This document shows, piece by piece, positions 1 through 64,000 of a stretch of 64,000 nt of DNA (the stretch's first letter is position 1; each line of letters starts with the position of its first letter). A program made the translations under genes and the position numbers. This DNA comes from Actinopolyspora mortivallis DSM 44261 (GTDB lineage: Bacteria > Actinomycetota > Actinomycetes > Mycobacteriales > Pseudonocardiaceae). The stretch spans positions 263,088 to 327,087 of the forward strand of contig NZ_KB913024.1 of assembly GCF_000384035.1 (NCBI RefSeq). Reading direction: 5' to 3'. The notes beneath the pieces are model-generated. The model ran no database searches. It was given only the letters and a program-made list of their open reading frames with translations, and was not told where the DNA came from.

Positions 1-337
1 GTACGCGACCACGGGCGACGGGCTGCTCACGGCGTTGCGGCTGATGGACCGCATGGTGCGGACGGGCTCTTCGCTGGCGGAGTTGGCCTCGGTGATGACG
101 CGGATGCCGCAGAGCCTGGTCAACGTGTCCGTGGCGGACAAGACGGCCGCGGTCAACGCGCCCGCCGTGGCCGAGGCGGTGGCCAACGCCGAGGCCGAGC
201 TGGGTGAGCAGGGCAGGGTGCTGTTGCGTCCCTCGGGAACGGAGCAGCTCGTCCGGGTGATGGTGGAGGCGCCCACCGCTGATCGAGCCCGGGTCACGGC
301 CGAGCAGTTGGCCGAGATCGTTGGCTCGATCAGATGA
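1..337 (+). CDS. glmM: Phosphoglucosamine mutase, C-terminal end (5' end outside window)
   Basis: Converts glucosamine-6-phosphate to glucosamine-1-phosphate for UDP-GlcNAc and peptidoglycan synthesis in the cytoplasm. Only the last 111 or so residues are present; the reading frame is open from base 2. The GDGLLTALRLM segment and the phosphate-binding RPSGTE loop near the C-terminus are typical of the GlmM branch of the alpha-D-phosphohexomutase family. glmS, which makes its substrate, lies 5.6 kb downstream on the same strand. Truncated only by the window edge. Confidence 0.9.
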   Translation, partial: YATTGDGLLTALRLMDRMVRTGSSLAELASVMTRMPQSLVNVSVADKTAAVNAPAVAEAVANAEAELGEQGRVLLRPSGTEQLVRVMVEAPTADRARVTAEQLAEIVGSIR

Positions 338-370
338 AAATGTGATCAAAGTCTCGCGTTGTCGCCCGGT

Positions 371-388
371 GTGTGAGAGTATTCACAC
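371..388. promoter_or_regulatory. Perfect CRP-type palindrome TGTGA-N6-TCACA
   Basis: Bases 371-388 form GTGTGA, six bases, TCACAC, an exact match to the TGTGA-N6-TCACA consensus of CRP/GlxR-family cAMP regulators. It ends directly at the ATG of the small ORF at 389. There is no ribosome-binding site there, so it would overlap the core promoter of a leaderless transcript and act as a repressor site, or serve something else. Binding is inferred from the motif alone. Confidence 0.45.
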
Positions 389-556
389 ATGGGTGCCATC
401 GCTGTTACCGCTCTGATCGCTTTGTTCGCCGTTGGCCTGGTCCTCGGGCTGGTCGTGCTGGCCACGTTCGCCGTCGCGGGAGCCAAGGCGGCCACGTTGG
501 CCCAGGACGGCGGGAGCTGGGTGCTTGAACACTGGCCGCGCCGTGCGAAACACTGA
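389..556 (+). CDS. Small single-pass membrane protein (55 aa), hypothetical
   Basis: ATG at 389 opens a 55-residue frame. Residues 3-35 are almost wholly Ala/Val/Leu/Ile/Gly, one good transmembrane helix, followed by a short Gln/Asp/Trp/Arg tail. No family is recognised. No Shine-Dalgarno precedes the ATG; a CRP-like palindrome abuts it, so a leaderless message is the simplest reading. It lies 52 bp after glmM and may instead be cotranscribed with it. A second tiny hydrophobic ORF follows at 610. Confidence 0.5.
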   Translation: MGAIAVTALIALFAVGLVLGLVVLATFAVAGAKAATLAQDGGSWVLEHWPRRAKH

Positions 557-609
557 GATCGTGTCGTTTCCGACGTCGGTCGTCACACGAGCGGAGGTGA
601 TCGAGCATC

Positions 610-702
610 GTGCGTTACTTCCTCGGTGACCTGATCTACGTACTCTTTCTTCCGCTCGCGGTCATGGCGCTCGGTGTGCTCGCCGTGGTCGCGCTCGTCT
701 GA
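610..702 (+). CDS. Very small hydrophobic membrane peptide (30 aa), hypothetical
   Basis: GTG at 610 is preceded by a good GGAGGTG ribosome-binding site about 8 bases upstream. The 30-residue product is nearly all hydrophobic from residue 8 on, consistent with a single membrane-spanning peptide. It follows the 55-residue membrane ORF by 53 bp on the same strand. No homology is claimed; the RBS and composition are the only support. Confidence 0.4.
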   Translation: MRYFLGDLIYVLFLPLAVMALGVLAVVALV

Positions 703-1248
703 TCACCAACAGCTCCCCTTTCGACAGGATGTCGCGTGCTGTGGCAGGCCCGCGGAGGGGAGTGTGACGGGTGCTCGGACGCCGGTGCTGATGCTGCCGG
801 CGATCCCGCCAACGGTGACCGTGCTCCCCCCCCCGTCTCCCGGCCCGCATCGAGCGACGAGGCAGGCCGCTGAGCACCGACCCTCAGTCGTCCCCTCTCG
901 CCAACCCACCGGGGTACTACCGCCCCGGTGACCACGTTCCCCGGCGGGCGCCGTCTCGGCGGCCCGCCCAACAGCTGCGGTGGCCCTGCCGGCAGGCGAA
1001 CCCCCAGTACGGGCAGTACCCCTCTCACGCTCGGGTCGACTCGGGGACGCGTTTCGAAGGCTTCGCGTGTGCGACGGTATGACGTGCGGGTTTTGTCCGA
1101 TACGAGGCGCGTTTGCTTGTGCAACGGTCTGGTTCGACCACGCACGCCGCCTGTCCCCCGGCTGCGATCATCGTATTGACACGAAGCCGATTCACCGTGG
1201 TTCGAGCGGCTCCGACGGGAGCAGGTTTCTTTCGAGAGGGAGGGGAAA
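703..1248. other. 546-bp region without a convincing gene
   Basis: No frame here has both a credible start and coding-like composition. One frame from 870 to 1082 reads as a Pro/Tyr/Gln-rich peptide (NPPGYYRPGDHVP, later NPQYGQYP) but has only a CTG to begin it, so it may be a decayed gene. A hairpin (ACCGGGG at 908-914 with CCCCGGT at 923-929) could be a terminator. The last 60 bases hold the leader and the strong GGGAGGGG ribosome-binding site of the EspC-like gene at 1249. Confidence 0.4.
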
Positions 1249-1551
1249 ATGGGATTCACCACGTCGGGGAGTGATCTGCCTCGGGTCGCCAAATCATTCT
1301 CGGACAGTGCGGAGAAAATACGTTCCCAGGTGAACGAAGTCGCGGCCAGTAACGTAACCGCCGACAAAGCAGGTAGGAAATTCCAGGAGCAGGGGAAGGC
1401 GTACGGGCAAGCACTCGACAGGATCGGGTCGAACGTCAAGGCTTTCGCCGACCACGGCGATCGACTGGCGCAGAAGTTCGACGAGTCCGGTAAGCAGTAC
1501 CAGGACAGTGATCGGTCCGGTGCCAACACCATCGAGCGGGTTCGGAGCTGA
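1249..1551 (+). CDS. EspC-like / WXG100-type small type VII secretion protein
   Basis: A 100-residue, Cys-free, highly helical acidic protein, the size and composition of EspC/ESX secretion-associated (WXG100-superfamily) proteins. Such proteins form helical hairpins, often as secreted dimers. Two long amphipathic stretches (about residues 10-45 and 50-92) are separated around Asn35-Lys40; no WXG triplet is present, as in the EspC branch. A strong RBS (GGGAGGGG) precedes the ATG. It is followed after 2 bases by a large WXG-containing gene, so the two are translationally linked. Function is inferred from family resemblance and partner. Confidence 0.6.
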   Translation: MGFTTSGSDLPRVAKSFSDSAEKIRSQVNEVAASNVTADKAGRKFQEQGKAYGQALDRIGSNVKAFADHGDRLAQKFDESGKQYQDSDRSGANTIERVRS

Positions 1552-1553
1552 TA

Positions 1554-4484
1554 ATGGCTTTTTCGCGGAGGCGCGGCAGCGGCTCGGGCGAGAACTCGAC
1601 GGACTCCTCGGGTGGGTACGGAACCGAGAGCTCGTCGGGTAGTACTTCGAGTGTCGCAACGGGAACCGAGCGGCACCATGAGCAGAGTGGGGCAAGTCAC
1701 CAGGACAGTGGAAGCCACCACAGTGGAGGGAACCACCAGAGCGGAGGGAACCAGGGGGGCTCGGGTGGTCACTCCGGTGAGAGTGTGAGTTCTTCTTCCG
1801 GTGAGACCACCGGATCCTCGACGAACGCGGACTCCGGTACCACGGGGTCCGGTTCCACGGCCGGTGCCGCGGACGGCACGAGCTCCCTCGGTGACGCGGT
1901 CTCGTCGGTCAACGAAGCGGCCTCTGGCGTTCTCACCCCGGTCGGTAGTGCGCTGTCCTCCGTGGGGGACGCGCTCTCCGGTGCCGCCTCGGAGGTGGGT
2001 GGATTCCTCCAGGACAACGCCGGTCACATCGCCGACGGCGCCTTCTCCGCCCTCAGCCCTGCCTACGCGGTGTTCGACGCCACCACCGGAGGGCTGTCCG
2101 GTGTCCAGGAGAGAGCCGAACAGCGGGCCGAGCGTGCCGACAGGTTCGACAGGGCGAAGAAGAGCCTGGACAGTGGATCGCAGGTCCCGAACTCGGACCA
2201 GCTGCTCGATGACGGGAAGCTCGGTCTGGAGTACTACGCCGAGTTCCTGCCGCACTTCAGGGACTGGACGGGAGACGGTCCGGATTTCGAAGGCGAGATC
2301 AAGAGCCGCTACGACGAGCTGCGTGGCGTTGATTTCGCCGCTTTTCGTGAGGACGCCGAACGGCTGGAAAAGGTGCACTCGGTGCTGCTGGACCAGTGCA
2401 GCAGCATGAAGAACGAGTTCAGCAGCCTCCGGCAGACCTGGGAGGGCGAGGCCGCGGAAACGGCTGCCGGGCAGGTGAACGCCTACACGAGCAGCGCGAG
2501 CGTGGTTGTCTCGGAGATCGAGAGCACCGCGGGTGCCATCACCCCCGTGATGGACGGTATCCAGAAGGCTGTTCGTGAGTACGCGAAGTTCGTGCTCGAC
2601 GTGGGCGAGGATCTCACGTGCGCCGGGAAGTCCCCGGCGGAAACGGCTGACGAGATTCGCAAGGCCCGTGGCGACCTCAGGATGGAGGATCTGGCCGACG
2701 TCGGTGTCGACGATGTTTTCTCCGGGGGTTGGGAGTACCTGAAACACGCCGCCGTAGGCGCGATCCTCGGAGGACCCCTCGGCATCATCGGCTCCGTGGC
2801 GGGTGCGAAAGAGGCGGTGGAGAGCATTCGCCAGGGCATCGTGGACGATGCCAAGACATGGCTGGACTCCTCCTTCGTCCCGGAGTTCCGGAGCAAACTG
2901 ACCCAGTTCGACCAGCAGACCTCGAACACGGTCAGCACCGTGGAGCAGTGCTACCAGCGGCTGTTGGAGGCCGCGGGGGGCAGCGAGGATCCCTTCACGG
3001 GAGTGCTGGCGGGAAGCGATGATTCCCCCGGTGCCCGGGGTGGTTCCGGAGGAACGGGCGGCGGTGGCGGTCTCGCCGGTGGTGCCGGTGGCGGAGGCGC
3101 CGGCACGGGAGCCGCAAGCGCGCCGGCGGCCGGTGCGGGTGCGGGCGGAGGACCTTCCGGACCGGCCGGGCCCGACCAGCAGCCCCCCGGGGTGCCGGGA
3201 GACGGGCCGAAGACGGAGGACCTTCCGGGCCCGGGGGACGGTGAGTCCTCCGCACGGAAGCCGGACGAGGTCACCCTGGGCGAGGGGGAGGAGAAGATCA
3301 CCGTCCGTGAGGCGGACGAGCACGGAAACCCCCGGATCACGTTGATCGGTCCGGACGGCCGGCCGCACACCTACGAGATCGCCTTCGGCGGTTCCGGAGG
3401 TGATCAGGACGGGGGCGCCCCCCAGCGGGGGGAGTCGGAGCGGTCCTCTCCCGCCGGCGGGTTCTCGGCGGGAGAACGACTCACACCCGGTGCTTCGGCA
3501 GCCGGGGAGTCCGCCACCGGTGCGGGTGCCGACGGTGCTCGCCCGGTGACGACGGTTCGTCCCGACGAGGACGGGATCGCCGTCATCGAGCAGGGCGACC
3601 GGACCGTCGAGGTGGAGCGGACACCGGACGGTCAACTACGGCTCTCCGTGGACGAGGGCGACGGTCGGTCTCCCGAGGTCAGGACCGTGGACTTCGGGCA
3701 GGACTCCCGACAGGTCGCCGGTTCCGACACCGCACGGGTGTTCTCCGGCGGCGGGGGACAGCCCGGCCCGGCATCTCCCGACGCCCCGGACACCCCTCCG
3801 CGGTCACCCGCCGGGGAGGAGACCCGGACCGCGACGGCCGCCACCCCGCAGGCAGGGGGTGGGGACGGAATCGGCGTGCTCGGTCAGAATCCGCCTCCCG
3901 GCGGACCTCCGAGTGCCGAACAGGTGAGCACCTCCGCTCCCGTCGGCTCCGACGGACTCGGTGGTACGGGGACCGGGGAGACCACGAGTGGGGGACGGGG
4001 CACCGACCCGGCCGAGGCCCCGGCGCAGACCACCTCCCAGTGGGCGGGCTCCGCCATGTTCGACGAACCCTCCTCCCCCGGGGGACGTGCGACCTTCACC
4101 GCCTTCTCCGGAGACCTGTTCAGCTCCGTCGACAACGCGGGCGGCGACGTCTGGGGCGAACGGCCCGGCAACGCGGCCGGGGACACGCGGGGTTCGGTGG
4201 GACTGCCCGACCTCGGGGACAGCTCGGGTCCCGTCGACTCGCAGGGACTCACCGGCCTGGCTTCGATGAGCGAGTCCGGAGGAGGGCAGCAGGACCAGTC
4301 GGGTGCGCGTGGCGGCATGATGCCCATGGGCGGCATGGCCGGAGCCGGTCAGCAGGGCGGTGGCGACGAGGAACGCAGCAACGACAGCCCGTGGCGTACC
4401 GAGGGGAATCTGTTCGACGACGGCACCGACCCCTTGGCCAGCTGGAAGTACAGCGCGGTGCTGGGTGACCCCGAGGAGAGGTGA
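1554..4484 (+). CDS. Large WXG/PPE-like type VII secretion substrate (976 aa)
   Basis: The N-terminal ~90 residues are Ser/Gly/His-rich low complexity. Residues about 190-470 form a helical domain with a WXG motif (Trp296-Glu-Gly) and a hydrophobic Gly/Ala patch near residues 395-420 (AAVGAILGGPLGIIGSVAG). From about 490 the chain is Gly/Pro/Ser-rich with short beta-like DGRPHTYEI segments. The C-terminus (GGMMPMGGMAGAG, then DEERSNDSPWRTEG) matches the tail style of actinobacterial PPE/WXG proteins. ATG lies 2 bp after the EspC-like stop. No ESX ATPase or membrane core genes occur in the window, so export would rely on machinery elsewhere. The precise role is unknown. Confidence 0.6.
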   Translation: MAFSRRRGSGSGENSTDSSGGYGTESSSGSTSSVATGTERHHEQSGASHQDSGSHHSGGNHQSGGNQGGSGGHSGESVSSSSGETTGSSTNADSGTTGSGSTAGAADGTSSLGDAVSSVNEAASGVLTPVGSALSSVGDALSGAASEVGGFLQDNAGHIADGAFSALSPAYAVFDATTGGLSGVQERAEQRAERADRFDRAKKSLDSGSQVPNSDQLLDDGKLGLEYYAEFLPHFRDWTGDGPDFEGEIKSRYDELRGVDFAAFREDAERLEKVHSVLLDQCSSMKNEFSSLRQTWEGEAAETAAGQVNAYTSSASVVVSEIESTAGAITPVMDGIQKAVREYAKFVLDVGEDLTCAGKSPAETADEIRKARGDLRMEDLADVGVDDVFSGGWEYLKHAAVGAILGGPLGIIGSVAGAKEAVESIRQGIVDDAKTWLDSSFVPEFRSKLTQFDQQTSNTVSTVEQCYQRLLEAAGGSEDPFTGVLAGSDDSPGARGGSGGTGGGGGLAGGAGGGGAGTGAASAPAAGAGAGGGPSGPAGPDQQPPGVPGDGPKTEDLPGPGDGESSARKPDEVTLGEGEEKITVREADEHGNPRITLIGPDGRPHTYEIAFGGSGGDQDGGAPQRGESERSSPAGGFSAGERLTPGASAAGESATGAGADGARPVTTVRPDEDGIAVIEQGDRTVEVERTPDGQLRLSVDEGDGRSPEVRTVDFGQDSRQVAGSDTARVFSGGGGQPGPASPDAPDTPPRSPAGEETRTATAATPQAGGGDGIGVLGQNPPPGGPPSAEQVSTSAPVGSDGLGGTGTGETTSGGRGTDPAEAPAQTTSQWAGSAMFDEPSSPGGRATFTAFSGDLFSSVDNAGGDVWGERPGNAAGDTRGSVGLPDLGDSSGPVDSQGLTGLASMSESGGGQQDQSGARGGMMPMGGMAGAGQQGGGDEERSNDSPWRTEGNLFDDGTDPLASWKYSAVLGDPEER

Positions 4485-4960
4485 GTTCTGGGATGGTGCT
4501 CGTCAACGAACGGGTGGCCGAGGGAGTCGAAACTTTGGTCACCCGACAGGGCTACAGCCTCGCGGACGGCAGGGACGAGATCAGCGCCGCCGAAGCCGAG
4601 TCCGAGCGCTCCCGGAACGAGATAGAGCGCGAGGCGGCCGAGCGGAAGCAGCGGGTGCTGGAGCAGAGCAGGCAGGCGGCAGCCGAGGCGGAGCGGGATA
4701 CGGGGGCCGGACCCCGGGGACCGGCTTCCAGGACGGACGACAACGAGTTGCGGATCGGTGTGGGGGAGGAGGACGAGGAGGAGTACCTCGCGGGCCCGTG
4801 GAACGGCGGGAACGAACGGACTTCGGCGCCGGCATCCGCTCCGGTCTCCTCCACCCCGTCTCCCGCTCCGCCTCCCGCCGCCCCCGGACGTCGGCGTCGT
4901 CCCGTCGGGGACGACTGGGACGACGAGGAGGACTTCTCCCAGCGCAGCTGGCTTCAGTGA
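4481..4960 (+). CDS. Charged, coiled-coil-like partner protein of the type VII locus (159 aa)
   Basis: GTG at 4481 overlaps the preceding stop (GTGA) behind GAGGAGAG; an in-frame ATG at 4493 is an alternative start. Residues about 25-75 are very rich in Glu/Arg/Ala/Gln (a probable coiled coil), followed by an acidic run (EEDEEE), a Ser/Pro/Ala linker and an acidic Trp-containing tail (DDWDDEEDF...SWLQ). No known family is recognised. Tight coupling to the WXG-like gene suggests a chaperone or co-substrate, which is inference only. Confidence 0.55.
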   Translation: MSSGMVLVNERVAEGVETLVTRQGYSLADGRDEISAAEAESERSRNEIEREAAERKQRVLEQSRQAAAEAERDTGAGPRGPASRTDDNELRIGVGEEDEEEYLAGPWNGGNERTSAPASAPVSSTPSPAPPPAAPGRRRRPVGDDWDDEEDFSQRSWLQ

Positions 4961-5045
4961 CCACGGGTCGTGTCGAGATCCCGCTCGTGTCCCCTCACGG
5001 CTCCGGCAGGCCCGGGGTTTTTCGCGGGAACCACGTTCACCGGGG

Positions 5046-5864
5046 TCAGGCGGCGGCCAGTGCTCCGGTGCTGTGTGCTCCGTCGATGCTCGACCCGGCG
5101 ACGTCGGAGGAGAGCAGCGGGCTGCCCCGCTTGTCCCCGGTGAGCGTGCGCAGGAAGAACGCCGTCAGCAGCGCCCGGGCCAGCCGTTGGGTGCCGTAGT
5201 GCGACTTGCCCTGCAACAGCAGCTCGCTCCAGTGCCGTCCCTCGGTGAATCCCAGGTGCCCGGCCTTGCGCAGGGTGCGCAGCTGTACGGGGCCGCCCCA
5301 GGCGGAGGCGACGGGTTCGGCGTTGGCGCGGGCCGGGGCGAGCAGGTCCGCCGCCGCGCTCAGTTGCAGCCCGGGCACCGACACCCGCCGGGCGGCCGCG
5401 ATCGCCGAGGGCATGGTCTCGGTCGTGGCCATCCCGGCCACCGCCCGGACGCGGGGGTCCTCGGCGGCGGCCAGCACCGCGCAGCCGCCGCCCATGGAGT
5501 GCCCGGCCACGCCCAGCCGGTTCTCGTCGACGCTGATCCCGCCGTCGCCGAGCCGGACACCGACACAGAGGTCCAGCGCCGTGCGCAGGTCGGCCGCGAA
5601 CAGTCGGTGGGAGGCGAACGGGCCGGTGTGGGTGGCGGGGGCCGCGACCACGAATCCCCAGGAGGCCAGGTGCCGCAGCAGCCGGGTGTAACGCCGGGGT
5701 GGCTGCAACCAGCCGTGTCCGAAGGCGATGGCCGCCAGCCCCCGCCCACTGCGCGGGGTGCACACGATCCCGGGCAGCCCCACCAACGCGAGATCGCCGT
5801 GCAACACCTCGTGCGGTCCGCGTTGGGCGAGCTCGTGCAGCACCTTCTTGGCGTTGTGGGCCAT
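5046..5864 (-). CDS. Alpha/beta hydrolase, dienelactone hydrolase/chlorophyllase-like (272 aa)
   Basis: A soluble serine hydrolase with the nucleophile elbow GHSMGG (in RLGVAGHSMGGG) and an upstream oxyanion-loop segment AFGHGW. The acid is probably in LSAAADLLAP and the His in KAGHLGF. The fold resembles dienelactone hydrolase or PET-hydrolase/chlorophyllase-type enzymes; the substrate cannot be read from sequence. It is divergent from glmS with 125 bp between starts. There is no signal peptide, so it is probably cytoplasmic. Confidence 0.75.
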   Translation of the reverse strand: MAHNAKKVLHELAQRGPHEVLHGDLALVGLPGIVCTPRSGRGLAAIAFGHGWLQPPRRYTRLLRHLASWGFVVAAPATHTGPFASHRLFAADLRTALDLCVGVRLGDGGISVDENRLGVAGHSMGGGCAVLAAAEDPRVRAVAGMATTETMPSAIAAARRVSVPGLQLSAAADLLAPARANAEPVASAWGGPVQLRTLRKAGHLGFTEGRHWSELLLQGKSHYGTQRLARALLTAFFLRTLTGDKRGSPLLSSDVAGSSIDGAHSTGALAAA

Positions 5865-5976
5865 GGTCCGTCACGGTAGCGGATCGGCTCGCGGGTGGGT
5901 GGCGGTGACCTGTCGAAGCAGCCCGGACGTCACCCGAGTGGTGGATGCGTATCAGGTTCAGACCACCTCCCCTGGC

Positions 5977-5982
5977 TATGCT
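5977..5982 (+). promoter_or_regulatory. glmS -10 box (TATGCT), leaderless start
   Basis: TATGCT ends 7 bases before the glmS GTG at 5990 and no Shine-Dalgarno is visible, so transcription probably begins at or next to the start codon. No clear -35 is seen. Confidence 0.45.
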
Positions 5983-5989
5983 GAGGCGC

Positions 5990-7849
5990 GTGTGCGGCAT
6001 TGTGGGTTACCTAGGACATCGCCCGGCCCTCGACGTGGTGCTTCAGGGCCTGCGGCGGCTGGAGTACCGCGGCTACGACTCGGCGGGTGTGGCCCTGCTG
6101 AACGGATCCGGCTCGTTGGCGGTCGAGCGTTCGGCGGGAGCGCTGTCGAACCTGGAGCAGCGGCTGTCCACCGGTGACCGCGAGCGGTTCGGCGGCACCG
6201 GCGGCATGGGGCACACCAGGTGGGCCACCCACGGCGCCCCGACCGACCGCAACGCGCATCCGCACCGCGACGCCTCGGGGCGGGTCGCGGTGGTGCACAA
6301 CGGGATCATCGAGAACTTCGCCGCGCTGCGTGCCGAGCTCGAATCCGACGGGGTGGAACTGGGCAGCGACACCGACAGCGAGATCGTCGCCCACCTGATC
6401 GCGCGTGCCTACTCCGCGGGAAGGACCGCAGGGGACCTGCCCGCCAGCCTCGGTGAGGTGGCCTCCCGGCTGTCCGGAGCCTTCACCCTGGTGGTCACCC
6501 ACGCCGACGAGCCGGACCTGATCGTCGCGGCCCGGCGTTCCTCCCCGCTGGTGGTGGGGGTCGGCGAGGAGGAGACCTTCGTGGCCTCGGACGTGGCCGC
6601 CTTCATCGAACACACCCGCGACGCCGTGGAGCTCGGCCAGGACCAGGTGGTCGCCATCGGACGCGGTCACTACCGGGTGACCGACTTCGCCGGCACGGAG
6701 GTGGCGGTCAAGCCGTTCACGGTCGACTGGGACCTCTCGGCGGCGGAGAAGGGCGGCCACGACTACTTCATGCTCAAGGAGATCGAGGAGCAGCCGGAGG
6801 CGCTGGCCAACACCCTGCGCGGGCACTTCTCCGGGGGCGTGGTGCTGGACGAGCAGCGGCTCAGCGAACAGGACCTGCGGGACGTCAACAAGGTGTTCGT
6901 GGTGGCCTGCGGAACCGCCTACCACGCCGGACTGCTGGCCAAGTACGCGATCGAGCACTGGTGCCGCGTTCCGGTGGAGGTGGAGCTGGCCAGCGAGTTC
7001 CGCTACCGCGACCCGGTGCTCGGGCGGGACACGCTGGTGGTGGCGATCTCGCAGTCCGGTGAGACCGCCGACACCCTGGAGGCCGTCCGACACGCGCGGA
7101 CCCAGCACGCTCGGGTGCTGGCCATCAGCAACACCAACGGTTCGCAGATCCCCCGCGAGTCGGACGCGGTGCTCTACACCCACGCCGGTCCGGAGATCGG
7201 AGTGGCCGCGACCAAGACCTTCCTGGCCCAGATCGCGGCCAGCTACCTGGTCGGGCTCGCGCTGGCCCAGGCCCGGGGGACCAAGTACCCCGACGAGATC
7301 GAACACGACTTCGGCCAGCTGGAGGCCATGCCCGAGGCGGTGCGTTCCACGCTGTCCGTGGTGGAGCAGACCCGCGGACTGGCCGAGCGACTCTGCTCCG
7401 CGAAGGCGGTGCTGTTCCTGGGGCGGCACGTGGGATATCCGGTGGCGCTGGAGGGGGCGCTCAAGCTCAAGGAACTGGCCTACATGCACGCGGAGGGCTT
7501 CGCCGCGGGCGAGCTCAAACACGGGCCGATCGCGCTGATCGAGAACGACCTCCCCGTGGTGGTGACCATGCCCTCGCTCAAGGGACACCCCCAGTTGCAC
7601 GCCAAGCTCGTCTCCAACATCCGCGAGATCCAGGCCCGTGGGGCGCACACCGTGGTCATCACCGAGGAGGGCGACGACGCGGTGCGCCCGTTCGCCGACG
7701 AACTCATCGAGGTCCCGGTGGTGCCCACCCTGCTGCAACCGCTGGTCACCACGGTCCCGTTGCAGGTGTTGGCGGCCGAGGTCGCCCGGAACCGGGGTTT
7801 CGACGTGGACAAGCCGCGCAACCTCGCCAAGTCCGTGACCGTCGAATAG
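5990..7849 (+). CDS. glmS: Glutamine--fructose-6-phosphate aminotransferase (isomerizing)
   Basis: Makes glucosamine-6-phosphate from fructose-6-phosphate and glutamine, the first step to UDP-GlcNAc. The GTG at 5990 was chosen because it places the catalytic Cys at position 2 (CGIVGYLG), which must become the N-terminus. The class II glutaminase domain spans residues 1-220 (HTRWATHG, HNGIIEN). Two SIS domains follow, with CGTAYHAG and SQSGETADT sugar-phosphate loops, and the canonical C-terminus DVDKPRNLAKSVTVE. 619 residues is normal for the family. A longer in-frame start at 5945 would bury Cys2 and was rejected. Confidence 0.97.
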   Translation: MCGIVGYLGHRPALDVVLQGLRRLEYRGYDSAGVALLNGSGSLAVERSAGALSNLEQRLSTGDRERFGGTGGMGHTRWATHGAPTDRNAHPHRDASGRVAVVHNGIIENFAALRAELESDGVELGSDTDSEIVAHLIARAYSAGRTAGDLPASLGEVASRLSGAFTLVVTHADEPDLIVAARRSSPLVVGVGEEETFVASDVAAFIEHTRDAVELGQDQVVAIGRGHYRVTDFAGTEVAVKPFTVDWDLSAAEKGGHDYFMLKEIEEQPEALANTLRGHFSGGVVLDEQRLSEQDLRDVNKVFVVACGTAYHAGLLAKYAIEHWCRVPVEVELASEFRYRDPVLGRDTLVVAISQSGETADTLEAVRHARTQHARVLAISNTNGSQIPRESDAVLYTHAGPEIGVAATKTFLAQIAASYLVGLALAQARGTKYPDEIEHDFGQLEAMPEAVRSTLSVVEQTRGLAERLCSAKAVLFLGRHVGYPVALEGALKLKELAYMHAEGFAAGELKHGPIALIENDLPVVVTMPSLKGHPQLHAKLVSNIREIQARGAHTVVITEEGDDAVRPFADELIEVPVVPTLLQPLVTTVPLQVLAAEVARNRGFDVDKPRNLAKSVTVE

Positions 7850-7968
7850 CGCCCGCCCTCGTCCAAGTGCTCCGTAAACGCGGTTCCGCCGCATAGACTT
7901 CCCGGCGAGCCCGGTTCCGAGGCGGTGCCGGGCGGTCTCGTCCGAAGCACCTCAGGAGGGAAGTGCCC

Positions 7969-9528
7969 ATGCGCGGAGTGTGGACCCCGGAGCGGATACG
8001 CGCGGCGGAACAGCGCCTGTTCGACACCGTGCCGGAGCCGGTGGTCATGCGGCGTGCCGCGAACGGGGTGGCCCTGCACGTGCGGCGACTGCTCGGGCGA
8101 CGTCACGGCCGTGTGGCGGGACGCCACGTCACCCTGCTGGTCGGTGCGGGCAACAACGGCGGGGACGCGCTGTGGGCCGGTGCGTTGCTGCGGCGTCGTG
8201 GTGTCGGGGTGACGGCGGTGTTGCTGGCCCCGGACCGCACGCACACCGAGGGGTTGCGTGCGCTGCGCGCGGCCGGTGGGCGCGTGGTGCCCGCCGAGAC
8301 GGAGTCCGGACTGTCCCCCGAGGCAGCCGGGGCCCTGCGGCGGGGGGACGTGGTCGTGGACGGGGTGGTCGGTCTGTCCGCGCGCGGAGGGCTTCGCCCA
8401 CTGGCGGCGGAGGCGGTGGCCCACATCGCCGGGCCGGTGGTGGCCGTGGACCTGCCCAGCGGGGTGGATCCGGTGACGGGGGCGGTGGACGGCGTGGCGG
8501 TCTCCGCCGAGATCACGGTCACGTTCGGTTGTCTGCGCCCCTGTCACGTGCTCGGGGAGGGGGCACGGCGTTCCGGCCGGGTGCGGGTGGTCGACATCGG
8601 TCTGGACCCCTGGTTGGAGGCCCCCGACTTCTCCGTGCCGGAGGCCGTCGACGTGGGCTCCCTGTGGCCCGTGCCCGACCGCGAGGACGACAAGTACACC
8701 CAGGGGGTGCTCGGGGTGGCCGCCGGCTCGGCCAGTTTCCCGGGAGCGGCGATGCTGACCTCGGCGGGGGCGGTGCGGGCCGCCTCCGGCATGGTGCGTT
8801 ACGCGGGACCGGCGGCCGACGCGGTGCGCGAGAGGTGGCCGGAGGTGGTGGCCACCGGATCCGTCGGGGACGCCGGACGGGTCCAGGCCTGGTCGGTGGG
8901 GCCGGGCATCGGCACGGGCGGCAGCGGGCGCGAGGTGCTGGCCGCCGTGCTGGAGGAGGGACGTCCGGTGGTCGCCGACGCGGACGCGATCACCCTGCTG
9001 GCCTCCGACATCACCCTGTGGGACGCGCGGGATCCGGACGTGCCCGTGGTGCTCACCCCCCACGACGGGGAGTTCGCCCGGTTGACCGGCAGTGCTCCCC
9101 GGGACCGGGTCTCCGAGGCGGTGCGGGCGGCGCGGCGTTACGACGTGGTGCTGCTGCTGAAGGGGAACTCCACGGTCGTGGCCGCCCCCGACGGGAGGGT
9201 GCTGGTGTATCCCTGCGGACAGTCCTGGCCCGCCACGGCGGGTTCGGGGGACGTGCTCACCGGGATGATCGGCAAGCTGCTGGCCGCCGGGCTGGACCCG
9301 CTGTGGGCCTGCGGCTGCGCCGTGCTGGTGCACGCCAGGGCGGCCGAGATCGCCGCCACGGGGTCGGACCCGGCCCCGGGAGGCGCCACCGGGACGGGGG
9401 AGTCGTCCTCCGAGGAGGTGGGGGCCCCGATCGGGGCCTCGGCGCTGGTGGAGGCCGTGCCCGCCGCGATCCGTGAGACACGCGCGGCCGCGCTCGGTGA
9501 CCCGCGAGTGCCACGTCCGCCGCGCTGA
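7969..9528 (+). CDS. nnr: Bifunctional NAD(P)HX epimerase / ADP-dependent NAD(P)HX dehydratase
   Basis: Repairs hydrated NADH and NADPH. The N-terminal YjeF_N epimerase domain (about residues 5-205) contains GAGNNGGDA; the C-terminal ribokinase-like dehydratase (about 225-505) contains TPHDGEFARL and the nucleotide-binding TAGSGDVLTG. ATG 7969 is preferred over GTG 7963 because the AGGAGGG at 7954-7960 is correctly spaced only for the ATG. The fusion is the usual bacterial arrangement. It sits between glmS and alr, as in many actinomycetes. Confidence 0.93.
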   Translation: MRGVWTPERIRAAEQRLFDTVPEPVVMRRAANGVALHVRRLLGRRHGRVAGRHVTLLVGAGNNGGDALWAGALLRRRGVGVTAVLLAPDRTHTEGLRALRAAGGRVVPAETESGLSPEAAGALRRGDVVVDGVVGLSARGGLRPLAAEAVAHIAGPVVAVDLPSGVDPVTGAVDGVAVSAEITVTFGCLRPCHVLGEGARRSGRVRVVDIGLDPWLEAPDFSVPEAVDVGSLWPVPDREDDKYTQGVLGVAAGSASFPGAAMLTSAGAVRAASGMVRYAGPAADAVRERWPEVVATGSVGDAGRVQAWSVGPGIGTGGSGREVLAAVLEEGRPVVADADAITLLASDITLWDARDPDVPVVLTPHDGEFARLTGSAPRDRVSEAVRAARRYDVVLLLKGNSTVVAAPDGRVLVYPCGQSWPATAGSGDVLTGMIGKLLAAGLDPLWACGCAVLVHARAAEIAATGSDPAPGGATGTGESSSEEVGAPIGASALVEAVPAAIRETRAAALGDPRVPRPPR

Positions 9529-9581
9529 AAGCCCCCGCGCGGGCCCGACAGCGCATCCGGCCTGTGCGACCATGAGCAGCG

Positions 9582-10721
9582 ATGAACGAGCAATCCGCGC
9601 ACCGTGCCGACGTCTACGTCGATCTCGACGCCGTTCGTCACAACGTGGAGGTGTTGTCCGCACACGCCCGGAGTTCCGGTGCGCGGACGATGGCCGTGGT
9701 CAAGGCCGACGGCTACGGGCACGGGGCCGTGGCCACGGCCCGGGCGGCGCTGCGTTCCGGGGCGGACTGGCTGGGGGTGGCTCTGATCTCCGAGGCCCTC
9801 CGGCTGCGTGAGTACGGCGTGCGGGCCCCCGTGCTGTGCTGGTTGTACCGCCCGGAGGACGAGATCGCCGCCGCCGTGCGGGCGGAGGTGGACCTGTCGG
9901 TGTCCACGGTCGCCCAGCTGCGCGAGGTGGCGCGGGCCGCCGCCTCGGCCGGTGTCACCGCCCGCGTCCACCTCAAGATAGACACCGGCCTGCACCGCAA
10001 CGGCGCTTCCCCCGAGGATTGGGGGAGACTGGTCGACGAGGCGGCCAAGGCCGCCGCCGACGGGGCCGTGGAGGTCTTCGCGGTCTGGTCGCACCTGGCC
10101 TGCGCCGACGAGCCGGGGCATCCCTCGGTCGAGATGCAGGCGCGGCGTTTCCGGGAGGCCTACCTGCGGGCGCTGGAGGCCGGGCTGCGTCCGCTGCGGC
10201 ACCTGGCGAACTCCGCCGCGCTGCTCACCAGGCCGGATCTGCACTTCGACATGGTGCGGCCCGGCATCGCCCTCTACGGGCTGGACCCGGTTCCGCAGGC
10301 GGGTCCCCACGACCTGCGCCCGGCGATGACGTTCCGCTCCACCGTGGTGCTGACCAGACGGATCGCCGCCGGGGAGTCGGTGTCCTACGGCCACTCGTGG
10401 ACGGCCCCCGAGGAGACCACCGTGGCCCTGGTCCCCGTCGGCTACGCCGACGGTGTTCCCCGGTCCCTGTCCGGACGCATGTCGGTGTGGCTGGGCGGCA
10501 AGCGGCGTCCCGTGGTCGGCACGGTGTGCATGGACCAGCTGGTGGTGTGGTGTGGTGACGATCCGGTGCGCGAGGGTGCGGAGGTCGTGCTGTTCGGCCC
10601 CGGTGACCGGGGCGAGCCCACCGCGGACGAGTGGGCCCGGGAACTGGGCACGATCCACTACGAGATCGTCACCGGCATGTCCCGGCCTCGGGTGAGCAGG
10701 ACCGTTTCGGAGGAGGCGTGA
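9582..10721 (+). CDS. alr: Alanine racemase (PLP-dependent)
   Basis: Interconverts L- and D-alanine for peptidoglycan. Lys41 in VVKADGYGHG binds PLP; the second catalytic base is the Tyr in SVSYGHSW; DTGLHRNG and VGYADGVPR are family motifs. 379 residues is normal. It heads a tightly coupled run: the stop overlaps the ATG of the next hydrolase (TGATG), which in turn overlaps tsaE. The same alr-hydrolase-tsaE order is found in mycobacteria. Confidence 0.96.
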   Translation: MNEQSAHRADVYVDLDAVRHNVEVLSAHARSSGARTMAVVKADGYGHGAVATARAALRSGADWLGVALISEALRLREYGVRAPVLCWLYRPEDEIAAAVRAEVDLSVSTVAQLREVARAAASAGVTARVHLKIDTGLHRNGASPEDWGRLVDEAAKAAADGAVEVFAVWSHLACADEPGHPSVEMQARRFREAYLRALEAGLRPLRHLANSAALLTRPDLHFDMVRPGIALYGLDPVPQAGPHDLRPAMTFRSTVVLTRRIAAGESVSYGHSWTAPEETTVALVPVGYADGVPRSLSGRMSVWLGGKRRPVVGTVCMDQLVVWCGDDPVREGAEVVLFGPGDRGEPTADEWARELGTIHYEIVTGMSRPRVSRTVSEEA

Positions 10722-11812
10722 TGAGGTCCCGGCGGGTGGTGGCCTGGTCGGCCGGGGTGCTCGGCGCGGCCGTCACCGGGGCCGTGATGAGCCTGCTCTC
10801 CTACGCCTCGCGTTCGGCTCGCCGGGACGACGGAAGCGGGGATCCCGTGTGGGGGCGAGAACACGCCCGGGAGTCCACGGTCGCCGCCGACGACGGGGTG
10901 CCGCTTTCCGTGCTGGAGGTGGGCCCCGCCGACGGCGGAGCGCCCGAGGTGACCGTGGTGCTGGTGCACGGTTACAGCCTGGATTCGCGGTGCTGGCTCT
11001 TCCAGTGTGCCGAGCTGCCCGAGCTGGTCGATCCCCGGGTGCGGCTGGTGCTCTACGACCAGCGTGGCCACGGCCGTTCCGGCAGGCCCGCTCGTGGGGG
11101 CGGCACCATCGAGCAGTTGGGCGCGGATCTCGACGCGGTGCTGCGCGCCACGGCCGGAAGCGAACCGGTGGTGCTGGTCGGGCACTCCATGGGCGGAATG
11201 ACGATCATGGCGTTGGCAGAGCAGCGTCCCGAGCTGTTCGGCCCGCGGGTGCGGGCGGTCGCGCTGTTGGCGAGTTCGGCCGGACAGGTGGGGGCCCACG
11301 GCCTGCCGAGGCCGTGGCTGTCCAGGCACAACCCGCTGACCGCCGCGCTGGGGGTGTTGGCCGGGTGGCAGCCGGGTCTGGTGGAGCTGGTGCGGCGCGG
11401 CGGGGCGCGGGTGACTCGGAACATGGTCCGCGAACTGGCTTTCGGGGACCGGGGGGTGGACGCGGAGCTGGTCGAGCTCACCGAGGAGATGATCTCCGGT
11501 ACCAGCGTGGAGACCGTGACCGGTTTCCTGGAGACGCTCGGTGCGCACGACCGCAGGGCCGCGTTGGCCGCGCTGCGTTCCTGCGAGGTGCTGGTGCTGG
11601 GTGGTGACGCCGACAGGATCACCCCGTTCACGCACTCCGAGACGATGGCGGCCGAGCTTCCCGAGGCCGAACTCGTCCGTGTCGCGGGGGCGGGGCATAT
11701 GGTGATTCTGGAGCGGGCCGAGCTGGTCACCGCTCGTCTGACAGGTTTGGTGCGGCGCGTGGTGCGCGGCACACGTACGAGTGATTCCGCGGAGAAGGTG
11801 AGCGGCAGGTGA
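10721..11812 (+). CDS. Alpha/beta hydrolase with N-terminal membrane anchor (363 aa)
   Basis: ATG at 10721 overlaps the alr stop, behind GGAGGCG. Residues about 6-28 form a hydrophobic helix after a basic N-terminus, a signal anchor. The hydrolase fold then shows VLVHGYSLDS (oxyanion region), GHSMGG with nucleophile Ser156, Asp in LGGDADRITPF and His in GAGHMVILE. Conserved between alr and tsaE in actinobacteria; substrate unknown, perhaps a lipid ester. Member of the alr-tsaE operon. Confidence 0.8.
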   Translation: MRSRRVVAWSAGVLGAAVTGAVMSLLSYASRSARRDDGSGDPVWGREHARESTVAADDGVPLSVLEVGPADGGAPEVTVVLVHGYSLDSRCWLFQCAELPELVDPRVRLVLYDQRGHGRSGRPARGGGTIEQLGADLDAVLRATAGSEPVVLVGHSMGGMTIMALAEQRPELFGPRVRAVALLASSAGQVGAHGLPRPWLSRHNPLTAALGVLAGWQPGLVELVRRGGARVTRNMVRELAFGDRGVDAELVELTEEMISGTSVETVTGFLETLGAHDRRAALAALRSCEVLVLGGDADRITPFTHSETMAAELPEAELVRVAGAGHMVILERAELVTARLTGLVRRVVRGTRTSDSAEKVSGR

Positions 11813-12291
11813 CTTCCGATTCGGCGGTCTGGACGTTCGAGCTGGCGAGCACCGAGGACACCGAGCGTTTCGGCGCCGCGCTCGGCGCGGTTCTCGGGGC
11901 GGGTGACCTCGTGTTGCTGGACGGTCCGCTCGGGGCGGGCAAGACGGCACTCACCCGGGGTTTGGCCAGCGGGATGGGGGTACGGGGGCGGATCACCTCT
12001 CCCACGTTCGTGCTGGCCCGCGAACACCACCCCGAGCGCCGGGGCGGCACCACACTGGTGCACGTGGACGCCTACCGGCTCACCTCACTGGCCGAACTCG
12101 ACGATCTGGACCTGGACACCGAGCTGACCGAGGCGGCCGTGGTGGTCGAGTGGGGTGGGGGTTTCGCCGAGCGGCTGGCCGAGGACCATCTGCTGGTGCG
12201 CATCGCGCGTCGCGACGACGAGACACGCGAGGTCACGCTGTGTCCGCAGGGGCGGCGCTGGTTGGACCGGTTGCCGCCGGTCTTCGGGTGA
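11809..12291 (+). CDS. tsaE: tRNA t6A biosynthesis ATPase TsaE
   Basis: Accessory ATPase for threonylcarbamoyl-adenosine formation at tRNA A37, working with TsaB and TsaD. Walker A GPLGAGKT is at residues 39-46; the SPTF segment and VHVDAYRL, then VVEWG, are conserved TsaE motifs. GTG overlaps the upstream stop (GTGA). 160 residues is normal. Its partners tsaB-rimI-tsaD lie 29 kb away rather than immediately downstream, as they do in mycobacteria. Confidence 0.93.
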   Translation: MTSDSAVWTFELASTEDTERFGAALGAVLGAGDLVLLDGPLGAGKTALTRGLASGMGVRGRITSPTFVLAREHHPERRGGTTLVHVDAYRLTSLAELDDLDLDTELTEAAVVVEWGGGFAERLAEDHLLVRIARRDDETREVTLCPQGRRWLDRLPPVFG

Positions 12292-12329
12292 GGTGCGGGG
12301 CCGGGAATCGCGTGTTCCCGCGAGACCAG

Positions 12330-12385
12330 CCCCCTGATCTCGGATGAGCGGTGCGGTGGACACACCTCGTCCGAGATCGAGGGGG
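12330..12385. terminator. Long hairpin between convergent tsaE and the I36-type gene
   Basis: Bases 12330-12348 pair with 12366-12385 over about 19 bp, with a single bulge and one G-U pair. It lies between two genes that end toward each other and may terminate both. Confidence 0.6.
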
Positions 12386-12436
12386 AGGGCACAGCGAGAG
12401 CGTGCGATCACCGAAGCCGACCGGAGGGCCGGAACA

Positions 12437-12994
12437 CTAGCAGTTCCGCACAGCGGCCACGTTCGCCCAGGAACCGGAGCGGTCGTGGGCTCCTCTGCCG
12501 CCGGTGCGGAAGGTGACCTGGCCGTGTTCGTTCAGCATCTCAGCCCGGGCGCCACCCTGCTGGTTGTTGTACCAGGATCCCGTGCTCGTCCAGGGAATGT
12601 TGTACACCCCGCATCTGTACATTTCTATTTCCGTGCCGTAGTAGTTCCTTTCGCTGTACGCGCAAAAACGTTTGTAGTTGCAGTGGTGCTGTTTGGAGGA
12701 GGCCTCGGAGGAGAGGTTTCGGGGGTGTGGCTCGTTCGGCAGCGCGATTCGGATGGTGGCCCCGTCGAGTTCGACCCGGTTCAACGCGACCTGCTCGCCC
12801 CCGTGTTCGGCGAGGTATCTGTCCGCTTCGGCTTGGAGGAATTCGATCTGGTCAGTGGAAAGATCAGCTGCCCGTCCCTGCGCGGCGAAGTCCTGGTTGC
12901 TGTCGTGCGGAGCCACCGCGCTCGCTGCGGCGGACTGCGTGCCGGCCACTGTGGCTACCAGCGCGGCCGTGATCGCGAGACATTTCTTGAGCAC
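12437..12994 (-). CDS. Secreted peptidase inhibitor I36-like small protein (185 aa)
   Basis: Exported protein: the GTG at 12994 (behind AGGAAGAGG) gives a Lys-Lys N-terminus, a hydrophobic core (AITAALVATVAG) and an AAASA cleavage region. The mature C-terminal half has paired Cys (HCNYKRFC, YRCG, terminal NC) and aromatic/Gly segments (YSERNYYG, GSWYNNQQGG, SGSWANVAAVRNC) typical of the I36 / beta-gamma-crystallin-like inhibitor family of actinomycetes. The middle is an acidic helical propeptide-like region. It stands alone, with a palindrome about 150 bp upstream. Target protease unknown. Confidence 0.65.
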   Translation of the reverse strand: MLKKCLAITAALVATVAGTQSAAASAVAPHDSNQDFAAQGRAADLSTDQIEFLQAEADRYLAEHGGEQVALNRVELDGATIRIALPNEPHPRNLSSEASSKQHHCNYKRFCAYSERNYYGTEIEMYRCGVYNIPWTSTGSWYNNQQGGARAEMLNEHGQVTFRTGGRGAHDRSGSWANVAAVRNC

Positions 12995-13143
12995 GAGAAT
13001 CCTCTTCCTGAGTCGTGTGCCCCTGGCGCGGCACACGTCGTCGTGGTCTGTCCGTTTCGTTCGAATTTCCGAACGCGATCAATTCATGGTCGGGTGTGAC
13101 AATCGGCGCGCGTGATCCGCTGGTTGATGTCCCCCACGATTGA

Positions 13144-13162
13144 TCAATACCCAGGGTATTGA
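13144..13162. promoter_or_regulatory. Perfect 9-1-9 palindrome upstream of the I36-type gene
   Basis: TCAATACCC, one base, GGGTATTGA lies in an AT-rich stretch 150 bp upstream of the inhibitor start. A second dyad (CGTTCG-N6-CGAACG, 13058-13075) is nearer the gene. The 296-bp intergenic 12995-13290 holds no gene. Operator function is inferred from symmetry. Confidence 0.4.
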
Positions 13163-13290
13163 ATATTGTACGGAAAGTGACAACGGCCGAACGGGTGAAA
13201 CCGGCTGCTCCGTTCCGGTCAGCGCCGCGAAGGTGATTTCGCCTGAGACTGGTCCGCCAGGGGCCGCCTCCGCGTCTGCGGGGAATGCCG

Positions 13291-13614
13291 TTATGCGTAG
13301 CGGACTACCACCCCCATAACGGTTACCTCGAACGTGTGGACGGCGATGAGGGCCAGGCCGAAAGTGGCCGCCTTTCTCGCGTGCCATCCGCCGAGTCGGA
13401 GTCCGGCGATGCCGGTCCACCAGCTCAGGCAGTCCAGGGTGGCCAGCAGCGTGTGTGGGCCGAGTCGGATGTGTTCGGGGTGGGCGAGGTTGGGGACCAG
13501 GTCAACGAGAATGACCACGGTGACCCAGATGCTGTAGGCGAATCCGGCCACGGCGAGGCCGATTCCGGCGCATTCGCGCAGCAGGATGGTGGTCACCGGC
13601 GAGAGTCGGGACAT
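13291..13614 (-). CDS. Small integral membrane protein (107 aa), hypothetical
   Basis: ATG at 13614 is preceded by AAGGAG. Three hydrophobic segments (about residues 15-40, 55-75 and 83-105) suggest a three-pass membrane protein; DCLSWWTGIAG and the GLRLGGWHARK loop are the polar parts. No family is recognised. It is the last gene of a leftward set that begins at 15121, but a GC-rich hairpin (13638-13674) sits just before its start. Confidence 0.6.
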   Translation of the reverse strand: MSRLSPVTTILLRECAGIGLAVAGFAYSIWVTVVILVDLVPNLAHPEHIRLGPHTLLATLDCLSWWTGIAGLRLGGWHARKAATFGLALIAVHTFEVTVMGVVVRYA

Positions 13615-13637
13615 GAGAACTCCTTGCGGTGGGGCTG

Positions 13638-13674
13638 CCCCCGGCCGGGCCGGGTGCGGCTGCCCGGCCGGGGG
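13638..13674 (-). terminator. GC-rich hairpin upstream of the 107-aa membrane gene
   Basis: A perfect 13-bp stem (13638-13650 with 13662-13674) and 11-nt loop lies between the frameshifted gene and the membrane gene on the minus strand. It may terminate or attenuate the upstream transcript. Confidence 0.45.
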
Positions 13675-13811
13675 TGGTGCCACCTCAGGGGGAGGGGAGC
13701 TCAGGTGGCACCGGGTTTGGGGCGGCCCCGCCGTGCCGTGGGGGCGGGGCCGCCGCGCACGCCCGCCGGACTCAGGTGTTCGGGGTGTCGACGGCGGGGG
13801 TGCGGGCTCGT

Positions 13812-14194
13812 TCAGCCCGTGGTGGCGGCCTGGGCTCTGTGGTGGGGGCATTGCAGGGGGGTGTAGGGGTCGACGTGGAGGTATCCCCGCCCGGCGGTGG
13901 TGGTCACCGTGGCGGTCACGGGCAGTCCTTTCGCGAGGGCGTGCCGGTCGCGGGCGGCGTCGCGCACCTCGGGCTCGTCGAGGGTCACGTTCCACGGGGT
14001 GTGCCAGTGGATCGTGATCGGTGTGACGTTGTGGCGGGTGAGCATGTCGGCGACCCATTCGGCCCCGGCTTCGGGGTCCAACAGCACGGCATCCGGGGTC
14101 TCGGTGCGCCGGAGTTTCGGTGTGCTGGGGGACGTAGGTGGGCGTGCCAGTGCAGACCGCGTTCACGCCAGGTGGTGGGCAGGTGTTCGCTCAT
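13812..14194 (-). pseudogene. Frameshifted small gene (about 127 codons), hypothetical
   Basis: An ATG at 14194, with GAGGA upstream, starts MSEHLPTTWRERGLHWHAHL. Coding-like sequence continues in another frame (PKLRRTETPDAVLLDPEAG to the stop at 13812, ending QAATTG). Restoring one C to the five-C tract (plus-strand GGGGG at 14127-14131) joins the two into one sensible protein. Either the gene is broken, the read is one base short, or the tract slips. The downstream part alone could start at GTG 14087 (91 aa). Family unknown. Confidence 0.5.
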
Positions 14195-14705
14195 GGGTGT
14201 CCTCGATCGTTCGGGCCGCGCGGTGGTGGCGTCCTAGTTCGGTAGGCTGGTGATTGGTCCCCGGTAGGTACGAGCTACCGGGGGCTCCTTCGTCGGGGTC
14301 GGTGGTGGGCCAGTCTGGTTCCGGGTCTGGTTCGTCGGAGGCGAAGCACACCGGTTTCAGGCGGGGCACGCGCGGCGGCAGGTAGCCGACCACGTGCAGG
14401 CAGGCATCACAGACCCATCGACCGCCCTCCTCCGGTGGGTCGCTTCCGGCTCGACAGCGGAACGGACCTCGCCGGGCTAGGTGCCCACATAGCGCCCACA
14501 CTCCGTCCTGCCGGACCTCGGTGTTGGCCGAACACGCATGCCATCGGGATTCATGCGTGCTGGCGAACCATCCCCACCGTCGAGGCTGGCTCCCTGGGTT
14601 GACCTCCGGAGCAGACGGCCTAGCAGCAAGACTGTGAACTCGGTTTCGGCCACGATCTCTGCCGCACAGCAGCCGCAGCAGCACCCCGCACACGGCCACG
14701 ATCAC
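14163..14705 (-). CDS. Cys-rich hypothetical protein with N-terminal hydrophobic helix (180 aa)
   Basis: GTG at 14705 overlaps the stop of the upstream 139-aa gene (GTGA), which fixes the start. A short hydrophobic N-terminus (IVAVCGVLLRLLC) is followed by Cys/His pairs (WHACSANTE, WALCGHLARR, FRCRAG, WVCDACLHVV) that look like a small zinc-binding module, then a Pro/Asp-rich tail. Its 3' end overlaps the start of the frameshifted gene by 32 bp. Translationally coupled to the upstream gene; no function is assigned. Confidence 0.5.
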   Translation of the reverse strand: MIVAVCGVLLRLLCGRDRGRNRVHSLAARPSAPEVNPGSQPRRWGWFASTHESRWHACSANTEVRQDGVWALCGHLARRGPFRCRAGSDPPEEGGRWVCDACLHVVGYLPPRVPRLKPVCFASDEPDPEPDWPTTDPDEGAPGSSYLPGTNHQPTELGRHHRAARTIEDTHERTPAHHLA

Positions 14706-15121
14706 GAGACCTCCCGAAGTGGTGGGGAAGCGGTAACGGCTTCGTCTAGCCCGACCAGCTCCCACAGCCAGGACTCGTAGGAATTCAGCGGACTCGCCAA
14801 CGGACGATCACTGGCACCGATCAGAAAGCACAGGCATTCCGAGCAGTAGTGATGCCACCCGCCCACCACCCGCACCGGCGGACGTTCGGGTAGCCGGATG
14901 CGTGCTCCGCAGAAACAGGCCAGCAGCCCACGCCCAGCCCGAGCACACTCGATACGACGCTGCACCCCGGTGGCGTGGATGACCCAGGAGTCGGTGCCGA
15001 TGACGAAGCGGCAGCGGGGTTCATCCGGCCACGGCACGGCACATCGCTCGCCTGCGGAAACCAAACTGCTCAGGTCGGGCGGGATCGCCTCAGTGTGATC
15101 CTTACTCTGCATTATCAACAT
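14702..15121 (-). CDS. Cys-rich hypothetical protein (139 aa), first gene of leftward set
   Basis: Starts at ATG 15121 or, with better spacing to an upstream GGGA, ATG 15112. Cysteines are clustered (ERCAVPWPDEPRC, ECARAGRG, ACFCGARI, HYCSECLCFL), suggesting metal binding. It resembles its downstream neighbour in having CxxC pairs, but no family is recognised. Divergent from the DUF5753 regulator; the AT-rich 152-bp gap between them carries several repeats likely to be operators. Confidence 0.55.
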   Translation of the reverse strand: MLIMQSKDHTEAIPPDLSSLVSAGERCAVPWPDEPRCRFVIGTDSWVIHATGVQRRIECARAGRGLLACFCGARIRLPERPPVRVVGGWHHYCSECLCFLIGASDRPLASPLNSYESWLWELVGLDEAVTASPPLREVS

Positions 15122-15139
15122 CCCGTTGTATGATCGGCC

Positions 15140-15184
15140 ATCTCTTATATGAGATCCTAAATATAGGAATGCAGATTTAGGAAT
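15140..15184. promoter_or_regulatory. Stacked dyads in the divergent promoter of the regulator
   Basis: In an AT-rich island are: ATCTC-N6-GAGAT (15140-15155), TCCTA-N4-TAGGA (15155-15168), CCTAAAT paired with ATTTAGG (15156-15162, 15175-15181), and a direct repeat TAGGAAT (15164-15170, 15178-15184). Together they look like an operator array for the adjacent XRE regulator. Confidence 0.5.
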
Positions 15185-15273
15185 ACTTCTTTCGGGTGAT
15201 CATCAGGATGCGGCGCACTGCTCGATAATGAGCACGTCAGGCACGCGGGGGAGTGCGGACCTCAGGAGGAGCT

Positions 15274-16140
15274 ATGGCGACGAACACCGTCCGGCGGTTG
15301 CAACTTGGTAACGAGCTGAGGCATGTGCGCCAGGCCGCAGGATTGGAGCAGGCAGATGCAGCACGCATCCTGGACTGTGCCGTAACCAAGATCAGCCGTC
15401 TCGAACTCGGCCAGAGCGGCATAAGCAAGGGAGACCTCTTGCTGCTGCTCGATGAGTACGGCGACACACAGGAGCACAAGGAATGGATGCTCGAGCTGGC
15501 TAGGACACGCAGTTCGCGAGGGCGCTGGAGCGGCTACCGGGCTGTGTTCCCTGAGTGGTTCCGCATGTATGTCGATCTGGAGACCGACGCCAGCGAAATC
15601 CGGCAAGTGCAAAGCGAGATCGTGCCCGGGATCTTGCAAACGGAGGGGTATATCCGCTCCCTTCACACCACGTCACCACGCCCCGATGATCACGATGTGG
15701 ACGCGAACATCAAGGCCAGACAAGAACGTCAGGCGATCTTCTCCAGGAACTCTCCGCCCGCCTCGTCGTTCGTCCTGTCTGAGTCATGCCTACGTCGTCA
15801 GATCGGGACACCGGACGTGATGCTGGACCAGCTCCGTTACCTGGAGCAGGTGGCCTTGATGGACCATGTGCACCTTCAGGTGATGCCGTTCAGTGCTCAG
15901 ACATACGCGGCAGCTATCAGTCACGAGTTTACGCTTCTGACTGTGCCTTCTCCGGGGGCGACTCCTGATCTGGAGTTTGTCTACGTGGAGAGCTATGACG
16001 ACGCTCGGTACCTGGACAGTAAGGAGAGCGTCAGCGAGTACCGTAACCTGTGGGGCCGGGTACAAGCTGCTGCTCTGGGTCCCAAGGAGTCTTTGGACTT
16101 TATACGGACAGTAGCGACGCAATATACAACGACCGAATGA
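15274..16140 (+). CDS. XRE-family regulator with DUF5753 domain (288 aa)
   Basis: ATG 15274 follows AGGAGG. Residues about 8-65 form a Cro/C1-type helix-turn-helix (LGNELRHVRQAAGL, CAVTKISRLELGQ). The rest is the DUF5753 ligand/partner domain (VPGILQTEGYIRSL, RQERQ, LSESCLRR, HLQVMPF). In Streptomyces such proteins (WhiJ-like) pair with a small DUF397 protein, which is exactly the next gene. The DUF397 protein is thought to modulate DNA binding; targets are unknown. Codon use and GC are lower than in the flanking housekeeping genes. Confidence 0.9.
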   Translation: MATNTVRRLQLGNELRHVRQAAGLEQADAARILDCAVTKISRLELGQSGISKGDLLLLLDEYGDTQEHKEWMLELARTRSSRGRWSGYRAVFPEWFRMYVDLETDASEIRQVQSEIVPGILQTEGYIRSLHTTSPRPDDHDVDANIKARQERQAIFSRNSPPASSFVLSESCLRRQIGTPDVMLDQLRYLEQVALMDHVHLQVMPFSAQTYAAAISHEFTLLTVPSPGATPDLEFVYVESYDDARYLDSKESVSEYRNLWGRVQAAALGPKESLDFIRTVATQYTTTE

Positions 16141-16152
16141 GAGGCGCCGATC

Positions 16153-16353
16153 ATGCACCAGCCCGACTTCACGGGGGCGTCCTGGTTCAAAAGCACTCGG
16201 AGCACTCAGAACGCCGCTTGCGTCGAGGCTGCTCATGTTCCTGGGTTCACGGGCGTGCGTGACACCAAGGATCGCGACGGCGGTACGCTCGCCATCCCAC
16301 GCAACCAGTGGGCCGCCTTCCTCGACGCGGTGAAGATCGGCCGCTTCGAGTGA
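16153..16353 (+). CDS. DUF397 protein, partner of the DUF5753 regulator (66 aa)
   Basis: Family features are ASWFKSTRSTQNAACVEAA, the central VRDTKDRDGGTL and the AIPRNQWAAFLDAVKIGRF ending. It begins 12 bp after the regulator, so the two form an operon. DUF397 proteins are predicted to act as small antagonists or co-factors of the adjacent regulator. Confidence 0.92.
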   Translation: MHQPDFTGASWFKSTRSTQNAACVEAAHVPGFTGVRDTKDRDGGTLAIPRNQWAAFLDAVKIGRFE

Positions 16354-16368
16354 GACCGTAGCGACAGC

Positions 16369-16401
16369 ACGGCGCCCTCGGGAGGTTTCCGGGGGCGCCG
16401 T
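16369..16401 (+). terminator. Terminator after the regulator/DUF397 operon
   Basis: ACGGCGCCC (16369-16377) pairs with GGGCGCCGT (16393-16401), followed by TTTCC. It lies 16 bp past the DUF397 stop and 41 bp before the convergent IclR gene. Confidence 0.65.
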
Positions 16402-16441
16402 TTCCGTGTCATGCCCCGCGTGTGGCGGGGGCTGATTTTGC

Positions 16442-17254
16442 CTAAAACTGGCCCGCCTCGCCCGTCGAGCTGAGTTCGTTGCCGAGGTCGGTGGCCAGCC
16501 TACGCATCAGCGGGACGACCTCCTCGGTGGAGATCCGCTTCATCCGCGCCTCGGGCCCGCTGATCGAGATCGCCGCGGCGGCCGGGGCGTCGGGGACGGC
16601 CACGGCGTAGCAGCGCACCCCGACCTCCTGCTCACCGTCGTCGAGGGCGTAGCCGCGTTCGCGGATGCGGGCGAGCTCCGCACGCATCGTCTCCACGTCG
16701 GTGATGGTGCGTTCGGTCTGCGGGTGCATGCCGGTGCGGTTGAGCACCTGGAGGACGCTGTCCTCGGGCATGGTGGCCATCACGGCCTTGCCCACGGCCG
16801 TGGCGTGGGCGTCCACGCGCCTGCCCACCTCGGTGAACATGCGCATGGAGTGCTGCGAGGGAACCTGGGAGACGTAGACGATCTGGGCGCCGTCCAGCAC
16901 GGCCATGTTGGAGGTCTCGCCGGTGGCCTCGGTCAGTTCGGCGAGGTACGGCCGGGCCCAGGACCCGAGGGTGCGGCTGGCGGTCTCCCCCAGCCGGATG
17001 AGGCTCGGTCCCAGCGCGTACCGGCGGGAGGGCTGCTGGCGGGCGTACCCCGCCCGGACCAGAGTGCGCATGATGCGGTGAATGGTGGGCAGCGGGAGCG
17101 CGGACGCCTCGGCGAGGTCGCTGAGGGCCACCTCGCCTCCCGCGTCGGCCATGAGCTCCAGTAACTCGAAGGTGCGTTCGACCGACTGAACGCCGCCCTG
17201 CGTGGGTTTGGCGCGACCGGTTCCCGTGCCGTTCGCGTCCTGTCCAGCCGCCAT
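16442..17254 (-). CDS. IclR-family transcriptional regulator, AllR-like
   Basis: Start ATG 17254 was chosen for the GAAGAGGA ribosome-binding site 8 bases upstream. A winged HTH (about residues 22-80: [29 protein letters not shown]) is followed by an IclR effector domain ([39 protein letters not shown]). It is divergent from malate synthase and adjoins a ureide catabolic block. Streptomyces AllR, an IclR protein, has the same neighbourhood and represses allantoin genes, so glyoxylate or a ureide may be the effector (inference). It is one candidate to bind the 6-3-6 palindromes in this block. Confidence 0.85.
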
Positions 17255-17340
17255 CCCAGTGTTCCTCTTCCCGTGTGCTGCTCGGCCCTCGTCGGTGAGC
17301 CGACTCCCGCCCACCGTACGGCGGTGGACCAGTGTAGCCG

Positions 17341-17356
17341 TCCGCCGTTCGGCGGA
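17341..17356. promoter_or_regulatory. Perfect palindrome in the iclR/aceB divergent region
   Basis: TCCGCCG-TT-CGGCGGA lies 85 bp upstream of the IclR start; a second dyad, CCACCG-N5-CGGTGG, occupies 17311-17327. The 336-bp gap 17255-17590 otherwise contains only promoter-like sequence. IclR autoregulation is a possibility, not shown. Confidence 0.35.
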
Positions 17357-17421
17357 TGTCGTACTGACACCGCGCCGCGCGGCGTGCTCCCCGTCCGTGG
17401 GCGGGGGTGGTTCAGTTCATC

Positions 17422-17451
17422 TTGCCCGAAGCGGGATGCGGAAACTAACCT
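17422..17451 (+). promoter_or_regulatory. Candidate aceB promoter
   Basis: TTGCCC (17422-17427), 18-bp spacer, TAACCT (17446-17451). The predicted leader to the aceB ATG would be about 130 nt. Confidence 0.35.
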
Positions 17452-17590
17452 CCACGATGCAAAAAACATAACGGGCGTACCGCGAGCCAGTAGCGAACTT
17501 GCTCCGAGGGGTGCGAGAACGCCACCGGCGCGGCAAGCTGTCTCACCAGCCACCGTCTGTAACCCGGCATCAGAAAGAGGTGGACGTCTC

Positions 17591-19192
17591 ATGTCCCAAT
17601 CGACCCCGGCACAGGGTGTTGAGATCCTCGGCGCTCCCGTGGAACGCGGCGACGAGATCCTCACCCCCGAGGCCCTCGACTTCGTCGCTCGGCTGCAACG
17701 TTCCTTCGGCGCGCGGCGCGACGAACTGCTCGCCCGCAGGCAGCAGCGCCGTGACGAGGCCGCCCGTACCGGGAAGCTGGACTTCCTCCCCGAGACCAGC
17801 CACATCCGCGAGTCCGACTGGCAGGTGGCCGAGCCGCCCGCCGCGCTGCGGGACCGCAGGGTGGAGATCACCGGCCCCACCGACCGCAAGATGGCCATCA
17901 ACGCGCTGAACTCCGGGGCCAAGGTCTGGCTGGCCGACCTGGAGGACGCCAACACCCCGCACTGGAGCAACGTCGTCTCCGGCCAGGTCAACCTCTACGA
18001 CGTGATCCGCAAGCAGATCGAACTGCACTCCAACGGCAAGCAGTACACGCTGCGCGAGGACGTCGAGCACGCGGTGCCGCTGGTGCGTCCCCGGGGCTGG
18101 CACTTCGACGAGCGGCACATCCTGGTCGACGGTCAGCCTGCCGTGGCCGCGCTGGTGGACTTCGGGCTGTACTTCTTCCACAACGCCGCCGAGGGCCTGC
18201 GGCGCGGCACCGGCCCGTACTTCTATCTGCCCAAGATGGAGAGTCACCTGGAGGCCCGCCTCTGGAACGACGTGTTCGTGCAGGCCCAGCGGGACCTCGG
18301 CATCCCCCAGGGGTCGGTGCGCGCCACGGTGCTGATCGAGACGATCCCGGCGGCCTTCGAGATGGAGGAGATCCTCTACGAGCTCAGGGAGCACAGCGCC
18401 GGACTCAACGCGGGCCGCTGGGACTACCTGTTCAGCGTGATCAAGACGTTCCGCTCGGCCGGTTCGGAGTTCGTCCTGCCTGACCGCAACAGCGTCACCA
18501 TGACCGCGCCGTTCATGCGGGCCTACACCGAGCTGCTGGTGCGCACCTGCCACAAGCGGGGTGCGTTCGCCATCGGCGGGATGGCCGCGTTCATCCCCAA
18601 CCGACGTGACCCCGAGGTCACGGAGAAGGCGCTGGCCAAGATCCACGACGACAAGCGCCGCGAGGCCAACGACGGCTTCGACGGCTCGTGGGTGGCCCAC
18701 CCGGACACCGTGTCGGTGTGCCGGGAGGAGTTCGACGCGGTGCTCGGGGACAAGCCCAACCAGATCGACCGCAAGCGCGAGGACGTCTCGGTCGGGGCCG
18801 CCGACCTGCTGAACACCGCCGAAACCCCCGGCGACAAGACGATCGAGGGGCTGCGTTCGGCCGTGGACGTCGGAGTGCGCTACATCGTGTCCTGGCTCGG
18901 AGGCAACGGTGCGGCCGGTATCCACAACATGATGGAGGACGCGGCCACCGCCGAGATCTCGCGTTCGCAGATCTGGCAGTGGCTGCACAACGACATCGTG
19001 CTCGCCGACGGCCAGCGGGTCACCAAGGACCTGGTGCGCCAGGTGCTGGGTGACACCGAGAAGCAGCTCCGCGCCGAGGAGGGCTTCCCGACCGAGAACC
19101 TCGACCGTGCCGTGGAACTGTTCGAGCGGGTGGCCGTGGCCGAGGAGTTCGTCGACTTCCTGACCCTGCCCGCCTACGAGCAGATCGACTGA
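17591..19192 (+). CDS. aceB: Malate synthase A
   Basis: Condenses glyoxylate with acetyl-CoA to malate, here probably to drain glyoxylate from ureide breakdown. Start ATG 17591 is set by AAAGAGG 10 bases upstream; 533 residues is the usual MSA length. Family motifs include [57 protein letters not shown], and near the C-terminus [20 protein letters not shown] with the catalytic Asp. It is divergent from the IclR gene and is followed by a CitE-like gene, an arrangement also seen beside allR in Streptomyces. No isocitrate lyase gene is present. Confidence 0.96.
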
Positions 19193-19257
19193 GTGTCGTC
19201 CGCGGTGGCCGTCCCGCTCGGGCGGCCACCGCTCGTGTGATCCGGTGAGGAGGAGAT

Positions 19258-20517
19258 GTGGCCAGGACTTCGTTGAACCGGGCCGACGTCGACGCGTGTC
19301 TGGCTCCGCTGGCCGATGTGGACAGGGTCACGGCGGACCGGTTTCCCGGAGGTTCCGCTGTCAGGCAGCCGGTGCACACCTGCTACGTGCCCGCCGACGG
19401 GGTGGAGGCGGACACCGTCCGGGACTGGGGCGAACGGGCCCTGGCCGCACTCGACGAGCACGCAGCCACCCCCGAGCGGATGGCCGAGGTGCTCGACCTG
19501 CCGCCCGAACGGGCGAGGGCGATTCACCCCCGGGTGCGGGCCAAGCTGGCCGAGTCGCCGATCGAGGATCTGCGGATCGACTTCGAGGACGGCTACGGCA
19601 CCCCCGAGGACGCGGTGGAGGACGCCGACGCCGAACGCACCGCCGGAGTGTTCGCCGGGTGGCTGAGGGAGGGAACCGCCCCCGAACACGTCGGCCTCCG
19701 GGTGAAGTCCTTCGACTCCCCGAGCCTGCGGGAGCGTTCGGTGCGCACACTGGACGTCTTCCTCACCGAGCTGTTGGCCGCCCACGGCGAGCTGCCCCCG
19801 GGGTTCCTGCTGACCTTCCCGAAGGTGGTCGACGTCCGTCAGGTGGAGGCCTTCGTCGGGATCCTGGCGCGCACGGAACGCGCCCTCGGACTGCCCGAAC
19901 GGTCCCTGCGCTTCGAGATCCAGGTGGAAACGACGCGGTCCATCGTAGACACCGAAGGGAGGCTGGCGCTGCCCCGTTTCCTCGGTGCGGGGGACGACAG
20001 GATCACCGGGCTGCACTTCGGAACCTACGACTACACGGCCGGGTGCGGACTGACCGCCGCCCACCAGCACCTGGCGCACCGCGCCTGCGACTTCGCCCGG
20101 CACGTCATGCAGGTCTGCACGGCGGGAACCGGGGTGTTCCTGTCCGACGGCTCCACCAACGTGCTGCCTGTCGGCGACGCCGAGCAGGTGCGGCACGGAT
20201 GGCGGACCCACTACGGGTTGGTGCGGCGCTCGCTGGAACACGGCTTCTACCAGGGGTGGGACCTGCACCCGGCGCAGCTGGTCACGCGCTACGCGGCCGT
20301 GTTCGCCGAGTTCCGCGACTCCGCCGACTCCGCCGCCGACCGGCTGGCCGCCTACGCCTCGGCCTCCGGGGGAGCGGTGCTCGACGAACCCGCCACCGCA
20401 CGGGCCCTGGCGGCCTCGTTCGTGCGGGCGTTGGACAACGGGGCCACCGACGCCGAGGAGGTGGCCGCGATGACCGGGCTGTCCGAGGCGCGACTGCGCG
20501 AGCTCGGACGGGTGTAG
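19258..20517 (+). CDS. HpcH/HpaI aldolase / citrate lyase-like protein (DUF6986 type, 419 aa)
   Basis: GTG 19258 is preceded by AGGAGG. A CitE-like TIM barrel is indicated by DLRIDFEDGYG (metal/acid cluster), LRFEIQVETTRS (catalytic/metal Glu), LHFGTYDYTAGCGL and YQGWDLHPAQL. It is longer than CitE (about 290 aa), with an N-terminal extension and a helical C-terminal segment. Conserved next to malate synthase in actinobacterial purine clusters, but the reaction is not known to me; a C-C lyase/ligase acting on a CoA thioester or on a ureidoglycolate/glyoxylate-type intermediate is possible. Likely cotranscribed with aceB (65-bp gap). Confidence 0.8.
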   Translation: MARTSLNRADVDACLAPLADVDRVTADRFPGGSAVRQPVHTCYVPADGVEADTVRDWGERALAALDEHAATPERMAEVLDLPPERARAIHPRVRAKLAESPIEDLRIDFEDGYGTPEDAVEDADAERTAGVFAGWLREGTAPEHVGLRVKSFDSPSLRERSVRTLDVFLTELLAAHGELPPGFLLTFPKVVDVRQVEAFVGILARTERALGLPERSLRFEIQVETTRSIVDTEGRLALPRFLGAGDDRITGLHFGTYDYTAGCGLTAAHQHLAHRACDFARHVMQVCTAGTGVFLSDGSTNVLPVGDAEQVRHGWRTHYGLVRRSLEHGFYQGWDLHPAQLVTRYAAVFAEFRDSADSAADRLAAYASASGGAVLDEPATARALAASFVRALDNGATDAEEVAAMTGLSEARLRELGRV

Positions 20518-20658
20518 GACTCCCCGGGAGTCGCGCACGGCACGTCCGCACGGCTTCTCGGCCGTACCCGGCCGGAAGCGCGCCGACCCGCCAGAGACGG
20601 GCGGCGTCCGCCGAGTTCGTCGCGGTTCTCCGGTGGGCGCCGCCCATGGACCGGTGGC

Positions 20659-21303
20659 TCACACGGCCCGGTTCCGGGGGAACCTGCTGCGCTCACGCAG
20701 CGCCGCCACGATCTCGGCGGGTGCCTTGTCCGGAGCGCCCGCGTCGTACGGGGGCCGCGGGTCGTACTCGATGCCGAGCTGGACACGTTGGGCGGTCTGC
20801 TCACCCACCAGCTCCCCGGCCAGGACCAGCGCCATGTCGATACCGGAGGACACCCCGGCGGCGGTGACGTACTTGCCGTCCACGACCACGCGTTCGCCGC
20901 TCGGAGTCACATCCAGGGTGGACAGCTGGTCGAGGGCCAGCCAGTGCGAGGTGGCGGTGCGGCCGGCGAGGACCCCCGCAGCGGCGAGGATCAGCGAACC
21001 GGTGCACACCGCGGTCGTCCGGACCGTGGTCTCGTCGACGGCGCGCAACCAGCGGTGCAGCGGGCCCTCGGACATGTGCTCGCTCTGTCCGGGGCCCCCG
21101 GGGACCACCACGACGTCCGGACGGCGGACCTGTTCGAGGGTGGCGTCGGCGACCAGCCCGAGTCCGCCTCCTTCGGTGCGCACGGGGCCACTGTCCAGAC
21201 CGACGAACACGACCTCGGTGTCGGGCAGTCGGGAGAGGACCTCGTACGGCCCGACCGCGTCCAAGGCGGTGAACCGGTCGAACAGCGGGACGGCGACCAG
21301 CAT
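20659..21303 (-). CDS. DJ-1/PfpI family protein (isonitrile hydratase-like, 214 aa)
   Basis: Glutamine-amidotransferase-like fold: the N-terminal strand VAVPLFDRFTALDAVGPYEVL, the Glu region DVVVVPGGPGQS, and the nucleophile Cys in AVCTGSLILAAAG. The later THWL-type segment (ATSHWLALDQL) is typical of the InhA/isonitrile hydratase and AraC-associated branch. No DNA-binding domain is attached. It follows the DUF3995 gene on the minus strand by 115 bp. The substrate is uncertain; cyclohexyl isocyanide hydratase annotations are common in this family but unproven here. Confidence 0.8.
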   Translation of the reverse strand: MLVAVPLFDRFTALDAVGPYEVLSRLPDTEVVFVGLDSGPVRTEGGGLGLVADATLEQVRRPDVVVVPGGPGQSEHMSEGPLHRWLRAVDETTVRTTAVCTGSLILAAAGVLAGRTATSHWLALDQLSTLDVTPSGERVVVDGKYVTAAGVSSGIDMALVLAGELVGEQTAQRVQLGIEYDPRPPYDAGAPDKAPAEIVAALRERSRFPRNRAV

Positions 21304-21418
21304 CGTGCTCCTTTCCGTGCGGGTTGTTCTCGGAAGCGCTCCCCGGCTCCCGGCACGACCGGCCCGTGGGAGTGCCGCGCGGGACCGCCGCCCCAGGCCG
21401 ATCGGGACCGCCGGTCGG

Positions 21419-21913
21419 TCAGAACATCCTTCCCCCGAGCGCCTCACCGCTTTCCCGGGGCTCGCCGGAGCGCACGGCCGCGGCCAGCAGCAACGCCCCG
21501 CCCAGCACCCAGTAGGGATCCCAGAGCAGCACGTAGTACCAGTACCAGTGCCCGGCCCCCTCCCCGCCCGGCAGGATCCCGGCCAGCACCAGAGCGTTGC
21601 CCACCAGCCCGAACAGGCCGTACAGCGCGCACACCACCCCGGAGATCCAGAGCAGCAGCGCGAGCCCCCCGCGCACCACGCGCCGTCGCCACCGGCGGGT
21701 GGCCAGCCACGCGACGACACCGATTCCCCCTTTGAGCAGTGCCGCCCCGAGGTTGGCCAGCACGAAGGCGGGGGCGGGATCGGAGGTCTCCAGCGGGTGC
21801 GTTCCGGTGCGCCCGCCGAAGGCCCAGAACACGTTCAGCGCGGCGAACAGCAGCGCCCACACCAGCGCCAGACGGTGCGGCAGGTGGTGGCGGCCTCCTC
21901 CGGTGCCCCTCAC
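21419..21913 (-). CDS. DUF3995-like integral membrane protein (about 164 aa)
   Basis: Four hydrophobic helices: LALVWALLFAALNVFWAFGG, a second from FVLANLGAALLKGGIGVVAWLA, LALLLWISGVVCALYGLFGL, and VLLWDPYWVLGGALLLAA. The spacing and the WAFGG and WDPYWVLGG motifs match DUF3995 proteins. GTG 21913 is the chosen start; the frame continues to ATG 21970, so a longer N-terminus is possible. Transport or enzymatic function is unknown. Confidence 0.65.
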   Translation of the reverse strand: MRGTGGGRHHLPHRLALVWALLFAALNVFWAFGGRTGTHPLETSDPAPAFVLANLGAALLKGGIGVVAWLATRRWRRRVVRGGLALLLWISGVVCALYGLFGLVGNALVLAGILPGGEGAGHWYWYYVLLWDPYWVLGGALLLAAAVRSGEPRESGEALGGRMF

Positions 21914-22009
21914 GGGGCGAAGCCTATCGGCCTTCCCGCGTGGTGACGACCGCGCCACATAACGTGACACGGTCGTCCTCCCGTCGGTGTCCGCGGGCTC
22001 CGGGCGGAG

Positions 22010-22753
22010 TCAGAAGCAGCTCGGCGCGTTCCAGTAGCGACTCGACCGGGTGTCCAGGTGGGTGTGGTCACCGTGTCCCGGCGCTCCCGGCCCGATGATG
22101 CCGTTGAAGCCGGAGTCACGGGCCTGGCGGGCCAGTTCGCACAGTGACGGGGCTCCCGTCAGGTCGGCGGCGGTTCCGTAGGTGTGCTTGCTGTTCGGGG
22201 CCCCGCCGACGTCGTCGTTGTGCGAGACGCTGCGGAACCCGGAACTGACGTACAGCGGGCGGTCCCCCAGCTTGTGCCGCAGCGCCTCCAGTTTCCACAT
22301 GGTGCGCAGCACGTTCGTGCGCACGTTCGAGGTGCTGGTGTTGCCCCCGGAGAACCCGCTGCCGTCCCCGGAGGTGAACTCCCCCCAGGAGAAGTGGGCC
22401 GGGGTGCAGTCGGCGTCCTGGAGTTCGTAGACCTTGCCGAAGGTCTCGGGTCCGGCGATCCCGTCCACGGAGAGTCCGTAGCCGCGTTGGAAACGCTGCA
22501 CCGCGGCCGCGGTCTCCGGGCCGTAGACCCCGTCGACGTCCACCGGGTCCCCGGAGGAGGCCCAGCCGGCCACGCGGACCTGGAGTTCGCGGACGTCGGA
22601 ACCGCTGTCGCCCCGGCTGAGGGTGCGGTCCCACGTGTAACAGCCGTCGGCGGCCGCCTCGGGGGCGTTCACCGCCCCGAGACCTCCGAGCAGCCCCAGG
22701 CCCAGGGTGAACGCGCCGAGCAACCCGAGCGCGGCACGAGCTCTTCCTCGCAT
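22010..22753 (-). CDS. Secreted M15-type D,D-carboxypeptidase with peptidoglycan-binding domain (247 aa)
   Basis: An Arg-rich start plus hydrophobic core (ALGLLGAFTLGLGLLGGLGA) and AAADG cleavage region indicate export. A PG_binding_1 domain (about residues 45-105, DVRELQVRVAG to VDGIAGPETFG) is followed by an M15A peptidase domain with SKHTYGTAADL (His/Asp zinc ligands) and HGDHTHLD (second His). Acts on cell-wall stem peptides. AGGAGG precedes the ATG. The amidase gene lies immediately upstream on the same strand (44-bp gap), so the two form a wall-remodelling pair. Confidence 0.85.
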   Translation of the reverse strand: MRGRARAALGLLGAFTLGLGLLGGLGAVNAPEAAADGCYTWDRTLSRGDSGSDVRELQVRVAGWASSGDPVDVDGVYGPETAAAVQRFQRGYGLSVDGIAGPETFGKVYELQDADCTPAHFSWGEFTSGDGSGFSGGNTSTSNVRTNVLRTMWKLEALRHKLGDRPLYVSSGFRSVSHNDDVGGAPNSKHTYGTAADLTGAPSLCELARQARDSGFNGIIGPGAPGHGDHTHLDTRSSRYWNAPSCF

Positions 22754-22797
22754 ACTCGCCTCCTCGTGTGACCGTCGTGGTCCTTTCCGTGCCGGGC

Positions 22798-23853
22798 TCA
22801 CCCGGCCAACGCCTCCCAGGTGCGGCTGCCCACGATCCCGTCGACCACCAGGCCGCGCTCGGACTGGAACCTCCGCACGGCGGTGGTGGTGTCCGGTCCG
22901 AACAGGCCGTCCACGGTGATCGAGAGTCGGTGCTGGACCGCCCGCACGGCGGATCCGCTGTCGCCGTCGCGCCGCCGGCGGATCGCCTGGTTCCACGTCT
23001 GGTGGCCCGCCAGCCCGTCGACGATGGCTCCGACGGCGCGTTGGAACTCCCGCACGGCGCTCTCCGTGGCGGGCCCGTAGACGCCGTCGGTGCTCAGGGA
23101 GGCGCCGTGCTCGTTCATCAGGTACTGCACGGTTCGGACCCGTTCCCCGGTGTCGTCGGGGCGCACCAGCGGCCAGCTCAGCCCGGTGGGATCCCCGCCG
23201 ATCTCGGCGGCCACGTCCCGGCGCAGCCGGGGCAGCAGCGCGTGGAGGCGGTCTCCGGGGCAACCGGTGGCGTTGAAGTCCCGGTGGCCGTGGATCTCGT
23301 GGGCTCCGATGCCGTACTCGCCGCACAGCAGGACACACAGCTCGACCAGCCTCGTGTACTGCTCCCGTCGTGGTTCCACGGTGTCGTAGGTGCCCTCGTT
23401 CTCGATGCCCAGGGCGAGCCGGTTCTGGCCGAACGCGTGGGCGCCGACCACGTGCCGCGACCGGCCGAGCGCGGACAGGCTGTGGTGTCTGCCCTCGGTG
23501 ACGTGGCCGCCCCGGCTGAGCGTGAAGTGCTGGCCGGTGTCGATCCACCCGTTGGTGTCCATGTGGTGGTCCTGGATGGACCGGGCCAGGCGGAAGGCGT
23601 GCTGTCGGGAGTAGTCGGTGCTGTTGGGGGTGGCGGTGTGGTGGATGACGATCCTGCGGGGAGCGTGTCCGAGCGTCTCGATCGCCGCGCTCGGCGGGCG
23701 GGCCCCCCATGCCTCGGTGCCGGCGATCTCCGGTGTTCCGTCGACAGCGGCGAGGCCGGTGTCGGGCAGCGCCAGCACCCCCATCCCGGCGAGTGCCGTG
23801 TACAGGAAGCCACGTCTGTTCGGGCCGTGCGCCCCGTGGGACGGACCGGGCAT
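22798..23853 (-). CDS. Tat-exported N-acetylmuramoyl-L-alanine amidase (PGRP type) with two PG-binding repeats
   Basis: The N-terminus NRRGFLYTALAGMGVLAL carries a twin-arginine signal. The amidase_2/PGRP domain (residues about 45-200) has IVIHHTATPNS and HGHRDFNATGCPGD zinc-ligand motifs and LALGIENEGTY. Two PG_binding_1 repeats follow (VRTVQYLMNEHG to DGLAGHQTW; VRAVQHRL to DGIVGSRTW). GGAGGGG lies 4 bases before the ATG. Cleaves the MurNAc-L-Ala bond of peptidoglycan outside the membrane. Confidence 0.9.
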   Translation of the reverse strand: MPGPSHGAHGPNRRGFLYTALAGMGVLALPDTGLAAVDGTPEIAGTEAWGARPPSAAIETLGHAPRRIVIHHTATPNSTDYSRQHAFRLARSIQDHHMDTNGWIDTGQHFTLSRGGHVTEGRHHSLSALGRSRHVVGAHAFGQNRLALGIENEGTYDTVEPRREQYTRLVELCVLLCGEYGIGAHEIHGHRDFNATGCPGDRLHALLPRLRRDVAAEIGGDPTGLSWPLVRPDDTGERVRTVQYLMNEHGASLSTDGVYGPATESAVREFQRAVGAIVDGLAGHQTWNQAIRRRRDGDSGSAVRAVQHRLSITVDGLFGPDTTTAVRRFQSERGLVVDGIVGSRTWEALAG

Positions 23854-24091
23854 TGCCCCTCCAACGAACCGGAAACGGGCGAGCGCGGCCGAGGGGCCGG
23901 GTGGAACGGGCTCGGACGACGGTGCTCGCGAGTGGACGATTTTCGGTTCTGCGTTCGTCGAAGGGGATTCTTCCCGGAGCGGGAGGAGGTCAACAAGACG
24001 ATGGGCGGGAATCCGCCGAATTCTCGGACGTCCGGCCGAGTGCGTTGCCTCCTCCGGACCAGCGGCGGTGTCCCGGGAACACGACACGAGG

Positions 24092-24117
24092 ACGGGCCCG
24101 GCCGTGGCCGGGCCCGT
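24092..24117 (-). terminator. Palindromic hairpin after the permease gene
   Basis: ACGGGCCCGGCC (24092-24103) is followed, after GT, by its exact complement to 24117. It lies about 50 bp past the permease stop (24169) on the minus strand. The rest of the 315-bp gap 23854-24168 shows no gene; it contains the amidase promoter region. Confidence 0.6.
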
Positions 24118-24168
24118 GGGAAACACCCCGGAGCCTCCGAACGGCGGGAGGTCCGGCTTCTCGGCGGG

Positions 24169-25596
24169 TTACGCTCCCGCGGTGACGGTTCCGGGGGAGC
24201 CGGGTTCCTCGGATCCGACGGGGGTGCTTTCCTCCTCGGAGGTTTCCGAACCGCGGAGGCCGTTGAACAGCAGGTTCAGCGCCAGGGCCACCAGGCAGCC
24301 GGTGCTGATGCCCGAGTCGAGAACGGTGCGCAGGGCCGCTGGGAAGTGCTCGTAGAAGTTCGGGGAGACGATCGGGATCATGCCGATCCCGAGAGAACCG
24401 GCCACCACCAGCGCGTTGAGTGAGTCGCCCAGGTCGGCCTTGGCCAGTGTCTTCATGCCGCTGGCCGCGACCGACCCGAACAGCACCAGCGCGGCGCCGC
24501 CCAGCACGGGTTTGGGCACCAGGGAGACGACCGCGCCCGCGATGGGGAACAGTCCCAGCAGGATCAGCACACCACCGGCGGCGGCCACCACGAAGCGGCT
24601 CTTGACCCTGGTCAGCGCGACCAGACCGATGTTCTGCGCGAACGCGCTACAGGTGAAACCGCCGAACACCGCACTGAGCGCGCTGCCCGCGCCGTCGGCG
24701 CGCAGCCCGGCCGCGATGGTCTTCTCACCCGCGGGGCGGTCGACGATCTCACCGAGGGCGATCATGTCCGCGGTGCTCTCCATCATGGCGACCAGCATCA
24801 CCACGCAGATGGAGATGGTGGCCGAGAGGTTGAAGGCGGGGGAGGCCATTTCGAAGGGCATCGGCACGTCGAAGATCGGCGCACTCGCGAAGGTGCCGGT
24901 GTCCACCGCTCCCAGGGGCCAGGCCACGAGCGTGCCGATGATCAGTCCGATGAGCAGGGCGATCCGGTTCAGGAAACCGGTCAGCACCCTGTTGAGCACG
25001 AGCACCAGCAGGAAGGTGCCCGCTCCGAGACCGACGCGCAGGGGCGAGGCGAAGTCCGCAGCCTCGGAGTCCTGTCCCGCGATCCAGCCGATGGCCACCG
25101 GGAACAGCGACAACCCGATCAGGGTGATCACGGTTCCGTTGACCAGCGGGGGAAAGAAACGGACGAGCCGGGAGAAGTAGGGAGCCGCGATGAAGGCGAG
25201 GATGCCCGCTATCAGCACCGATCCGTACACCACGGAGAGGGCCTGTTGCTGGTCGTGCTGGGCGACGATGGCCAGGATGGGGGCCACCGAGCCGAAGGTG
25301 ACGCCGTTGACGAACGGCATGCGTGCCCCGATACGCCACACGCCGATCGCCTGCAGCAGGGTCGCCAGCCCGGCCGTGAGCAGGCTCGCGCCGATCAGCA
25401 GGGTCATGTCCAGCGGGTCGAGTTCGAGAGCCTGGCCGATGATGAGTGGGGGTGCCACCACGCCCGCGTACATCGCGGCGATGTGCTGCACACCGTAGGC
25501 GAACAGTTTGCCGGCGGGCAGCATCTCGTCCACGGGATGGATGTTCTCTCTTCCGTTCCTGGTGCCGCGATTGCGCCTGGTGAGGAACAGTGGCAT
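24169..25596 (-). CDS. NCS2 nucleobase:cation symporter, probable urate/xanthine permease
   Basis: A 475-residue membrane protein with about 12-14 hydrophobic helices. NCS2 (UraA/UapA/PbuX) signatures are visible: QHIAAMYAG near the N-terminus, and QNIGLVALTRVKSR, the NCS2 QN-x-G-x4-T-x3-SR signature, in the middle. ATG 25596 was chosen over longer starts because the MPLFLTRRNRG N-terminus and AGGAGT upstream fit the family. Its place beside the uricase operon suggests urate or xanthine uptake with protons or Na+. Expressed from its own promoter: a terminator separates it from uricase. Confidence 0.9.
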   Translation of the reverse strand: MPLFLTRRNRGTRNGRENIHPVDEMLPAGKLFAYGVQHIAAMYAGVVAPPLIIGQALELDPLDMTLLIGASLLTAGLATLLQAIGVWRIGARMPFVNGVTFGSVAPILAIVAQHDQQQALSVVYGSVLIAGILAFIAAPYFSRLVRFFPPLVNGTVITLIGLSLFPVAIGWIAGQDSEAADFASPLRVGLGAGTFLLVLVLNRVLTGFLNRIALLIGLIIGTLVAWPLGAVDTGTFASAPIFDVPMPFEMASPAFNLSATISICVVMLVAMMESTADMIALGEIVDRPAGEKTIAAGLRADGAGSALSAVFGGFTCSAFAQNIGLVALTRVKSRFVVAAAGGVLILLGLFPIAGAVVSLVPKPVLGGAALVLFGSVAASGMKTLAKADLGDSLNALVVAGSLGIGMIPIVSPNFYEHFPAALRTVLDSGISTGCLVALALNLLFNGLRGSETSEEESTPVGSEEPGSPGTVTAGA

Positions 25597-25730
25597 AGGG
25601 GACTCCTGAGCGCGGAGAAGATAGTATACTGCTGCTAAATCAATTCTGGATTCTTGGTCTCGGATCGAGGGTCGGATTCCGGTTAATTTCTTGTTTCCGG
25701 AACGAAGAAATGTTTCGGAGGAAAACAATA

Positions 25731-25757
25731 GGGCCGTCGGTGGTTTTCCGACGGCCC
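25731..25757 (-). terminator. Terminator after uricase
   Basis: GGGCCGTCGG (25731-25740) pairs with CCGACGGCCC (25748-25757) across TGGTTTT. On the minus strand it is followed by TATTGTTTTCC, a T-rich tract, 12 bp past the uricase stop. Confidence 0.7.
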
Positions 25758-25768
25758 CGGGAACCGGA

Positions 25769-26659
25769 TCAGAATTCGGGGAGGCTGTACCAGGCCGCCG
25801 GGGCCGGGTCCACGTCGTCCCTGGTGACGGTTCCCTCGATGAGTCCGTAGGGACGGTCCGCCGCGAAGAAGACCTCGTTGTCGTTGTCCAGTCCGAACCT
25901 GTCGAGGTCGACGAGGAAGTGGTGCTTGTTCGGCAGGGACATCCGCACCTCGGCCACCTCGGGGCGCTTCTCCAGCACCGCCTTGCCCATGGCGTACAGG
26001 CTCTGCTGCAACGCGTAGCTGTGCGTGGTGGCGAAGGTTTCGAGCAGGATCTCGCGGACAGCCTCGAAACTCTTCGCCCAGTCCAGGTCGGTGCTCAGGT
26101 AACGCCAGCGGGCGGTCACGGCCGTGGCCAGGATGCGGTCGTCGGTCTCGGCCAGCGTGGTGAACCGGTCCTTGGGGTAGCCCCAGAACTCCGAACCCGT
26201 GGACTTGAGGACCACGAGGTCCTTGAGTCCGGAGACGACGTGGGTCTCCGAGCCGTCGATGGTCACCGCGGTGGTGCGCTTCTCGTCGCTGGAGCGGGCG
26301 AAGGAGTGGTCGTGTCCCGCCCCACCGACCGGGATGCGTTCCCAGGAGTACTCGTCGATGAGGATCCGCGCCCCGGTCACCGGCGGCTGGGTGTCGACGA
26401 AGTGCCGTCCGAGCCGCATGGCGAAGTCCTCGATCTCGCCGACCGACTGTTCCTTCGCCAGGCCGTAGACCGTGTTCTTCTGGGTGTCGGTGGGCAGCAC
26501 CTTGGCGTTGTCGCCGGTGTGGTGGGTGTCGTCGAAGTCACCGCGCAGCGAGGTGCTCACGTTGAGGTCCTTGATGCTGTGCCTGCTGCTGTCCCGGTTG
26601 ACGGTGACGATGCGGCACTCGGACTTTCCGTACTGGTTGGGGCCCATGACGATGCCCAT
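25769..26659 (-). CDS. uox: Urate oxidase (uricase)
   Basis: Cofactor-less oxidation of urate to 5-hydroxyisourate. Recognised by GPNQYGKSECRIV, LPTDTQKNTVYGLAKE (catalytic Thr and Lys region), GYPKDRFTTL, ATARWRY-type segment, THSYALQQSLYAMG and the C-terminal LPNKHHFLVDL. 296 residues is normal. It starts 7 bp after the hydroxyisourate hydrolase stop, third gene of the OHCU decarboxylase - HIU hydrolase - uricase operon that runs the first three steps of urate breakdown in reverse gene order. Confidence 0.96.
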   Translation of the reverse strand: MGIVMGPNQYGKSECRIVTVNRDSSRHSIKDLNVSTSLRGDFDDTHHTGDNAKVLPTDTQKNTVYGLAKEQSVGEIEDFAMRLGRHFVDTQPPVTGARILIDEYSWERIPVGGAGHDHSFARSSDEKRTTAVTIDGSETHVVSGLKDLVVLKSTGSEFWGYPKDRFTTLAETDDRILATAVTARWRYLSTDLDWAKSFEAVREILLETFATTHSYALQQSLYAMGKAVLEKRPEVAEVRMSLPNKHHFLVDLDRFGLDNDNEVFFAADRPYGLIEGTVTRDDVDPAPAAWYSLPEF

Positions 26660-26666
26660 GAGCTGA

Positions 26667-27017
26667 TCAGCTCCCTCGGTAGGTGGAATATGCGAACGGG
26701 CTCAGCAACAGCGGCACGTGGTAGTGCTGCTCCGCATCCGCGATGCGGAAGGTGATCTGCACCTGGGGGTAGAAGGAGTCGACGCCCAGTTCCCGGAAGT
26801 AGGCTCCGGTTTCGAAGGTCAACCTGTAGGTGCCCTCGCTCAGGCGGCTCGGTCCGAGCCGCCTGACCCTGCCGTCCTCGTTGGTCACCGAGTCACCGAG
26901 GTGGTTCCACGTCTGTCCGGAGGCCTGCTCCAGCGTGACGGCCACCCCCGCCGCGGGCAGTCCCCGGGAGGAGTCGAGGACGTGTGTGGTGACGGCACTC
27001 GTGCTTGTCTCGCTCAC
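26667..27017 (-). CDS. hiuH: 5-Hydroxyisourate hydrolase (transthyretin-like)
   Basis: Hydrolyses 5-hydroxyisourate to OHCU. The N-terminal TTHVLDSSRGLPAAGV motif and the terminal YRGS tetrapeptide are the diagnostic ends of the HIUase branch of the transthyretin fold; PLLLSPFAYSTYRGS completes the active-site tail. GTG 27017 overlaps the OHCU decarboxylase stop (GTGA). 116 residues is typical. Confidence 0.95.
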   Translation of the reverse strand: MSETSTSAVTTHVLDSSRGLPAAGVAVTLEQASGQTWNHLGDSVTNEDGRVRRLGPSRLSEGTYRLTFETGAYFRELGVDSFYPQVQITFRIADAEQHYHVPLLLSPFAYSTYRGS

Positions 27018-27541
27018 GCTTCGATCACTCTCGCCAGTCGTAGTCGTGCGATCTTGCGCAGTTCGTCGGCGACGACGCGCATCTCGGTAGCCGGGTCGTT
27101 GTCCAGTCGGGAACGCAGGATCTCCAGCAGTTCCCGCCCGCTGCGGCCGCTGGCGCACACCAGGTAGACGTGTCCGAACCGGCGTTCGTACTCCTCGTTG
27201 GCCTCGGCCAGCTCCACGGCGAGCTGGGTGTCGTCCGCGTCGACCCCGGACTGCTCGCGACGGGACCAGGAGGCCGCGGTGTCCTTGCCGGTGGAACGCT
27301 GTCCGATGCGCGGGTGGGCGGCCAGCGCGGAGTGGATCTCGTCCTCGGTGAGGTCGGAGGCGGCCCGGTCGGCCACCTCGTAGAGTTCCTCGTCCGACCG
27401 GTAGGGCCGCCGGTCGGCGATCTCGTTGGCCCAGCGTCGCACGTCCAGGCACGCCAACAGCTGTTTGACCAGCTCCGGACGGGGCAGGTTGTTCAGTCTG
27501 GCCAGCCCCGGCCCGGCTCCGGTGGAAGATGGTGCTGACAT
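27014..27541 (-). CDS. uraD: 2-Oxo-4-hydroxy-4-carboxy-5-ureidoimidazoline decarboxylase
   Basis: Decarboxylates OHCU to S-allantoin. The family start LNNLPRPELVKQLLACLD, RWANEIADRRPY, the catalytic AAHPRIGQ His, SREQSG and GHVYLVCASGRSG are present. 175 residues fits. ATG 27541 was chosen at the conserved N-terminus. First gene of the uricase operon; its promoter (TTGACA-N18-TAGCTT) is overlapped by the TCAACA-N3-TGTTGA palindrome. Confidence 0.93.
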   Translation of the reverse strand: MSAPSSTGAGPGLARLNNLPRPELVKQLLACLDVRRWANEIADRRPYRSDEELYEVADRAASDLTEDEIHSALAAHPRIGQRSTGKDTAASWSRREQSGVDADDTQLAVELAEANEEYERRFGHVYLVCASGRSGRELLEILRSRLDNDPATEMRVVADELRKIARLRLARVIEA

Positions 27542-27616
27542 TGGCAAAACCCCACGGTTCGCGTGGTTGTTCTCCTCGGGTTCACCTGAATGTCCCCTCG
27601 GAGCGGTTGAGGGCAA

Positions 27617-27646
27617 AAGCTAAGTCCGCCCCCGCGTGGGTGTCAA
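27617..27646 (-). promoter_or_regulatory. Promoter of the uraD-hiuH-uricase operon
   Basis: On the minus strand, -35 TTGACA is at 27646-27641, an 18-bp spacer follows, and -10 TAGCTT is at 27622-27617. The leader to ATG 27541 would be about 70 nt. The palindrome at 27643-27657 overlaps the -35. Confidence 0.6.
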
Positions 27647-27657
27647 CACTTTGTTGA
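27643..27657. promoter_or_regulatory. Ureide operator copy 1 (TCAACA-N3-TGTTGA)
   Basis: A 6-3-6 perfect palindrome overlapping the -35 of the uraD operon. The identical arms and spacing recur at 34509-34523 before allantoinase. Position implies repression; the IclR-family gene at 16442-17254 is one candidate ligand-responsive repressor. Confidence 0.65.
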
Positions 27658-27671
27658 AATCTGCTGGTGGA

Positions 27672-27704
27672 GAACTGTGCGTCCGCACAACGGGCGCACA
27701 GTTC
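27672..27704. terminator. Hairpin between the HTH gene and the uraD promoter
   Basis: A 10-bp perfect stem (GAACTGTGCG with CGCACAGTTC), extendable to 13 pairs, at 27672-27684 and 27692-27704. It could end the leftward HTH_22 transcript or shield the uraD promoter. The rest of 27705-27908 has no gene I can support. Confidence 0.45.
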
Positions 27705-27908
27705 CGGTACGTGCTTCGTCCGGAACGCTCCGTTGTTCCTGCTCCGTTCGGCGGCAGCGCGGTCCCGCTGAGGCGCGAAGCGGTGCCGCTCCGAGCGAGG
27801 GGCGAGGTCCGGCGGGGCGGGTGGACTCCCGGGAGAACACCGCCGGGGCGCCTCAGGGTGTGCCGGAGTGTTCCGGGCGGGAGCGTGGAAGGGGCGCCGC
27901 CGCGCGGG

Positions 27909-28265
27909 TCAGGAGCGTTCGCGGTTCAGGTAGTTGTACACGGTGAAGCGGCTGACCCCCAGCGCCCTGGCCACCGACTCCGCCGACTTGCGCAGGGTGA
28001 AGGCTCCGCGCTCCTCCAGGAGGCGGACCGCCCGCTGTTTGTCCGCCCGGGAGAGGTCGGCCAGCTTGCCGCCGAGTTCGGATTCGACCTGGGCGATCAC
28101 CCTGTCCAGGGCGCTGGTGATCTCCTCCTCGGGCAGGCGGACCGCCACCACCGGGCTGCCCTGCCAGTAGAGCAGCACGTCGCCGGGTTCGCGCTCCTCC
28201 ACGGGAACGGTGGTGGCCCCGATTCGGCTGAGCAGGGGCTGAATCGCTGATGTCAGCGGATGCAC
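27909..28265 (-). CDS. HTH_22 (YheO/DprC-like) DNA-binding protein (118 aa)
   Basis: The C-terminal 50 residues (LSRADKQRAVRLLEERGAFTLRKSAESVARALGVSRFTVYNYLN) read as the HTH of YheO-type regulators. The N-terminal ~65 residues (VLLYWQGSPVVAVRLPEEEI) are a short beta-rich region in place of the PAS-like domain of YheO. GTG 28265 lies 10 bp after the MTH1187-type gene. Divergent from hyi, whose leader carries a TTTCAC-N3-GTGAAA palindrome, so it is a candidate regulator of the glyoxylate genes. Confidence 0.7.
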   Translation of the reverse strand: MHPLTSAIQPLLSRIGATTVPVEEREPGDVLLYWQGSPVVAVRLPEEEITSALDRVIAQVESELGGKLADLSRADKQRAVRLLEERGAFTLRKSAESVARALGVSRFTVYNYLNRERS

Positions 28266-28275
28266 GCGGATAACC

Positions 28276-28530
28276 TCAACTGTCCTGGGATTCGTCCTCG
28301 ACGGTGACCTGCATGGTGATCCGGTCGGCGCCCGCGTCGAGTGCCCGCTCCATCACCCGGGAGAGCGCGGCCAGCACGGCGCCCCGTTCACCGCTGATCG
28401 CGGTGCCCAACGGTCCGAACTCGGGATCGAGGCCGGACTCGCGCAGGACGTCCCGCGCGATGGCGGCATGGCTGGGTGGCTCGCCCTCCCCTTCGAAGGG
28501 TTCCGTCGTGAACTCGGCTCTGAGGTTCAT
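28276..28530 (-). CDS. MTH1187-family thiamine-binding protein (84 aa)
   Basis: A small alpha/beta ferredoxin-like protein of the PF01910 thiamine-binding family: FTTEPFEGEGEPPSHAAIARDVLRESGLDPEFGPLGT and a MERALDAGADRITMQVTVED ending. Related proteins bind thiamine or its analogues. Its place next to hydroxypyruvate isomerase and near the ThDP-dependent glyoxylate carboligase hints at cofactor homeostasis, which is inference. ATG 28530 is divergent from hyi. Confidence 0.8.
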   Translation of the reverse strand: MNLRAEFTTEPFEGEGEPPSHAAIARDVLRESGLDPEFGPLGTAISGERGAVLAALSRVMERALDAGADRITMQVTVEDESQDS

Positions 28531-28599
28531 CGGGCACCTGCCGCTTCGTCGGACTCTCTCGTACGGGGCGCCACGGTAGCCCCTCCGGCGGCAACGGTG

Positions 28600-28628
28600 T
28601 TGACCCTGCCGAGGACGCTGATTATTCT
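28600..28628 (+). promoter_or_regulatory. Promoter of hyi-garR-gcl
   Basis: TTGACC (28600-28605), 17-bp spacer, TATTCT (28623-28628). Predicted start near 28635, about 45 nt before the hyi ATG. Confidence 0.65.
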
Positions 28629-28648
28629 ATCGCTGTACGAAATAAAAG

Positions 28649-28663
28649 TTTCACTTCGTGAAA
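28649..28663. promoter_or_regulatory. Operator-like palindrome TTTCAC-N3-GTGAAA in the hyi leader
   Basis: A perfect 6-3-6 palindrome just downstream of the predicted start site and 16 bp before the hyi ATG, a position suited to repression. Same geometry but different arms from the TCAACA-N3-TGTTGA sites. Confidence 0.55.
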
Positions 28664-28679
28664 TAAGTAGGGGGCACGG

Positions 28680-29477
28680 ATGCATCGCTTCCCGTACGCC
28701 GTCAACACCTCGATCCTGTTCACCGAGCTCGACGTGCTGTCCCGCCCGGCCGCGGCCAAGGCCGCCGGTTTCGACGCGATCGAGTTCTGGTGGCCCTTCA
28801 GCGAGGCCGTTCCCAGCGACGGCGAGGTGGACAGGTTCGTCCGGGCGGTCGACGAGGCCGGGGTCTCCCTGGTGGGGCTGAACTTCTTCGCCGGGGACAT
28901 GCCCGCCGGTGACCGGGGGGTGCTCTCGCACCCGAAACGCTCCTCCGAGTTCGCCGACAACGTCGACGTGGCGGTGGGAATCGGAGCCCGGCTGGGGTGC
29001 AGGGCGTTCAACGCCCTCTACGGCAACCGCATCGAGGGGATGCTGCCCGCCGACCAGGACACCACCGCCGTGGAGAACCTGATCACCGCCGCGAAGGGGG
29101 CGGCCCGCGTCGACGGAACCGTGCTGATCGAGCCGGTGAGCGGCACCCCCACCTACCCGCTGAAGACGGCGGCCGACGCGGTGAGCGTCATCGACCGGGT
29201 GCACCAGGCGGGTGGGGTCGAGAACCTGCGGCTGCTCTTCGACCTCTACCACCTGATCACGAACGGGGACGACCCGGCGGCGGCCATCGACCGCTACGCC
29301 GACCGGATCGGACACGTGCAGATCGCCGACGCACCGGGGCGCAACGAGCCCGGGACGGGCGAGGTGGACTTCGCCGACTACTTTGCCCGGCTGGAGAAGG
29401 CCGGCTACCGCGGCTACGTCGCCTGCGAGTACAAGCCCAGCGGGGCCAGCGCCGACAGCTTCGGCTGGATGAGGTGA
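28680..29477 (+). CDS. hyi: Hydroxypyruvate isomerase (TIM barrel)
   Basis: Interconverts hydroxypyruvate and tartronate semialdehyde. A xylose-isomerase-like barrel: FPYAVNTSILFTELDVLSRP, FDAIEFWWPF, LIEPVSGTPTYPL, LLFDLYHLITNGDD, GHVQIADAPGRNEPGTGEVDF and YVACEYKP carry the usual metal and acid residues. 265 residues is typical of Hyi/OtnI proteins. First gene of a rightward glyoxylate-to-glycerate set with garR (147-bp gap) and gcl. Confidence 0.9.
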   Translation: MHRFPYAVNTSILFTELDVLSRPAAAKAAGFDAIEFWWPFSEAVPSDGEVDRFVRAVDEAGVSLVGLNFFAGDMPAGDRGVLSHPKRSSEFADNVDVAVGIGARLGCRAFNALYGNRIEGMLPADQDTTAVENLITAAKGAARVDGTVLIEPVSGTPTYPLKTAADAVSVIDRVHQAGGVENLRLLFDLYHLITNGDDPAAAIDRYADRIGHVQIADAPGRNEPGTGEVDFADYFARLEKAGYRGYVACEYKPSGASADSFGWMR

Positions 29478-29624
29478 GCCCCGAGTCCCCTGGCCGGTGG
29501 GCACGGACGCCTCGGGAAAGCCCGTGCCCCGGCGGGAACGGGAACGCGGCGCCGGGTGCGGACCGCCCGGAGGCCGCTTCACCACGGCGGGAACACACTG
29601 TGAGACCCAAGGGAAGGAACGAGG

Positions 29625-30503
29625 ATGACCAGGATCGGATTCGTGGGACTCGGCATCATGGGTGGCCCGATGGCGGCCAACCTCGTCGAGGCGGGCTACG
29701 AGGTGACCGGCTACAACCGCAGCAGCGCCAAGGTGGAGAAGCTGGTCGCCGCCGGTGGCAAGGGCGCCCGGGACGTCGCCGAGGCGGTCTCCGACGCCGA
29801 CGTGATCATCACGATGCTGCCCGACTCGCCGGACGTGGAGAACGTGGTCCTCGGCGAGGACGGAGTGCTCGCCCACGCCAGGAGCGGGGCCCTGCTGATC
29901 GACTGCAGCACCATCCGCCCCGAGGTCTCCCGCACCGTCGCCGAGCGGGCGGCACAGCGTGGGGTGCGTGCGCTGGACGCCCCGGTCAGTGGTGGCGAAC
30001 AGGGAGCCATCGACGGGGCCCTGTCCATCATGGTCGGTGGTGAGGCCGAGGCCTTCGCCGCCGCCGGTGAGGTGTTCGACGTGGTCGGCAAGACCGTGGT
30101 GCACGTCGGACCGGCCGGTTCGGGACAGACCGTCAAGGCCGCCAACCAGCTGATCGTGGCCGGAAACATCGCCCTGGTCGCCGAGGCGCTGGTCTTCCTG
30201 GAGGCCCACGGCGTGGACACCGAGTCCGCCTTCCAGGTGCTCGGCGGAGGTCTGGCGGGCAGCAAGGTGCTCGACGCCAAGAACCGCGGGATGCGCGAAC
30301 GCACCTTCAAACCGGGCTTCCGGATCGAACTGCACAACAAGGACCTGGGCATCGTGCAGAGCGCGGCCCGCGAGTCCGGGGTCTCCACCCCGGTGGCAAG
30401 CCTCGTGGCGCAGCTGGTGGCCGCCGCCGTCGCCCAGGGCGACGGTTCGCTGGACCACTCCGGGTTGTTCCGGCAGATCGCCCGCCTCAACGGAACGGAG
30501 TGA
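29625..30503 (+). CDS. garR: 2-Hydroxy-3-oxopropionate (tartronate semialdehyde) reductase
   Basis: Reduces tartronate semialdehyde to D-glycerate with NAD(P)H. A beta-hydroxyacid dehydrogenase: Rossmann start GFVGLGIMGGPMAANL, substrate-binding LDAPVSGGEQGA, and the catalytic-Lys motif GQTVKAANQLIVAGN. 292 residues; a good RBS (GGAAGG, then GAGG) precedes ATG 29625. Lies between hyi and gcl, whose product is its substrate. Confidence 0.93.
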   Translation: MTRIGFVGLGIMGGPMAANLVEAGYEVTGYNRSSAKVEKLVAAGGKGARDVAEAVSDADVIITMLPDSPDVENVVLGEDGVLAHARSGALLIDCSTIRPEVSRTVAERAAQRGVRALDAPVSGGEQGAIDGALSIMVGGEAEAFAAAGEVFDVVGKTVVHVGPAGSGQTVKAANQLIVAGNIALVAEALVFLEAHGVDTESAFQVLGGGLAGSKVLDAKNRGMRERTFKPGFRIELHNKDLGIVQSAARESGVSTPVASLVAQLVAAAVAQGDGSLDHSGLFRQIARLNGTE

Positions 30504-30780
30504 GCGCAGGCACCCCCGGGGTGCCGAGGATCCGGCCGCGGGCTCCGGCTGCGGCCGGTCGGAGAGGAACACGGTGGAGCGGGTGGCTCAGCGCCGCCAA
30601 GCATCGGGCCACCCGCCCACCGGACACCCGGTCAGCAAGCAGAACCGGTGCGTGCGGACACGCGCCGGTGTCGTCGAAGGATCACCGCACCGAGCGTCAC
30701 CGCGAAAGCCTCGCACCCGGCTGTGGGGGAAGGCAACCGCGCCGGCTCGGGTTTTCGCCGCGAAAGAGGTCGTTTGCACC

Positions 30781-32475
30781 ATGCCGAAAGTTCCCGTCAT
30801 GCAGGCCGTCGTCGACGTCCTCGAATCCGAGGGGGTGGACGTCGCCTTCGGTTGTCCAGGAGCGGCGATCCTGCCGCTGTACCAGGCGCTGGAACACCGC
30901 CAGATCCGGCACCGCACCGTGCGCCACGAGGAGGGCGCGACCCACATGGCCGACGGCTGGGCGCGCACCAACGGCAGGGTCGGTGTCGCCATCGGGACCT
31001 CCGGGCCCGCGGGCACGAACATGATCACCGGGCTCTACACCGCCCAGGCCGACTCGGTCCCGATGCTGTGTATCACCGGACAGGCCGTGTCCACCAAGCT
31101 CCACCAGGAGGCCTTCCAGGCGGTGGACATCGTCGAGGTGGCCCGCCCGGTCACCAAGTGGGCGGTGCAGGTCAAGGAGGCCGCCCAGGCGCCGTGGATC
31201 TTCCGGGAGGCGTTCCGGACCGCCCGGTCCGGACGCCAGGGGCCGGTGCTGGTGGACCTGCCGCTGGACGTCCAGCAGCAGGAGATCGAGTGGGACCCCG
31301 ACATCGACGCGCCCCTGCCGGTGCAGCGCGTGGAGCCCCACCAGCCGAGGGTGGAGCGGGCCCTGGACATGCTGGAGCAGGCCCAGCGTCCGTTGATCCT
31401 GGCCGGCGGGGGTGTGGTGCTCGGCGAGGCCCACGAGAAGCTGCGTGAGGTGGCCGAACTGCTCGGGATCCCGGTGCAGGTCACCCTGATGGGTAAGGGT
31501 TCCTTCCCCGAGGACCACGAGCTGTGGGCGGGGATGACCGGTATCCAGACCAGTCAGCGCTACGGCAACCAGTCCTTCCTGGAGTCCGACCTCGTGCTGG
31601 CGCTGGGCGCGCGCTTCGGCGACCGGCACACCGGTGCGCTGGACGTCTACCGGGGGCAGCGCCGGTTCATCCACGTCGACATCGATCCGACCCAGCTCGG
31701 CAAGGTCTTCGGGCCGGACCTGGGCGTGGTCTCCGACACCGGCCCCTTCCTGGACGCCGTGCTGGAGACGGCCCGTGCTCGCGGGGCCGGGCCGCGCTAC
31801 CGCTCCTGGGTGGACCGCGTCAACGAGCTGAAGAAGACCCACACCCGGCCCGAGGACTACGACGCGGTGCCCATCAAGGCACCCCGGGTGTTCAAGGAGA
31901 TCAACGAGATCTTCGGGCCGGACACCTACTTCACCACCGCCATCGGGCTGTACCAGATCTGGTCCGGGCAGTTCCAGCGCACCCACAAGCCCCGGCACTA
32001 CCAGGTGTGTGGGCAGGCCGGGCCGCTCGGCTGGGAGGTCCCCGCCGCGATCGGGGTCAAGTCCGCCCGGCCGGAGGCCGAGGTGGTCTCGGTGGTCGGG
32101 GACTACTCCTTCCAGTTCCTGGTGGAGGAGCTCGCCGTGGCCGCGCAGTACGACATCGGCTTCGTGATCATCATGCTGAACAACGAGTACCTCGGTCTGA
32201 TCCGGATGGCCGAGGAGGGCTACGGGATGAACACCGAGGTCGACCTGCACTACGACGAGCACGGCACCGACAACGTCAAGGTGATGGAGGCCTACGGCTG
32301 CTCCGGTCGTCGGGTGTTCGAGCCCGGTGATCTGCGCGAGACCATCGAGTGGGCCCGCAAGGAGGCCGTGGCCACGAGCAGGCCGGTGCTGGTCGAGGTG
32401 ATGATCGAGCGGGAGGCCAACACCGCCAACGGCGTGCGCATCGACGCGATGAAGGAGCCCGAGCCCCTCGACTGA
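30781..32475 (+). CDS. gcl: Glyoxylate carboligase (tartronate semialdehyde synthase), ThDP-dependent
   Basis: Condenses two glyoxylate molecules to tartronate semialdehyde and CO2. 564 residues with ThDP N-terminal domain (AFGCPGAAILPLYQAL), central domain (LILAGGGVV, LMGKGSFPEDHELWAGMTG), and C-terminal ThDP-binding domain (GQAGPLGWEVPAAIG, VVGDYSFQFLVEELAV, NNEYLGLIR). Whole-length similarity to E. coli Gcl is clear (TSGPAGTNMITGLY, EAFQAVDIVEVARPV). Oddity: Glu50 (RHEEGATHMA) occupies the position of the unusual Val51 of E. coli Gcl. AAAGAGG precedes ATG 30781. The 277-bp gap from garR shows no gene. Confidence 0.93.
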   Translation: MPKVPVMQAVVDVLESEGVDVAFGCPGAAILPLYQALEHRQIRHRTVRHEEGATHMADGWARTNGRVGVAIGTSGPAGTNMITGLYTAQADSVPMLCITGQAVSTKLHQEAFQAVDIVEVARPVTKWAVQVKEAAQAPWIFREAFRTARSGRQGPVLVDLPLDVQQQEIEWDPDIDAPLPVQRVEPHQPRVERALDMLEQAQRPLILAGGGVVLGEAHEKLREVAELLGIPVQVTLMGKGSFPEDHELWAGMTGIQTSQRYGNQSFLESDLVLALGARFGDRHTGALDVYRGQRRFIHVDIDPTQLGKVFGPDLGVVSDTGPFLDAVLETARARGAGPRYRSWVDRVNELKKTHTRPEDYDAVPIKAPRVFKEINEIFGPDTYFTTAIGLYQIWSGQFQRTHKPRHYQVCGQAGPLGWEVPAAIGVKSARPEAEVVSVVGDYSFQFLVEELAVAAQYDIGFVIIMLNNEYLGLIRMAEEGYGMNTEVDLHYDEHGTDNVKVMEAYGCSGRRVFEPGDLRETIEWARKEAVATSRPVLVEVMIEREANTANGVRIDAMKEPEPLD

Positions 32476-32489
32476 CTCCCCGAGTCGTC

Positions 32490-32509
32490 GCCCCGCGTGT
32501 TCGCGGGGC
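32490..32509 (+). terminator. Hairpin directly after gcl
   Basis: GCCCCGCG (32490-32497) pairs with CGCGGGGC (32502-32509) over a 4-nt loop, 15 bp past the gcl stop. No T-run follows. Confidence 0.5.
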
Positions 32510-32546
32510 GTCCGTACCGGGTCGTCCGCCGTACGGTGGGTGGCCC

Positions 32547-32606
32547 CGGGTGCCCCCCGCGTCGGTGCCGGGCTCAATGGCGGGGGGCACCCGTTCCCGG
32601 ATTTTT
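32547..32606 (+). terminator. Second, stronger terminator-like hairpin before glycerate kinase
   Basis: A 14-bp perfect stem (32547-32560 with 32580-32593), 19-nt loop and a TTTTT run at 32602-32606, ending 36 bp before the glycerate kinase start. It may insulate that gene or attenuate read-through. Confidence 0.6.
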
Positions 32607-32641
32607 CGCTGTCCTCGCCAGCCGAGAGTGCGGAGCGTGTT

Positions 32642-33766
32642 GTGACTGGTCATGTTCTCGTCGCGCCGGACAAGTTCAAGGGATCGCTGACCGCCCCGGA
32701 GGTGGCCGAGGCGGTCGCCTCCGGGCTGCGCGACAGAGTGCCGGGGGTGGAGACGCGGTGTGTTCCCGTCGCCGACGGTGGGGACGGCACGGTGCGGGCC
32801 GCGCTGGCCACCGGGCTGTTCGAACCCGCGCGGGTGCGGGTGACCGGGCCGACCGGCAGGCGGGTGAGCGCCGAGATGGCGGTCAACGAGGACACCGCGG
32901 TGGTGGAGCTGGCCGCGGCCTCCGGGCTGGCGCTGCTGGCTCCGGGCGAGTTCGACCCGTTGACCGCCTCCAGCTTCGGTACCGGTGAGCTGATCGCCGC
33001 GGCGTTGGACCGCGGAGTGCGTACGGTCGTGCTCGGTGTCGGCGGCAGCGCCTCCACCGACGGGGGAGCCGGGATGCTCGCGGCCCTGGGAGCGCGTTTC
33101 CTGGACGGCTCGGGCGTGCCGATACCGCGGGGAGGGGGCGGGCTCGACCGGCTGGCCGAGGTGGACCTGTCCGGTCTGGACCCTCGTCTGTCCGCCGTGG
33201 ACGTCGTTCTCGCCTCCGATGTGGACAACCCGTTGTGCGGCAGTGGCGGTGCCGCCCGGGTGTACGGTCCCCAGAAGGGGGCCGGTGAGCGGGAGGTGCG
33301 CCGACTCGACACCGCCCTGGAGCGCTTCGCCGTGCTGGTCGGACGGGCCAGCGGTCACTCGCCCGCGGAACGCCCCGGGGCCGGAGCCGCGGGCGGCGTG
33401 GGATTCGGGGCGATGGCGGTGCTGTCGGCGACGTTCCGTTCCGGCAGTGACGTGGTGCTGGAGCTGGCCGGTTTCGACCGGCACCTGGAGGGGGCGGCTC
33501 TGGTGGTCACCGGGGAGGGGGCGCTGGACGAGCAGACCCTGCGCGGCAAGGCGCCCGGTGTGGTGGCCTCCCGCGCGGTCAAGGCCGGGGTGCCCGCCGT
33601 GGCGGTGGCGGGGCAGTGCGCGCTGTCGGCGAGCGGGCTGAGCGAGGGCGGTTTCTCCGCCGTGTACGCGCTCTCGCACGTGCAGCCGAACACGCGGTTG
33701 TCGATCCGGCGGGCGGCCACGTTGCTGCACGGTCTGGGTGAGCACATCGCCGAGGACTGGCTGTGA
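32642..33766 (+). CDS. Glycerate kinase (GarK/GlxK family)
   Basis: Phosphorylates glycerate, completing entry of glyoxylate carbon to glycolysis. Family motifs: LVAPDKFKGSLTAPEVAEA, PVADGGDGT, VELAAASGLALL, VGGSASTDGGAGML, ASDVDNPLCG, YGPQKGA, VVTGEGALDEQT and GQCAL. GTG 32642 matches the family N-terminus; the ribosome-binding site is weak. 374 residues is normal. Separated from gcl by two hairpins. Confidence 0.94.
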   Translation: MTGHVLVAPDKFKGSLTAPEVAEAVASGLRDRVPGVETRCVPVADGGDGTVRAALATGLFEPARVRVTGPTGRRVSAEMAVNEDTAVVELAAASGLALLAPGEFDPLTASSFGTGELIAAALDRGVRTVVLGVGGSASTDGGAGMLAALGARFLDGSGVPIPRGGGGLDRLAEVDLSGLDPRLSAVDVVLASDVDNPLCGSGGAARVYGPQKGAGEREVRRLDTALERFAVLVGRASGHSPAERPGAGAAGGVGFGAMAVLSATFRSGSDVVLELAGFDRHLEGAALVVTGEGALDEQTLRGKAPGVVASRAVKAGVPAVAVAGQCALSASGLSEGGFSAVYALSHVQPNTRLSIRRAATLLHGLGEHIAEDWL

Positions 33767-33852
33767 CCGTGGGCGGGAACGACCGTTCTCGGTGCGGGAG
33801 GTGGGGCGGCACGGCCGGAGCGGGAACGGCCTCCCACCCCGGCCGCCTCCAC

Positions 33853-34011
33853 TCATCTCCGCCTGTTGCCCTGATCTCCCCGGTCGTAGGGGGTGCCGGC
33901 GAACAGGTCCCGTAGGTCACTCAACGAGCGCACCCCCTTGACGGCGAGCACCAGGTATATCGGGGTCACCAGTACCGCGATCGAGAAGCCGATGATGCCC
34001 AGGATCTCCAT
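33853..34011 (-). CDS. Small membrane protein (52 aa) divergent from GntR regulator
   Basis: ATG 34011 follows AGGAGG by 5 bases, so this short gene is real by signals. Residues 3-25 (ILGIIGFSIAVLVTPIYLVLAV) make one transmembrane helix; the rest is polar and ends NRRR. It shares an intergenic palindrome with the YtrA-type GntR gene, suggesting co-regulation. No family recognised. Confidence 0.6.
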   Translation of the reverse strand: MEILGIIGFSIAVLVTPIYLVLAVKGVRSLSDLRDLFAGTPYDRGDQGNRRR

Positions 34012-34036
34012 GTGTTCCTCCTACGCGAGGATAACT

Positions 34037-34063
34037 ATTTGTGCTAGTTAAAGTAGCACAAAT
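34037..34063. promoter_or_regulatory. Operator and divergent promoters of the GntR gene
   Basis: Perfect 10-bp arms (ATTTGTGCTA and complement) around a 7-bp centre. Rightward: TTGTGC (34039-34044), 18-bp spacer, TATACT (34063-34068), placing the start at the GTG 34075 itself. Each arm also supplies a TTGTGC -35-like hexamer on its own strand. Autorepression is likely. Confidence 0.6.
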
Positions 34064-34074
34064 ATACTGCTGCT

Positions 34075-34419
34075 GTGGAGTTTTCGCTGGGAGATCCTGT
34101 CGACGGGCCGTTGCACGAGCGGGTGGCGGCGGCCGTGCGTCGGGCCGTCGCCACCGGGGAGCTGGTGAGGGGATCCCGACTGCCGACGGCGCGTGAGCTC
34201 GCCGACCGGTTCGGCGTCAACACCAACACCGTGCTGCGTGGCTATCGCCAGCTCTCCGGTGAGGGACTGATCGAACTGCGCAGGGGGCGGGGCGCCGTGG
34301 TGGTGGGTGAGGCCGATCTGGCCCGGCTCAACCACCTGGTCGACGAACTGTTGGCCGAGGCGGCCCGAGTGGGCATGAGTCGCGGTGAGCTGGTCGCGCT
34401 GCTGACGAGGCGGTCCTGA
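34075..34419 (+). CDS. GntR-family regulator, YtrA subfamily (114 aa)
   Basis: A winged HTH of the short YtrA type: the N-terminal DPVDGPLHERVAAAVRRAV, the GELVRGSRLPTARELADRFGVNTNTVLRGYRQLSGEGLIELRRGRGAVV core, then a short dimerisation tail. There is no effector domain, as usual for YtrA proteins. GTG 34075 appears leaderless (TATACT ends 6 bases upstream). Not obviously related to the purine genes on either side; its likely target is the small membrane gene next to it. Confidence 0.85.
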   Translation: MEFSLGDPVDGPLHERVAAAVRRAVATGELVRGSRLPTARELADRFGVNTNTVLRGYRQLSGEGLIELRRGRGAVVVGEADLARLNHLVDELLAEAARVGMSRGELVALLTRRS

Positions 34420-34508
34420 GCCCTGTTGCTCGACGGGGCGTTCGCGGTGTCCCGTCCCCGGCGCGCTCGCCGAGGGAGACGGGGGTTGACCGGACGCCAC
34501 ACCGAGGT

Positions 34509-34523
34509 TCAACATTTTGTTGA
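34509..34523. promoter_or_regulatory. Ureide operator copy 2 (TCAACA-N3-TGTTGA)
   Basis: Same arms and spacing as 27643-27657. It lies 17 bp downstream of TTGACC (34486-34491), covering the expected -10 region of the allantoinase promoter, so bound protein would block transcription. Confidence 0.65.
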
Positions 34524-34546
34524 AATCTAGTTGGGAGGTTGCAGCG

Positions 34547-35920
34547 GTGGTCGAATCCGCCAGTTCCTCCGGCCCGGAATACGATCTCGTGTTCCGCGCG
34601 CGGAGGATGATCGGCCCGAACGGGGAGTCCTCCGGCAGCGTGGGCGTCCGCGACGGCCGCATAGCCGCGGTGGAGTCCCTGGAGACATCCATGAACGGCG
34701 CCCGCACGGTCGAACTCGCCGAGGACGAGGTGCTGCTGCCGGGCATGGTCGACAGCCACGTGCACGTCAACGACCCAGGCCGTTCCGAGTGGGAGGGCTT
34801 TCCCACCGCCACCCGCGCGGCGGCCGAGGGCGGCATCACCACGATCGTGGACATGCCGCTGAACTGCCTGCCTCCCACCATCGACGCCGAGTCGCTGGAG
34901 GTCAAGCGCAAGGTCGCCGAGGGCAACGTGCACGTCGACGTGGGCTTCTGGGGCGGTGCGGTGCACGGCAACCACGACAGACTGCGCGGCCTGCACGAGA
35001 GCGGGGTCTACGGCTTCAAGTGCTTCCTGCTGCACTCGGGGGTGGACGAGTTCCCCCCACTGGACCCCACCGAGCTGGAACAGGCCCTGCGCACGGTGGC
35101 CGCCCTGGACGCGATGATGATCGTGCACGCCGAGGACTCCGCGGCGATCGAACACGCGCCGAGCGCCCACGGGGAGAACTACCGGGACTTTCTGGCCTCG
35201 CGACCGCGTGGGGCGGAGAACATGGCGATCGCCCAGGTGCTGGAACTGGCCCGACGCACCGGCGCCCGGGTGCACATCCTGCACCTGTCCTCCTCCGACG
35301 CACTGCCGATGATCGCCTCCGCGCGGGCCGACGGGGTGCGGGTGACCGTGGAGACCTGCCCGCACTACCTGTCCTTCGTCTCCGAGGAGATCCCGGACGG
35401 GGCCACCCAGTTCAAGTGCTGCCCGCCGGTCCGCGAGGCCACCAACCGCGAACTGCTGTGGAAGGGACTGGCCGACGGCACGATCGACTGCGTGGTCAGC
35501 GACCACTCGCCGTGCACGCCCGAGCTGAAACGGCTGGACATCGGGGACTTCGGGGTCGCCTGGGGCGGGGTGTCCAGCCTCCAGCTGGGACTCTCCGCGG
35601 TCTGGACCCAGGCGCGGCCACGCGGATTCACGCTGTCCGACGTCGTCTCGTGGATGTCGAGCGGACCGGCCCGGGTCGCCGGGCTGCGCTCCAAGGGGGC
35701 CATCGCCGTTGGAGCCGACGCGGACCTGTGCGTGTTCGCGCCGGACGAGGCCTTCGTGGTCGAGGCCGAGAAACTGCGGCACCGCAACCCGGTCACCGCC
35801 TACCACGGTCGCCCGCTGGCCGGGGTGGTGCGTTCCACCTGGTTGCGCGGCACTCGGATCGCGGGACCGGACGCCGAGACCACCCCTGTGGGCACGTTGC
35901 TCAGACGAGGAGAAGCATGA
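34547..35920 (+). CDS. allB: Allantoinase
   Basis: Hydrolyses allantoin to allantoate. A dihydroorotase-like amidohydrolase: metal ligands in DSHVHVN, the carboxylated Lys in YGFKCFLLHSG, His in MIVHAED and HILHLSS, Asp in VVSDHSPC. GTG 34547 was chosen for GGGAGG 8 bases upstream; an earlier TTG lies inside the operator. 457 residues is normal. Overlaps allantoicase (ATGA). Confidence 0.95.
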   Translation: MVESASSSGPEYDLVFRARRMIGPNGESSGSVGVRDGRIAAVESLETSMNGARTVELAEDEVLLPGMVDSHVHVNDPGRSEWEGFPTATRAAAEGGITTIVDMPLNCLPPTIDAESLEVKRKVAEGNVHVDVGFWGGAVHGNHDRLRGLHESGVYGFKCFLLHSGVDEFPPLDPTELEQALRTVAALDAMMIVHAEDSAAIEHAPSAHGENYRDFLASRPRGAENMAIAQVLELARRTGARVHILHLSSSDALPMIASARADGVRVTVETCPHYLSFVSEEIPDGATQFKCCPPVREATNRELLWKGLADGTIDCVVSDHSPCTPELKRLDIGDFGVAWGGVSSLQLGLSAVWTQARPRGFTLSDVVSWMSSGPARVAGLRSKGAIAVGADADLCVFAPDEAFVVEAEKLRHRNPVTAYHGRPLAGVVRSTWLRGTRIAGPDAETTPVGTLLRRGEA

Positions 35921-37098
35921 GTCAGCACCAGCGGTCCGCGACCGCCGACAACGACGCCTACCGCTCGTCCCTGCCCGACCTGGCCTCCCGTGTGTTCGGG
36001 GGATCGGTGGGACACGCCAACGACGAGCTGTTCGCCGAGCGGGAGAACCTCGTCAAGCCCGAGGAGCCCACCTACCAGCCCTACAGCTTCGGGCACAAGG
36101 GACAGATCTACGACGGCTGGGAGACCCGCAGGCGACGCGAGGCGGGCTTCGACTACGCGGTGATCGCGCTCGGGCTGCCCGGCCTGATCCGCAGGCTCGT
36201 GGTGGACACCTCGTTCTTCAAGGGCAACTACCCCCCGAAGGTCTCGGTGCAGGCGCGTGCCCTGGAGGGCTATCCCGACCCGGCCGAACTGGACGAGCGG
36301 GGTTGGGAAGAGATCCTGCCGCCCACCCCGGTGGAGGGCCACTCCAGGAACGTCTTCGATGTGGACCCACCGCACCGCTACACCCACGTCCGGCTGTGCA
36401 TGCACCCCGACGGGGGTGTGGCCCGGCTGCGGGTGCACGGTGAGCCGGTGGCCGACCCGAGGTGGACCTCGGACCGGTTCGACCTGGCCGCGCTGGAGAA
36501 CGGCGGCTCGGTGACCGGGTGCAGCAACATGTTCTTCTCCTCCCCGTCGAACCTGCTGGCCCCGGGGCTGGCCCGCGTGATGGGCGAGGGCTGGGAGACG
36601 GCCCGGCGCAGGGACGACGGCAACGACTGGGTCGCGGTGCGACTCGCCGCGGTGGGTGTGGTCGACCGTGCCGAGCTGGACACCAGCCACTTCAAGGGCA
36701 ACGCTCCCGGCTGGGCGGCCCTCTCCGGGTGCGACGCCCGCGAGGAGGATCCGGAGGATCCCGCCGCGTGGACCGAGCTGCTGCCGCGCACCCGGCTGCT
36801 GCCGGACACCCGGCACCGTTTCCGACTTCCGGCGCGCAGGGAAGTCACCCATGTGCGGTTGGACGTGTTCCCCGACGGCGGTATGGCCCGTTTGCGGTTG
36901 TACGGGCGCGCCGCCGAGAGCGGGTCGCGCGAGCTGGCCGCACGGTGGTTCAACACCATGCCGCCGGAACAGGCGCGGGCAGTGCTCACCTCCGACGGCG
37001 GACTCGACGACGGGGCCGCCGAGGCACTGCTCGCGCGCAGGCCGCTGCCGCTCGGGGAGGAGCTCCCCGAACAGCTGCGTGCGCTGCTGGACAGCTGA
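35917..37098 (+). CDS. alc: Allantoicase
   Basis: Converts allantoate to ureidoglycolate and urea. Two related allantoicase domains are visible: SHGKGQIYDGWETRRRRE-like opening with VVDTSFFKGNYP (about residues 95-110), and the second copy GEGWETARRRDDGNDW with LDTSHFKGNAP; each is followed by VRLCMHPDGGVARLRVHG or VRLDVFPDGGMARLRLYG. ATG overlaps the allantoinase stop. A C-terminal tail of about 60 residues (ARWFNTMPPEQARAVL) recalls the OHCU decarboxylase N-terminus. Releases urea, but no urease is seen here. Confidence 0.94.
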   Translation: MSQHQRSATADNDAYRSSLPDLASRVFGGSVGHANDELFAERENLVKPEEPTYQPYSFGHKGQIYDGWETRRRREAGFDYAVIALGLPGLIRRLVVDTSFFKGNYPPKVSVQARALEGYPDPAELDERGWEEILPPTPVEGHSRNVFDVDPPHRYTHVRLCMHPDGGVARLRVHGEPVADPRWTSDRFDLAALENGGSVTGCSNMFFSSPSNLLAPGLARVMGEGWETARRRDDGNDWVAVRLAAVGVVDRAELDTSHFKGNAPGWAALSGCDAREEDPEDPAAWTELLPRTRLLPDTRHRFRLPARREVTHVRLDVFPDGGMARLRLYGRAAESGSRELAARWFNTMPPEQARAVLTSDGGLDDGAAEALLARRPLPLGEELPEQLRALLDS

Positions 37099-37287
37099 GC
37101 CCACGGCTCACTCGGTCGCGGGCACCGGTGGGAACCGTAGTTTCTCGCGGAACCACTGTGTCACCGGTGCCCGCGCTCTGTCCCTCGTGGTCGGCCCGGC
37201 CGTCGGGTGCCTCCCGGCGGCCGGGCACGTGAGATCCGCGATGACCCTGTGCGGGCCCCGTGCCGGGCGTGGGCCGGGCACAGCGGC

Positions 37288-37317
37288 AACGCCTCCGGAG
37301 TGCGCTCCGGAGGCGTT
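37288..37317 (+). terminator. Terminator in the allantoicase - beta-galactosidase gap
   Basis: A 13-bp perfect stem (37288-37300 with 37305-37317) and TGCG loop, followed by TGTGCTTTCG. The 437-bp gap 37099-37535 contains no gene; the 3' part (37470-37530) is AT-richer and probably holds the beta-galactosidase promoter. Confidence 0.65.
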
Positions 37318-37535
37318 GTGCTTTCGATTTCCGTGACGCGCCGGTTTCGCGTGAAACCGGCCGCCCCGGCGCTCCGGGGCCGTCTGGTTCGTCCGTTTTC
37401 CCGGCGAGCTCCGCCGTTCGGAGGTTACCGGCTGGTAGTTCTTGATCGCCCGTGTGTCGCCCTCCAGGATCCTGCCGAAAACACAGTGTCAAACAAGAAA
37501 AAACAAGATCGCACGGTGTTGGTTCAGGAGGTCCC

Positions 37536-40500
37536 ATGGGCAGGGCACGTCGATTACGTCCCTCCGGCCGTTTGGCCACGGCGGCGGTACTGACCGTGGT
37601 GCTCCCGCTGCTGCCCGCCACGGCCCAGGCGCAACGCCCACCGGACGGGCCCACCGACCCGGTCACGACCGAGTCCTACCTGGAGAACCCCGGCATGGTG
37701 GGCGAGAACCAGCAGCCCCACCACGTCTACCTGCGTCCCTACGACAACGCGGAACAGGCGCTGCGCGCGGCCCGCCAGGACACCGCGGCCGAACGGGACC
37801 GCCCCACGCGGTGGACCAGGTCCCTGGACGGACAGTGGCGGTTCCGCTACGTCGAGCACCACCGGGAGCTCGACGGTAGGTGGCAGACGGGCCGTTCCAC
37901 CCGGGAGTGGGACCGGATCTCCGTGCCCGGAGTCTGGCAACAACAGGGGTACGGACACCCGGTATACCGCAACGTCCCCTCGGAGATAGCCCCCTACGAT
38001 CCGCCGAACGTCCCCGACGACGTCAACCCCACCGGGGCCTACGTCCGCGAGTTCCGCGTGCCCGACGACTGGGACGGCAGACGACAACTGCTGCGTTTCG
38101 AAGGCTCCACCAGCGGCACCTTCGTCTGGGTCAACGGCGAGTACGTCGGCTACGACCAGGGTGGTTACACCCCGGCCGAGTACGACGTGACCGAGCACCT
38201 GCGCCCCGGGCAGCGGAACACCGTCGCCGTGCGCGTGCACCGCTGGGGCTCGGGCAGCTACCTGGAGAACATGGACTTCTGGCACCTGTCCGGGATCTTC
38301 CGCGACGTCCGGATGTACAGCCTGCCGCGCACCCACATGTCCGACGTGACCGTGCGCACCGACCTGGACGACTCCCACACCGACGCCACCCTCGACCTCG
38401 GGGTCGAGCTGAGCCGCGTCGCCGGTGGCACCAGCGGTCCCCACCGGGTCCGGGCGAAGCTGTACGACCCCGACGGCTCCCGGATCGCCGAGTTCACCGG
38501 TGACACCGAGGTCCACGGGAACTCGGCGCGGCTCGAACTCTCCCGGAGGGTGGAGTCGCCCCGACTGTGGAGCGACGAGACCCCCGCCCTCCACACGGTG
38601 GTGCTGGAACTGCTCGGTCCCGACGGGACGGTGCTGCAAACCACCCAGCAGCCGGTGGGATTCCGGGAGGTCACCACCGAGAACGAGCGGATCCTGCTCA
38701 ACGGCGAGCCCGTGCACCTGCGGGGGGTCAACCGGCACGAACACGACCCCGAGACCGGGCGCGCCCTCGACAGGAGGCGCCAGCGGCAGGACGTCGAGCT
38801 GATACGGCGCAACAACATCAACGCCGTGCGCACCTCGCACTACCCCAACGACCCCTACTGGTACCGGCTGGCCGACCGCAAGGGGCTGCTGCTGGCCGAC
38901 GAGGTCGACATCGAGACTCACTACCGGGAGGACTGCTCGGCCGAACCGGAACGTGACTGCCTGGCCGACCGCCCCGAGTGGCAGGCGGCGTTCGCCGACC
39001 GGTTCGCCGCGATGGTCCAGCGTGACAAGAACCATCCCAGCGTGATCATCTGGGACACCGGCAACGAGGCCGGTCTCGGGCAGGCCCACTACGACATGGC
39101 CGACTACGCCCGGAACACCGACCCCACCAGGCTGCTCTACCACCAGGCGAACAACCACGGAGGCGACGCCCCCTACGCCGACGTGGCCGGACCCCGTTAC
39201 CCCTCGCCCGGGGCGTTGGAGGAGATCGCTCGCACCACGACCAAACCCGTGGTGATGGGGGAGTGGCTGCACGCCATGGGCAACAGCCTCGGCCACTACG
39301 AGGACATGTGGCGCACCATCCGGAACCACCCCTCACTGCGGGGCGGGTTCGTGTGGGACTGGGTCGACCAGGGACTGTCCCGCCCGCTGCGCGTGCTGCC
39401 CGACTCCTCGGGCAACGACATCCCCGTCCACGTCAACGGCAACCCGTCACTTGTGGACGGAGTGAGTGGCCGGGGGCTGGAGCTGTCCGGTCTGGACGAC
39501 TGGGCCCAGGCCTACCGGGCCCCGGAACTGGACGTCACAGGCAGGGAAGTGACCCTGGACATCCGGGTGAAACCGCTCTCCTGGAAGGGGTCGAACACCT
39601 TCCTCGCCAAGGGCGACAGGCAGTGGGCGTTGCAGATGCCCGACCGGGACCACGTCGAGTTCTTCGTCTACGGCGAAGGGGAGTGGCACACCGCGCGGGT
39701 GCGGATCCCCGAGGACTGGTGGGGCAACTGGCACCGGGTCACCGGCACCTACGACGGCAGTGAGGTGCGGCTGTTCCTGGACGGTGAGCAGGTGGCCTCC
39801 GAACCCTACGACGGAACGATCGCCCAGAACACCATGTACACGGTCACCATAGGCCGCAACCAGGAGAAACACCGGGACAACTTTGCCGGGCGCACGGCCC
39901 ACGCCGTGGTCGACAACGCCCGGATCTACGACCGGGCGCTGCCCGTCGGGCAGCTCGTGGCGGGCAGGGACCCGACCGAACGGGCGGTGCTGGCGCTGAA
40001 CTTCGACCGGCAGCGCGAGCGGGGCAGCTACCGGACCTACGGAGCCTCGCCCTTCGTGGCCAACGGGCTGGTGAACGCCGACCGCGAACCCCAGCCGGAG
40101 CTGAAACAACTCGCCCACAGCCACGCGCCGGTGCGGTTCGACACCGTCGAAGGGGCCCCCGACGCCGCCGACGGCCGGTTCGTGGTGCGCAACCTCAACC
40201 ACACGTTGAGCACCTCGGTCTACGACCTGACCTGGCAGCTGCGCGAGAACGGCCGGACCGTGGCCGAGGGTCCGATCGACGTGACGGTGCCGCCGGGGCA
40301 GAGCCGCCGGGTCGAACTCGACCTGCCCCCGGCCGAGCGGACGGAACGCTTCCTGGTGCTGCGGGCCGAGCTGCGCGAGGCCGCGCGGGGAATCCCGACC
40401 GGTCATCCCGTGGCCTCCGAACAGCTCGCCGCCGGTGGCAGCAGGCCACCGGCGGCACCGGGCACGACCGCGCTGGCCGAGACGGACGGGCAACTGTCGG

Positions 40501-41369
40501 TGGAGAGCACGCGGCGGGAGATCCACGTCCGCGGCGCGGACTTCGACTACACCTTCGACCGCGCCGAGGGGACGTTGAGCTCGCTGTCCCCCGACGGGGC
40601 CCGGCGGTTGGTCTCCGGCCCGGAACTGGACGTATTCCGTGCCCCGATCGGCAACGAGTGGAGCGACTGGAGCGGGGTGAACGCCGAGGCGAAGTTCCGC
40701 GCGGTCGGACTGGACCGGCTGGAGAGCGAGGTCCGCTCGGTGCGGGTGGACCGGGACGAAGCGGGACGGGCCCGGGTGGTCGTGCACACTCGCTCCTCGG
40801 CCCCCGACGTCTCCGGAAACGGGTTCGACAGCCGCTGGACCTACCGGATCGACGCCGGTGGCCGGGTCGAACTCGAACACCGGGTGCGGGCCTACGGGGA
40901 GCGGATGCGTTCGCTGCCGTGGCTGCCCCGGGTGGGGATGTCGCTGCGCGTGCCCGACTCGTTCGGGCAACTGAGCTGGTACGGACGCGGTCCCGGCGAG
41001 TCCTATCCCGACCGCAGGAGCGCCCAGCACGTCGGGCGCTGGTCGGGCAGCGTGGACGAGCAGTGGTTCGACTTCCTGCCACCGCAGGACAACGGGGTGA
41101 AGGTGGACACCGAGTGGGTGCACCTGTCCGGTGAGCGAGCCGGGATCTCGGTGGCCGGGGACGGGCTGGCGGTCTCCGCCGACCGGTACTCCACCGCGCA
41201 CCGCACGGACTTCGCCCACCAGCTGCGGAAGGACCCCTTCGTGACCCTGCACGTCTCCGCCGACGTCACTGGCCTCGGTGACACCCCGAACCCGGTGCGG
41301 GACCGCTATCGGGTGCGGCCTGACCGCACGCACATCTACTCGGTGGTGCTGCGGCCCACCGCACACTGA
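37536..41369 (+). CDS. Secreted GH2 beta-galactosidase (LacZ-like) with inserted LamG/ConA-like domain
   Basis: A 1277-residue exported enzyme. ATG 37536 (after AGGAGG) gives an Arg-rich signal peptide with cleavage near TAQA-QR. GH2 jelly-roll domain (about 60-260), immunoglobulin-like domain, then the TIM barrel with the acid/base Glu511 in IIWDTGNEAG and nucleophile Glu576 in VVMGEWLHAMGNSLG. A LamG-like module (about 639-805: FLAKGDRQWALQM, GTYDGSEVRLFLDGEQV, NARIYDRALP) is inserted before the remaining beta domains and the Bgal small-chain domain (about 985-1277, WYGRGPGESYPDR). Likely degrades galactosides outside the cell. No sugar transporter or regulator is adjacent. Confidence 0.93.
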   Translation: MGRARRLRPSGRLATAAVLTVVLPLLPATAQAQRPPDGPTDPVTTESYLENPGMVGENQQPHHVYLRPYDNAEQALRAARQDTAAERDRPTRWTRSLDGQWRFRYVEHHRELDGRWQTGRSTREWDRISVPGVWQQQGYGHPVYRNVPSEIAPYDPPNVPDDVNPTGAYVREFRVPDDWDGRRQLLRFEGSTSGTFVWVNGEYVGYDQGGYTPAEYDVTEHLRPGQRNTVAVRVHRWGSGSYLENMDFWHLSGIFRDVRMYSLPRTHMSDVTVRTDLDDSHTDATLDLGVELSRVAGGTSGPHRVRAKLYDPDGSRIAEFTGDTEVHGNSARLELSRRVESPRLWSDETPALHTVVLELLGPDGTVLQTTQQPVGFREVTTENERILLNGEPVHLRGVNRHEHDPETGRALDRRRQRQDVELIRRNNINAVRTSHYPNDPYWYRLADRKGLLLADEVDIETHYREDCSAEPERDCLADRPEWQAAFADRFAAMVQRDKNHPSVIIWDTGNEAGLGQAHYDMADYARNTDPTRLLYHQANNHGGDAPYADVAGPRYPSPGALEEIARTTTKPVVMGEWLHAMGNSLGHYEDMWRTIRNHPSLRGGFVWDWVDQGLSRPLRVLPDSSGNDIPVHVNGNPSLVDGVSGRGLELSGLDDWAQAYRAPELDVTGREVTLDIRVKPLSWKGSNTFLAKGDRQWALQMPDRDHVEFFVYGEGEWHTARVRIPEDWWGNWHRVTGTYDGSEVRLFLDGEQVASEPYDGTIAQNTMYTVTIGRNQEKHRDNFAGRTAHAVVDNARIYDRALPVGQLVAGRDPTERAVLALNFDRQRERGSYRTYGASPFVANGLVNADREPQPELKQLAHSHAPVRFDTVEGAPDAADGRFVVRNLNHTLSTSVYDLTWQLRENGRTVAEGPIDVTVPPGQSRRVELDLPPAERTERFLVLRAELREAARGIPTGHPVASEQLAAGGSRPPAAPGTTALAETDGQLSVESTRREIHVRGADFDYTFDRAEGTLSSLSPDGARRLVSGPELDVFRAPIGNEWSDWSGVNAEAKFRAVGLDRLESEVRSVRVDRDEAGRARVVVHTRSSAPDVSGNGFDSRWTYRIDAGGRVELEHRVRAYGERMRSLPWLPRVGMSLRVPDSFGQLSWYGRGPGESYPDRRSAQHVGRWSGSVDEQWFDFLPPQDNGVKVDTEWVHLSGERAGISVAGDGLAVSADRYSTAHRTDFAHQLRKDPFVTLHVSADVTGLGDTPNPVRDRYRVRPDRTHIYSVVLRPTAH

Positions 41370-41374
41370 GCAAC

Positions 41375-41405
41375 CGGCGGGGCGGGGACCCCTCCCGCCC
41401 CGCCG
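41375..41405 (+). terminator. Terminator after beta-galactosidase
   Basis: A 12-bp perfect stem (41375-41386 with 41394-41405), 7-nt loop, 6 bp past the stop. Confidence 0.65.
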
Positions 41406-41477
41406 CGGGTCTTTCCGCGCGCGGCGGCGTGACCCGGCGAATTCCCCCCGTGTTCCCCCGGTGACCTGGGGTGGGAG

Positions 41478-41483
41478 TATTCT
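41478..41483 (+). promoter_or_regulatory. tsaB -10 box (TATTCT)
   Basis: TATTCT ends 8 bases before GTG 41492, with no ribosome-binding site, so tsaB is probably leaderless and expressed independently of the upstream sugar gene. Confidence 0.45.
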
Positions 41484-41491
41484 GGGCAACC

Positions 41492-42196
41492 GTGCTCGTC
41501 ATCGCGCTGGACACCTCGACCCCCGCGGTCACCGCGGGACTGGTCGAGTTCGCGAACTCCCGGCCGCAGTCCCTGGCCGAGCGGGCAACGGTCAATCCGC
41601 GTGCCCACGGTGAACTGCTCACCCCCCAACTGCTCGACGTGCTCGCGGAGAGCGGGCACCAGCTGGGGGAGGTCGACGCCGTCGTCGTCGGAGCCGGCCC
41701 CGGGCCGTTCACCGGACTGCGGGTGGGGATGGTCACCGCCGCCGCCCTCGGCCACGCGGCGGGGATCAGGGTGTATCCCGTCAGCAGTCTGGACGCCATA
41801 GCGAACCGGGTGGTCGAGGACTCCCCGGTGCTGGTGCTGACCGACGCCCGACGCAGAGAGGTCTACTGGGCGACCTACGACTCCCCCACGGAACTCGGAA
41901 CGCGGCGGCGGCTGACCCCGCCCACCGTGGACAGCCCCCGGGATCTCGTCACGAAACTGGAGGGAAGCCCGGTCGCCGCCGCGGCGGGGGAACTGGCCGC
42001 CGCGCACGCTCCGGACCTGGGGCTGAAAGCGGTCGATCCCGCTCATCCCTCCCCGGAGGGGCTGGTGAGTGCGGCCGGACGGGAACTGCGTTCCGGCACC
42101 GAGCCGCACCCGCTGGTGCCCATGTACCTGCGCAGACCGGACGCGGCAGCACCCGGCCCCCCGAAGACGGTCACGGCCGAGCGGGGGAGGACGTGA
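41492..42196 (+). CDS. tsaB: tRNA t6A biosynthesis protein TsaB
   Basis: ASKHA-fold partner of TsaD: VLVIALDTSTPAVTAGL, RAHGELLTPQLLDVL, VVVGAGPGPFTGLRVGM and VLTDARRREVYWATY. 234 residues with GTG 41492 as start (the N-terminal extension from 41471 is not conserved). Overlaps rimI by 4 nt. Dimerises with TsaD and with TsaE, whose gene is 29 kb upstream. Confidence 0.93.
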   Translation: MLVIALDTSTPAVTAGLVEFANSRPQSLAERATVNPRAHGELLTPQLLDVLAESGHQLGEVDAVVVGAGPGPFTGLRVGMVTAAALGHAAGIRVYPVSSLDAIANRVVEDSPVLVLTDARRREVYWATYDSPTELGTRRRLTPPTVDSPRDLVTKLEGSPVAAAAGELAAAHAPDLGLKAVDPAHPSPEGLVSAAGRELRSGTEPHPLVPMYLRRPDAAAPGPPKTVTAERGRT

Positions 42197-42735
42197 CGGA
42201 GCACCGACACGCCGGATCCCCCGGAACGGGGGAGACGGAAACACGCGCCGCCGCTCCGTTCGTGGCCAAGCTCCGCAGGCGGGACGTCCCACGCTGCGCG
42301 GAACTGGAACGCGAACTGTTCCCCACCGACGACCCCTGGCCGGAGGGGGCGTTCGTGGCGGCACTGGACCGTGGGGACTTCTACGTCGGCGCTTACGACC
42401 GGGCGGAACAGCTGATCGGCTACGCCGGACTGGCGTTCGTGGCACGGGGGCCGAAAGCCGAGGCCGAGGTGCACACGATCGCAGTGGCCCCCCAGGCGCA
42501 GGGCCGGGGGGTGGGCAGGGCGCTGCTGCGCAGGTTGCTCGCTCGTGCCGACGAGGAACGTGCCCAGGTGTTCCTGGAGGTGCGCACGGACAACGAGCCC
42601 GCGATCGGGCTGTACCGGCGGCACGACTTCGAAGTGGTCGGGATGCGCAAGCGCTACTACCAGCCGTCCGGGGCCGACGCCTACACCATGCGACGTCCGC
42701 CCCGCACGGCTGAGCAGGAAGGTGAGGCGGTATGA
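42193..42735 (+). CDS. rimI: Ribosomal protein alanine N-acetyltransferase
   Basis: A GNAT enzyme with the acetyl-CoA loop [22 protein letters not shown] before it and the [30 protein letters not shown] ending characteristic of RimI. The N-terminal ~25 residues are a Gly/Thr/Glu-rich extension. GTG overlaps the tsaB stop (GTGA) and its stop overlaps tsaD, so the three genes are translationally coupled. Confidence 0.92.
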
Positions 42736-43799
42736 GTGCGAAGGGTGGTCCCGGCCGGATCGTGCTCGGTATCGAAACCTCGTGTGACGAGACCGGGGCG
42801 GGACTGGTGCGACTCGAACCGGACGGTTCGGTGCGACTGCTGGCCGACGCGGTCGCCTCCAGCGTCGACGAACACGCGCGGTTCGGGGGAGTGGTTCCGG
42901 AGATCGCCAGCCGGGCGCATCTGGAGGCCATGGAGCCGACGGTGCGCCGGGCCCTGGACGAGGCCGGGATCGGACTGGCCGACGTGGACGCCGTCGCGGT
43001 CACGGCGGGCCCCGGTCTCGCCGGTGCGCTCATGGTCGGCGTGTCGGCGGCGAAGGCCTACGCCGCCGCGCTGGGCGTCCCGCTGTACGGGGTGAACCAT
43101 CTGCTCGGTCACGTGGCCGTGGACACGCTCGAGAACGGGCCGTTGCCGCGGCACTGCCTGGCCCTGCTCGTCTCCGGCGGACACACCCAGCTGCTGTCGG
43201 TCTCCGGTGTCGCGGAGGAGGTCACCGAGATCGGCTCGACGATCGACGACGCGGCCGGTGAAGCCTACGACAAGGTGGCACGCATCCTGGAACTGCCCTA
43301 TCCGGGTGGCCCGCCGATCGACAGGGCCGCCCGCGAGGGGGACCCGGAGGCGATCGCTTTCCCCCGTGGGTTGACCGGTCCGCGGGACCCGAAGTTCGAC
43401 TTCTCCTTCTCCGGGCTGAAGACCGCCGTGGCGCGGTGGGTGGAGCAGGCCAGGGACGCGGGACGCCAGCTGCCCATCGCCGACATCGCCGCCTCGTTCC
43501 AGGAGGCGGTGGCCGACGTGCTCACCGACAAGGCGGTGCGCGCGGCCACCGAGCTCGGTCTGGACACGCTGGTGCTGTCCGGCGGTGTGGCCGCGAACTC
43601 CCGCCTGTCCGCGCTGGCCAGGCAGCGGTGCGCGGAGGCCGGAATCACCCTGCGGGTGCCGCGCCCCCGGCTGTGCACCGACAACGGCGCGATGATCGCC
43701 GCCGTGGGGGCGCACGTGATGGCGACCGGGGTCGAGCCCTCCTCGCTGGGTATCTCGGCGGACCCCGGTATGCCGGTGAGCACCGTCGTGGCGTACTGA
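42732..43799 (+). CDS. tsaD: tRNA N6-threonylcarbamoyladenosine transferase TsaD
   Basis: Catalyses transfer of threonylcarbamoyl to tRNA A37. [42 protein letters not shown], the iron/zinc motif [44 protein letters not shown], and the metal Asp in [10 protein letters not shown] are all present. 355 residues. Last gene of the tsaB-rimI-tsaD operon, ended by a bidirectional terminator. Confidence 0.96.
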
Positions 43800-43808
43800 C
43801 CCGCTGTG

Positions 43809-43836
43809 GTGGCCCGGTTCCCCCGAACCGGGCCAC
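43809..43836. terminator. Bidirectional terminator between tsaD and phoD
   Basis: GTGGCCCGGTTC (43809-43820) pairs with its complement (43825-43836) over a CCCC loop, between convergent genes. Confidence 0.75.
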
Positions 43837-43842
43837 ACGGCT

Positions 43843-45423
43843 TCAGCTCCTGCGGTGCAGCCTGGGTTCCCCGTCCTCGACGACGAAACTGGCCGCAGTC
43901 CTGGCCGGTGCTCCGCGTTCGGTCACGTGGTCCAGGACGCGGTGGTCCACCCGCAGCTGGTCCGCGCTGAACCGGGTGCGCACGTAGCCGCGCCGGTCCT
44001 TGTAGAACTTCACGTGCGGGTTGTCCTCGAGCACACCCCGCTGGGTGTCCTCGCTGCCGTCGCCGCCGCTGGTGATCGAGGTGGTGACGAATTCGGTGCC
44101 CGCCGGCGGGGAGTCCGGGTGCTCGTGGGAGTCACGGATCTCGGCCGCCCAGTGCCGGTGCACGTCACCGGTGAACACCACGCCGTTGCGGACGTTGCTG
44201 TCGGCCATGGCGTGGGCGATGCGGTCGCGGTTGGCGACGTAGCCGTCCCAGGCGTCCATGTTGTACCCCTCGCCGGGGCCGGCGGTGAGGTCCAGTTTGG
44301 AGAAGAACACCTGCTGGCCGAGCACGTCCCAGCGGGCCTGGGTGGTGCGGAAGCCGTCGAGGATCCACTCCTCCTGCCGCCGCCCGGTGATGCTGCGCTC
44401 GGGATCGAAGCGCTCCGGGCACTCCACGTTGAACCCGTCTCCGCAGGCCTGGTCGTCGCGGTACTGGCGGGTGTCGAGCATGTGGAAGTTGGCCAGCCCG
44501 CCCCAGCGGATCCGGCGGTAGAGCCGCATGTCGATGCCGCGTGGTCTGCTGGAGGAGCGCAGCGGCATGTTCTCGTAGTAGGCCCGGAAGGCGGCCGCCC
44601 GGCGCGCGAGGAATTCCTCCTGTGGTTCCTCCGGGACCTCGTCGGCCCAGTTGTTCTCCAGCTCGTGGTCGTCCCAGACCACCAGCCAGGGCGCGGTCGC
44701 GTGCGCCAGTTGCAGGTCGGGATCGGTTTTGTACTGGGCGTGGCGCTGGCGGTACTGGGCCAGCGTCCTCGTCTCCGGGCCGAGCACGGTGCGCACGTCA
44801 CCGTCCGCGGCGGGATACTCGTACTGGTAGTCGCCGAGGTGCAGGATCAGCCCCGGCTCGTCCTCGGCCATCCTGCGGTAGGCGGTGAAGTAGCCCTGTC
44901 CGTAGTGGGCACAGGAGGCGAAGCACAGGGTCAGGTCCCCCAGGTGTCCCGGCGGCGGTGCGGTGCGGGTGCGTCCGGTGGGGGAGACCTCGTTGCCCAC
45001 GCGGAAGCGGTAGAAGTACTCGGCTCCGGGCCGCAGTCCGTCCACTTCGACGTGCACGCTGTGCGCGTACTCCGGCCTGGCCCAGGCCAGGCCGCGCCGA
45101 ACCGAACGACGGAACCGCTCGTCCTCGGAGATCTCCCAGAGCACCGGGTAGCTCCGGCTCGGCATGCCTCCGCCGCCGTCCGGGGCGGTCGGGTCGGGAG
45201 CCAGTCTGGTCCACAGCACGATTCCGGTGGGCAGCGGCTCTCCCGAGGCCACGCCCAGGCTGAACGGATGCTTCAGCCTGCCGACTCCGGCTCCCGGAGT
45301 TCCCGTGGCGTGGGCGATGCCGTTCGCGGTGCCCGCCAGAGCGGCGCCTCCGAGGGCGGCCGCCCCTCCGAGCAGCACCGAACGGCGGCCGAGAGAACCG
45401 TGCGAACCGGTGGATTCGGACAT
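43843..45423 (-). CDS. phoD: PhoD-type alkaline phosphatase/phosphodiesterase, copy 1 (526 aa)
   Basis: A Tat-secreted phosphatase: GRRSVLLGGAAALGGAALAG gives the twin-arginine signal. The N-terminal PhoD_N domain (HPFSLGVASGEPLPTGIVLWTRL) and catalytic PhoD domain follow, with LCFASCAHYGQGYFTAY, LILHLGDYQYE, VVWDDHELENNW (metal ligands), FHMLDTRQYRDDQ and VVFTGDVHRHWAAEI. The ATG follows AGGAGGAACGGG. 45% or more resemblance to copy 2 by eye; identical length. A possible PHO box lies 77-97 bp upstream. Confidence 0.93.
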   Translation of the reverse strand: MSESTGSHGSLGRRSVLLGGAAALGGAALAGTANGIAHATGTPGAGVGRLKHPFSLGVASGEPLPTGIVLWTRLAPDPTAPDGGGGMPSRSYPVLWEISEDERFRRSVRRGLAWARPEYAHSVHVEVDGLRPGAEYFYRFRVGNEVSPTGRTRTAPPPGHLGDLTLCFASCAHYGQGYFTAYRRMAEDEPGLILHLGDYQYEYPAADGDVRTVLGPETRTLAQYRQRHAQYKTDPDLQLAHATAPWLVVWDDHELENNWADEVPEEPQEEFLARRAAAFRAYYENMPLRSSSRPRGIDMRLYRRIRWGGLANFHMLDTRQYRDDQACGDGFNVECPERFDPERSITGRRQEEWILDGFRTTQARWDVLGQQVFFSKLDLTAGPGEGYNMDAWDGYVANRDRIAHAMADSNVRNGVVFTGDVHRHWAAEIRDSHEHPDSPPAGTEFVTTSITSGGDGSEDTQRGVLEDNPHVKFYKDRRGYVRTRFSADQLRVDHRVLDHVTERGAPARTAASFVVEDGEPRLHRRS

Positions 45424-45810
45424 CCCGTTCCTCCTGACAGATGTTCGGGAACCAACCGCCGAACAGCCTCTCGCCCGGTGGGTACGCCCGCCACCGGTGT
45501 TCGGTGGTCGTCGGGTGAACTCCCGACAACGGGCGGGCCACAGTGGAGTTCCCCGTCTCTCCCGCCGGGGCGGACGGCTCCCGGCGGGTGGGTTCGTGGA
45601 TCGCTCCGGTTCCGGGGCTCCGGGCGTTTCAGGCCCGTCGGTTGACGGGACGTCGCGGAGGACCGAGCGGCCCGGGAGGACGGGAGGGCCGGGGGTGACG
45701 TTTCCACGGTTGGTTCGTGGGTCTCGTCGGGGTGGTCATGGGGGGCAACCTAGAGCACACGGTTGATCACGGTGCACGCACCCCCGTGGCCGGAGGTGCG
45801 TGTCCACCGC
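45424..45810. other. 387-bp intergenic between tandem phoD genes
   Basis: No gene is supported. It contains the copy 1 RBS, a TGTTCGG/CCGAACA dyad (45442-45465), the possible PHO box (45499-45520), and GC-rich sequence without a clear terminator for copy 2. Confidence 0.5.
45499..45520 (-). promoter_or_regulatory. Possible PHO box upstream of phoD copy 1
   Basis: Two adjacent 11-nt units read on the minus strand, GTTCACCCGAC and GACCACCGAAC, resemble the direct-repeat units bound by Streptomyces PhoP (GTTCACC-type). The first matches well, the second 5 of 7 core bases. Confidence 0.45.
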
Positions 45811-47391
45811 TCAGCCGTCGGTGCCGCGGAACCCCGGGACTCCGTCCTCGATCGTGAGGGAGGCCTTGGTGCTCACCGGGGCGCCTTCCCTGGAGACGTA
45901 GGGCAGCACGCGGAAGTCCGCGGTCACCCGCTCGGCCTCGACCCGGGTGCGCAGATAGCCGCGCATTCCGCTGTGGAAACGGATGTGCGGGTTGTCCGGG
46001 TCCCCGGTGAACTCGTCGGGGTCCGCGTCGCCTCCGGAGGTGACCGAGGTGGTGACCAACTCGGTGCCCACCGGCGGGGAGTCCGGGTCGGAGTAGTCGG
46101 TCTTCAGCTCGGCCGCGTAGTGCTCGTGGATGTCCCCGGTGAGCACCACCGGGTTACGCACTCCCGCCGAGATCCACCCCTCGGTGATCCGCCGCCGTGA
46201 GGCCGTGTAGCCGTCCCAGGTGTCCATACTGGTCATGGTCAGCGGTCCGCCGAGGGTGTCGTGGTGGGCGAACATGACCTGCTGGCCGAGGAAGTCCCAG
46301 CGGGCGGTGGAGGCACGCAGGTTGTTCAGCAGCCACTCCTCCTGTTCCCGCCCGGTTATGGACCTGTCCGGATCGTCCTCCAGCCCGCAGGGGCCGACCA
46401 GGCCGCCGCAGGTCTGGTCGTCGCGGTACTGGCGGGTGTCGAGCATGTGGAAGTTGGCCAGCCCGCCCCAGCGGATCCGGCGGTAGAGCCGCATGTCACC
46501 ACCGCGTGGTCTGCTGGAGGAGCGCAGCGGCATGTTCTCGTAGTAGGCCCGGAACGAGGCGGCCCGCCGTGCTCCGAAGTCCGGCTGGGGCAGTTCGGGG
46601 TCGTCGCCGGCCCAGTTGTTGTCCAGCTCGTGGTCGTCCCAGACCACCACCCACGGTGCCGTGCGGTGCGCCAGTTGCAGGTCGGGGTCTGTTCGGTACT
46701 GGGCGTACCGTTGGCGGTACTCGGCCAGGGTGCGGGCCTGCCCACCCGCGACCGGGCGTGCGATTCCCGACAGGACGGGGTACTGCAGATGGCCGAGTTC
46801 GTAGATGTAGTCGCCGAGGTGCAGCACCAGGTCGGGTTCCTCCTCGGCGATCCGGCGGTAGGCGGTGAAGAAACCGTGTTCCCACGCCGCGCAGGAGGCC
46901 GTGCACAGGGTGAGGGGGCTGTGGAGCGTGCCGGGGGACGGCGCGGTGCGGGTCCGCGCGGTCTCGGTGGTGTGACGTCCGACGCGGAAGCGGTAGTAGT
47001 ACTCCCTGCCCGGTTCCAGTCCGGCGGTCTCGACGTGGACGGAGTGCGCGCCCTCCGGGCGGGCCGGGGTGGTTCCGGTGCGTACGACTCTGCGGAACCG
47101 TTCGTCCTCGGCCACCTGCCATTCCACGTCGATCACGCGGTCCGGCATCGCTCCGCGCCCGTCCTCGGCGAGGGGGTCGTGGGCCAGTCGGGTCCACAGG
47201 ACGAACCCGTCGGGGGTGGGGTCGCCGGAGGCGACTCCGAGGGTGAAGGGGTTGCCCCGGTCGCGGGTTCCGGTGTGCCACGTGGCGGCGCTGCCGGTTC
47301 CGGCTCCGAGCGCCGCGGCGGCTCCCACGCCCGTGGCCAGGAGCGTTCTGCGGTTCAGGGGACGTGCGTGTTCTCCGCTGGGACGGCTCAT
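45811..47391 (-). CDS. phoD: PhoD-type alkaline phosphatase/phosphodiesterase, copy 2 (526 aa)
   Basis: Same architecture as copy 1: Tat motif NRRTLLATGVGAAAALGAG, PhoD_N domain (PFTLGVASGDPTPDGFVLWTRL), then LCTASCAAWEHGFFTAY, LVLHLGDYIYE, VVWDDHELDNNW and VVLTGDIHEHYAAEL. ATG 47391 is chosen because the Tat signal then sits at the usual place; the frame runs further upstream. A 141-bp stretch is 97% identical to copy 1. In-phase PHO-box-like repeats lie 45-88 bp upstream. Expected to release phosphate from organic esters outside the cell. Confidence 0.93.
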   Translation of the reverse strand: MSRPSGEHARPLNRRTLLATGVGAAAALGAGTGSAATWHTGTRDRGNPFTLGVASGDPTPDGFVLWTRLAHDPLAEDGRGAMPDRVIDVEWQVAEDERFRRVVRTGTTPARPEGAHSVHVETAGLEPGREYYYRFRVGRHTTETARTRTAPSPGTLHSPLTLCTASCAAWEHGFFTAYRRIAEEEPDLVLHLGDYIYELGHLQYPVLSGIARPVAGGQARTLAEYRQRYAQYRTDPDLQLAHRTAPWVVVWDDHELDNNWAGDDPELPQPDFGARRAASFRAYYENMPLRSSSRPRGGDMRLYRRIRWGGLANFHMLDTRQYRDDQTCGGLVGPCGLEDDPDRSITGREQEEWLLNNLRASTARWDFLGQQVMFAHHDTLGGPLTMTSMDTWDGYTASRRRITEGWISAGVRNPVVLTGDIHEHYAAELKTDYSDPDSPPVGTELVTTSVTSGGDADPDEFTGDPDNPHIRFHSGMRGYLRTRVEAERVTADFRVLPYVSREGAPVSTKASLTIEDGVPGFRGTDG

Positions 47392-47435
47392 GGGCACCTC
47401 TCGCCGTGTGCGTTCCACGCGTGGATCCTCGCGCA

Positions 47436-47479
47436 CAGAAGTGAGCATTTTTCGTGTATGGCGTGATCACAGCGTGAAC
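47436..47479 (-). promoter_or_regulatory. Possible PHO box upstream of phoD copy 2
   Basis: On the minus strand, 11-nt units GTTCACGCTGT and GATCACGCCAT are adjacent; after one degenerate unit, GCTCACTTCTG continues in the same 11-nt phase. This spacing is that of PhoP-binding direct repeats in Streptomyces. Confidence 0.5.
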
Positions 47480-47559
47480 AGTGTTCGGGGAGCTGTCGAC
47501 CGGCATCCGGGTGAGCCGAACACGGAGGGGCGAATTTCTCCACGGTGGAGGGGGCCGTG

Positions 47560-47593
47560 TTGAACGTTGGCACTCGCACCGGTAGAGTGCTAG
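47560..47593 (+). promoter_or_regulatory. groES promoter with CIRCE (HrcA) operator
   Basis: TTGGCACTC-N9-GAGTGCTAG (47567-47593) is a near-perfect CIRCE element bound by HrcA. It overlaps a promoter: -35 TTGAAC (47560-47565), 17-bp spacer, -10 TAGAGT (47583-47588). The remainder of the 307-bp gap 47392-47698 is the phoD copy 2 promoter region and the groES leader. Confidence 0.9.
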
Positions 47594-47698
47594 ACGAACG
47601 GCGCCGGAGCGCCCCGGCACCCGCGACGGCGGGGAGCCACGGAGCCGTCAGACATCCAGCCAACGCTTCGAAGGCCCCAGAAGGTGGAGGTCAAGACC

Positions 47699-47989
47699 GT
47701 GGCGAGCATCAAGCCGCTTGAGGACAAGATTGTTGTCCAGGCAAGTGAGGCCGAGACGACGACGGCGTCCGGCATCGTGATCCCGGACACGGCCAAGGAG
47801 AAGCCGCAGGAGGGCAAGGTCCTCGCTGTCGGCCCGGGCCGTGTGGACGACAAGGGCAACCGCATCCCGCTCGACGTCAAGGAAGGCGACGTCGTCATCT
47901 ACTCCAAGTACGGCGGGACCGAGGTCAAGTACAACGGCGAGGAGTACCTGGTCCTCTCCGCCCGCGACGTGCTGGCCGTCGTCAACTGA
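47699..47989 (+). CDS. groES: Co-chaperonin GroES
   Basis: 10-kDa cap of the GroEL chaperonin: [26 protein letters not shown], the GPGR segment and [31 protein letters not shown] 47699 was chosen because GGAGGT lies 8 bases upstream and the family N-terminus follows; a GTG at 47684 would swallow the RBS. 96 residues. Controlled by CIRCE. Confidence 0.97.
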
Positions 47990-48190
47990 ACGACCGGCTC
48001 GTTCGCATCGGCGGGAGCCCCCGCCTGCGGAACGGGGACGTGACCGTCCTCGCGGGCAACTGCCGCCCCGGCGGTCCCGAGAGCGTGGACCCCGGGGCGG
48101 TCGCCTGCTACCCCCTTCACCGAACGCAGGCAGTCGGTTCGGAGGCCCTCCGACCGCGCGCTCGTGTACGACTGCGCGCCCGTTCGGTGA

Positions 48191-49837
<1,647 letters not shown>

Positions 49838-49869
49838 CACGTCCGCGTGGCACGCGTGAAGCCCACGAG

Positions 49870-49905
49870 AACCGGGGCGGCACCCAGCTGGGTGCCGCCC
49901 CGGTT
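49870..49905. terminator. Strong terminator after groEL
   Basis: A 16-bp perfect stem (49870-49885 with 49890-49905), AGCT loop, then TTCGTG. It lies between the convergent groEL and whiB genes. Confidence 0.85.
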
Positions 49906-50087
49906 TCGTGTCGCGGTCGTTGGAGTCCTGCGACGCGCTCCCCCCGTTGACTCCGACACGTCGGAAGGACTCCCACCACGACACGGTCTCGTGGTGCCAC
50001 CGGGGCGGGACCGTCGCCGCGCCGGTGGCCCGGTGCTCGAACGGGCCGATGGTGGTCGCGGCGGTCACGCTGCCCGGCGCCGTCCGA

Positions 50088-50390
50088 TCACACGGGTATC
50101 GGTGTGTCCGCCTTGCGGTGGTTCTTGATGATGACCTCGCGTTCGGACTCGGACAGGCCGCCCCAGATTCCGTAGGGCTCCTGCACCGTCAGTGCGTGTC
50201 TACGGCACTGCTCCAGCACCGGACAGCGATGGCACACTTCCTTCGCCTTCGCCTCGCGCCTGGCCCGGGCCGGGCCGCGTTCCCCGTCCGGGTGGAAGAA
50301 GTACGCGCTGTCCATCCCCCGGCACAGGCCCTGTATCTGCCAGTCCCAGATATCGGCGTTCGGCCCCGGAAGACGTCGTGTGTCCGCCAT
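50088..50390 (-). CDS. whiB3: WhiB-family iron-sulfur regulator, WhiD/WhiB3 type
   Basis: A [4Fe-4S] transcription factor: Cys in GLCRGMDSAYFF, then EVCHRCPVLEQCRRHA (CxxC plus Cys) complete four ligands, followed by the G-I-W-GG turn (EPYGIWGGLSESERE) and a basic tail. ATG 50390 gives 100 residues. The position beside groEL and upstream of bldM/sigD equals that of Streptomyces whiD and mycobacterial whiB3. Probably acts in sporulation or redox control. Confidence 0.9.
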   Translation of the reverse strand: MADTRRLPGPNADIWDWQIQGLCRGMDSAYFFHPDGERGPARARREAKAKEVCHRCPVLEQCRRHALTVQEPYGIWGGLSESEREVIIKNHRKADTPIPV

Positions 50391-50460
50391 TGCGACAACC
50401 ACCTCCAATTCGGTGGGTCCCCTCCCTGCCACGGTGTGTCACCGCAGCCTCGCACGGATC

Positions 50461-50489
50461 ACACTAAAACCGAGTCAAAGCTTGTTCAA
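50461..50489 (-). promoter_or_regulatory. Candidate whiB promoter
   Basis: On the minus strand, TTGAAC (50489-50484), a 17-bp spacer and TAGTGT (50466-50461), giving a leader of about 64 nt. Confidence 0.55.
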
Positions 50490-50530
50490 CCCTTGTCGCT
50501 GGTAAAGGTGGTGCACGTTGGAGTGACACT

Positions 50531-51766
50531 GTGCTGATCGAGTCCGGCTTGCCTCGACGCGTGCGCTACCACGAACATGTCCGTGATGATGTGGTCGAGG
50601 TGACGAGGTGGTCGGCTGTGGACGCCGAATCGTCCGTAGGTGGAACGGGCTCCGTCGCAGCGCACGAGCCCGACAGGAACGAGTCCGACGGCTGTCACGG
50701 ACGGACGGGCGTCGGTGGTGAGGAAGCCGGGGAGATCGCCCCGAAGCTCTCGGTGGCCGCCGTGGCCCGCCGGCTCGGAGTGGCGCCCGCGACGTTGCGT
50801 ACCTGGGACCGGCGGTACGGACTCGGACCCACGGAACACTCTTCCGGGCGACACCGGAAGTACGGTCCGGACGACATAGCCCGTCTCGAACTGATGCAGC
50901 ACGCGCTGCTGCGCGGAGCCTCCCCGGCGGAAGCCGCCCGGTACGCCCACGCCGCCTCCGTGCGTTGTCGGGAGGCCGAGGAGCGGGCAGACGGAGGGGG
51001 TCCCGCCGCGGACTCCGGTGCTGTCTCCTGCGGGCCGGGTTCGGACGGGGCGGTGCTGGTCTCCGGGGTGCTCGACAGCGAGGGGAGTGCCACGGAGTGG
51101 GTGGACACCGCCAACACCGGCGGACGCGGTCTGCGCCTGGGCGGAGCCGCTCCCGCCGCGCGCGGGCTGGGCCGGGCCGTGCTCGCCCTGGACGCTCCGG
51201 CGGCCCAGCGGATCATGCTGGAGAGCATCGAGCGGGACGGGGTGGCCGCGATGCGCCGCCGGGTGCTGTGTCCGGTGCTGAGGGCGTTGTCCGAGCTGCG
51301 GGAACGCACGGGCGGTGGCGCGGAGATGCCCAGTCTGCTGACCGACTCCGCCCTGACCGTGCTGCGTGCCGTGATCGCCGGGGCGCGGGCCCCGCGAAAC
51401 CCCCGTCCCGTGTTGTTGACCAGTCCTTCCGGAGAGGCGCACTCGCTCGACCTGGTCGCCCTCGCCGCCGCCCTGTCCGGGGAGGGGGTGGGGCACCGGC
51501 TGTTCACCTCGGCCCTGCCCCGGGAGGGGCTGGAGGCCGCCATCCGCCGGGCGGCCCCCGCCGCCGTGCTCGTCTGGTCCGAGCACTCCCTGTTCGCCGA
51601 CCCCCAGTTGGTCACGGGGTTGCCGCGACCCCGCCAGCGGGTCCGGGTTTTCGCCGGGGGGCCGGGATGGTCCGCCGAGAGCCTGCCCGAGCACGTCGAC
51701 CGGTTGGATTCCTGGGAGGAGGCCTTCGCCCGACTCGCGGAGTGCGCCCCGCGCGAGACGATCTAG
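50531..51766 (+). CDS. MerR-type regulator with C-terminal B12-binding-like domain (411 aa)
   Basis: GTG 50531 follows GGAG by 8 bases. A ~75-residue polar N-terminal extension precedes a MerR HTH (LSVAAVARRLGVAPATLRTWDRRYG, then GRHRKYGPDDIARLELMQHALLRGASPAEAARYA). The C-terminal ~200 residues (RGLGRAVLALD, LLTSPSGEAHSLDLVALAAALSGEGV, PAAVLVWSEHSLF) resemble the helical and Rossmann-like parts of cobalamin-binding MerR proteins (CarH-like), but the DxHxxG cobalamin ligand motif is absent. Divergent from whiB. Ligand unknown. Confidence 0.75.
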   Translation: MLIESGLPRRVRYHEHVRDDVVEVTRWSAVDAESSVGGTGSVAAHEPDRNESDGCHGRTGVGGEEAGEIAPKLSVAAVARRLGVAPATLRTWDRRYGLGPTEHSSGRHRKYGPDDIARLELMQHALLRGASPAEAARYAHAASVRCREAEERADGGGPAADSGAVSCGPGSDGAVLVSGVLDSEGSATEWVDTANTGGRGLRLGGAAPAARGLGRAVLALDAPAAQRIMLESIERDGVAAMRRRVLCPVLRALSELRERTGGGAEMPSLLTDSALTVLRAVIAGARAPRNPRPVLLTSPSGEAHSLDLVALAAALSGEGVGHRLFTSALPREGLEAAIRRAAPAAVLVWSEHSLFADPQLVTGLPRPRQRVRVFAGGPGWSAESLPEHVDRLDSWEEAFARLAECAPRETI

Positions 51767-52057
51767 TGGTATAGATCACACTGTTTTTTCCTCCGTGGTG
51801 CGGCGTGGCCCGTTTTGTCCTGATAGGACTTCCGTTCCGGGCGGCGCGCGGCGATCCCGCAGGTGAGGGGCGTGTTGTGTCTTTTACCCCGAAACGGGTG
51901 AAACTCTTACGGCTCGATTACTCCGTTCCGGTGAAGTATGAAGGCGGTCTCGGTCCACCGAAAGTGGAGAGCCGGCTCGTCGCGTGGGTCAAGCTCCGTC
52001 CGGTTGTGTCCGATGGGGGAGATGGAACGTTCACTCGCCTGTAGGAAGGGAGTTCCC

Positions 52058-52654
52058 GTGACGACGGTCTTGATCTGCGATGACCGACGGAGCGTCCGGG
52101 AGGGGCTCACTCGTGTGATGTCGGCCGTACCGGGAGTGAGTCGAATCGATTGCGTGGCCCACGGTGACGAGCTGCTTTCCCGGTTTGCCCGGCAGGCGGT
52201 CGATGTCGTTCTGGTGGGGACCCAGCGTGCCGTGCCCAACGGAGTGGAGGCCACCCGCAGGCTCGTCTCCGCGCACCCGCAGGCCAATGTGATCGTCTTC
52301 GGGGCGCCGGACGACGCGGGGAGCATCGCCGCGGCCATCGCCGGTGGGGCGCGTGGCTATCTGCGTTGGGACGCCTCGCGTCCCGAACTGGTGGCGGCAC
52401 TGGCACACACCCTGGCGAGCACCTCGGTGCCCGCTCCGCGCCAGCCCTCCGACCCCGGAGTGCAGCTCACCGACCGCGAGCTCCAGGTGCTGCGCGGGAT
52501 GGCGCAGGGCAAGAGCAACGGTCAGATCGGGCGTGAACTCTACCTGTCCGAGGACACGGTGAAGACCCACGCACGGAGGTTGTTCCGCAAACTCGGGGTC
52601 CGGGACCGTGCCCAGGCCGTCGCTCACGGTTTCCGCCGCGGGCTCGTCGCCTGA
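52058..52654 (+). CDS. bldM: BldM-like atypical response regulator (LuxR/NarL family)
   Basis: 198 residues: receiver-like domain 1-125 and LuxR HTH 135-198. The HTH (LTDRELQVLRGMAQGKSNGQIGRELYLSEDTVKTHARRLFRKLGV) is very close to Streptomyces BldM, and the locus (whiB, bldM, ECF sigma, guaB) matches. The receiver keeps Asp8-Asp9 but has Gly54 where BldM has Asp54, and Trp in place of the conserved Lys (GYLRWDAS), so it cannot be a phosphorylation switch. GTG 52058 follows AGGAAGGG. Probably controls aerial development, perhaps as a heterodimer. Confidence 0.88.
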   Translation: MTTVLICDDRRSVREGLTRVMSAVPGVSRIDCVAHGDELLSRFARQAVDVVLVGTQRAVPNGVEATRRLVSAHPQANVIVFGAPDDAGSIAAAIAGGARGYLRWDASRPELVAALAHTLASTSVPAPRQPSDPGVQLTDRELQVLRGMAQGKSNGQIGRELYLSEDTVKTHARRLFRKLGVRDRAQAVAHGFRRGLVA

Positions 52655-53206
52655 ACGGGCGGCGGATGCGCCGAACGACGTCCGCCTTCGTGCCGGGGTC
52701 CCACGTGCGTGGGTGCGATTCGCGTCACCGGCTCGCCGGGGTGCGCTCCGCGGTCCGGGCGGAGTTTTCGTCCCGTCGAGCCTGTGGCCAGTTTTCCGGC
52801 GTGTGATCGCGCACCACAATCGAAATGTGTTGAAAATCACTCACTTTTATTGGGATGTGTGCCCGCCGTCCGGGCCTCCTCGGGGGAGGGGGTGTCGAGG
52901 TGGGCTCCCGACTGCCCGTTTCGTGTCCGATGGAGTACGCGCGGTGGTTCGAGCAGGTCATCCCCGCTCCGTGCGGGGAGCTGGGCCGACTGCCCACCGC
53001 TGTGGGCCACCGCGAGGACCGAGCGCGACCGCGGTCGCCGCCCCGCCGTGCGGGGTCTTCCGCGCCCTCCGGGTGATGTCCAGTCGGTGTACGGGTCACT
53101 ACGCCCGGCCGGTAGTGTGACCACGGGATCGGCGTGCTCGACGCGCCGGCCGGTTCCGGGCAACTTCGATTCGAGTCAACGCGTAACACCGAGGCTGGCG
53201 TCTGCG
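52655..53206. other. 552-bp upstream region of sigD
   Basis: No gene is supported on either strand. An AT-rich island at about 52810-52855, with TTGAAA at 52830-52835, stands out against GC-rich flanks and may hold a promoter for sigD. The rest is GC-rich with no repeat I could recognise. Confidence 0.45.
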
Positions 53207-53210
53207 ATGA
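53182..53210 (+). promoter_or_regulatory. Possible SigD/BldN-type ECF promoter at the sigD start
   Basis: CGTAAC (53182-53187), 17 bp, CGATGA (53205-53210) resembles the CGTAAC-N16-CGTTGA promoter remembered for Streptomyces BldN. Transcription would start near 53216, where an in-frame GTG lies, so a leaderless, slightly shorter SigD could be made. Confidence 0.35.
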
Positions 53211-53779
53211 GCAACGTGGGGGACGGGCTGGACGCGCTTGTCAGCGCCTCCATCGACGGTGACCGCCAGTCGATCGAGCGCTTACTCGCCGAAATCCGTC
53301 CTTTGGTGGTGCGGTACTGCCGCGCCAGGATAGGCCGAAACGAACGTTCGTTCGCTTCGGCGGACGATGTTGCCCAGGAGGTGTGTCTCGCCGTGCTGAC
53401 GGCGCTACCGACCTACCGGGACCAGGGACGTCCGTTCCTGGCGTTCGTTTACGGCATCGCCGCGCACAAGGTGGCCGATGCGCACCGTGCATCGGCTCGC
53501 AATCGGTCCGAGCCGGTGGCGGATCCACCGGATACCCCGGAGAACGAAGCCGGACCGGAGCAGCGAGCGATACAGGGTGAGCTCTCGGGCAGGATGGCCC
53601 AGCTGCTGCGGGTCCTGCCCGCCAAGCAGCGGGAGATCCTGCTGCTCCGGGTGGTTGTCGGGTTGTCCGCGGAGGAAACCGCCGAAGCGGTCGGTTCGAC
53701 GCCGGGGGCGGTGCGGGTGGCTCAGCACCGTGCACTCGCCCGGCTGCGAAAGACGCTGTCCGCGGAGGAGGTGGTCTGA
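53207..53779 (+). CDS. sigD: ECF RNA polymerase sigma factor SigD
   Basis: Sigma-70 ECF factor of 190 residues: region 2 (RPLVVRYCRARIGRNERSF, ADDVAQEVCLAVLTALPTYRDQGRPFLAFVYGIAAHKVADAHR) and region 4 (LRVLPAKQREILLLRVVVGLSAEETAEAVGSTPGAVRVAQHRALARLRK). The neighbour is its RsdA anti-sigma; the order whiB-sigD-rsdA-DUF5319-guaB equals the M. tuberculosis Rv3416-Rv3411c interval. ATG 53207 has no nearby RBS; GTG 53216 is an alternative start. Confidence 0.9.
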   Translation: MSNVGDGLDALVSASIDGDRQSIERLLAEIRPLVVRYCRARIGRNERSFASADDVAQEVCLAVLTALPTYRDQGRPFLAFVYGIAAHKVADAHRASARNRSEPVADPPDTPENEAGPEQRAIQGELSGRMAQLLRVLPAKQREILLLRVVVGLSAEETAEAVGSTPGAVRVAQHRALARLRKTLSAEEVV

Positions 53780-53780
53780 A

Positions 53781-54962
53781 GTGGCGGAACGCAGTGGCTC
53801 CGGAGGTGACGACAACGAGCGCGCCCCCGTCGAGCCCGGCCAGCAGGACGACCGGTCGAACGCCGAGTACGACGACGTGGACTCCACGGCGCCCGTGAAC
53901 GGTGGTTCCGGTGCCGAACGCGGAGCGCCACACGGCGACTCCGAGCGGGAGGACACCGCCGACCGGGACCCGGAGGCCGGTGCCGAGGGGACGGAACGGT
54001 TCGTCGAGACACCGAAGGGATCGGACGGGGAACAGGCCGCGGTCATCGAGTTCCGCCCACGGCAGGATCCGTCCGCCGAGAATCCCGAACACTCCCCGGA
54101 GTTCTCCGTGGCCGAGGAGGCCGGCGAGGAGGACCTCGACACCGACGGGGACCCGGTGGACCTCGCCGAGGTGCGGGCCGACGACGAACTGCTGGATCTG
54201 CTCGGCTCCACCGAGGCGGAACGTGGGGACACGGCCGACTCCGAGGCGGACCTCGAAGCGCTGCTGCTGGCCTGGCGCCGTGAGGTCGACTCCGCCCCCG
54301 TGGGCGAACTCGTCGACACGGACCGGGCCGTGGCCGCCGTGGAGGAGGGCAGACCACGTCGACGTGCCCGCAGACGCAGACACCTGGTTCCGGTGGCCAC
54401 CGCCGCCGCGGTGCTCATGATCACCTTCACCGGAGTGGGTGTGGCCGCCCGGGACGCCGGTCCCGGCGACGCGCTCTGGGGAGTCACCCAGGTGCTCTAC
54501 AGCGATCGTGCCGCCTCCGCCGCGGCCGCCTCGCGGGCGGAGAACCAGTTGGAGTTGGCCAGCAGGGCCTGGCAACGTGGCGAGCAGGAGGAGGCCGAGA
54601 CCGCGCTGCACCGTGCCGCCCAACAGCTCAGGACAGTCGAACCGGGGGAGCGCTCCGACCTGCGGGAAACCCACGCCTCGCTGAGCGCGAAGTTCCAGGA
54701 CCCGCCGGAGTTCCCGGACAGCTCCTCCTCGGAGGAGACGAGCAGCACGCGCGAACAGGGACCGCCGCCCTCCGGCAGCTCCGAGGCGCCGCCGGAGAGC
54801 TCCACTCCGCCGAGCACGGGAGACACCACGCCCCCCTCGCGTTCGGAGGACCAGGACAGCACCTCACACCCGCCCGAGCCCTCGGAGTCACCGAGCACGA
54901 GCGTCGGCGAGAGCCGGGACACCTCCAGTGACGGGAAGTCGTTGAGTTCGACGGTGGGGTGA
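53781..54962 (+). CDS. rsdA: Anti-sigma-D factor RsdA (393 aa, single-pass membrane)
   Basis: The cytoplasmic N-terminal half is acidic; the sigma-binding segment VRADDELLDLLGS (about residue 132-145) and DSEADLEALLLAWRREVDS match RsdA. A basic RRRARRRR stretch precedes one transmembrane helix (HLVPVATAAAVLMITFTGVGVAA). Outside are a helical Ala/Glu/Arg region and a Ser/Pro/Glu-rich tail. Longer acidic N-terminus than remembered for the Mtb protein. GTG lies 1 bp after the sigD stop. Released by proteolysis in mycobacteria; here inferred. Confidence 0.85.
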   Translation: MAERSGSGGDDNERAPVEPGQQDDRSNAEYDDVDSTAPVNGGSGAERGAPHGDSEREDTADRDPEAGAEGTERFVETPKGSDGEQAAVIEFRPRQDPSAENPEHSPEFSVAEEAGEEDLDTDGDPVDLAEVRADDELLDLLGSTEAERGDTADSEADLEALLLAWRREVDSAPVGELVDTDRAVAAVEEGRPRRRARRRRHLVPVATAAAVLMITFTGVGVAARDAGPGDALWGVTQVLYSDRAASAAAASRAENQLELASRAWQRGEQEEAETALHRAAQQLRTVEPGERSDLRETHASLSAKFQDPPEFPDSSSSEETSSTREQGPPPSGSSEAPPESSTPPSTGDTTPPSRSEDQDSTSHPPEPSESPSTSVGESRDTSSDGKSLSSTVG

Positions 54963-54968
54963 CGGAGT

Positions 54969-54993
54969 CGTGCCCGGCTCCGGCCCGGGCACG
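54969..54993. terminator. Hairpin between rsdA and the DUF5319 gene
   Basis: CGTGCCCGG (54969-54977) pairs with CCGGGCACG (54985-54993), 7-nt loop, between convergent genes. Confidence 0.6.
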
Positions 54994-55138
54994 GGCCGCC
55001 TCCCCGTCCGAGGAGGGCCGGGCACGTGTGTCCTCCGTGGACCGGTGCGCACGCTTCGCGGTGGAGCGGTTGTCCCCCTCCGGGAGGCGAGCGCCCCGGC
55101 GGTCCGTGATCCTCCGGGGACCACGGGCCGGGGCGGGT

Positions 55139-55531
55139 TCACCGGCTGTGTTGGTCCTCGGTCTCGATCACGCCGTCCGCGAATCCACGGCAGTACTCCC
55201 AACTGACGTAGTGTCCCGGATTCGGTTCGTAGGCTGGTTCGTGCGGACGCATCCGGCCGTCGTTGAGCAGCTGCTCCAGGCTGGAGCGCAGCAACTCCCA
55301 GTCGTGGTAGTGCGCTTCGCCGCAGTCCGCGCAGTCCACGACGATCCCGCGGATACCGCGCGGCTCCAGCAGCGCCTGATACACGGCCAGGTCGGCCAGG
55401 TCCGAGAGCAGTTCGGCCCGCTCCTCGTCTCCGAGTTGCTGCTCCTGCTCGAAGTCCTGATCACCGAGAGCCATGCTCGGGTCTTCCGGATCGCCCGCGA
55501 ACGGGTCTGGTGGCAATGGGTCATGCGGCAC
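55139..55531 (-). CDS. DUF5319 protein (Rv3412-like, 130 aa)
   Basis: VPHDPLPPDPFAGDPEDP at the N-terminus, then an acidic helix (DEERAELLSDLADLAVYQALLEPRGIRGIVVDC), CADCGEAHYHDW with a CxxC, and HEPAYEPNPGHYVSWEYCRGFADGV. These match the conserved actinobacterial family next to sigD/rsdA. GTG 55531 was chosen at the family N-terminus; the RBS is poor. Cytoplasmic, perhaps metal-binding; role unknown. Confidence 0.8.
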   Translation of the reverse strand: MPHDPLPPDPFAGDPEDPSMALGDQDFEQEQQLGDEERAELLSDLADLAVYQALLEPRGIRGIVVDCADCGEAHYHDWELLRSSLEQLLNDGRMRPHEPAYEPNPGHYVSWEYCRGFADGVIETEDQHSR

Positions 55532-57356
<1,825 letters not shown>

Positions 57357-57545
57357 CGTCCCCCGCCGGGGTCGACGGGCGGCCGTCGCGCCCCGCGGCC
57401 TGTTCGGAAGAGGAGCGCTCCGTCCCGGCCGGGAGTCGGGGCGGGGCCCCGTGTCCCTCCTTCCCGGGATCGGTGACTCGGTTCGTGTGGAGGTATCCCG
57501 GACGGGCGCTCGGACAACCACAGCGGCACTGCGGGAAGGACACAC

Positions 57546-58676
57546 GTGCGGGATCTTGTGGAAATCGGCATGGGCCGGACGGCCATGCGCGGCTACGACC
57601 TGGACGACGTCGAGATCGTGCCCTCGCGGCGCACGCGCTCGTCCAAGGACGTTTCGCTGTCCTGGCAGATCGACGCCTACCGGCTCGACATCCCGTTGGT
57701 CACCCACCCGACCGACGCGGTGGTCTCCCCGGAGACGGCGGTGCGTGTCGGGGAGCTCGGAGGGCTCGGGGTGCTCAACGCCGAGGGGCTGTGGGCCCGG
57801 CACGAGAACGCCGAGGAGGAACTCGACCAGGTCGTGCGGGTGGCCGAGGAGGGCGACGGCCCGGAGGCGGCGATCTCCCTGTTGCAGCGGTTGCACGCGG
57901 CCCCGGTTCGTAAGGATCTGCTCACCGAGGCGATCGGGCGGATCAAGAACGCCGGGGTGACGGTGGCCGCTCGGGTCAGCCCCCAGCACGCCGAGGAACT
58001 CACTCCCACGCTGCTCGCGGCCGGGGTGGAGGTGCTGATGGTGCAGGGCACCATCGTCTCGGCCGAGCACGTCTCCCGGGACGGGGAGCCGTTGAACCTC
58101 AAGCGTTTCATCGGTGACCTGGACGTGCCCGTGATCGCCGGTGGTGTGGGCGACTACCGCACGGCCATCCACCTCATGCGCACCGGGGCGGCCGGGGTGA
58201 TCGTCGGTTTCGGGCAGTCGCGTTCGGCGACCACCACCCAGACGCTGGGTATCGGGGTTCCGATGGCCACGGCCATCGCCGACGCGGCGGCCGCGCGCCG
58301 GGACTACCTGGACGAGACCGGCGGCCGTTACGTGCACGTCATCGCCGACGGCGGGCTCGCCTGCTCGGGGGACATCGCCAAGGCGGTGGCCTGCGGGGCG
58401 GACGCGGTGATGCTCGGGGAGGCGCTCACCGAGACCTCGGAGGCCCCCGCCCAGGGCTACTACTGGACGGCGGCCGCGGCGCATCCGAACCTGCCGCGCA
58501 GCGAGATCGTCGGGTTCGACAGCGCGGGGGTGGACCTGGAGACGTTGCTGTTCGGTCCCAGTAGTGATCCCAACGGCACGGTGAACCTGTTCGGGGCGCT
58601 GCGTCGTGCGATGGCCAAGACCGGGTACTCGGAGCTCAAGGAGTTCCAGAAGGTCGGTCTGATGCTGTGCCGGTGA
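57546..58676 (+). CDS. guaB3: GuaB3 family IMP dehydrogenase-related protein (376 aa)
   Basis: An IMPDH/GMPR-type barrel without CBS domains. MGRTAMRGYDLDDVEIVPSRRTRS opens the family; HVIADGGLACSGDIAKAVACGADAVMLG binds phosphate. At the catalytic loop, GFGQSRSATTTQ replaces GPGSICTTR: the Cys is Ala. GTG 57546 follows GGAAGGA. The place directly after guaB is conserved in actinobacteria; the true reaction of this branch is unsettled and the lost Cys argues against classic IMPDH chemistry. Confidence 0.9.
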   Translation: MRDLVEIGMGRTAMRGYDLDDVEIVPSRRTRSSKDVSLSWQIDAYRLDIPLVTHPTDAVVSPETAVRVGELGGLGVLNAEGLWARHENAEEELDQVVRVAEEGDGPEAAISLLQRLHAAPVRKDLLTEAIGRIKNAGVTVAARVSPQHAEELTPTLLAAGVEVLMVQGTIVSAEHVSRDGEPLNLKRFIGDLDVPVIAGGVGDYRTAIHLMRTGAAGVIVGFGQSRSATTTQTLGIGVPMATAIADAAAARRDYLDETGGRYVHVIADGGLACSGDIAKAVACGADAVMLGEALTETSEAPAQGYYWTAAAAHPNLPRSEIVGFDSAGVDLETLLFGPSSDPNGTVNLFGALRRAMAKTGYSELKEFQKVGLMLCR

Positions 58677-58747
58677 CCTCCGTTCCCCGCGGCGTTTCCG
58701 CAGCCGCGGGGGCCGCGGACCTGGTCGCGTCCGATCGGTGACATATT

Positions 58748-58789
58748 TACCGGCAAGTATGGCTACCGGTGAGTAGTGTGTTCTAGTCT
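58748..58789 (+). promoter_or_regulatory. choD-like promoter: -10 box and 16-bp-spaced direct repeat
   Basis: TACCGGCAAGTA (58748-58759) and TACCGGTGAGTA (58764-58775) are direct repeats with 16-bp period, each with TAC/GTA ends like TetR sites. TAGTCT (58784-58789) is a plausible -10, 7 bases before ATG 58797, so the mRNA may be leaderless. Confidence 0.5.
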
Positions 58790-58796
58790 CTCGTGC

Positions 58797-60509
58797 ATGA
58801 GTGATCGGGAACACCGGGGTGTGACGTCGTCCGCAAGCACCCACTATGACGTGGTCGTGGTCGGATCCGGCTTCGGCGGCAGCGTGGCCGCGTTGCGGCT
58901 GGTCGAGAAGGGCTACCGGGTGGCCGTGCTGGAGGCCGGCCGACGGTTCACGGACGAGGAGTTCCCCAAGACCTCCTGGGATCTGCGCAGGTTCCTGTGG
59001 GCACCGCGGCTCGGTTGTTACGGCATCCAGCGCATCCACATGCTGCAGAACGTGATGATCCTCGCCGGGGCGGGCGTGGGTGGTGGCTCGCTGGTGTACG
59101 CCAACACCCTCTACCGTCCGTTGCGGCCGTTCTTCACCGACTCCCAGTGGGCGCACATCACGGACTGGGAGCGGGAACTCGACCGACACTACGACCAGGC
59201 CAGCCGGATGCTGGGTGTGGTCACGAACCCGACCGTGACCCCCTCGGACCGGGTGATCCAGCAGGTCGCCTCCGACATGGGGGTGGCGGACAGCTACCAC
59301 CCCACTCCCGTGGGGGTGTACTTCGGCGCGCCGGGCGAGCGCACGGCCGATCCGTACTTCGGCGGTGCCGGGCCGGAGCGCACCGGCTGCACCGAGTGCG
59401 GCGCGTGTATGACGGGATGCCGGGTCGGCGCCAAGAACACCCTGATGAAGAACTATCTCTACCTGGCCGAGTCCTTGGGGGCCGAGGTGTGGCCGATGAC
59501 CACGGTCGACCGGCTGCACAAGGACTCCGCCGGACGCTGGCGGGTCCGCACCCACCGCACCGGCGCGGTGCTCGCGAAGAACCGCCGCACCTTCACCGCC
59601 GACCAGGTCGTGCTGGCGGCGGGGACGTGGGGCACCCAGAACCTGCTGCACCGGTGCCGGGACAACGGGGATCTGCCCGGGATCTCCCGCAGGCTGGGCG
59701 AGCTCACCCGGACCAACTCGGAGGCGATCATCGGGGCGCAGCGGCGCACGGTCGACCCGGAGCAGGACTTCTCCCGGGGGACGGCGATCACCTCCTCGTT
59801 CCATCCGGACGAGCACACCCACATCGAGCCGGTGCGCTACGGCAAGGGCAGCAACGCCATGGGGCTGTTGCAGACCCTGCCGACCACCGGGGGCACGGAC
59901 ACCCCGCGTTGGAAGCAGTGGCTGCGCACCGCCGCCACTCGGCCGTTGACCACGCTGCGGCTGCTGTCGGTGCGCCGCTGGAGCGAACGCACGGTGATCC
60001 TGCTGGTGATGCAGAGCCTGGACAACTCCCTGCGGACGAGGCTGCGCAGGGGACGTTTCGGCAGGCGCAGGCTCATCTCGGAGCAGGGACACGGCGAGCC
60101 GAACCCGACCTGGATCCCCGCCGGGGAGCGGGCCAACGAGCTGGCCGCCGAGAAGATCGACGGCATCTCGGGGGGTACCTGGGGTGAGCTGTTCGACATC
60201 CCGCTGACGGCGCACTTCATCGGAGGTTGCCCGATCAGCTCGGATCCGGACAGCGGGGTGATCGACCCCTACCACCGGGCCTGGGGATACCCAGATCTAT
60301 CCATAGTGGATGGATCGGCGATCACGGCGAACCTCGGGGTCAACCCCTCGCTGACCATCACGGCCCAGGCCGAGCGCGCCTTCTCCATGTGGCCGAACAA
60401 GGGCGAGAGCGACCCGAGGGCACCGCAGTCCGCCGAGTACCGACCGGTGGAGCCGGTGCGGCCGCGTCACCCGGCGGTGCCGGACGACGCGCCCGCCGCC
60501 CTGCGGTGA
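58797..60509 (+). CDS. choD: FAD-dependent GMC-type oxidoreductase, ChoD-like (570 aa)
   Basis: N-terminal Rossmann FAD motif VVVVGSGFGGSVAALRLVEKGYRVAVLEAG; GAGVGGGSLVYANTL; a ferredoxin-like CTECGACMTGCRVGAKNTL segment; and a C-terminal GGCPISSDPDSGVIDPYHRAWGYPDLSIVDGSAITANLGVNPSLTI typical of GMC/cholesterol-oxidase-like enzymes of the mycobacterial ChoD type. No export signal. In Mtb the gene also follows guaB3. The substrate is uncertain: ChoD-type proteins are named cholesterol oxidases but a steroid role is not shown by sequence. Confidence 0.85.
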   Translation: MSDREHRGVTSSASTHYDVVVVGSGFGGSVAALRLVEKGYRVAVLEAGRRFTDEEFPKTSWDLRRFLWAPRLGCYGIQRIHMLQNVMILAGAGVGGGSLVYANTLYRPLRPFFTDSQWAHITDWERELDRHYDQASRMLGVVTNPTVTPSDRVIQQVASDMGVADSYHPTPVGVYFGAPGERTADPYFGGAGPERTGCTECGACMTGCRVGAKNTLMKNYLYLAESLGAEVWPMTTVDRLHKDSAGRWRVRTHRTGAVLAKNRRTFTADQVVLAAGTWGTQNLLHRCRDNGDLPGISRRLGELTRTNSEAIIGAQRRTVDPEQDFSRGTAITSSFHPDEHTHIEPVRYGKGSNAMGLLQTLPTTGGTDTPRWKQWLRTAATRPLTTLRLLSVRRWSERTVILLVMQSLDNSLRTRLRRGRFGRRRLISEQGHGEPNPTWIPAGERANELAAEKIDGISGGTWGELFDIPLTAHFIGGCPISSDPDSGVIDPYHRAWGYPDLSIVDGSAITANLGVNPSLTITAQAERAFSMWPNKGESDPRAPQSAEYRPVEPVRPRHPAVPDDAPAALR

Positions 60510-60646
60510 ACCCACCTCCCGGGGTGCCCGGCGCGGCAGGCGGGCCGCTGCCCGCCGGGTTCTCCAGGGGGTGATGCCGTCGGAACCCGACGGACCTGGG
60601 AGAATACGCTGACCAGCGTAGTGTTCTCACCCGGAGGTTCGACGTC

Positions 60647-62269
60647 GTGTCCGACACCGCAGGCGGTATCGACCCCGCCGGTCAGGGTTCCGCTCGGGGG
60701 CGTCCCGGCAGCGGCCCCGTGCTGGTGGTCGATTTCGGTGCGCAGTACGCACAGCTCATCGCCCGCCGGATACGGGAGGCGCAGATCTATTCCGAGGTTG
60801 TGCCTCACAGCACGCCGGTGGAGGAGATGCTGCGGCGGGATCCGGCCGCCATCGTGCTCTCCGGCGGCCCCTCCAGCGTCTACGAACAGGACGCTCCCCA
60901 GGTGGACGAGACGCTGTTCCGCTCGGGTGTGCCGGTGTTCGGGATCTGCTACGGCTTCCAGGCCATGACGAGGGCGCTCGGAGGCACCGTCGAACGGACC
61001 GGAACCAGGGAGTTCGGCAGAACCGACCTCTCGGTCTGCGCGGCCGGGGGAACGCTGCACCAGGAACTGCCCCAGCACCACCCGGTGTGGATGAGCCACG
61101 GGGACTCGGTGAGCAAGGCTCCCGAGGGCTTCCGGGTGATCGCGGAGACGGCCGACACCCCGGTGGCGGCCTTCGAGAACCCCGAGCTCGGCCTCGCCGG
61201 GGTGCAGTACCACCCCGAGGTGGCGCACTCACCGCACGGTCAGGAGGTGCTGCGCAGGTTCCTGCACGACATAGCGGGTATCCGTCCCACGTGGACGACC
61301 ACCTCGATCGTGGACGAGACGGTGGCCGCGATCCGGGAACAGGTCGGAAACGCCCGCGCGATCTGCGCGCTGTCCGGGGGAGTGGACTCCGCCGTGGCCG
61401 GCGCGTTGGTCAACAGGGCCATCGGCGACCGGCTGACCTGTGTGTTCGTGGACCACGGTCTGCTGCGCTCCGGGGAACGTGCCCAGGTGGAGCGGGACTT
61501 CGTGGCCGCCACCGGCGCCCGTCTGGTGGTGGTCGACGCCGTCCGACAGTTCGGTGACGCGCTCGCCGGGGTGACCGACCCCGAGGAGAAACGCAAGATC
61601 ATCGGACGCGAGTTCATCCGGACCTTCGAACGCGCCGCGCGGGATTTGCAGACCGAGGCCGGCCAAGCCGGTGAGCGCGTCGAGTACCTGGTGCAGGGGA
61701 CGCTGTACCCCGACGTGGTGGAGTCCGGTGGGGGCACCGGGACGGCCAACATCAAAAGCCACCACAACGTCGGGGGACTGCCCGAGGACCTGCGGTTCGA
61801 CCTGGTCGAACCGCTGCGGGCCCTGTTCAAGGACGAGGTGCGCAAGGTCGGTTCCGAACTCGGGCTGCCCGAGACCATCGTGCAGCGCCAGCCCTTCCCC
61901 GGTCCCGGCCTGGCCATCAGGGTGATCGGCGAGGTGACCCAGCAGCGCCTCGCCGTGCTGCGCGCCGCCGACGCCATCGTCCGCGAGGAACTGACCGCCT
62001 CGGGGCTGGACCGCGAGATCTGGCAGTGCCCGGTGGTGCTGCTGGCCGACGTGCAGTCCGTCGGGGTCCAGGGCGACGGACGCACCTACGGCTACCCGGT
62101 GGTGCTGCGGCCGGTCTCCAGCGAGGACGCCATGACCGCCGACTGGACCCGCCTGCCCTACGAGGTGCTCGAACGCATCTCCACCAGGGTGACCAACGAG
62201 GTCCCCGAGGTGAACCGGGTGACCCTCGACGTCACCTCCAAACCGCCGGGGACCATCGAGTGGGAGTGA
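60647..62269 (+). CDS. guaA: GMP synthase (glutamine-hydrolysing)
   Basis: Aminates XMP to GMP. GATase domain 1-210 with [18 protein letters not shown], nucleophile Cys in FGICYGFQ, and [14 protein letters not shown]-pyrophosphatase domain with SGGVDSAV; dimerisation domain ending KPPGTIEWE. 540 residues. GTG 60647 follows GGAGG by 9 bases. Completes the guaB-guaB3-choD-guaA guanine nucleotide block. Confidence 0.97.
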
Positions 62270-62277
62270 GTCCGCAC

Positions 62278-62301
62278 GGGGGCCGCGCGAAGGCGGCCCC
62301 C
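62278..62301. terminator. Terminator after guaA
   Basis: GGGGGCCGC (62278-62286) pairs with GCGGCCCCC (62293-62301), 9 bp past the guaA stop; convergent with the small membrane gene. Confidence 0.7.
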
Positions 62302-62324
62302 GCCGACGGGCGAACTCCCTCCGC

Positions 62325-62549
62325 TCAACGACGCCGCAACGCGCTGACCAGCATCAGCAGTCCCACCGCCACCGCGCCGAAGGCCAGCGCCCGCTGGGCG
62401 GTCCAGGTGCCGCCGACCAGCAGGTAGACCGAGGTGGCCACCGTCAGCAGCCCCGCCGTCAGAGCGATCGGGTCCACGGTGGCCAGGCGGGAGGGCTTCT
62501 TCTCCTCCGGGGCGGGTTCGTCCCGGGACTCCGTTCGGTACTCAGACAC
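62325..62549 (-). CDS. Small two-helix membrane protein (74 aa)
   Basis: GTG 62549 overlaps the end of the PspC gene by 8 nt, which fixes the start. A charged N-terminus (ESRDEPAPEEKKPSR) precedes two hydrophobic helices (DPIALTAGLLTVATSVYLLVGG, ALAFGAVAVGLLMLVSAL) and an RRR end. Found downstream of PspC-domain genes in actinobacteria; function unknown, perhaps part of an envelope-stress module. Confidence 0.7.
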   Translation of the reverse strand: MSEYRTESRDEPAPEEKKPSRLATVDPIALTAGLLTVATSVYLLVGGTWTAQRALAFGAVAVGLLMLVSALRRR

Positions 62550-63816
62550 GGAAAACCTCCACGGTTCCGGTGTTGGTCCGCAGTGTGAGCCTGAGCTCCC
62601 CACCTCCGGAGCCGTCCGGCCCCAGATCGGTGCGCTCCACCCGCAGGTTCCTGCCGGCGCGTTCGGTTCCCAGGCAGTCCACCGAACCGAAGTCGGTGGA
62701 GCACGTGAGGTGTACGTCCGCCTCCCGTGGCAGGTACACCGTGGTCGCTCCCGCCCCCAGCCGCACTGAGGTGTGCGTCCGTCCCTCGGACGGTAGCCGC
62801 ATGTCCTGCAGTCGCAGGGTGATGCTGCCCACCGAGCCCGAGTACTCGGACCCCAGTTCCGTCGCCCGGCTAGGAACCACGTCCACGTGGGTGAAGCCGT
62901 TCCACGGACGCTCCGGGATCTGGGTGGCCAGCATGCTCACCAGTGCCACCGGTATCGCGAACGCGATGAGTCCCCGCCCGCCGCGCAGGAAGGCCCCCGC
63001 GAGCATCCCGCAGCCGAGCACCCCGAGGGTGACCGCGCCGATGGTGACCGGGGAGGCGCCCACCGCGATGGAGAACCCGCTCGCCAGCAGGGCGAGTCCC
63101 AGGGTCGTCAGGGTCACCGAATGCCGCGGGGCTCCGCGTTCCCGGGGCGGGCGGGGACTCGGTGGAGGGGGCGGCGCGGGTTCGGCCGGTCCTTCGTCCC
63201 CGGGAGGGGAGGGGGGAGCGGTTCCCGCCGGGGGCGGCGGTTCCGCGGCCGGATACACCCACGTCCGTTCCCCCCACCGTTCACCGGCCGGAGCCTGGGC
63301 GGAGGAGGAGCCCGTCGGGAGACCGGACTCGTGCGCCGCGTTCGTGCGTTCCGGTGGTGCGGGAACGGCCCGGTCGCTGTAGTGGCGGTGCAGCAGGTAC
63401 AGCGCCAGCAGCCCGACCAGCAGTCCGAGGACACCGGGCAGGTCGAACACGGAGAACGCCACCGGAACCAGCAGCAGCACCAGCAGTACCAGCAGCACGG
63501 GGGAACGGTCCCTGAGCGTTCCCGTGCGCGGGTCGACCTTCGGCAGGGCCAGCCACAGCAGCAGGTAGAACAACAGCCCGGCCCCGCCGTAGAACGTCCC
63601 CACCACGAAGACGACCCGGAACAGCACCGGGTCGATGCCGTAACGCTCGCCGAGCGCGGCGGCCACCCCGGCGATCTTGCGGTTGGTGTCCGTGCGTGCC
63701 GGGCGGGTGTGCCACATGGTGCGGACCGAGTCGAGCACGTCCTCGTCCGGCCGTGCGGAACCGCCTGCCGAGCCTGTGGCTCCCCCCGCCGGGTCGCTGC
63801 CTCCTGCTCCGCTCAT
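62542..63816 (-). CDS. PspC-domain membrane protein with LiaF-like C-terminal domain (424 aa)
   Basis: Residues about 30-95 are a PspC domain (TRPARTDTNRKIAGVAAALGERYGIDPVLFRVVFVVGTFYGGAGLLFYLLLWLALP). Two more hydrophobic hairpins, a Pro-rich linker (PPPPPSPRPP), another membrane block, and a C-terminal beta-rich domain (SVGSITLRLQDMRLP, GAGATTVYLPREADVHLTC) like LiaF/YvqF tails follow. ATG 63816 has GGAG close upstream; the frame continues further up. Likely senses envelope stress with a divergent histidine kinase. Confidence 0.8.
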   Translation of the reverse strand: MSGAGGSDPAGGATGSAGGSARPDEDVLDSVRTMWHTRPARTDTNRKIAGVAAALGERYGIDPVLFRVVFVVGTFYGGAGLLFYLLLWLALPKVDPRTGTLRDRSPVLLVLLVLLLVPVAFSVFDLPGVLGLLVGLLALYLLHRHYSDRAVPAPPERTNAAHESGLPTGSSSAQAPAGERWGERTWVYPAAEPPPPAGTAPPSPPGDEGPAEPAPPPPPSPRPPRERGAPRHSVTLTTLGLALLASGFSIAVGASPVTIGAVTLGVLGCGMLAGAFLRGGRGLIAFAIPVALVSMLATQIPERPWNGFTHVDVVPSRATELGSEYSGSVGSITLRLQDMRLPSEGRTHTSVRLGAGATTVYLPREADVHLTCSTDFGSVDCLGTERAGRNLRVERTDLGPDGSGGGELRLTLRTNTGTVEVFRV

Positions 63817-63934
63817 GTCTCCACTCTGCGCGGACGGGGTGCCGTCGTCCTCAGGGACCTCCCCCAGTTCGTCCCCGGCACCGCCGGGGTTTCCCCGATT
63901 CCCCGCGCTCCGGGAGCGTGCAACCATCGACCCC

Positions 63935-64000
63935 GTGCAGGCCCGTTCCAGGCGATTCGCGCGAGGTGTCCCGGGGGAGGAGGACACCGTCGACCCGCAC
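63935..64000 (+). CDS. Possible start of a divergent gene (cut by window edge)
   Basis: GTG 63935 opens a frame that stays open for 22 codons to the end of the window, with an Arg-rich N-terminus. PspC genes in actinobacteria often face a PspC-containing sensor histidine kinase, and this is where it would begin. Too short to identify. Confidence 0.3.
   Translation, partial: MQARSRRFARGVPGEEDTVDPH

Follow-up and report, generated by a model that had tools for sequence, protein, structure and literature searches.

In Salmonella, the duplicate tuf genes undergo gene conversion (PMC5485169), and long-lasting, recurrent concerted evolution has been described for 26 genes in prokaryotes (PMC6053082). 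Conversion among the PE/PPE genes of Mycobacterium tuberculosis is interrupted and runs both ways (PMC12046097). In M. smegmatis, NucS hinders non-identical sequences from recombining (PMC5290159), the mismatch repair associated with it is confined to about 5 to 6 bp, and T-G mismatches belong to the class tested as NucS-active (PMC11551744).

In this work, we analyzed a tandem pair of phoD genes, copies A and B, in a 64,000-nucleotide stretch of the Actinopolyspora mortivallis DSM 44261 genome (the window). The two genes share a 141-bp block that has very probably been homogenized by gene conversion between them, in short tracts at an island of residual homology.

Two tandem phoD copies and their shared block

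Copy A (43843-45423; 526 amino acids) and copy B (45811-47448; 545 amino acids) both lie on the minus strand, as do all the features given below, and each carries a PhoD_N and a PhoD domain. Copy A scored 380.9 bits against PF09423 and 110.2 bits against PF16655, and copy B scored 365 and 110.7 bits, all above the cut-offs; both therefore have the PhoD plus PhoD_N combination at curated cut-offs, and copy A also matches 2yeq_A (E value of 1.1e-157). On the basis of these domains, both copies are predicted PhoD alkaline phosphatases. The source genome is a single 4.23-Mb contig that is 99.97% complete, and it contains two matches to copy B at an E value of <= 0.001, namely A and B. The copies have 68% nucleotide identity and the same residue in 62% of 515 aligned codons.

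Copy A was present in all 10 Actinopolyspora genomes searched and copy B in 8 of them (here, G000 is this genome, and the suffix _A or _B gives the gene copy). Orthologues of A had 84 to 86% identity in 9/9 other genomes of the genus, and those of B had 77 to 79% identity in 7/9; A orthologues at 83 to 85% were also found on public contigs of five Actinopolyspora species. The order tsaD-A-B-groEL, in which the neighbors were named by search, is kept in 8/10 genomes, that is, in this genome and in seven of its nine congeners, while G001 and G006 have copy A alone between tsaD and groEL. The simplest reading is that copy B was lost in G001 and G006, because G002, the genome closest to both in the A tree, has B. 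An A/B fusion in these two genomes was rejected, since their A copy matches A over its full length at 85%. The A/B duplication itself predates the genus, with the copies now at approximately 62% protein identity.

Positions 44449 to 44589 of copy A and 46414 to 46554 of copy B match at 137 of 141 bases without gaps, exactly the count, with four differences in adjacent codons, that the earlier note had given. The four mismatches are consecutive bases (44533-44536 in A and 46498-46501 in B; block offsets 84 to 87) that fall in two codons and divide the block. On one side is a right tract of 84 bp, residues 298 to 325, which is identical between A (44449-44532) and B (46414-46497). On the other is a left tract of 53 bp, from residue 279 to the second base of codon 296, which is exact between A (44537-44589) and B (46502-46554) and which, among the eight Actinopolyspora genomes with both copies, is exact in this genome only. 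The share of copy A that has been homogenized is only about 5 to 9%.

The four spared bases and the number of events

The patch comprises the last base of the Gly296 codon and the Ile297 codon in A, reading GGC ATC (Gly Ile), and is GGT GGT (Gly Gly) in B. Isoleucine occupies position 297 in 10/10 A copies and 0/8 B copies; the aligned second codon of the B copies encodes Gly in two, Thr in four and Ala in two, the G008_B patch reading GGT GGG. Among 73 other homologues, this position is Ile in 50 and Val in 12. From this distribution, the four bases are read as retained copy-specific states, not as postconversion mutations, so either the tract would be interrupted or two tracts would abut. 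In G005, G007, and G008, the exact run likewise begins at codon 298, directly after codon 297. The patch could result from two abutting tracts, from selection for Ile in copy A, or from short-patch repair.

We give a little less than an even chance to the form of conversion in which two separate events, the left one perhaps in the opposite direction, abut at codons 296 and 297. The right tract is found without the left tract in G005, G007, and G008, as two events would allow, and the left part of this genome is nearer to all seven other B copies (8 to 11 differences in 51 bases) than to all nine other A copies (12 to 15). However, the corresponding direction test on trees was not significant, with approximately unbiased (AU) values of 0.872 for grouping with B versus 0.128 for grouping with A on the left and 0.488 versus 0.512 on the right. 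Furthermore, a meeting of the two tracts at the 4-bp patch would be a coincidence unless selection or repair fixes the border.

Alternatively, a single conversion event may have spanned 141 bp or more, the recipient's patch being kept because Ile297 was selected for in A. The distribution of residues at position 297 outlined above, with Ile in every A copy, in most of the other homologues and in no B copy, speaks for such selection; selection must nevertheless have a recombination border or a repair event to work on, and the aligned place in Bacillus subtilis PhoD (2yeq) is Pro. We regard this course of events as unlikely.

With regard to repair, NucS was found in 10/10 genomes of the genus (7/14 of a control set were positive), and MutS domain V was found in 0/10, the same search being positive in 11/14 of the control set. 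In one of the two possible A/B heteroduplexes, three of the four patch mismatches are T-G or G-T. We consider it improbable that the 4-bp patch is a naturally occurring trace of NucS-type short-patch repair on a recombination heteroduplex. The fit is no proof of NucS action, since it presupposes a particular preconversion sequence in the recipient and since transition mismatches elsewhere in the tract evidently did not escape conversion. If this proposal were true, interrupted paralogue tracts could serve as a record of NucS activity in actinobacteria that lack MutS; the spared patch offers, in any case, a natural and testable example of how recombination mismatches are handled in these bacteria.

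Block identity against background conservation and phylogeny

At degenerate codons that encode the same residue in A and B of this genome, the codon was identical in 41/42 cases within the block and in 160/262 outside it. This agrees with the earlier note, which had described the genes as alike at synonymous sites in the block and diverged elsewhere, and which had proposed that equal synonymous identity along the genes would argue against conversion; we made that comparison, and the identity is unequal. The contrast overstates the case for conversion, because synonymous sites of the right segment change slowly even in comparison with homologues not labeled Actinopolyspora. These homologues came from 78 loci (the best 80 of 239 matches), of which five Actinopolyspora loci (L032 to L035 and L057) were left out; the remaining 73 loci not labeled Actinopolyspora, two of them MAGs without a genus label, gave 74 genes, one of which (L055_1) was excluded because it carries an in-frame stop. 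Copy A had synonymous identities to the 73 homologues of 0.841 in the right part (residues 298 to 325), 0.739 in the left part (residues 279 to 295), and 0.639 and 0.702 in the flanks; the values for copy B were 0.841 in the right part and 0.633 and 0.641 in the flanks. Likewise, 600 random pairs of distant homologues gave 0.812 for the left part, 0.805 for the right part, and 0.716 and 0.735 for the flanks. Roughly 60% of the right-segment contrast is background. The earlier note had also held that equal identity to distant species would speak against conversion. On this point its case is weaker than was thought in the right half, where identity to distant homologues is high (0.84), but it stands insofar as that value is below the 25/25 seen within the genome. 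Indeed, synonymous identity between A and B of G000 (16/16 on the left and 25/25 on the right) exceeds the background constraint of 0.74 and 0.84 on both sides.

Because the duplication is older than the genus, the proper control is a comparison of A of one Actinopolyspora genome with B of another, and this served as the main control. Relative to the cross-genome A-B expectation, 17/17 codons of the left part agree in this genome, versus 9.8 expected (z of 5.4), and 28/28 codons of the right part agree, versus 23.1 expected (z of 3.1), and there was no clear excess in the flanks of this pair (z of 0.9 and 0.6). The products of the per-codon expectations, with codons taken as independent and the differing codons 296 and 297 omitted, were 5e-8 and 9e-4 for the left and right parts, respectively. 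In the left half, synonymous identity between this A copy and the B copies of other species ranged from 9/14 to 11/12. The left 53 bp is stronger evidence for conversion than the right 84 bp.

The same data bear on the proposal that constraint alone, acting on the protein and codon choice or through a DNA or RNA element, keeps the block alike without conversion. The protein is near invariant in the right segment, and the synonymous identity of that segment to the 73 homologues (0.84, versus 0.63 to 0.70 in the flanks) shows that such constraint exists. It would have to explain, however, why the G000 copies differ from each congener copy at 4 to 7 of 84 bases on the right and 8 to 15 of 51 on the left and do not differ from each other there, why 17 rather than 9.8 codons agree in the left part, and why trees of the block reject the A/B split. 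The contrast within and between genomes, together with these trees, led us to reject constraint as the full explanation, in which role it is very improbable, and to retain it as a partial one. An RNA element was rejected in the absence of any Rfam match at the gathering threshold in a scan of positions 43500 to 47700.

The phylogenetic evidence for gene conversion comes from the conflict between the block and its flanks. The flank tree was built from 22 sequences, the G021 and G022 pairs among them, over the 1,281 columns left after removal of the block. In it, the A copies of Actinopolyspora group apart from the B copies, and joining G000_A with G000_B costs 393 lnL units. These two sequences, far apart in the flanks, group together in the block tree. 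The A/B split was rejected by the SH test in the left segment (0.004), the right segment (0.010), and the whole block (0.023) and by the AU test in the left segment (0.006), the whole block (0.012), and the right segment (8.5e-11, a value that rests on all B copies together, several of them apparently converted); pairing of G000_A with G000_B was accepted in all three, being as good as the best tree. When only three native-looking B copies were used, single-genome AU tests of B remaining with B in the right segment gave rejection only in G007 (0.031), with values of 0.073 for G000, 0.051 for G005, 0.149 for G008, and 0.271 for G009. Taken singly, each right-segment event is weakly supported, and jointly they are better supported. 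At this locus, paralogues are thus closer than orthologues over a tract with defined limits and the flanks follow the orthologue tree, as expected of conversion, and the earlier note's reading of the block as converted is upheld by the within- versus between-genome contrast and by the trees. A fusion by unequal crossover was rejected, since both flanks, taken together, remain A or B. An assembly or consensus error that placed the reads of one gene in the other is scarcely credible: the left part is indeed found in one assembly only, but that assembly is a single, 99.97% complete contig, exact right tracts occur in three other genomes, and the 4-bp patch retains copy-specific bases.

Possible recurrence, proposed mechanism, and relation to known systems

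In four of the eight two-copy genomes, G000, G005, G007, and G008, A and B show no difference over the right tract; two of these exact runs measure 84 bp, one 86 bp, and one 93 bp. All 28 codons of the right part agree in G005, G007, and G008 as they do in G000, and 22 to 25 agree in G002, G003, G004, and G009; the right segments of G002, G004, and G009 had no clear sign of conversion (z of -0.1, -0.7, and 0.6), and the left part of the seven other two-copy genomes had no excess (z of -2.1 to 0.9). Right-segment synonymous identity between A and B was 0.933 within genomes versus 0.847 between genomes. Among 40,320 label permutations, those as extreme as the observed arrangement numbered 28 in the right segment and 8,040 in the left; the corresponding counts were 983 in the N flank and 35,926 in the C flank. 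The N flank therefore has a slight within-genome excess too, and the left segment has none over all eight genomes, its identity being special to G000.

A GENECONV-like run test, in which polymorphic codons were shuffled 10,000 times in each of the eight genomes, placed the longest A/B agreement run at residues 300 to 322 or 300 to 328 in G000, G005, G007, and G008 (P value of 1e-4 each) and at residues 308 to 328 in G003 (P value of 0.003); G009 gave a P value of 0.042. The test loses power when limited to codons with the same residue in all 18 sequences, where the P value was 0.011 for G000 (0.087 when corrected for eight genomes) and >= 0.08 for the others. Exact identity of the right segment in half of the two-copy genomes suggests that it is a recurrent conversion hotspot in the genus, with the caveat that the single-genome AU value was above 0.05 in four of five cases. 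In the codon table, examined by eye, the G008 copies are identical and sister genome G003 differs at residues 301 to 306; the copies of G005 and of G007 are identical and the nearby G004 differs; and G000 is separate. We read this arrangement, in which the genomes with identical copies (G008, G005/G007, and G000) stand apart from nonidentical relatives, as three or more right-segment events. The apparent conversion of this segment in congeners, the interrupting 4-bp patch, and the background conservation behind part of the identity were all absent from the earlier note.

Seven other tandem phoD pairs, sampled among the matches listed, had no right-segment excess over the other parts of each pair; their right-segment synonymous identities were 19/22 (G021), 17/22 (G084), 14/21 (G022), 20/24 (G088), 15/19 (G083), 13/18 (G168), and 22/24 (Planobispora siamensis). 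G021 and G084 had longer exact runs, of 57 and 70 bp, at residues 231 to 255. In the cross-genome controls available for two genus pairs (G021/G084 and G083/G168), block similarity within genomes did not exceed that between genomes. In the stretch examined, G068, G101, and G103 had one phoD only.

The site of the block coincides with the longest homology that remains between the copies. Of 72 cross-genome A-B pairs, 66 have their longest exact run (median, 37 bp) within residues 279 to 328, and the same is true of 25 of 27 such pairs when only the native-looking B copies (G002, G003, and G004) are used; this is therefore the place at which recombination could still begin. Recombination of this kind would require RecA and some minimum of homology. 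We envision that A and B were duplicated before the genus arose and then diverged, while residues 279 to 328 of A stayed more alike in DNA through a near-invariant protein and narrow codon choice. The leftover homology would let homologous recombination, presumably RecA dependent, pair the copies and copy short tracts, and each copying would renew the homology, so that the spot stays hot. In G000, the outcome would be two neighboring tracts, of 84 and 53 bp, with 4 bp of copy-specific sequence between them. A sub-gene island can thus be kept alike in ancient duplicates, and a protein-constrained segment may double as a recombination seed. In addition, gene trees based on short phoD fragments could be misled by islands of this kind.

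Among the papers listed by a literature search on phoD and gene conversion, none concerned conversion of bacterial phoD, as judged by titles and abstract openings, and the one bacterial paper (PMC6365617) contains no more than passing mentions. A search on Actinopolyspora and phoD found nothing, and one on gene conversion of Streptomyces tandem duplicated genes found none on this phoD case, as judged by title. The main text of PMC6053082 does not contain the word phosphatase. The process is already known; what is new is a small, probably recurrently converted sub-gene island in old paralogues.

The phoD pair resembles the Salmonella tuf genes in the probable transfer of a block between paralogues of one genome, a transfer that is nonreciprocal in tuf and in which mismatches and their repair shape the tracts; unlike the tuf pair, which has 12 differing nucleotides, the phoD copies are old and diverged, and a small part of A is homogenized (PMC5485169, in the part consulted). 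As in the 26-gene set, paralogues are closer than orthologues within a genome and the effect probably recurs over a clade; there, however, the unit is the gene, whereas the phoD effect is limited to a sub-gene island (PMC6053082, likewise in part). The PE/PPE genes of M. tuberculosis are also actinobacterial paralogues with an interrupted tract, and their conversion proceeds in both directions, but the interruption is 286 bp there and 4 bp in phoD (PMC12046097, in the section used). Finally, NucS repair in M. smegmatis, which acts over about 5 to 6 bp, could account for a spared stretch of similar size within a converted tract; unlike the phoD case, it was shown with oligonucleotides and T-G mismatches, not in paralogue conversion, in the portion of the article relied on here (PMC11551744).

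Tandem pairs outside Actinopolyspora

In the tandem phoD pairs of G021 and G084, two genomes from outside Actinopolyspora that served as cross-genome controls for each other, the longest exact runs shared by copies A and B were 57 bp (L119) and 70 bp (L131), respectively, and fell in another conserved stretch, residues 231 to 255 in copy A numbering. Identity was similar within and between the two genomes; therefore, the comparison gave no conversion signal for these pairs.

Variation between groEL and tsaD

Copy B was absent between groEL and copy A in the sister genomes G001 (L110) and G006 (L115) and likewise in G068 and G101 (L135 and L136), which belong to related genera; G002, a near relative of G001 and G006, has copy B. 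On the other side of copy A, the gap to tsaD is approximately 1.6 to 2.5 kb at four loci (L112, L116, L117, and L119) versus 43 bp in the window, indicating that some genomes carry additional DNA there.

Antisense open frames

Each of the two phoD copies is overlapped by a long antisense open frame on the plus strand (window positions 43855 to 45645 and 46261 to 47466); these frames are probably a by-product of the 70% G+C content.
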